A DNA stretch of 20,408 bases. Source: a virus. Location: IMG/VR virus record IMGVR_UViG_3300034198_002204, positions 1 through 20,408 of that record; one strand, given 5' to 3'. The notes under the pieces were generated by a model, which ran no database searches, had not been told where the DNA came from, and saw nothing but the letters and a program-made list of their open reading frames with translations. The position numbers were made by a program, and so were the translations under genes. Shown here in pieces: positions 1-20,408 of the stretch (position 1 is the first letter of the stretch; each line of letters begins with the position of its first letter).

Positions 1-395
1 GCAATGTCAAAGTTTGACTGGCGCAGCGTCGCAAACATCTTGTCGCCATACAAATCAAGAATGGCTTGCGCCTGTGGGCGTCGCTCAAACGGGATGTCCA
101 AGCCGGCATCAAGGCGACACCACTTGCGCTGTGGTGGAAATACAACAGACTGCAAGCGGTTGGCAAAGCGCTGGGTTGAGTTGATGGCGGTCGAGTCAAA
201 GACGCGCTGCATCTTCTTGCTGCCGGTGCTGCCACCTTCCCAGATGCCATACAGCTGGCGCTGTGGCAGGGCAAACTCATAGGCGTCTTGATAGAGCTGT
301 TGAAATTCGTCTTTCTTTTTCTGCGCCAGGTCTTGACGCTTGATGATCTGCTCAACAGTTAAGCGCATGCCACCGGTTGGTTTAGTCGTCGCCAT
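1..395 (-). CDS. Head-tail connector (portal) protein, N-terminal part
   Basis: The first 131 residues are visible; the rest lies beyond the left edge. The start is ATG at 395, giving MATTKPTGGMRLTVEQIIKR. The segment reading FQQLYQDAYEFALPQRQLY, and further on the stretch STAINSTQRFANRLQSVVFPP, are characteristic of the podovirus head-to-tail connecting protein family (T7 gp8-like). That family forms the dodecameric ring at the capsid vertex through which DNA is packaged and ejected. The start overlaps the end of the upstream Cys-rich gene by 14 bases, so the two are probably translationally coupled. Its place downstream of the terminase genes fits. The family call rests on motif recognition only. 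Confidence 0.85.
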   Translation of the reverse strand, partial: MATTKPTGGMRLTVEQIIKRQDLAQKKKDEFQQLYQDAYEFALPQRQLYGIWEGGSTGSKKMQRVFDSTAINSTQRFANRLQSVVFPPQRKWCRLDAGLDIPFERRPQAQAILDLYGDKMFATLRQSNFDI

Positions 396-846
396 TTTCT
401 TCTTCCTTTGCATCTGTAATCGGGCCACCTGGTTCCCATGTGTCGCATGTGCGCGAAGCCGTGCATGGAATATCCCACTCGGTGCAATAGCCACCGCCAT
501 CACCGGTGTCAACCCATGAAGGGTCCACCTCTGGCGGTGTCACTTGCTCATACTTCTTCATGCAGTCGTCAATGAATTTTGTTTTGACATAGTGGCCACA
601 GTTGCCGCACAGCATTTCGCGTGCTGCATATTCGCTGACATTCCACACCGCAGTCTTCTTCAACCAGAAAAACATCTCTGGTGCGCGTGGATTTGCCGGA
701 CCAAGGTTAGCTTTGATGATGCAGACGCGGTGATTGCGAATGCTCATCTGCTTGTTGCGCAACACCTCTGGGCATGTGCCCTCTGGCATCATCTTTTCGG
801 CATCATCTTCAAGCTCGACATTTTCGAGCATTCCTTTGGTTGCCAT
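382..846 (-). CDS. Cys-rich hypothetical protein upstream of portal
   Basis: This 154-residue acidic protein has eight cysteines (25, 42, 80, 83, 95, 121, 128, 134). They include a CGNC pair at 80-83 followed by C95, then the C121/C128/C134 group that ends in RTCDTWEPGGP. The spacing suggests a metal-binding or Fe-S-like fold, but I cannot assign a family. The N-terminus is acidic (MATKGMLENVELEDDAEKMM). It lies between the 55-residue DUF6496-like gene and the portal gene, in the packaging/head block, so a virion or assembly role is possible. The ATG at 846 is the only upstream start in frame that fits the neighbour spacing. Confidence 0.75.
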   Translation of the reverse strand: MATKGMLENVELEDDAEKMMPEGTCPEVLRNKQMSIRNHRVCIIKANLGPANPRAPEMFFWLKKTAVWNVSEYAAREMLCGNCGHYVKTKFIDDCMKKYEQVTPPEVDPSWVDTGDGGGYCTEWDIPCTASRTCDTWEPGGPITDAKEEENGDD

Positions 847-848
847 GG

Positions 849-1016
849 TCAGACCTTTGCTTCTTTCATCAATCCGTCTTTGCGTGCAGAGCGCTGCTCA
901 GACAAACCGATTGCGATTGCTTGCTTGCGGCTCGTAACCTTTTGGCCAGAGCTTGACTTGAGCTTTCCTGCTTTGTACTCGCTCATCACTTTTTCGACTT
1001 TGTCTGTCTTCATCAT
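849..1016 (-). CDS. Small basic DUF6496-like protein
   Basis: This 55-residue basic protein reads MMKTDKVEKVMSEYKAGKLK, then SSSGQKVTSRKQAIAIGLSEQR. The pattern of a short EYKxGxLxSxSG stretch followed by KVTSRKQAIAIGLSE is the hallmark of the small DUF6496-type family, common in phages and bacteria and of unknown function. Two ATGs compete: 1016, which overlaps the upstream stop as ATGA, and 1013, which sits 7 bases from a GGGAG ribosome-binding site. The protein is the same apart from one Met. It sits between the coiled-coil virion-like proteins and the Cys-rich gene. Confidence 0.75.
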   Translation of the reverse strand: MMKTDKVEKVMSEYKAGKLKSSSGQKVTSRKQAIAIGLSEQRSARKDGLMKEAKV

Positions 1017-1768
1017 CCAACTCCCAGTGTTTGTGTTGTGCCAAGCGAGCCGCCAGCGCTCATGCCACCGCCATAGCCAAGCGTTTGTGGTCCACCCGAT
1101 GCGGTTGCACCGGCCAACAGTGGCCTGGCCACAGTGCTGCGTGCAGCCTTCTTGCGTGCGACTTCTCTCTCAGCACCGGTGCGCTGAAAGCCCTCTGTTT
1201 CAATGCGCGTCTTCTCGGCTTGGGCAGCGGCTCTTTCTTCAAATGCCTTCTTCTCTGCGGCCAATCGCTCTTGCTCTGCCTTGGCTTGTTCAGCCATGGC
1301 TGCGGCTTCTTCTTGCATGCGCTTTTGCATGGCCTCGTAGTCGGCCTGCTGCTTCAAAATCACATCACGCTCTTGCTGTGCCAGCGCGTCAAGCTCGGCC
1401 TGCGCTTTTGTAAACGCCTGCTCATCAGCCAGGCGCGCTGCCTCTGCCTGCGCAGCTTCAATTTCCATCTGTGTTTTTGCTTTTGCAGCCTCGGCCTCTA
1501 ACTCAATGCGCGCCTGCTCTGTCGCGGTTCGCTGCTCATCCAAGAATTTATTGATTTCAACATCTTCAATGCCAGCGCCCTGCATGGCGATCACAGCGTT
1601 TTTGTAAAGCGGGTCAACCGTGGCAGGGTCAATTTTTGAAGAATAAGCAGGCGTCGCTTGAACTGGCGGCTCAACTGTGCCACCTGGGACTTGCAAGCCA
1701 ATAGGGATCGGTTGACCCTTGGCCCTCATCTCGTTGTATTGTTCTTGCGTTACATAGGCGACAGCCAT
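1013..1768 (-). CDS. Coiled-coil virion-associated protein candidate
   Basis: This 251-residue protein has three parts. The N-terminus (about 1-70) reads MAVAYVTQEQYNEMRAKGQP and is rich in Pro and Gly. An almost unbroken Ala/Glu/Lys/Gln helix (about 75-205) should form a long coiled coil. The Gly/Ser-rich C-terminal tail ends GGSLGTTQTLGVG. There is no catalytic motif, membrane segment or signal peptide. It follows another long coiled-coil protein with a 3-base gap and precedes the portal region, so a minor structural or DNA-ejection role is plausible. That role is inferred from composition and position; no homologous family was recognised. Confidence 0.75.
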   Translation of the reverse strand: MAVAYVTQEQYNEMRAKGQPIPIGLQVPGGTVEPPVQATPAYSSKIDPATVDPLYKNAVIAMQGAGIEDVEINKFLDEQRTATEQARIELEAEAAKAKTQMEIEAAQAEAARLADEQAFTKAQAELDALAQQERDVILKQQADYEAMQKRMQEEAAAMAEQAKAEQERLAAEKKAFEERAAAQAEKTRIETEGFQRTGAEREVARKKAARSTVARPLLAGATASGGPQTLGYGGGMSAGGSLGTTQTLGVG

Positions 1769-1771
1769 GGC

Positions 1772-2734
1772 TTACGCTCCCAACAAAGTTTTTTGCTGCT
1801 CTTCTTGAGTGATGCCAGTCTCTGGGTTGAGTCGAGCTTCAGACAACAGCGAGCGACGGCCACTGCGTCTGCGTGCTGTCATCTGCGCAGACTCGCGCTG
1901 CGCGATCTTGCGACGCTCTTCTTCAAGCGCTGCGGCCTGCGCGGTGGCCTGCTTCTCCATGGTGAGCTTTTGCTCTTCGTATTGCTTTTGCTGTTGCGCG
2001 AGCTGGGCTTGCGCCAGGTCAGCAGCCGATCTCTGCTGCGCTGTCAGGTCTTGCATCAGCTTGGCCTGCTGCTCTGCAGTCAGTTTGGTCTGCTCAAGAC
2101 GGGCAGCGGCATCAGCTTTTTGTTGCTCAAGTGTTGCGGCTTGTTGCTCACGCGACAGTTGCATTTGTTGCGATTGCTGCTCACGCGACTTTTGCGCCTC
2201 AAGTGCTGCAGCATCTCTGCTTTTTTGAGCTTCGGCTGCTGCGATTTCACGGCTTTTCTGAGCTTCAGCGGCGGCAGCTTCACGCGCTTTGCGTGCTTCT
2301 TCAATGGCCGTTGCTTGTGCTTGTGCTGCTTGCTCGCGTGCCGCTTGAGCATTGCTCAATGATGCGCGTGTCACATCAACACCAGCGCCAATTTTTGCTC
2401 CAGTCACAGCGCCAGCCGGTCCACCAACCAAAAAGCCAACACCACCACCAACAATCGTGCCGGTAAAACTCTTAAGCGACAAGAACTCAGCCTCGCCAGT
2501 CTCTGGGTTTTTGCTGTTTTTCTCATGGCCGACGGTGTAGTTGTCAATGCTTGTGCCAAGCGCTTCAAAACCCTGGGCCAATGCCTTGCGCATCTCTGGG
2601 TTGTTGGCCAATTCAACCGGCACAACAATCTCACCCTTGGCCACATGCGCCATCATGCTGTCATTGCCACGGCCATCAGCTGCAGCTTCTTTCAACAACG
2701 CACGCTTTTCACGGTTCTTCACAGTTTGTTTCAT
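1772..2734 (-). CDS. Internal virion / ejection-type coiled-coil protein candidate
   Basis: This 320-residue protein opens with a basic stretch. The segment GRGNDSMMAHVAKGEIVVP (21-39) is a short motif I associate with phage internal virion proteins. Residues 92-118 form a glycine-zipper-like hydrophobic segment (VGGGVGFLVGGPAGAVTGAK). Residues about 130-285 are a long Ala/Gln/Glu coiled coil with 11-residue repeats based on AEAQKSREIAA. The tail contains ARRRSGRRSLLSEARL, a short Arg/Leu motif also seen at the C-termini of podovirus virion proteins. The mix of a membrane-active segment and a long helix suits a protein ejected with DNA, but that role is inferred. It starts a new unit after the gap downstream of terL. 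Confidence 0.75.
   Translation of the reverse strand: MKQTVKNREKRALLKEAAADGRGNDSMMAHVAKGEIVVPVELANNPEMRKALAQGFEALGTSIDNYTVGHEKNSKNPETGEAEFLSLKSFTGTIVGGGVGFLVGGPAGAVTGAKIGAGVDVTRASLSNAQAAREQAAQAQATAIEEARKAREAAAAEAQKSREIAAAEAQKSRDAAALEAQKSREQQSQQMQLSREQQAATLEQQKADAAARLEQTKLTAEQQAKLMQDLTAQQRSAADLAQAQLAQQQKQYEEQKLTMEKQATAQAAALEEERRKIAQRESAQMTARRRSGRRSLLSEARLNPETGITQEEQQKTLLGA
2147..2278 (-). repeat. 33-bp tandem repeats encoding 11-residue coiled-coil units
   Basis: Four degenerate 33-base units encode the 11-residue series AAAEAQKSREI / AAAEAQKSRDA / AALEAQKSREQ / QSQQMQLSREQ. An 11-residue (hendecad) period is typical of right-handed or nearly straight coiled coils. The first three units are the most alike, which suggests recent expansion by slippage or unequal recombination. 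Confidence 0.65.
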
Positions 2735-2816
2735 TTAGCACCCCAGCAGTTCAATTTCAACCGATTCTATTGGATTCTGTACAACGCGCAATGGTCTGAT
2801 ATACGCAAGATATACA
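2735..2816 (-). promoter_or_regulatory. Intergenic gap with two GTATATC elements; possible leftward promoter
   Basis: This gap between the terL stop and the next start is one of the few non-coding gaps in the leftward block. Read leftward it has two GTATATC elements 11 bases apart (2809-2815 and 2798-2804). The second could act as a -10-like TATATC, with a weak TTGGTT about 15 bases upstream. No hairpin followed by a T-run was seen. A promoter or phage-specific control site driving the virion genes is the simplest reading, but the -35 match is poor. Confidence 0.35.
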
Positions 2817-4370
2817 TCAACCAAACACATCGAAGTCAAGGCTGGCCACGGTTTGCTGCATTGGCCGGCCACCGAGCTGGTGGGTGCGGGTCATGCGGTT
2901 GTATTCACCACCGCCCAGCATCAAGTACCCAAATGAGTCACCAATGTGTGAGTGTTCGTTCTTGTTTGGCGCGTCCCTGAAGCGTTCTTGGCCAGCACCC
3001 ACCGCCACGCGCTTGAAGTGATACCCACCGCCCAGCGCTTTGCGCAGCAGTTTGCACTCGCGGTTGACAATCAGCCCTGGCTGGCCTTTGATCAGTCGCT
3101 GCATGGGGGCTGCAGACGCCTCGCGACGCACTTTGAAGTCGTTGCTCGCGGTCGGCTGCGCACGCAGGCCCAGTGTTCGCAGGAATTCAAAGGCTGTCAC
3201 CTCATAAATGGCGTCACGCGCCTGGCCAGCGGGGTCACCCCACACCAAAACCTGGTGATTTGGGTAGCGCTGGTTCAATTCGGCCAGCAGCTGCATGCCA
3301 AAACGCTCAAGGCCCATGTCAAATGTCACAATTTCCTGGTGAATTTGCCACTGGCCACTGGGCATGCGCTGGCCAATGGTGGCCGCAGGCGTCAAACCGA
3401 AGTCAAGACCGATCTGAATCGGCACGGTCGGGTCAACAACCGTGTCGCCAGACATGGTCGAGTCGTCATATTCTGGCCAGACGGGTCTGCCCTCCTGCAC
3501 ATAGGTGTATTCGCCACCGGCATAGCAGCGAATCCAGTCCAAATTCTTGCCAAGCAGCATCTGCGGGTAGTAGCCAGATGGCAGGTTGTTCAAATTCTCA
3601 GCCTTGGGGTTGATCTTCCACCACTTGCCGGCGCTGAAAATGTGGTCGTTGGCCTCTGGCATGTCAGGCAAGTCGTCGGTGTCCACAGCCACCACGCCGC
3701 CAGGCTGCTTCCAAAACTTCCAAGCGTACTTGCCGGTCATCTTTTCTTTCTCAGCCATGTTGTGCCACCAGTGGTCATCGTCCATGGGGTTGGTGTCCAT
3801 CAGAATGCCGTGCCAAGTCGCGCCGCCATCGCGCTTTGTTGGGTATCGGCCAACGCGGTGGGTCAGGCCGTCGATCACAGCTTTGGGCAGCTCACGCGCC
3901 TCGTTGACCCACGCACCTGAAAGCTCAAGCGACAGCAGTTTGCGCACATCTTTTGGTTGATCAAGGGCCAAGAAGATCACCTCAAGGTCCAGGCCAGGCG
4001 CACCGTCGCGCTCTGGTAGCCGGATGTGGTGGGTGATCGGCGGCGTCCACAGCATCGGGCCGAAGGTTGACTCGGGGAATAAGTCCAGCCAGGTCTTGAT
4101 GGTGGTGGTCTTCAGCATTGGGTAGCTGTTGCGCACCACGGCCCAGCGGCTGTATCTGATGTTGTCAATGGGTGACGGCTTTTGCTGCACGGCCTTGATG
4201 AAAATCTTGCCGCAGCACCCGTATGACTTGCCGGACCCCACCGGACCCATCAAACCCTGCACGAAGGCATTGGACTGGATGAAGTCGTAGATCACCGGAG
4301 ACTGGCTGAAGTCGAGCTTTAGACCGGTTGGCGCGATGGCCTTGTCACTTTGTTCTTTTGTTCTTGCCAT
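2817..4370 (-). CDS. terL: Terminase large subunit (packaging ATPase/nuclease)
   Basis: This 517-residue terminase large subunit drives DNA into the prohead and cuts the concatemer. The ATPase domain carries Walker A GPVGSGKS at 42-49 and a Walker B-like strand ending GAWVNEARE, with E157 as the likely catalytic glutamate. The C-terminal RNase H-fold nuclease has its acidic residues in IGLDFG (D323), VWGDPAG (D379) and HIGDSFG (D478). All core motifs look intact and the length is normal. The start is ATG at 4370 and overlaps the upstream gene by 26 bases. It follows TerS after two small genes and precedes the portal block. Confidence 0.95.
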   Translation of the reverse strand: MARTKEQSDKAIAPTGLKLDFSQSPVIYDFIQSNAFVQGLMGPVGSGKSYGCCGKIFIKAVQQKPSPIDNIRYSRWAVVRNSYPMLKTTTIKTWLDLFPESTFGPMLWTPPITHHIRLPERDGAPGLDLEVIFLALDQPKDVRKLLSLELSGAWVNEARELPKAVIDGLTHRVGRYPTKRDGGATWHGILMDTNPMDDDHWWHNMAEKEKMTGKYAWKFWKQPGGVVAVDTDDLPDMPEANDHIFSAGKWWKINPKAENLNNLPSGYYPQMLLGKNLDWIRCYAGGEYTYVQEGRPVWPEYDDSTMSGDTVVDPTVPIQIGLDFGLTPAATIGQRMPSGQWQIHQEIVTFDMGLERFGMQLLAELNQRYPNHQVLVWGDPAGQARDAIYEVTAFEFLRTLGLRAQPTASNDFKVRREASAAPMQRLIKGQPGLIVNRECKLLRKALGGGYHFKRVAVGAGQERFRDAPNKNEHSHIGDSFGYLMLGGGEYNRMTRTHQLGGRPMQQTVASLDFDVFG

Positions 4371-4638
4371 TTTTGTCTTTCTTTGCAGTTAAGATTTTCA
4401 TCAGGTCATCAACATGGAAACGCCTGGGGTCGCCAGCCAGCAGCGCTGACTTCTCGCTGACCGGCACACCCAGCGACAACTCACGGCCTTGAGCACGCGC
4501 ATTGTTGACCACCTTGCTCTGAGACTTGCTGTATGTCGCAGCCTTGTTCAGCTCGGTCCAGTCAATCGGACATTGCCAATTCTTGTTGAACGGCGACAGC
4601 GGGTTGTCACTTCGCTTGGTCATACAGCAGACAGTCAT
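4345..4638 (-). CDS. Small hypothetical protein between TerS and TerL
   Basis: This 97-residue protein is basic at the C-terminus (ILTAKKDKNGKNKRTK). It has no recognisable domain, membrane segment or signal peptide. The middle part (NWQCPIDWTELNKAATYSKS) gives no family. Two ATGs are possible, 4638 and 4623 (MTKRSDNPLSPF). Neither has a good ribosome-binding site, so expression may depend on coupling to the upstream gene, which it overlaps. Its end overlaps terL by 26 bases. A packaging accessory role is suggested by position only. Confidence 0.6.
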   Translation of the reverse strand: MTVCCMTKRSDNPLSPFNKNWQCPIDWTELNKAATYSKSQSKVVNNARAQGRELSLGVPVSEKSALLAGDPRRFHVDDLMKILTAKKDKNGKNKRTK

Positions 4639-4804
4639 CAGGCAAAGGCCCGTTCTTGTACGCCATCAGCTTACCGTCAATGACGCAGGCCAGCGGCTCA
4701 CGCCTTGAGTCATCCTCAATGGCTTGACAAAGAATCTGATCAGCCAGCTTGTAGTCACGGTTGTCCATCGCTTCAAGCGCGTCTTGCATTGCTTTGATAC
4801 TCAT
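4607..4804 (-). CDS. Small acidic hypothetical protein
   Basis: This 65-residue protein begins MSIKAMQDALEAMDNRDYKL and looks mainly helical and acidic in its first half. It ends with PLPDDCLLYDQAK. Its start overlaps the TerS stop as ATGA (4801-4804), a sign of translational coupling, and its end overlaps the next gene. I do not recognise a family. The coding call rests on the overlap pattern and normal composition. Confidence 0.65.
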   Translation of the reverse strand: MSIKAMQDALEAMDNRDYKLADQILCQAIEDDSRREPLACVIDGKLMAYKNGPLPDDCLLYDQAK

Positions 4805-5229
4805 TCACCACCCCTTGCTTGGTCCGGCGAGATGACATTCACATCAATCACGCTCGGTTTGTCATTGCCGTCATCTGGGTTGTCCAGCAGACCACTGGCC
4901 TTGGCCAGCAGACGCAGCACACCCACCTTGTCATACAGCTCAATGTCCAGCGTGTTGTTGCCGTCCTTGTCTGTCTTCACGCTGATTTTCTTGATGGACT
5001 GCAGTGCATGCTCTGGTATCTTGGAGCTGGGTTTCACAGTGATGTTGCCGTGCTCATCCCACTCCATGATGTCAGTCAGCTTGGTGTTAGCCATGCACAG
5101 CAGTGCGTAGGCGACAGCCTCACGGTTGGCGACAATCGTGCTGCTGCGCTCAAGTCGGCGCTGAACCGACCTGATGCCACCCCAGTTCTTCATGCTGGGG
5201 ATTTGCTCAGAGACTCTGCTTTTAGTCAT
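4801..5229 (-). CDS. terS: Terminase small subunit
   Basis: This 142-residue protein matches the Terminase_2-like small subunit pattern. There is a helical segment AVAYALLCMANTKLTDIMEW (38-57), then GNITVKPSSKIPEHALQSIKKISVK (given here in outline, 61-85) with an alternating strand/helix, and finally ELYDKVGVLRLLAKASGLL (97-115). Small subunits bind phage DNA and regulate the large subunit's nuclease. The usual N-terminal helix-turn-helix is not obvious and may be short here. It lies two small genes upstream of terL. Its start overlaps the upstream SSB-like gene stop by one base (TGATG). Confidence 0.75.
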   Translation of the reverse strand: MTKSRVSEQIPSMKNWGGIRSVQRRLERSSTIVANREAVAYALLCMANTKLTDIMEWDEHGNITVKPSSKIPEHALQSIKKISVKTDKDGNNTLDIELYDKVGVLRLLAKASGLLDNPDDGNDKPSVIDVNVISPDQARGGE

Positions 5230-5531
5230 CAGAATGGGATGTCGTCATCAGTGTCAGGCATGTACGCATTGGCCTTGGCCTTGTTGTGCGCATCAAGCGG
5301 CGGCACTCCACCACCAGGCAAATTGCTGCCACCAGTCATCGGTTGCACCAACTCACCAATGCTGATGCTCAGCCACGCAGCACCAGCAGCAGTCTGCTTC
5401 TTCCAGCACGACAGCCAACGCACCTCACCGTTTGGCAGCATCACCTTGCCCTTCAGGTCTGGGTGCGTGTCCTTCTCCTTGCGGTCATTCTTGAACAGCG
5501 ATCCGCTGCCAGCTCTCATCTCATACGCCAT
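5229..5531 (-). CDS. SSB-like single-strand DNA-binding protein candidate
   Basis: This 100-residue protein has a compact N-terminal part (1-60) reading MAYEMRAGSGSLFKN and later GKVMLPNGEVRWLSCWKKQ, with alternating strands consistent with a small OB-like fold. A Gly/Pro-rich linker (66-80) follows. The extreme C-terminus is DTDDDIPF, whose last six residues equal the acidic tail of E. coli SSB that recruits SSB partners. A role in binding phage single strands or competing for host SSB partners is therefore likely, but the fold is inferred. The start has a strong ribosome-binding site (AAAGGAG, 6 bases upstream) after a short intergenic gap. Confidence 0.7.
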   Translation of the reverse strand: MAYEMRAGSGSLFKNDRKEKDTHPDLKGKVMLPNGEVRWLSCWKKQTAAGAAWLSISIGELVQPMTGGSNLPGGGVPPLDAHNKAKANAYMPDTDDDIPF

Positions 5532-5591
5532 GTCTTACTCCTTTTGGTTGATATACAAATTATGCACAAGCTCACAGCTTGTTTTCGTCAA
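5532..5591 (-). promoter_or_regulatory. Promoter/operator candidate upstream of the SSB-like gene
   Basis: The leftward strand shows GTATATC at 5550-5556, CATAAT at 5559-5564, and a perfect dyad ACAAGCT-N3-AGCTTGT at 5566-5582. A TTGACG lies at 5586-5591, 21 bases upstream of CATAAT. That spacer is longer than usual and contains the dyad, which resembles promoters whose activator reshapes a long spacer. The dyad overlaps the 3' end of the upstream gene. It could drive the SSB-like, TerS and TerL genes separately from the early block. Confidence 0.35.
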
Positions 5592-5874
5592 GGCGGTGGT
5601 CACCGCACCAGTCGGTCATGTAGACCACGGGATAGCCACCCATGGTCGGCGCATGCCGTCGGCAGCGGCCCACCTCATGCGACTTCACGGTGACAGTCAG
5701 TGCTTGCGGCTCCTTGCTGACAAACCAAATACAGGTCTTGCAGCGCATGCCACTTGAGCGATGCACCCATGGGTCGGCACTCTGTTTGGCAGAGACATCA
5801 ATGCGTCTGGCCGCTTGCTCTGGCATTGGCTCTGGGCGTGGGATGTATTGGCCTGGTTGTGTTTGTTCAATCAT
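5572..5874 (-). CDS. Zinc-ribbon-like small phage protein
   Basis: This 100-residue protein has a flexible N-terminus (MIEQTQPGQYIPRPEPMPEQ). A metal-site pattern follows: CKTC at 45-48, C71 with H74 (GRCRRHAP), and WCGDH at 89-93. Four cysteines plus two histidines suggest a zinc-binding fold. Similar short Cys/His proteins are common in phage early operons without a known role. The ATG at 5874 has AAAGG 8 bases upstream. The start overlaps the preceding doubtful open frame by 8 bases. The gene ends at the dyad upstream of the SSB-like gene. Confidence 0.7.
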   Translation of the reverse strand: MIEQTQPGQYIPRPEPMPEQAARRIDVSAKQSADPWVHRSSGMRCKTCIWFVSKEPQALTVTVKSHEVGRCRRHAPTMGGYPVVYMTDWCGDHRLDENKL

Positions 5875-6229
5875 GGGAAAAGCCTTTCAATGAAAAAGTG
5901 GGGGAAAAATTGGGGGGAGTCCCCGCACCGCTAGGTGTGGGGTAGGGGGGCAAAGGGTCGCTTTGTCCGCGAGCGTGACGCGGCGCGATACCGTGCGCGT
6001 TGACGGGCGCGTTGTTGTGCGCTCGCGCCCATGGGTGACACGCTGCGATACCCCCTGCTGCGCACACGGCAGACACCTGTACAAAACCCATACGCTCGTC
6101 TGCGATTTGGACAGATGCGATTAAACGGCCTACAACGCGCTGAAGCACTGAGTGGCTACCCTTGCCTAGACAAACGGTTTTACCCGCCTTCCTGCGCCTT
6201 CCAGACGCCTTCCTGATGCCTTCGGTCAT
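5867..6229 (-). CDS. Doubtful open frame over the structured GC-rich segment
   Basis: A 120-codon frame starts with an ATGA overlap at the replication-gene stop and ends 8 bases inside the next gene, a position that fits a real gene. Its protein is unusual: Arg/Lys-rich at the start (RKASGRRRKAGK), then rich in His, Ala, Pro and Gly (HPWARAHNNAPVNAHG), with no domain. The DNA holds several hairpins and phased repeats. The frame may be a by-product of a non-coding origin or RNA segment. Alternatively it is a real, fast-evolving protein. I favour non-coding. Confidence 0.3.
   Translation of the reverse strand: MTEGIRKASGRRRKAGKTVCLGKGSHSVLQRVVGRLIASVQIADERMGFVQVSAVCAAGGIAACHPWARAHNNAPVNAHGIAPRHARGQSDPLPPYPTPSGAGTPPNFSPTFSLKGFSHD
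5921..5942 (+). repeat. Hairpin with 9-bp arms and GCTA loop
   Basis: CCCCGCACC, loop GCTA, GGTGTGGGG. The rightward RNA would pair all nine positions (one G-U). The leftward RNA has one A-C mismatch. No T-run follows, so it is not a classical terminator. It neighbours other GC-rich inverted repeats in the same segment. Confidence 0.5.
5951..5965. repeat. Short inverted repeat CAAAG-N5-CTTTG
   Basis: A perfect 5-bp inverted repeat with a GGTCG loop lies within the structured segment, 8 bases from the preceding hairpin. Confidence 0.35.
6005..6030. repeat. GC stem: GGGCGCG-N12-CGCGCCC
   Basis: A perfect 7-bp all-GC inverted repeat with a 12-base spacer. It would form a stable stem on either strand and belongs to the hairpin cluster downstream of the replication gene. 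Confidence 0.5.
6185..6224. repeat. Phased CGCCTTCC iteron-like repeats
   Basis: Three exact copies of CGCCTTCC (6185-6192, 6195-6202, 6206-6213) are followed by a degenerate TGCCTTCG (6217-6224). Starts are 10, 11 and 11 bases apart, close to one DNA turn, so the copies lie on one face of the helix. They sit immediately downstream of the replication-gene stop. The phasing suggests a protein-binding array, but no binding protein is proven. Confidence 0.5.
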
Positions 6230-7170
6230 CGCACATCTCGGCTGAGTTGCAGGATGCTGTCTGCCAGCAGGCGCGATGTCGGCGTCAGACCCTCGGCCTT
6301 GTACGCAGGCAGCAGAGTGTCCAGCGCGTCCGCGATCTGCGCGTCGGTCAGTCCGTGAGACTTCAATTCGACAACTTCGAGGTTGCTTAGAACTCCATAA
6401 GAGTTTTTATTATTAATATCTTCTTTAACCTTAGACTCCTTAATACTATCCTTAAGGACTTGTTCTTCTGCGTTCTGTGCAACCTCTGGGAGTTGCCTAT
6501 CAGGTTGCCTATGAGAGTCTTTTTGGACTGTCTCTGCGACTGTGCCAATGGCAACCTCTGCAGGTTGCTTATGAGTGCGCTTGGCTTTGGCCTTTGCGAT
6601 CTCCTCCTTCATCTTCTTGACGGTGCTTGTCTCGCCTTGTTTTGGCATGGTTCTCTCCTTCGGTTGGTTGGTTGATCTGAGTGCGCCAGCGACCATCTTT
6701 GCGATGCGCTGCTGGCTTTGTTTGTCAATCTCTTCTTGCATCTGCTGCTCCTTGATTGCTGGTGGTCTGGTGTCTTCAATTGTGTTGGTGACTGCCATCG
6801 CAGTCTCTGCGTCAATCGTTTGGTCGAAGATGACGCGCACTGTGTTTGAGCGCTCGCCTCTCCAGCCCTTTTTGATGACCTCGATGTAACCGGTGTCAGT
6901 AAGCAGCTTCATCTGCTTGGTGACGGCCTGGCGGCTGATCTTCAGGTCTTGAGCGACCTTGGCCTGGCTGACCCAGGTTATGCCGGCGCGGTTGCAGTAG
7001 CTGCACAGCACGATCAGACAGCGCAGCGTGCCACCGTGCAGCCTGTCGTCAGTGCCAGCCCTGATTGGGATGACCGCGAGCTTGCGTTGATCTGGTGGCG
7101 CGTCTTTTTGCTTGACCCTTGGCTTCTTGGGCAGCTCAAATGGCACGACATTAACTGGCACTGCGCTCAT
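6226..7170 (-). CDS. Lambda-O-like replication initiator candidate
   Basis: This 314-residue protein has an N-terminal winged helix-turn-helix (about 44-115). It includes LRCLIVLCSYCNRAGITWVS, the recognition-helix region LKISRQAVTKQMKLLTDTGY, and a wing containing WRGERSNTVRV. A hydrophilic, low-complexity linker follows (about 120-260). The C-terminal helical part (265-314) contains LTDAQIADALDTLLPAYKAEG. This two-domain plan matches phage replication proteins that bind origin repeats with the N-terminus and load helicase through the C-terminus. The DNA of the linker holds iteron-like repeats and an AT-rich island. A general transcription regulator is the main alternative. The stop overlaps the next frame as ATGA. 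Confidence 0.7.
   Translation of the reverse strand: MSAVPVNVVPFELPKKPRVKQKDAPPDQRKLAVIPIRAGTDDRLHGGTLRCLIVLCSYCNRAGITWVSQAKVAQDLKISRQAVTKQMKLLTDTGYIEVIKKGWRGERSNTVRVIFDQTIDAETAMAVTNTIEDTRPPAIKEQQMQEEIDKQSQQRIAKMVAGALRSTNQPKERTMPKQGETSTVKKMKEEIAKAKAKRTHKQPAEVAIGTVAETVQKDSHRQPDRQLPEVAQNAEEQVLKDSIKESKVKEDINNKNSYGVLSNLEVVELKSHGLTDAQIADALDTLLPAYKAEGLTPTSRLLADSILQLSRDVR
6380..6390 (+). repeat. Iteron-like element AGGTTGCTTAG
   Basis: This is one copy of the AGGTTGC(C/T)TA family found four times in the replication gene. It borders the AT-rich island on the side nearest the gene's 3' end. Confidence 0.45.
6391..6460. other. AT-rich island in the replication gene
   Basis: By my count 51 of 70 bases are A or T, in a genome whose genes are otherwise GC-rich. 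It encodes a hydrophilic linker (part of SKVKEDINNKNSYGVLSN) with little structural constraint. Flanking repeats on both sides make it a candidate DNA-unwinding element. Confidence 0.5.
6479..6575. repeat. Cluster of direct and inverted GTTGC iterons
   Basis: Direct copies are GTTGCCTAT at 6492-6500, AGGTTGCCTATGAG at 6502-6515 and AGGTTGCTTATGAG at 6562-6575. Inverted GCAACCTCTG copies lie at 6479-6488 and 6551-6560. The last pair forms a perfect dyad GCAACCT-N4-AGGTTGC at 6551-6568. The first two direct copies are 12 bases apart. The repeats also create a repeated peptide motif (QPAEVA / QLPEVA), so constraint on DNA and on protein could both apply. Confidence 0.55.
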
Positions 7171-7384
7171 ACTTCTTGACCGCGTGCATGTACTGCCTCA
7201 CCAGCTTCTCTGCGCCAGGCTTGTACTTCTTGTCCATGTTGGCCAGGTGTCGCTCGATCAGCGCTTTGTCCTTGAGCACTTCCCATGTGGTCAGCAGCTC
7301 CCTGGCCTCGGCTGCAAGCAGCGTGTGCAGAGATGGCGATGGCCTGTTGCTTGGTGGCTTGTAAGCCTTCTTGGTAAGCTTCAT
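7151..7384 (-). CDS. Small basic hypothetical protein
   Basis: This 77-residue basic protein begins MKLTKKAYKPPSNRPSPSLH and continues with helices containing EARELLTTWEVLKDKAL and YKPGAEKLVRQYMHAVKKY. No family was recognised. Its end overlaps the start of the replication gene by 20 bases, suggesting coupled translation. A competing frame starting at 7391 gives a Gln/Ala/Gly-rich product that looks like a shadow. The ATG at 7384 overlaps the stop of a tiny upstream frame as ATGA. Confidence 0.65.
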   Translation of the reverse strand: MKLTKKAYKPPSNRPSPSLHTLLAAEARELLTTWEVLKDKALIERHLANMDKKYKPGAEKLVRQYMHAVKKYERSAS

Positions 7385-7437
7385 TCATCAAGCCACACCA
7401 TGTCGAAGGCCAGGCCGATTAGTGCGAGTGTCAGCAT
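7381..7437 (-). CDS. Possible 18-residue hydrophobic peptide
   Basis: The frame reads MLTLALIGLAFDMVWLDE. Its ATG overlaps the stop of the 160-residue gene (ATGCTGA), and its stop overlaps the next start as ATGA, so it bridges the gap between two genes exactly. It could be a membrane peptide, or only a coupling device that keeps ribosomes moving. The short length leaves real doubt. Confidence 0.25.
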   Translation of the reverse strand: MLTLALIGLAFDMVWLDE

Positions 7438-7913
7438 GTTGTTGACTCCTGCTTGATGATCCTGGCACGCTTGTGCCTGATCTCTTGCTCCACCAGGTTG
7501 AGCGCACGCTCAAGCTCGCCAACAGTGCAGGCGTCCAGCTGGGCATCGTGGATGTCCATGGCCAGGTTGACGGCCTGCATCTCTGGCCCGTTGAACAAAA
7601 AGCGGTTGTCTTTGGCCAGCCCACGCCTTGCCATGGTCAGGATGGCGTCTTGCGCAGCCCTGATCTCTGCGTGCCAGTCCTTGCCCTTGCCGATCAGCGC
7701 CAGCGCCTCTGTTACATTCATGGCCGCGATCACAATGTCGATGTCATCGCGTGTGCCACGGCCTTGCGTGATGTTGGTCAGCGCATCGTGGTTCTTGATC
7801 TTGAGCGTGATGCCGGCGTGGTCAACCTTGCTGACTGGCAGCAGGCCAGACTTGACCCATGCCATGGTGTCCAGGCGCACGCCTTTGGGTTTGTAGCTGC
7901 TGCGCTTTCTCAT
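7431..7913 (-). CDS. Conserved phage hypothetical protein
   Basis: This 160-residue helical protein begins MRKRSSYKPKGVRLDTMAWV. It has segments TLKIKNHDALTNITQG and MNVTEALALIGKGKDW, and an acidic/hydrophobic C-terminal half (AMDIHDAQLDACTVGELERAL). I recognise this layout as a hypothetical protein frequent in phages of Burkholderiales-type hosts, without a known function. There is no catalytic or metal-binding motif. The start overlaps the upstream stop as ATGA. Confidence 0.75.
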   Translation of the reverse strand: MRKRSSYKPKGVRLDTMAWVKSGLLPVSKVDHAGITLKIKNHDALTNITQGRGTRDDIDIVIAAMNVTEALALIGKGKDWHAEIRAAQDAILTMARRGLAKDNRFLFNGPEMQAVNLAMDIHDAQLDACTVGELERALNLVEQEIRHKRARIIKQESTTC

Positions 7914-8122
7914 GCTCGCCCCCTTCCTTCTTCAAGCACACTCCAAGGTATTTGTGGCAGCATCTCGTCAGCCTGACACATGGCATCAGCCCATAAAAGC
8001 AAAAATAACCACATGTTTAAATCTGCGTTTGTGCCGAGAGCATGGCACTCTTGTGCGCTGAGTAGGTGCGTGATTTGATACTCGCGCAAGCGGTAGTAGG
8101 TGCGTAGGTCTTTAAGTTTCAT
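7910..8122 (-). CDS. Small hypothetical protein
   Basis: This 70-residue protein begins MKLKDLRTYYRLREYQITHL. It has a hydrophobic middle (NADLNMWLFLLLWADAMCQA), which looks more like a buried helix than a clear membrane span. No family was recognised. It overlaps both neighbours by four bases (ATGA at each end), a strong sign of a genuine coupled gene. Confidence 0.65.
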   Translation of the reverse strand: MKLKDLRTYYRLREYQITHLLSAQECHALGTNADLNMWLFLLLWADAMCQADEMLPQIPWSVLEEGRGRA

Positions 8123-8349
8123 ACGCGCCCCGTCAACAGTTTGCGATCTTGCTCAAGCACCAGCTTGCGTGTCTGATCAAGCAGCTCGCGCAGGTCTTCA
8201 GTGCGCTCCATCTCAATCTGCAGCGCCTGGCGCAGCTTGGTGATCTGCGTCTGCATCTCACGCCACTCACCGTTGGCGTTCTCTGAATGCACCACAGTGC
8301 CATCAGCGTCGCGGTACAGCGCGACATAGTCTTTTGTTTGTCCAGTCAT
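8119..8349 (-). CDS. Small coiled-coil hypothetical protein
   Basis: This 76-residue protein starts with a short strand-rich part (KDYVALYRDADGTVVHSEN). It continues as one amphipathic helix from about residue 28 to 70, with regular Leu spacing (ITKLRQALQIEMERTEDLRE), likely a coiled coil. It has ATGA overlaps with both neighbours. Function unknown. Confidence 0.65.
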   Translation of the reverse strand: MTGQTKDYVALYRDADGTVVHSENANGEWREMQTQITKLRQALQIEMERTEDLRELLDQTRKLVLEQDRKLLTGRV

Positions 8350-8504
8350 TCAACTTCTTCCCAGGTAAAGCCGCGGTATCCGCATTCGCTGCACCGCATT
8401 TGGTATTTGTGCCAGCTCAAGCCGTCACTCTCTTTGTTGGCCACGACCATTGGCTGCAGGTCTGCTCTGCAGTATGGGCATGGCGTTGGTTCATCTTCAG
8501 TCAT
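8346..8504 (-). CDS. Lar-like zinc-ribbon protein
   Basis: This 52-residue protein has CPYC at 9-12 and CSEC at 38-41, a compact zinc ribbon. The arrangement, CPYCRADLQPMV followed by a ...RCSECGYRG ending, resembles the phage restriction-alleviation (Lar) type zinc ribbons, but also other small ribbons, so an anti-restriction role is only a suggestion. I chose the ATG at 8504 (MTEDEP), which overlaps the upstream membrane-peptide stop. A TTG farther upstream would add an unlikely Cys/Trp-rich stretch. Confidence 0.65.
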   Translation of the reverse strand: MTEDEPTPCPYCRADLQPMVVANKESDGLSWHKYQMRCSECGYRGFTWEEVE

Positions 8505-8601
8505 TGCTCGCACTCCACATGGCCAGCAGCGCAATGAGCACCACGGCGACCACCGCGCAGCCGACGGCCATCAAGATCACCAGCATCATGATGTTGCTCA
8601 T
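8497..8601 (-). CDS. 34-residue single-span membrane protein
   Basis: The frame encodes MSNIMMLVILMAVGCAVVAV followed by VLIALLAMWSASND. Residues 4-27 are one continuous hydrophobic helix, so this should be an inner-membrane peptide. The start overlaps the RuvC-like gene stop as ATGA, and the end overlaps the zinc-ribbon start by 8 bases. Without it a gap of about 94 bases would break an otherwise gapless operon, which supports coding. Function unknown. Confidence 0.6.
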   Translation of the reverse strand: MSNIMMLVILMAVGCAVVAVVLIALLAMWSASND

Positions 8602-9059
8602 TGCTGTGTCTCCAATGCCCAGTGCAAAATGGCCAGCGCGTCGGCCTCGTTGTCATCGGTCACTGGGTGACCCTTGAGTTGCATGGCCTCGATCATCTGC
8701 GCCTTGCCTGCGTTGCCCTTGCCGGTCGCATGCAGCTTGATCGTGCCAACCGGCACGCCCTGGTACGGGATGCGGTGGTGCTCGCACCAAGCTGTCAGCG
8801 TGGCCATCAGCCCACCGTACACATGAGCTGCGTCAACACCCTGGTGGCGTCGGACCTCTTCAAAGTAGACCGCGTGTATCTCACCGACCTGGCCTTTGAT
8901 CTGCGACAGCCACTGCTTGAAGCGCAAGAAACGCATGCCACCGCCCTCAAAGCGGCCAGGCTTGAGCGACACCCAGCCGTGAGTGATTGTGCCGTCCAGC
9001 GGCCTGCAGGCCCAGCCTGTGGTGGTTCCCAGGTCTAGCGTCAAGATGTTGGTGGTCAT
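8598..9059 (-). CDS. RuvC-like Holliday-junction resolvase
   Basis: This 153-residue protein has the RuvC-family RNase H fold. LTLDLGTTTGWA carries the first metal-binding Asp (D9). VYFEEVRRHQG supplies E67 or E68. GTIKLHATGKGNAGKAQMIE is the conserved central region. DDNEADALAILHW supplies the C-terminal acidic pair (D136 and D140). Phage RuvC-like enzymes cut branched DNA from recombination before packaging. The gene lies in the early leftward block, opposite the recombination block. The start overlaps the upstream stop as ATGA. Confidence 0.85.
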   Translation of the reverse strand: MTTNILTLDLGTTTGWACRPLDGTITHGWVSLKPGRFEGGGMRFLRFKQWLSQIKGQVGEIHAVYFEEVRRHQGVDAAHVYGGLMATLTAWCEHHRIPYQGVPVGTIKLHATGKGNAGKAQMIEAMQLKGHPVTDDNEADALAILHWALETQQ

Positions 9060-9229
9060 AGCAACCCCCTCTCACGCAGCTTGGTGACATACAGCTCAAG
9101 AGCTGGCGATGGCGGCTCGACCATGGACAAGTCTTCAGTGATGGCCAGAGCTTCGTCAACCACCTGCTGTGGCATGTCCATGCCTTCTCTGCGCATGTCG
9201 AGCAGCTTGTTTGCATCCTGGTGGGTCAT
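9056..9229 (-). CDS. Small acidic hypothetical protein
   Basis: This 57-residue protein begins MTHQDANKLLDMRREGMDMP, continues QQVVDEALAITEDLSMVEPP, and ends with a short helix (LELYVTKLRERGLL). It is helical and acidic with no recognised domain. It has ATGA overlaps with the regulator gene upstream and the resolvase gene downstream, which strongly supports it as a real coupled gene. Confidence 0.65.
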   Translation of the reverse strand: MTHQDANKLLDMRREGMDMPQQVVDEALAITEDLSMVEPPSPALELYVTKLRERGLL

Positions 9230-9417
9230 TGCTTTACCCCCGCCAAGAAGCGTTGCAGGCGTGGCTGCAGCTGGCCATACTTGTTGGCCAAGTGCTCGCG
9301 CACCAGCTCATCAATGATGCTGGCGCGTGACCGGCGTTGGTCTTCAGCCGCTGCGTCAAGCAGGGCGCGTGTCTCAGGCCGTAGCCTGATCAAAAATGGT
9401 GTCGTCTTTGTGGTCAT
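9226..9417 (-). CDS. Ribbon-helix-helix (Arc-type) regulator
   Basis: This 63-residue protein starts MTTKTTPFLIRLRPETRALL. The short strand TPFLIRL, then helices around 14-27 and 32-45 (SRASIIDELVREHLANKY), match the Arc/MetJ ribbon-helix-helix fold. These proteins bind DNA as dimers through the beta strand and commonly repress their own promoter. It is the first gene of the leftward block and borders the divergent control region. I rejected a longer start because it needs GTG and adds an improbable Cys-rich stretch. No ribosome-binding site precedes the ATG, so initiation may be leaderless. Confidence 0.75.
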   Translation of the reverse strand: MTTKTTPFLIRLRPETRALLDAAAEDQRRSRASIIDELVREHLANKYGQLQPRLQRFLAGVKQ

Positions 9418-9420
9418 GTG

Positions 9421-9448
9421 TGTATAGCTGTTGGAAATACGCAGGCAA
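9421..9448 (-). promoter_or_regulatory. Candidate leftward promoter
   Basis: The leftward strand has TTGCCT (9443-9448), 16 bases, TATACA (9421-9426). The regulator ATG lies only 3 bases past TATACA, so transcription would begin at or just inside the ATG. Either translation is leaderless or another -10 is used. Confidence 0.4.
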
Positions 9449-9502
9449 ATGTACTTGCAAGCCGGCAAAACCCAAAGCCTGTGGCAATACCCGACAAAAG
9501 CG

Positions 9503-9525
9503 CAGGGTTTATGTCTTGCACCCTG
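9503..9525. promoter_or_regulatory. Candidate operator: CAGGGT-N11-ACCCTG
   Basis: A perfect 6-bp inverted repeat overlaps the -35 element of the rightward promoter. ACCC/GGGT cores recur in the same region (9470-9473, 9489-9492). A regulator bound here would block rightward transcription. The regulator at 9226-9417 is the natural candidate, unproven. Confidence 0.4.
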
Positions 9526-9545
9526 TTTTGATTTGTATATACAAT
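9516..9545 (+). promoter_or_regulatory. Candidate rightward promoter
   Basis: TTGCAC (9516-9521), 16 bases, TATACA (9538-9543) is a good sigma-70-type match; TACAAT at 9540-9545 is an alternative -10 with an 18-base spacer. A 12-bp perfect palindrome TTGTATATACAA (9533-9544) covers the -10. It should drive the recombination genes. Confidence 0.5.
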
Positions 9546-9551
9546 GCACCC

Positions 9552-9593
9552 ATGTTCAACGCGCAGATGAAGCGCAAGGAGTTGCAAACATGA
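9552..9593 (+). CDS. Possible 13-residue leader peptide
   Basis: ATG at 9552 encodes MFNAQMKRKELQT and its stop overlaps the next ATG as ATGA. The start lies 6-8 bases past the predicted -10, so it would be at or near the transcription start and probably leaderless. Ribosomes ending here could re-initiate on the next gene, but that gene has its own AGGAG site. Confidence 0.2.
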   Translation: MFNAQMKRKELQT

Positions 9594-9796
9594 CTACCAA
9601 ACTGATTAAGGCAAAGACCAACAAGCGTGGCATCAAATACGCATTGGGCACAGACGGCTCAACATTCAGCGTGTGGAAGCTCTGCGAAAACTACGCACCA
9701 CACCGCAAGGGTGGCATGTCACAGACATGGCGCTATGTCGAAAAGGGCATGACCCAAGACGCAGCCACCATTTTGTTCAACCGTCGCGGAGCTTGA
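9590..9796 (+). CDS. Small conserved phage protein
   Basis: This 68-residue basic protein begins MTTKLIKAKTNKRGIKYALG, followed by TDGSTFSVWKLCENYAPHRK and TWRYVEKGMTQDAATILFNRR. It looks like a compact alpha/beta domain rather than a helix-turn-helix. I recognise the motif style from small phage proteins but know no function. AGGAG precedes the ATG by 8 bases. As the first gene before the serine recombinase it could assist or direct that enzyme; this is position-based only. Confidence 0.7.
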   Translation: MTTKLIKAKTNKRGIKYALGTDGSTFSVWKLCENYAPHRKGGMSQTWRYVEKGMTQDAATILFNRRGA

Positions 9797-9798
9797 TC

Positions 9799-10449
9799 AT
9801 GACCAAATTCGTCGCCTATTACCGCGTTTCAACTGACCGCCAGGGTCAGTCTGGCCTCGGCCTTGACGCACAGCGCGCAGCTGTGGCCAAGCACATCGGC
9901 ACAGCAGAGCTGGTGGCAGAGTTCACCGAAGTCGAGTCTGGCCGCAAGAATGACCGCGAGCAGCTGGCTGCAGCTCTGGCCACCGCCAAGCGCACCAAGT
10001 CAATGTTGGTCATCGCCAAGCTCGACCGACTGGCGCGCAATGTCCACTTCATCAGCGGCTTGCTTGAGTCCAATGTGCCGTTTGTCTGCGCTGACATGCC
10101 CGAAGCCGACCGCACCTTCTTGCAGATGATGGCCGTGTTCGCTGAATGGGAAGCACGCAAGATCAGCGAGCGCACCAAGGCAGCGCTGGCCCAGGTCAAA
10201 GCACAAGGCCGCACGCTCGGCTGCCCAACACCAGAGATTGGCAGCGCAGCCGGCATCGCACGCATCCAAGCCAAGGCCGACGCCTATGCCCAGCGCGTTG
10301 GCCCAGTTGTGCGCGACATCATGAACCGCTGTGGCGCAAACACACTGCGCGACATCGCTGCTGAGCTGACCATGCGCGGCATCGAGACACCACGCGGCAA
10401 CACCGACTGGCGCGCCAGCCAGGTCAGCAACTTGCTCAAGCGCATCTGA
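9799..10449 (+). CDS. Serine recombinase (resolvase/invertase family)
   Basis: This 216-residue protein has the catalytic N-terminal domain of serine recombinases. YYRVSTDRQ carries R9 and the nucleophile S11, KLDRLARN carries R77 and R80, and EWEARKISERTKAALAQ leads into the long linker helix. The C-terminal helix-turn-helix region (about 165-216) includes TLRDIAAELTMRGIETPRG. Its length fits the small resolvase/invertase group rather than large phage integrases. Roles could be multimer resolution, inversion, or integration with a helper. No cognate crossover site was recognised. The start is ATG at 9799 with GGAG 7 bases upstream. Confidence 0.9.
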   Translation: MTKFVAYYRVSTDRQGQSGLGLDAQRAAVAKHIGTAELVAEFTEVESGRKNDREQLAAALATAKRTKSMLVIAKLDRLARNVHFISGLLESNVPFVCADMPEADRTFLQMMAVFAEWEARKISERTKAALAQVKAQGRTLGCPTPEIGSAAGIARIQAKADAYAQRVGPVVRDIMNRCGANTLRDIAAELTMRGIETPRGNTDWRASQVSNLLKRI

Positions 10450-10637
10450 TGGACGCGCTTGCAGTATTCGTCATCTTGGCCATCATTGGCCAGTATGCCC
10501 TGATCAAGTGGCTCATTCACAAACATGAGCACCACTTGCGACAGACCCAGCGCCAACACCGCGCCAGGTTCTTTGAGCAGGCAGCAAATCAACAGCAAAA
10601 AACTTTTCACGAAAACAAAGGGGTCCCAAATGACTGA
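10449..10637 (+). CDS. Small membrane protein with basic tail
   Basis: This 62-residue protein has one hydrophobic helix near the N-terminus (about 3-22: ALAVFVILAIIGQYALIKWL). A His/Gln/Arg-rich tail follows (HKHEHHLRQTQRQHRARFFE). It should sit in the inner membrane with the basic tail in the cytoplasm. The start overlaps the recombinase stop by one base (TGATG). First of three consecutive small membrane proteins. Function unknown. Confidence 0.65.
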   Translation: MDALAVFVILAIIGQYALIKWLIHKHEHHLRQTQRQHRARFFEQAANQQQKTFHENKGVPND

Positions 10638-10722
10638 AGAAACTACAAGAGACAAGATCGAAGCAGCCGCAGCCTTCGTGCTGTGCATCGTGATGATCGT
10701 GGCCATTGGTGGGGTGCTGTAA
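10630..10722 (+). CDS. 30-residue single-span membrane protein
   Basis: The frame encodes MTEETTRDKIEAAAAFVLCI followed by VMIVAIGGVL. A short acidic start leads to a hydrophobic helix reaching the C-terminus. GGGG lies 6 bases before the ATG, and the stop overlaps the next start (TAATG). It is too short for most gene finders, but ribosome site and coupling both support it. Confidence 0.6.
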   Translation: MTEETTRDKIEAAAAFVLCIVMIVAIGGVL

Positions 10723-10940
10723 TGCCAAACAAAATCCCACCCTACAACACCGGCAAGCTGCGCATTGGCAGCATGTATGAGCCGCCACGCTACAACAACA
10801 TGACTGAAGATGAAAGTCGGCTGCAAAACGCATTGCTCGGCATGCCAGACACCACCGACATCCAGCGCGAAAAGGCTGCGTGGGGCGTCATCTTGTTTGT
10901 GGCCATCATTCTTTTGCTGGTGGTTTATGCACCGCGTTGA
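10722..10940 (+). CDS. Small C-terminally anchored membrane protein
   Basis: This 72-residue protein begins MPNKIPPYNTGKLRIGSMYE, with an acidic/polar middle. The hydrophobic helix spans 52-70 (AAWGVILFVAIILLLVVYA) and ends in PR. It is tail-anchored, unlike the N-terminally anchored protein two genes upstream. The start overlaps the preceding stop as TAATG. Function unknown. Confidence 0.65.
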   Translation: MPNKIPPYNTGKLRIGSMYEPPRYNNMTEDESRLQNALLGMPDTTDIQREKAAWGVILFVAIILLLVVYAPR

Positions 10941-11232
10941 AGTTGGCCGCAAACTGCGCGACTCACAGCTCGACTTCTTTGAAGTCAGAGATGAAGAGTT
11001 CTTGGCACAGTGCCGAGCTGTTGCTGTTGCATGCGCGCAACAGAATGGCACGGTGTCAATCAATGATGTGCGCGAGCGCGTCAGCATTCCCATCGGCATG
11101 AGTCCATCGGTTCTTGGCGCTGTCTTCAAAGGCAAACGCTTTCAGGCCGTTGGGTTTACCGAGGCAACCCACGCCGCAGCCCACGCCAGGGTCGTGCGTG
11201 TTTACAAACTGGCAGACAACAAGGAGCATTAA
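10927..11232 (+). CDS. Winged-helix-like DNA-binding protein
   Basis: This 101-residue protein begins MHRVEVGRKLRDSQLDFFEV. The region 40-95 (NGTVSINDVRERVSIPIGMS, then SVLGAVFKGKRFQAVGFTEA) resembles a short winged helix seen in phage proteins near recombination genes. I chose the ATG at 10927; an upstream ATG at 10810 reads the membrane protein's DNA in another frame and gives a Cys/Trp-rich stretch. It ends with AAGGAG overlapping the start region of the exonuclease gene, so the two are coupled. Confidence 0.6.
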   Translation: MHRVEVGRKLRDSQLDFFEVRDEEFLAQCRAVAVACAQQNGTVSINDVRERVSIPIGMSPSVLGAVFKGKRFQAVGFTEATHAAAHARVVRVYKLADNKEH

Positions 11233-12192
11233 ATGGCTGGCAAATTAACAGACGACAGAGAGATGAGCGCATCGCGCTTGCCTGGTCTTATGGGCTTCAG
11301 CAAGTACAGCACACCCAATGATGAGCTGCAATTCAGCATCAACGCAATTGATGGCAAGGAGCGCCCTGATATTGGCAACGAAGCCATGGCCTGGGGCAAC
11401 ACACTTGAGCCGGTCATCTTGACCCAGGCTGCGCAGCGCCTTGGCCTTGAGTCATTTGATGTCAACATCACCACGCCGTACACACACCCAGACATCGCGC
11501 TGCAGTGCTCGCTTGATGGCGTCGGGTTTGGCAATGGCCAAGAGATCACATCGGACCCAGACAAAGGCATTTATGTGGTTGGCCAAGACAGCATCAAGCT
11601 CGACGGGCCTGGTGTGCTTGAGGCCAAGCTGACCAAGACCATGCCTGAAGATGTCCCGCACCTGGCGCGTGGGCCCATCCAACTGCAGGGCCAGATGCTG
11701 GTGACCGGCCACAAGTGGGGCGCTGTCTGCGTGTTGTACCAAGGCATCGAGCTGCGCGTGTTCTTGTTTGCGCGTCACCCCGAGACACAGAATGCGATCT
11801 GCCAGGCAGTCAATGTGTTTGAGTCCAAGCTGATCAAGTACAAAGAAACTGGTGCGATTAACTGGTATCCACCGGCCAGCAGCAAAGAGCTCGACCGCAT
11901 TTACCCCACAGCTGTTAGCAAAGAAGAAGTGCCGCTACCACTCAACATCAGCGTGCTGGCGCAGGGCATTTTGGAAAACAAGGCCGCGATCAAAGCTGCC
12001 GAGGCCAGCATTGACGAAGCTGAGAAGCTGATCAAAGAAGCACTTGGCCAGGCCGAGAAGGGCCGCGCCGGTCGCTTTGTGATCAGCTGGCCGATGCGCA
12101 ACTACAAAGCAGCAGCCGAGCGCCTTGTGCCGGCCAAGCCAGCCTACAGCGTGCGCCAGTCCACACTGTCCATCAAGGAGTGGCAGGAATGA
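11233..12192 (+). CDS. YqaJ-type recombination exonuclease
   Basis: This 319-residue nuclease has the PD-(D/E)XK layout of YqaJ/lambda-exo enzymes. SASRLPGLMGFSKY is the N-terminal motif. E59 lies in GNTLEPVIL. D95 lies in QCSLDGVG. The ExK motif is E130 and K132 in GVLEAKL, followed by the Q-rich helix PIQLQGQMLVTG (148-159). These enzymes resect double-strand ends to give 3' tails for the annealing protein. The downstream RecT completes the pair. A Glu/Ala-rich helical region near the C-terminus is an addition. AAGGAG precedes the ATG. Confidence 0.85.
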   Translation: MAGKLTDDREMSASRLPGLMGFSKYSTPNDELQFSINAIDGKERPDIGNEAMAWGNTLEPVILTQAAQRLGLESFDVNITTPYTHPDIALQCSLDGVGFGNGQEITSDPDKGIYVVGQDSIKLDGPGVLEAKLTKTMPEDVPHLARGPIQLQGQMLVTGHKWGAVCVLYQGIELRVFLFARHPETQNAICQAVNVFESKLIKYKETGAINWYPPASSKELDRIYPTAVSKEEVPLPLNISVLAQGILENKAAIKAAEASIDEAEKLIKEALGQAEKGRAGRFVISWPMRNYKAAAERLVPAKPAYSVRQSTLSIKEWQE

Positions 12193-12377
12193 ATTTGCCA
12201 GAGCGCCCAGCCATCAGAGCTGCATATGAGCGCGCCGTTGTTGCGCTGCTCAACATCGCACCCGTTGAAGAAGAAGAGGCCGAGCAGTTTGTTGACGCGA
12301 TGGCCGATCTGATTTTCACCACCATGCAAACCTACATCACTGAAGAAGAATCCCATGACACAACTGACCACCACTAA
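12189..12377 (+). CDS. Small acidic hypothetical protein
   Basis: This 62-residue helical acidic protein begins MNLPERPAIRAAYERAVVAL and ends with a polar EEESHDTTDHH. No family was recognised. The start overlaps the exonuclease stop as ATGA and the end overlaps recT by 23 bases. It sits between exonuclease and annealing protein and may act with them; this is inferred from position. Confidence 0.65.
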   Translation: MNLPERPAIRAAYERAVVALLNIAPVEEEEAEQFVDAMADLIFTTMQTYITEEESHDTTDHH

Positions 12378-13410
12378 TCGCCAAGGCTTCGCGCCTGCCA
12401 CCATCACCGAAGCCATGGAGTTCAGCAAGATGCTGTCCGAGTCTGCCATGGTCCCACGCGCCTACCAGGGCAAGCCCCAAGACATCATGGTGTGCGTGCA
12501 GTGGGGCTATGAGATTGGCCTGGCCCCCATGCAAGCGCTGCAAAACATCGCTGTCATCAATGGCAAGCCGTCGGTGTACGGTGACGCAGCCATGGCGCTG
12601 GTGCAGGCCAGCCCCGTGTGCGAGGACATCGAGGAATACTTTGAAGGCGAAGGCACACCCAACCCAATCGCTGTGTGCGTGGCCAAGCGCAAGGGCCGCA
12701 AGCCGGTGGTGGCCAAGTTCTCAGTCGAAGACGCCAAGCGCGCAGGGCTGTGGGGCAAGCAAGGCCCATGGACCGCATACCCCAAGCGCATGATGCAGAT
12801 GCGCGCCCGTGGCTTTGCGCTGCGTGACGCCTTCCCCGATGTGCTCAAGGGTTTGATCACCGCTGAAGAAGCTCAAGACTACCCTGACGAAGCCAAGCCA
12901 AACCAGCCACGCGACATCACACCGCGCAACCCACTGGACATGGTCGCGCCACCTGTTGCAATTCCGCAACAGACATCAGACCCTGTCGTGATTGAGCAGG
13001 CGTTTGCGCAAGACGCTGAAGCTGAAGAGCTGGCCACCAAGCAGGAGCCGGTTGAAGAGTTCAAGCAGCAGCTGGCCGACGCTGGCGTTGAAGTGGTGGA
13101 CATCCCTGAAGTGACAGAGACAAGCTCACCAGATGAGCCGGCTGTTGTGGTTGGCTTCCCGTTGTTTGTGCCTGGCAAGGCCGAGCCGCACGCTGTGTTT
13201 GCCACGCTTGATGAGTGGCAAGACGGGTACGAAGACCTGGCCGAGAAGACTGCACGCGCTGGCAAGCGGCCAGCACGCGAGCGCATGACCATCTTGCGTG
13301 AGCTGAAAGAGGCCAACGCTGACACAATGAAGCGCGTTGACACCGTCAAGCGCTTGCGTCACACCGCGTCGTATCAGCAGCGCATCAAAGCGCTTGGCGC
13401 AGCTCAGTGA
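12355..13410 (+). CDS. recT: RecT-family single-strand annealing protein
   Basis: This 351-residue protein has the RecT core in its first half. MVPRAYQGKPQDIMVCVQWG, then YEIGLAPMQALQNIAVINGK and PSVYGDAAMALVQ, are family signatures; a basic central region (KRMMQMRARGFALRDAFPD) follows. RecT-type proteins coat 3' single strands and anneal them to complementary DNA, working with an exonuclease. The C-terminal extension (about 180-351) is Pro/Glu-rich, then basic (RAGKRPARERMTILRELKE), and may bind partners. The 3' end overlaps the endolysin 3' end by 7 bases in convergent orientation. Confidence 0.9.
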   Translation: MTQLTTTNRQGFAPATITEAMEFSKMLSESAMVPRAYQGKPQDIMVCVQWGYEIGLAPMQALQNIAVINGKPSVYGDAAMALVQASPVCEDIEEYFEGEGTPNPIAVCVAKRKGRKPVVAKFSVEDAKRAGLWGKQGPWTAYPKRMMQMRARGFALRDAFPDVLKGLITAEEAQDYPDEAKPNQPRDITPRNPLDMVAPPVAIPQQTSDPVVIEQAFAQDAEAEELATKQEPVEEFKQQLADAGVEVVDIPEVTETSSPDEPAVVVGFPLFVPGKAEPHAVFATLDEWQDGYEDLAEKTARAGKRPARERMTILRELKEANADTMKRVDTVKRLRHTASYQQRIKALGAAQ

Positions 13411-14018
13411 CCGAAGACGGCCAAGGCAAGATTTGTGTGATGCACGCGGTCGTCAAGACCAATCGTGCCACCGTTAATTGCCTTGGTCAGTCGCACCCAG
13501 TCCTTTGTCTCAGCGATCTCGTTGCACTTGTGCGTTGACCAAAACCAGCCGGCTGTCTTCATGCCCCACTCAGCGGTGCGCACCAGGTCTGGGTTTCTTG
13601 CGAAGTCCTGGCCAAGCGCTTTGCCGGCATGGTGGAAATTCGCCGCACCGGTGAGCTGCAAATAACCCGATCCGCGGTACAGCCACCCGTCGCCTGACTT
13701 CTCATCGCGGTTGCCCATGCGACCACCGTAAATGCGCGACGCGATACGCTCTGGCTTGCCTGCGTATTGCTCGGCCTCTTCTTGAGTGAAACCCCACTGA
13801 CGCTTTGGTGTCTTGGGAAACAGCTTCATCAAAGTCACAGCGCGGTAGCGCAGGTCCTCTTCCAGCTTGGTGAAGTTGCCACTCTCATGGCCACACTGCG
13901 CCAGGAATGCAGCCTGCTGCACCGGTGTTGCAATATTGAATTGCTCAAAGGTTGCGTTGATCGGACCAACCAGGTTGGGATTGATCTTGAGTTTTTGCAG
14001 TTGTTCAGCGCTGACCAT
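13404..14018 (-). CDS. Endolysin, GH19 chitinase-like family
   Basis: This 204-residue protein is a GH19-like peptidoglycan hydrolase. FLAQCGHESGNF holds the likely catalytic Glu (E45). The following acidic LEEDLRYRA carries E53/E54. The signature GWLYRGSGYLQLTG and the C-terminal GMKTAGWFW are typical of the family. There is no signal peptide, so release should depend on the holin. The ATG at 14018 has GGAG 8 bases upstream. It overlaps Rz by 14 bases. Confidence 0.9.
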   Translation of the reverse strand: MVSAEQLQKLKINPNLVGPINATFEQFNIATPVQQAAFLAQCGHESGNFTKLEEDLRYRAVTLMKLFPKTPKRQWGFTQEEAEQYAGKPERIASRIYGGRMGNRDEKSGDGWLYRGSGYLQLTGAANFHHAGKALGQDFARNPDLVRTAEWGMKTAGWFWSTHKCNEIAETKDWVRLTKAINGGTIGLDDRVHHTNLALAVFGH

Positions 14019-14475
14019 TTACTTGCTCCCTCACTTGGTTGTAGGCGTCGATGCAGGCGTTGAGCTGGACGATTGCCCTGTCCCCGTCGGCTGCGATTTG
14101 AGCAATAAGTCTGAGAGTCTCTGTGTCAGCGTCGGCTCGCGCTTCGTCCCGATTTCCACTGGCAGTGGTGGCACTTGCACTGGCTTGTACGCAACTTGCG
14201 GAGGGGAGGCGCACCCGACCGTTGCTAATAGCGCGATCAAGAGCAGACTGTTTTTGAGTGATTGAATCATTGGCTTCTTTCAATTCGGTTGATGTTTGAT
14301 TGATCTGCTCGTTGAGCTTTTGCTCGCGAGCGCGACTCTCTTCATTCTTGCTGGCGATCTCTGCTTGCATCTCAGCATCGCGCTCGGTCCAGCCCTTGTG
14401 GTGGCCATAGCTGTACAAAGCAAACACAGCCACCAGCGTGCCGATCACAACCCACAGCGTTGGCACTCTTGGCAT
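14005..14475 (-). CDS. Rz: Rz-type inner-membrane spanin
   Basis: This 156-residue protein has an N-terminal membrane anchor (about 7-24: LWVVIGTLVAVFALYSYG) and a long periplasmic coiled coil (about 30-85: AEMQAEIASKNEESRAREQK). Rz-type spanins join the outer-membrane Rz1 lipoprotein and fuse the two membranes at lysis. The small lipoprotein gene in another frame inside it confirms the identity. I chose the ATG at 14475 (overlap TGATG with the holin stop). A GTG one codon earlier is an alternative. Confidence 0.85.
   Translation of the reverse strand: MPRVPTLWVVIGTLVAVFALYSYGHHKGWTERDAEMQAEIASKNEESRAREQKLNEQINQTSTELKEANDSITQKQSALDRAISNGRVRLPSASCVQASASATTASGNRDEARADADTETLRLIAQIAADGDRAIVQLNACIDAYNQVREQVNGQR
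14031..14270 (-). CDS. Rz1: Rz1-type outer-membrane spanin lipoprotein, nested in Rz
   Basis: This 79-residue protein lies wholly inside Rz in another frame. A signal segment (MIQSLKNSLLLIALLATVGC) ends at C20, the likely lipidated cysteine; the lipobox has Thr at -3, which is less typical. The mature part is Pro- and Ser/Thr-rich (PVQVPPLPVE), as in Rz1 proteins, and spans toward Rz across the periplasm. The ATG is at 14270. The fully embedded layout matches lambda Rz/Rz1. Confidence 0.85.
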   Translation of the reverse strand: MIQSLKNSLLLIALLATVGCASPPQVAYKPVQVPPLPVEIGTKREPTLTQRLSDLLLKSQPTGTGQSSSSTPASTPTTK

Positions 14476-15011
14476 CACGCACCTCGCATCTCTGACCTGG
14501 CCTGCGCCAAGTCATGGCGATCTTCTTCCGGTTCAAGATGATCAGCAGGTGTGGTTGGTGGTGGTGGTGGTGTCCAGTTCTCATCGAGCTGCGGGTTGGT
14601 CCACCCCATCCAGTTCCACTCCGGCATTGCCGATGCAGCTGGCGCTGGCGTAGAGGGCGCTGCAGGCGCTGGCGTTGGCGCGGTAGGGGTTGGGTTCACC
14701 AGTGTTGGTGCGACCTTGCTGGCGATCATCTCGCTGGCTTTCTTGGCCACGCGCATGCCGATCAATGTGGTGATGCTGCCAGTCATCAGCAGCACGATGT
14801 CGTTGAGCATCTTGGTGTAGGCCATGTCAATGGGGGCCATTGACTTGAGTGGCTGCTGCACGAAGGTGACTGAGTACAACATGGTGAAGACCAATCCGCC
14901 AAAGACAAGCATGACAATGCAGACCACGAAGGCCCACACCATCACCTCGCAAAAGGCGATCAGTTCATCAGTTGTTTGGAATAGCGCTCGCGGGGGATTG
15001 AGTGGGGTCAA
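14475..15011 (-). CDS. Holin candidate with proline-rich C-terminus
   Basis: This 178-residue membrane protein has two hydrophobic helices (about 22-48 and 70-90), then a Pro/Ala/Thr-rich linker (NPTPTAPTPAPAAPSTPAP) and an acidic/Trp-containing tail. Position immediately upstream of Rz and the endolysin makes a holin likely, but the long tail is unusual. I chose the TTG at 15011 because GGAG lies 7 bases upstream, giving MTPLNPPRALFQTTDELIAF. The TTG at 15035 has no ribosome site. It overlaps the lipoprotein gene by 44 bases. Confidence 0.65.
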   Translation of the reverse strand: MTPLNPPRALFQTTDELIAFCEVMVWAFVVCIVMLVFGGLVFTMLYSVTFVQQPLKSMAPIDMAYTKMLNDIVLLMTGSITTLIGMRVAKKASEMIASKVAPTLVNPTPTAPTPAPAAPSTPAPAASAMPEWNWMGWTNPQLDENWTPPPPPTTPADHLEPEEDRHDLAQARSEMRGA

Positions 15012-15186
15012 CTTTTTTCTCCAAGATGGGGGCAACTAAATATTCAGGGCAGTCCTGAGTGAATAAGCAGTCGGGCTTTTGGCATCGCTTCGCACTGAAG
15101 TTTTTGGGGTCTTGGCAGTAATACCGATAACGGTCATCACAACCCACCACCAGCATCAGCAGGCTTAGTATTAGCAGTCTTGTCAT
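14968..15186 (-). CDS. Cys-rich phage lipoprotein
   Basis: This 72-residue protein starts with a lipoprotein signal (MTRLLILSLLMLVVGC) with C16 as the lipidated residue. Then come DDRYRYYCQDPKNF and four further cysteines (24, 35, 40, 46), which suggest disulfides in the periplasm, and a conserved-looking ending CPEYLVAPILEKKV. I recognise this type from phage lysis regions; its role is unknown. The ATG at 15186 has AAGGAG 5-6 bases upstream. Confidence 0.75.
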   Translation of the reverse strand: MTRLLILSLLMLVVGCDDRYRYYCQDPKNFSAKRCQKPDCLFTQDCPEYLVAPILEKKVDPTQSPASAIPNN

Positions 15187-15394
15187 TGCTCTCCTTTTGC
15201 TTTGCAGTCAACTCTTTGATCTCAGCTTTCAACTTCTTCAACTCACCCAGTTCTTTGCGAATCTCGGCCTTTGTCCTGGCCTTGTTTTCCAGGTGGTCAA
15301 TGGCCACCAGCACAGTAACTGGCAGCGCCAAGAACAACACCAGGGCAAGCGCGACTACAGCGGTGGCAAACCATCTGGCATCTTCGCGTGCCAT
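15137..15394 (-). CDS. Small membrane protein with coiled-coil tail
   Basis: This 85-residue protein begins MAREDARWFATAVVALALVL and has one membrane helix (about 9-32). A Lys/Glu coiled coil follows (about 35-68: IRKELGELKKLKAEIKELTA). It lies between the lipoprotein and the 252-residue protein in the lysis region. Starts at 15394 or 15424 are possible, neither with a clear ribosome site. It overlaps the lipoprotein gene by 50 bases and the upstream gene by 40. Spanin-like topology, but Rz is already present. Confidence 0.6.
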   Translation of the reverse strand: MAREDARWFATAVVALALVLFLALPVTVLVAIDHLENKARTKAEIRKELGELKKLKAEIKELTAKQKESNDKTANTKPADAGGGL

Positions 15395-16113
15395 GCGAGC
15401 GACAACATCAGACCCCACAACCATATCACCACGAACGCCACCACCGCCAGCGCCAGCGCCCTGTCGATACGGTGATTGCGCAGTAGGTCGCGTTGCCATG
15501 CTTCATCTCTTTCTCTCTTGCGCTTGACCTGCCTTGCAAACTCCTGCTCTTCAAGAATCTGATCGTACATTTTCAAGAAGCGTGAGTAAATGTCGCGCAG
15601 TTCCATTGGCGCGTACACCATCGCTTCTCTGATCTGCACCGTCATGTTCTCAAGCTGCAGTTCAATCTCTACCCTGTCAAGCGCACTGTCTTCAACCGTC
15701 GTCGTCGTCTTTGAGACTTCTTCCAGTTCAAGACAGTGATCTTTTAACTGCCTGCGAATCTCAAAAAATGTCTTGAGCTGTTCGCACACCTGGTGAATTG
15801 CTTGAGTCTGGTATTCCTCATAGCTTAATTCTGAAGGTTTGCGATCTGCCTTTTTCGCCAGAGGCTTGGGCGCTTCGACTGCGACTGCGACTGGCGTTGA
15901 CTTTGGCTTGTCTTGCTTGCCACCAAGAAGTCCCTTGATCCAGGACCACAGCCCAGTGACTTCAGAGTAGATGGCCTTTGCGTCACCGATGCCTTGCTCA
16001 ACAGTTTTCTTGAGCTTGCTAATCTCAGCCTTGCCCTCATTGAGCATCTCACAGCCTTTGCGCACAGCAGCAACAGCTGCTTGCGCGGCCATGAGAAGAC
16101 TGATCGGGTCCAC
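15355..16113 (-). CDS. Large phage protein with C-terminal membrane anchor
   Basis: This 252-residue protein begins MDPISLLMAAQAAVAAVRKG with a GTG start at 16113. Residues 1-65 contain a helical pattern (GIGDAKAIYSEVTGLWSWIK), then a Lys/Pro-rich linker, a long acidic coiled coil (about 95-205), and a C-terminal membrane helix (218-240: RALALAVVAFVVIWLWGLML). The N-terminal pattern recurs in hypothetical phage proteins next to lysis genes. A structural or lysis-timing role is possible. An ATG at 16092 is an alternative start but would drop the conserved beginning. Confidence 0.7.
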   Translation of the reverse strand: MDPISLLMAAQAAVAAVRKGCEMLNEGKAEISKLKKTVEQGIGDAKAIYSEVTGLWSWIKGLLGGKQDKPKSTPVAVAVEAPKPLAKKADRKPSELSYEEYQTQAIHQVCEQLKTFFEIRRQLKDHCLELEEVSKTTTTVEDSALDRVEIELQLENMTVQIREAMVYAPMELRDIYSRFLKMYDQILEEQEFARQVKRKRERDEAWQRDLLRNHRIDRALALAVVAFVVIWLWGLMLSLAWHAKMPDGLPPL

Positions 16114-16114
16114 A

Positions 16115-16321
16115 TCACAAGCCGATCAGCTTCTTGAAGAACTCAGCAGCAGCACCAGGCCCAAGCAACACAGCAGCGAGCACAGCATAAATCCAATACT
16201 CAATTTTTGTCATGCGCCTGTCGCCTTTGTCCAGCGTTTGCGTGATGTGCTCATAGCGCTGCGCGCAGATGGCCTCATGCGTTTGCAGCTTGGCTTCGGT
16301 TGTTGAGATCATGTCCATCAT
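16115..16321 (-). CDS. Small membrane protein
   Basis: This 68-residue protein starts MMDMISTTEAKLQTHEAICA, has an amphipathic first half, and a membrane helix at about 40-58 (IEYWIYAVLAAVLLGPGAAA). Similar short proteins with one C-terminal helix often accompany phage lysis genes. I chose the ATG at 16321, whose overlap with the upstream stop is TGATG. A TTG at 16324 is unnecessary. Function unknown. Confidence 0.65.
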   Translation of the reverse strand: MMDMISTTEAKLQTHEAICAQRYEHITQTLDKGDRRMTKIEYWIYAVLAAVLLGPGAAAEFFKKLIGL

Positions 16322-16467
16322 CAACCCTCATCAGCAGGCTCTGGCGTGTTGCCTTCTTCCAGCCATTTCAAATAGGCTTGGTAGTCTGTGTTGTCTGGGT
16401 CGAAAGGGATGAAAGTGCTATCAGCCACACGAAACACGGATGCATTTTTAGGAGTCAATTTGTACAT
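16321..16467 (-). CDS. Small protein related to tail-fibre assembly tails
   Basis: This 48-residue protein reads MYKLTPKNASVFRVADSTFI, then PFDPDNTDYQAYLKWLEEGN and TPEPADEG. The IPFDPDNTDYQAYLKWL..GNTPEPA pattern is characteristic of the C-termini of tail-fibre assembly chaperones and related short phage proteins, here as a stand-alone form. The start overlaps the upstream receptor-binding-protein stop by one base (TAATG), consistent with a partner of the fibre. The chaperone role is inferred. Confidence 0.7.
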   Translation of the reverse strand: MYKLTPKNASVFRVADSTFIPFDPDNTDYQAYLKWLEEGNTPEPADEG

Positions 16468-17537
16468 TACAGCTCCGAAGAAAGAGTGATTGTTGGTATA
16501 CCAGTTAAGGTATAAATAATTGATGTAAACATACCGGATGACGGGTAAAAGCGATAAGAGCCTGTCGATGTTCCTTCAACAGTAAAGTTTACGGTTGTAC
16601 TGGTGTTTGAACTTATATTGACCAAAGTTACAGTACCCAAAGAAGGAATTGATGGTGTTGCCCTCATCAACACTGGAAGGTATTCGTTTGAAACGGAGTA
16701 ACCAGATGTTGCAGTTGTTGAACTAAAAAATCTATGCACAGGAGCATTGATTGTTTGGTAGTACCGCTGACACAAAGCCAACTCAGTACCATAAGGTCTG
16801 TAGTCAAACGATGTGGCTGTGCTACCTTTTTCAAGCTGAACGCCTGTGATGTACCAAGTAGCGCCGTTTGTACCAACGACTGATGTTGCACCCGTGGCTG
16901 AAAACACATCAGAGCTTGTCCATGCCCCAGCAGCTCCGCTAACAGAAGAACCACTGCCTAAGCTAAAGTTTAAAAGAATACCAATGCCGTTGTTTGTAAG
17001 CCAAGTGCCAGCAGTATCACCAGCAACTGTCACGGTTTTTTGTTCCCATGTGTTTGCGCTGCTGATTGTGTAACTAAACGGATAACATCTGTTCCCAGCA
17101 GAGTTTCTAAATGCACCACCAAATGTGCCCGTCAAACTTGAGCGAACCCAAAAAGACAAAGTAACAGATTGTGCATTAGCGGTTCCCCATGCTAAATCTG
17201 AAATGTTAAATCCTTCAACTCGTTGTGCAATATTGAATATCTCTGAAGCGCCAACTGAATAAGCAGATAGTGATGTAACACCTAAATAATTAATAAAGCC
17301 AACTGGCGGTGTGACAGAGCCAGCGTTTTGTTGAACGCTAAATTTAGATGCTTGATCGCTGTATGCTCTCCATCTATCAATAGTATAAGTACCTGAAGCA
17401 GCGCCAATAGTCACAGCCGCCCCCGCATTACGCTGATCAATCATCATCGCACCGTTGATGATGCGGTTCTTCATCCCGACAAAGCCGCCAGTGCCGTAGC
17501 TACCGCCCAGCTCTGCTAATTCTCTTGCGTTGCTCAT
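16467..17537 (-). CDS. Tail fibre / receptor-binding protein with lectin-like domain
   Basis: This 356-residue protein begins MSNARELAELGGSYGTGGFV, then NRIINGAMMIDQRNAGAAVT, the usual start of phage fibre modules. The middle (about 45-250) is a beta-rich, carbohydrate-binding-like domain. It contains ITGVQLEKGSTATSFDYRPY followed by GTELALCQRYYQ, a motif frequent in phage fibres. A C-terminal tip follows, rich in Ser, Thr and Asn. The tip DNA is clearly AT-rich (38 of 60 bases at 16501-16560), unlike the 5' end. It probably binds the host surface. Confidence 0.75.
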   Translation of the reverse strand: MSNARELAELGGSYGTGGFVGMKNRIINGAMMIDQRNAGAAVTIGAASGTYTIDRWRAYSDQASKFSVQQNAGSVTPPVGFINYLGVTSLSAYSVGASEIFNIAQRVEGFNISDLAWGTANAQSVTLSFWVRSSLTGTFGGAFRNSAGNRCYPFSYTISSANTWEQKTVTVAGDTAGTWLTNNGIGILLNFSLGSGSSVSGAAGAWTSSDVFSATGATSVVGTNGATWYITGVQLEKGSTATSFDYRPYGTELALCQRYYQTINAPVHRFFSSTTATSGYSVSNEYLPVLMRATPSIPSLGTVTLVNISSNTSTTVNFTVEGTSTGSYRFYPSSGMFTSIIYTLTGIPTITLSSEL

Positions 17538-17540
17538 GGC

Positions 17541-17795
17541 TTATTCTCCCGCTTGTTGTGCAGCGACTTGCTCTTGGTACGCAGCGATCACTTCGGTTGT
17601 CCACGCTGCGTTGCAGATGGCCACCACATTGGCAGGCTGGCCAGTGAGTGACTGGCCTGGCGTCAGCGATGTGCGGTGGTATGTCTGGCTGATCTGGTTG
17701 CCGTCTTCCATGATGCGTGTTGCCTCACGGAAAAGAACGATGCCGTTCTCAGTGACGGTGATCTGGTCAACGGTGGTGGTTTTGGTAAGTGACAT
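17541..17795 (-). CDS. Small conserved fibre-region protein
   Basis: This 84-residue protein begins MSLTKTTTVDQITVTENGIV, then LFREATRIMEDGNQISQTYH and RTSLTPGQSLTGQPANVVAI. I recognise this as a small protein often beside phage fibre genes, with no known function. It is mostly beta-rich and acidic, with no membrane segment. It lies between the two fibre genes in the same orientation. A fibre adaptor, chaperone or minor tail role is possible. Confidence 0.7.
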   Translation of the reverse strand: MSLTKTTTVDQITVTENGIVLFREATRIMEDGNQISQTYHRTSLTPGQSLTGQPANVVAICNAAWTTEVIAAYQEQVAAQQAGE

Positions 17796-17812
17796 TTTTG
17801 TTTCCTTTGTGT

Positions 17813-17840
17813 CTGGTCAAACTATTCTGGTCTGACTATT
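17813..17840. repeat. Tandem 14-bp repeat
   Basis: CTGGTCAAACTATT (17813-17826) is followed directly by CTGGTCTGACTATT (17827-17840), two mismatches. It lies between the tail-fibre stop and the next start and may be a slippage scar. No promoter or hairpin was seen with it. Confidence 0.45.
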
Positions 17841-20007
17841 AGGTTGCTGTTATGTATGTAATGCTGAAATAAATTTCAGCGGCAGAGTTGTTTAGATCGC
17901 TGTATTTCAACGGGGTGTAGTTGCTGGAGGTTGACCCATAAAAAGATATGGACGAGGAGTTGCTTGATATGTAAACAGAAGTGACGGCGTTATTTGTGTA
18001 CCGCATAAAAAGCGAACCAGTCGAATCGCTACCCCCAGTTGAAGCAAAAGGCAACCCGCCAATTTGAAGCGTTGATGCTGTTGACCTATCTGAAAAGTTT
18101 GCAGCAAAACAAATTACATGCACCAACCGACCGATTTTTGTGTACTTTGCGTTTTGCGTTGAAAAAACGCCAGACCCAATAGTCGGCGTCCAAGTCCCTT
18201 CCTCATAATCATCCAGCGTGTTTGCGTCAGATGATGCGTTTTGAGTTGCAGGGAATTTGACTTGGCCGTTGCTGCTCAAATCAATGCCAGCAGAAAATAC
18301 TGGCTGGCTGCTGAATGTCTTGACACCAGCGACAGTCTGCGCGCCGGTCAGCTTGACAGCGAATGCGTCCACTTCACCCTTGGTGTATGTGTCTGCCACG
18401 GTGAATGACTTGAATGCCACGATCACAACTTCGTCATTCAACGCAGCGCCAGATGCGAGCACCACGCTTGTGCCGTTTGTCGCTGTGTAATCGGTGCTGT
18501 CCAATGACACACCGTTGACAAACACAATGATGTTGTTGCTGGTGTAGCTCAGTGTGCCGCCAACAGACGCAGCGCCACTGAATGTGGTCTGGCCAGCGGT
18601 GGCCACATATTTGTATGTCAACAGCGCGGTTGTGCCGGCAGCTGTTGCGGTGATCCAGTTTGCACCGTCGTAGACTTTCATGGTCTGCGTGGTGGTGTTG
18701 TAGTACAACGCGCCAGTCAACAAAGCGTTGCCGTCATTGTCAACAGTTGGGTCAGATGACTTGCTGCCCAGGTAGCGATCATCAAAGCTGTCAAGCGCAG
18801 AGGCAGCAGCAGCTGCAGATGAAGCTGCAGCAGTTGCCGAGCTTGCCGCGTTTGTGGCTTGCGTGCTCGCAGTCGAAGCGCTGTTGCTCGCGTTGGTCGC
18901 GCTGGTGGCAGCAGCCGATGCAGAGTTGCTGGCGTTGGTCGCCTGGGTTGTCGCAGTTGATGCTGATGTGCTGGCGCTTGACGCGCTGCTCGCTGCGTTT
19001 GTTGCGGATGTGCTCGCGTTGCTGGCAGATGTGCTGGCCGATGTCGCAGATGTTGAAGCGTTTGACGCAGATGTACTGGCAGAGCTGGCAGAGCTGGCCG
19101 CATTGGTGGCTGATGTCGAAGCCTCAGACGCCTTGGTGCTTGCGGTTGACGCAGAGCTTGACGCAGAGCTGGCAGATGACGCAGCACCAGTTGCAGATGT
19201 GGCAGCTTCGCTGGCCTTGGTGGTCGCGGTGCTGGCGCTTGTTGACGCAGACGAAGCCGACGAAGCAGCTGCGGTTGCAGAGCTTGCCGCGTTGGTCGCG
19301 CTTGTTGCCGCAGCGCTTGCAGATGAAGCAGCGTTTGACGCAGATGTTGCCGCAGATGCAGCATCAACCAACAGTGACCACTTTGCCGAGTCAGTGTTTG
19401 TGTTGATCGGCTGCGAGCCGGTCGAAGTGTGCTGCACCAAGCACTGCCAGATGTTGCTATTGCTGGTATCTTTGACAATGTCGCGCACATAGTACAGCGT
19501 GCCAGCCGCCCAGTTGCCACGGTTTGTGCCAACAGTGTCGCCAAGCGCTGGGTTGCCGTCTGCATCAAATGCCAGGTTTTTACCTGCGCGCAGCGATGCG
19601 CGGGGCAGGGTCATGTTGATGCTAGTCGGGTCAGTCTGTGGCGCTTGCAGTGTGCGAGACAAGCCTTCAGCGTTTTGCTGGGCGAAGATGGTCTGTTGGT
19701 CCATCTCATCATTGACCGTGTTGGCAAAGAAGTCACCACCGGTCACGAAGTCTGTCGTGCGCTGAATTGTGCGGTTGCCAACAATGGCGATCTGATCTGC
19801 ACCGGTTGGAGATGCGATCAGCGTGACAGACCCAGTGCCGTTGCTGTTGATGGTCACTGTGTAGTCGGTTGTCAGCGTCAGCAGCGCGTCGTCTTTGTAA
19901 ACAGCGATGTCGGTGTTTGCAAGAATCTCAAAGCTGAAGCTGTACGGGCCAGTGCCACTGGCTTCATACACAACCCTGCGAGTCACATTGGAAATTGGCA
20001 CGCCCAT
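17839..20007 (-). CDS. T7-like tail fibre with long Ala/Ser/Thr stalk
   Basis: This 722-residue fibre begins MGVPISNVTRRVVYEASGTG, then YSFSFEILANTDIAVYKDDA and LTTDYTVTINSNGTGSVTLI, the T7 gp17-type N-terminal domain (about 1-150) that attaches to the tail. A middle part with YYVRDIVKDTSNSNIWQCLV follows. Residues about 216-404 are a seven-residue Ala/Ser/Thr repeat stalk. Then come ALDSFDDRYLGSK, a beta-rich region, and a tip with LDDYEEGTWTPTIG. It is probably a trimer that binds the host surface. The tip DNA is AT-rich (37 of 60 bases at 17941-18000). Confidence 0.85.
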   Translation of the reverse strand: MGVPISNVTRRVVYEASGTGPYSFSFEILANTDIAVYKDDALLTLTTDYTVTINSNGTGSVTLIASPTGADQIAIVGNRTIQRTTDFVTGGDFFANTVNDEMDQQTIFAQQNAEGLSRTLQAPQTDPTSINMTLPRASLRAGKNLAFDADGNPALGDTVGTNRGNWAAGTLYYVRDIVKDTSNSNIWQCLVQHTSTGSQPINTNTDSAKWSLLVDAASAATSASNAASSASAAATSATNAASSATAAASSASSASTSASTATTKASEAATSATGAASSASSASSSASTASTKASEASTSATNAASSASSASTSASNASTSATSASTSASNASTSATNAASSASSASTSASTATTQATNASNSASAAATSATNASNSASTASTQATNAASSATAAASSAAAAASALDSFDDRYLGSKSSDPTVDNDGNALLTGALYYNTTTQTMKVYDGANWITATAAGTTALLTYKYVATAGQTTFSGAASVGGTLSYTSNNIIVFVNGVSLDSTDYTATNGTSVVLASGAALNDEVVIVAFKSFTVADTYTKGEVDAFAVKLTGAQTVAGVKTFSSQPVFSAGIDLSSNGQVKFPATQNASSDANTLDDYEEGTWTPTIGSGVFSTQNAKYTKIGRLVHVICFAANFSDRSTASTLQIGGLPFASTGGSDSTGSLFMRYTNNAVTSVYISSNSSSISFYGSTSSNYTPLKYSDLNNSAAEIYFSITYITAT
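18796..19362 (-). repeat. Degenerate 21-bp repeats of the fibre stalk
   Basis: About 27 tandem heptads such as TSASNAS, TSATSAS, TSASNAS, TSATNAA encode the stalk (residues about 216-404). The DNA has a 21-base period with degenerate copies. Heptad repeats of Ala with Ser/Thr are expected to form a trimeric coiled-coil-like shaft. The repeats make slip-strand length change likely. Confidence 0.6.
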
Positions 20008-20043
20008 GATTCAGTCCTTCCTATTGGAAATTGTACGGTTTTA

Positions 20044-20408
20044 CTATGGTTTGTAATAGAGGCCATTGGCTTTTCTCAGCTCATCAAGCTCAAGAATTTT
20101 TGCCGACAGCGTTGGGTCTTCAGTCTTGAGCTGGCGCTTGGCAGCGTCCATGTATTTGGAATGCACAGATTGAATTGCCTTTTGTTGATCATCAAGCGCA
20201 AGCAGGTCGAAGCCTGGCGTTTGAATTGTCTGCAAGATGGCTTGACGCGATGGCAACTCTTTGCCGTAGATGGTCAGCAAGCGGTTGTATTGCGCAGCCT
20301 CCATCTCGATGCCGTCGATCTTGCGCTCTGGCATGCCGACCGGTGAACCGAGTCGCACCAGCGCGTCGTCAACTTCAGAAAACTGGGCAGGGCTGACCTT
20401 GGTTGGCA
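20044..20408 (-). CDS. Large virion protein, C-terminal part
   Basis: Only the last 120 residues are visible and the gene continues past the right edge; a GTG inside the frame is not the start. The frame reads PTKVSPAQFSEVDDALVRLG, then SPVGMPERKIDGIEMEAAQY, and ends KANGLYYKP. A GSPVGMPERKIDGIEMEAAQ-type segment followed by helical YNRLLTIYGKEL and DQQKAIQSVHSKYMDAAKRQ resembles C-termini of large phage internal virion or ejection proteins. Position just upstream of the tail fibre fits. Family assignment is tentative. Confidence 0.65.
   Translation of the reverse strand, partial: PTKVSPAQFSEVDDALVRLGSPVGMPERKIDGIEMEAAQYNRLLTIYGKELPSRQAILQTIQTPGFDLLALDDQQKAIQSVHSKYMDAAKRQLKTEDPTLSAKILELDELRKANGLYYKP

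Follow-up and report, generated by a model that had tools for sequence, protein, structure and literature searches.

The repeats and the A+T-rich island found inside the initiator gene of an uncultured phage are very probably a replication origin that the phage carries within its own initiator gene, as judged by comparing the gene with its many relatives. The origin appears to belong to a known plan, that of lambda O and of the RepA_N initiators, in an initiator family of uncultured phages that is unannotated. The surprising part, and more interesting than the origin itself, is that the repeats covary with single residues in the recognition helix of the initiator.

The initiator gene and its relatives

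The window, i.e. the whole stretch of DNA that was analysed, is the 20,408-bp virus record IMGVR_UViG_3300034198_002204 (IMG/VR). Besides the initiator it encodes a large terminase subunit, a single-strand binding protein, a RuvC-like resolvase, a serine recombinase, a YqaJ-type exonuclease and a RecT-like annealing protein. The serine recombinase (9673–10449) consists of a resolvase domain and just the first half of a Recombinase domain, and the genes for the YqaJ exonuclease and the RecT-like protein come after it. The initiator gene and the parts of its product, as modelled with AlphaFold2, are:

6226–7170, minus strand: initiator gene, 314 aa, open reading frame with ATG at 7170 and the end of the stop codon at 6226
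6823–7032, minus strand: N-terminal winged helix, residues 47–116 (AlphaFold2, pLDDT mostly ~90)
6892–6933, minus strand: recognition helix, residues 80–93 (helix in the AlphaFold2 model)
6232–6384, minus strand: C-terminal three-helix domain, residues 263–313 (modelled on its own with AlphaFold2, mean pLDDT 89)

In the model the recognition helix begins with residue 80, and the linker residues 198–254 (pLDDT < 50) are modelled as disordered.

Profile searches matched the window initiator to PHROG 270 "replication initiation protein" (E 2.4e-9) and to PHROG 391 "O-like" (E 9.7e-6), which were found in 74 and 72 of 78 relatives, respectively. The winged helix gave matches to HTH_36 as well as to MarR-like and LexA-like profiles; for HTH_36 (PF13730) the window protein scores 23.2 bits, just below the cut-off of 25, and all 78 members match the profile at E ≤ 0.1 (best 1.2e-11). 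The Pfam matches to the window protein, taken up to E 1, did not include the RepA_N profile (PF06970), none of 20 phage records came above the cut-off of PF04492 (Phage_rep_O; two weak matches), a search of the NCBIfam profiles revealed no match near any cut-off and a sequence search of solved structures returned generic winged helices and weak matches only. When comparing structures, the N-domains of RepA_N initiators (4pql and 4pt7) were among the best matches of the winged helix (4pql: Z 8.8, rmsd 2.8, 87 residues), with common, generic winged helices scoring nearly alike. The fold search with the C-terminal domain gave no significant match and no recognisable helicase-loader fold. The best viral structural match, A0A8S5TBI0 of Podoviridae sp. 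ctwJH20 (46% identity over 305 columns), is annotated merely as a helix-turn-helix protein and probably belongs to the same family.

Relatives were collected by scans of IMG/VR and amounted, with the window gene included, to 81 non-redundant genes. A search of bacterial and archaeal genomes revealed no relative, and among annotated phages the single relative is gp55 of Methylophilales phage MEP301 (L014, 113–718), a distant and shorter protein of 201 aa annotated as hypothetical. This gene is without the repeat-bearing linker and shows no comparable repeat array; gp55 is probably the unrecognised initiator of MEP301.

Repeats and A+T-rich island in the window

The half-site consensus in the initiator gene is TAGGCAACC (gene sense), with six copies in the linker-coding stretch. 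At a threshold of at least 7/9 there are six matches to it in the 360 bp examined, where 0.86 would be expected from the window-wide rate. The features of the candidate origin are:

6563–6571, minus strand (direct): half-site TAAGCAACC, 8/9 to the consensus
6548–6556, plus strand (inverted): half-site ATGGCAACC, the other dyad arm, 7/9 to the consensus
6551–6568, no strand: dyad, the main iteron, with 7-bp arms GCAACCT/AGGTTGC and 4 nt between them
6503–6511, minus strand (direct): half-site TAGGCAACC, 9/9
6491–6499, minus strand (direct): half-site TAGGCAACT, 12 bp from the 6503–6511 copy, 8/9 to the consensus
6476–6484, plus strand (inverted): half-site TGTGCAACC, pairing imperfectly with 6491–6499, 7/9 to the consensus
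6391–6460, no strand: A+T-rich island, candidate unwinding element, 51/70 A/T
6381–6389, minus strand (direct): half-site TAAGCAACC, beyond the A+T island, 8/9 to the consensus

A base by base reading recovered the copies listed in the first-pass annotation, AGGTTGCTTAG at 6380–6390, AGGTTGCCTATGAG at 6502–6515 and AGGTTGCTTATGAG at 6562–6575, together with the inverted copies GCAACCTCTG at 6479–6488 and 6551–6560. The short copy AGTTGCCTA also exists, at 6491–6499 and not at 6492–6500 as first given, and of the dyad at 6551–6568, which had been called perfect, the 7-bp arms are so whereas the 4-nt centre, CTGC, is not symmetric. The window has a single GCAACC-N4-6-GGTTGC, at 6551; its inverted repeats of ~18 bp comprise one exact dyad and imperfect ones, and they are weaker than those of many relatives. 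The gene lies on the minus strand, a point that the first-pass annotation had left out.

The island of 51 A/T in 70 bases was likewise read as claimed and falls within the window's most A+T-rich 70-bp zone: all 70-bp stretches with at least 50 A/T in the 20.4 kb start at 6376–6405. The GC skew of the window, analysed as an origin marker, showed no turn at the repeat site. Two imperfect direct repeats of 18 nt (GTGACGCGGCGCGATACC and GTGACACGCTGCGATACC, at 5975–5992 and 6035–6052) are found 60 bp apart, directly downstream of the initiator gene.

Covariation of the repeats with the recognition helix

In the relatives the half-sites pair into dyads with 6-bp arms and spacers of 4–6 nt, and the genes can be sorted into the repeat classes GCAACC (14 genes), ACAACC (49) and GGACAC (14), while 4 of the 81 (L018, L081, L122 and L114) belong to none of the three. 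Two residues of the recognition helix predict the repeat class without exception across the 77 classified genes. At residue 80 all GCAACC and GGACAC genes have Arg and all ACAACC genes have Gln, the outer base of the repeat being G with Arg80 and A with Gln80. At residue 85 all GGACAC genes have Asn, and the GCAACC and ACAACC genes have Lys or Arg (Arg80 and Lys85 in the window initiator, encoded at 6931–6933 and 6916–6918). Among 146 N-terminal columns, residue 80 alone fits the ACAACC class in 76/76 (next best column 65) and residue 85 alone the GGACAC class in 76/76 (next best 71). The rule was derived from 52 genes and was then true in all 27 classifiable genes out of 29 later ones. Arg-G and Gln-A are the common major-groove pairings in DNA-binding proteins. 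We infer direct contacts of residues 80 and 85 with the bases. A literature search revealed no comparable residue-level account for a phage initiator, but it covered few subscription journals and the missing account is therefore weak evidence of novelty.

Three of the unclassified genes (L081, L122 and L114) have Arg80, Ser84 and Asn85 (helix SRQAISNQ) and carry TTGGTCAGCC-type repeats, of the form TTGGTCAGCCTAC...GTTGCG, without a clean dyad; they probably represent a further specificity class. Within the GGACAC class, 10 of the 14 genes (e.g. L023 and L073) keep 1–2 GGCAACC half-sites, the sequence of the window's class, beside the GGACAC sites in their linkers.

Helix and repeats could also have come to match by joint recombination in what is a true origin, in which case residues 80 and 85 need not contact bases. 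Mosaic exchange is known in comparable initiators (PMC8263062, PMC5703833), and in a tree from which helix and linker were left out, where the class changes ~11 times, the well-supported branches offer only five independent pairs for residue 80 and four for residue 85. The residues agree in 5/5 and 4/4 of them, respectively, with sign test p values of 0.0625 and 0.125, too few pairs for formal significance. Identities were also compared for pairs of genes alike in residues 117–198 (median 88–90% DNA identity). Within a class the identity of helix and linker is 96% and 83%, respectively, and between classes it falls to 58% and 55%, whereas residues 117–198, the stretch from helix to linker, are still 85–94% identical (88% overall) in between-class pairs. 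A single exchanged block is therefore no explanation, and joint recombination as the source of the match is considered unlikely, if a good deal less so than the alternatives below.

Position of the repeats and selection at the DNA level

The same covariation would be expected from a regulator binding its own gene, and the matches to HTH_36, MarR-like and LexA-like profiles would suit a winged-helix protein that represses its own gene with the repeats as operator, replication starting elsewhere. However, the sites are situated ~600–800 nt inside the initiator gene and not at a promoter, the PHROG matches are replication initiators, and in most relatives the sites lie next to the highest A+T content of the whole record. 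In 7 of 10 phage records that maximum is the gene's own A+T island, and across the relatives the A+T maximum begins a median of 13.5 nt past the last dyad. An operator in place of an origin is thus very improbable; autoregulation could be an additional role of the initiator.

As in the window, a half-site past the A+T island was found in many relatives. In many of their linkers a GAACACA or AACACAGARAACAC stretch recurs directly after the iterons and before the A+T island, and it may be part of the origin.

Synonymous shuffles, in which protein and codon usage were kept fixed, were performed on the window gene and on 51 genes of the family. In the window, the top 6-mer count of 5 was reached in 0.24% of 5000 shuffles and the 14 pairs of 8-mer repeats (shuffle mean 3.6) in 0.12% of 5000. 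In the linkers of the 51 genes 131 dyads were observed, where 400 shuffles averaged 14.8 and never exceeded 27. All three reading frames are used to encode the ACAACC dyad, giving the unrelated peptides TTSEVV, HNLEVV, AQPPEVV and TTSEGC. Ten phage records of 33–35 kb were available, and the eight with a classified initiator gene, when searched for dyads of their own class, contained 13 in 7.5 kb of initiator gene and 0 in 262 kb elsewhere (the ten-record totals, 9.3 kb of gene and 330.6 kb of rest, count two unclassified records that were not dyad-searched). Shuffles, reading frames and confinement together indicate that the repeats are kept as DNA, and in the initiator gene only; this selection, like the anatomy and the covariation, is demonstrated at the level of sequence. 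Conservation of the repeats beyond the protein sequence, which the first-pass annotation had proposed to look for in related phages, is accordingly strongly positive. Most window copies do stand in similar peptide contexts (HKQPAEV, HRQPDRQLPEV), but the idea that the repeats simply follow from a recurring peptide (HxQPxEV) or from codon bias is refuted by the shuffles, the three frames, the 0 dyads outside the initiator gene in classified records and the covariation with a helix >100 codons away.

Comparison with known systems

In lambda, the iterons and an A+T-rich region lie within the initiator gene O, and the iterons are 18-bp inverted repeats that bind two O molecules each (PMC6022878, PMC7466680). 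The window family is alike in having its repeats, ~18-bp inverted ones, and an A+T-rich stretch inside the initiator gene, but has another iteron sequence, stays below the PF04492 cut-off, comprises several specificity classes and is without a P gene in the records searched. In 20 phage records, which may be incomplete, no lambda P (PF06992), DnaC/IstB, DnaB or DNA polymerase A was found. The reading put forward at first, an origin inside the initiator gene, with internal iterons, an A+T-rich stretch and an initiator-iteron pair unlike that of lambda, is well supported. A lambda-type partner did not appear in these records, nor a recognisable helicase-loader fold in the C-terminal domain; to regard this domain as a helicase-loading part is a guess.

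The RepA_N plasmid initiators parallel the window family as closely as lambda O does. Rep of pSK41 (319 aa) has a winged-helix N-domain, a dispensable linker encoded by the origin, with the Rep boxes in the gene, and a separate C-domain that binds DnaG, and is DnaD-like (PMC5703833). Size (319 vs 314 aa), winged helix, origin-coded linker and separate C-domain are all shared with the window initiator, whose C-domain differs in consisting of three helices (~55 residues) with no clear match, and which has no RepA_N profile among its listed Pfam matches. The chimeric initiator of pPR9-type has an HTH_36 N-domain, as matched by all 78 members here, and its N-domain and origin region are exchanged together (PMC5703833); its host element, however, is a staphylococcal plasmid, and the comparison covers the N-domain. 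In the Vibrio satellite PLE, the DNA-binding domain of RepA varies in step with the semi-palindromic iterons, both are subject to swapping, and only cognate pairs replicate (PMC8263062). The covariation of an initiator's DNA-binding domain with origin repeats is common to both, but the PLE origin is intergenic and the PLE groups differ by whole domains, whereas the classes of the window family separate at single recognition-helix residues.

Proposed mechanism and significance

For the origin inside the initiator gene we propose that the N-terminal winged helix would bind the GCAACC half-sites, probably as a dimer per dyad, and that the complex, once assembled, would open the A+T-rich island next to them, where replication would start. 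As the searches revealed no phage-coded helicase, loader or family A polymerase, recruitment of the host replisome, including its helicase, would fall to the C-terminal domain. The repeats are placed in the gene between the parts encoding the N- and C-terminal domains, and the origin DNA encodes the linker, which is the least structured region of the initiator and disordered in the model; its codons would thereby be free to carry the repeats. The recognition helix and the repeats change in step.

Extra origin copies block lambda (PMC4488673) and the PLE origin is targeted by a phage nuclease (PMC8263062). With roughly even chances, a compact code, in which Arg80 reads G, Gln80 reads A and residue 85 sets the inner bases, would let the family switch its origin specificity repeatedly by way of a few helix residues and the internal repeats, possibly escaping origin-directed nucleases, decoy origins or competing phages.

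Origins of uncultured phages are rarely identified, and here one can be read from the sequence across many relatives. The covariation offers a concrete two-residue prediction of how an initiator matches its origin, and as the two residues predict the repeat without exception, the matching of starter protein and start site is directly testable. Since this match also constrains the codons of the initiator's own gene, the family lends itself well, as a case from nature, to asking how protein-DNA specificity changes without a dead intermediate.
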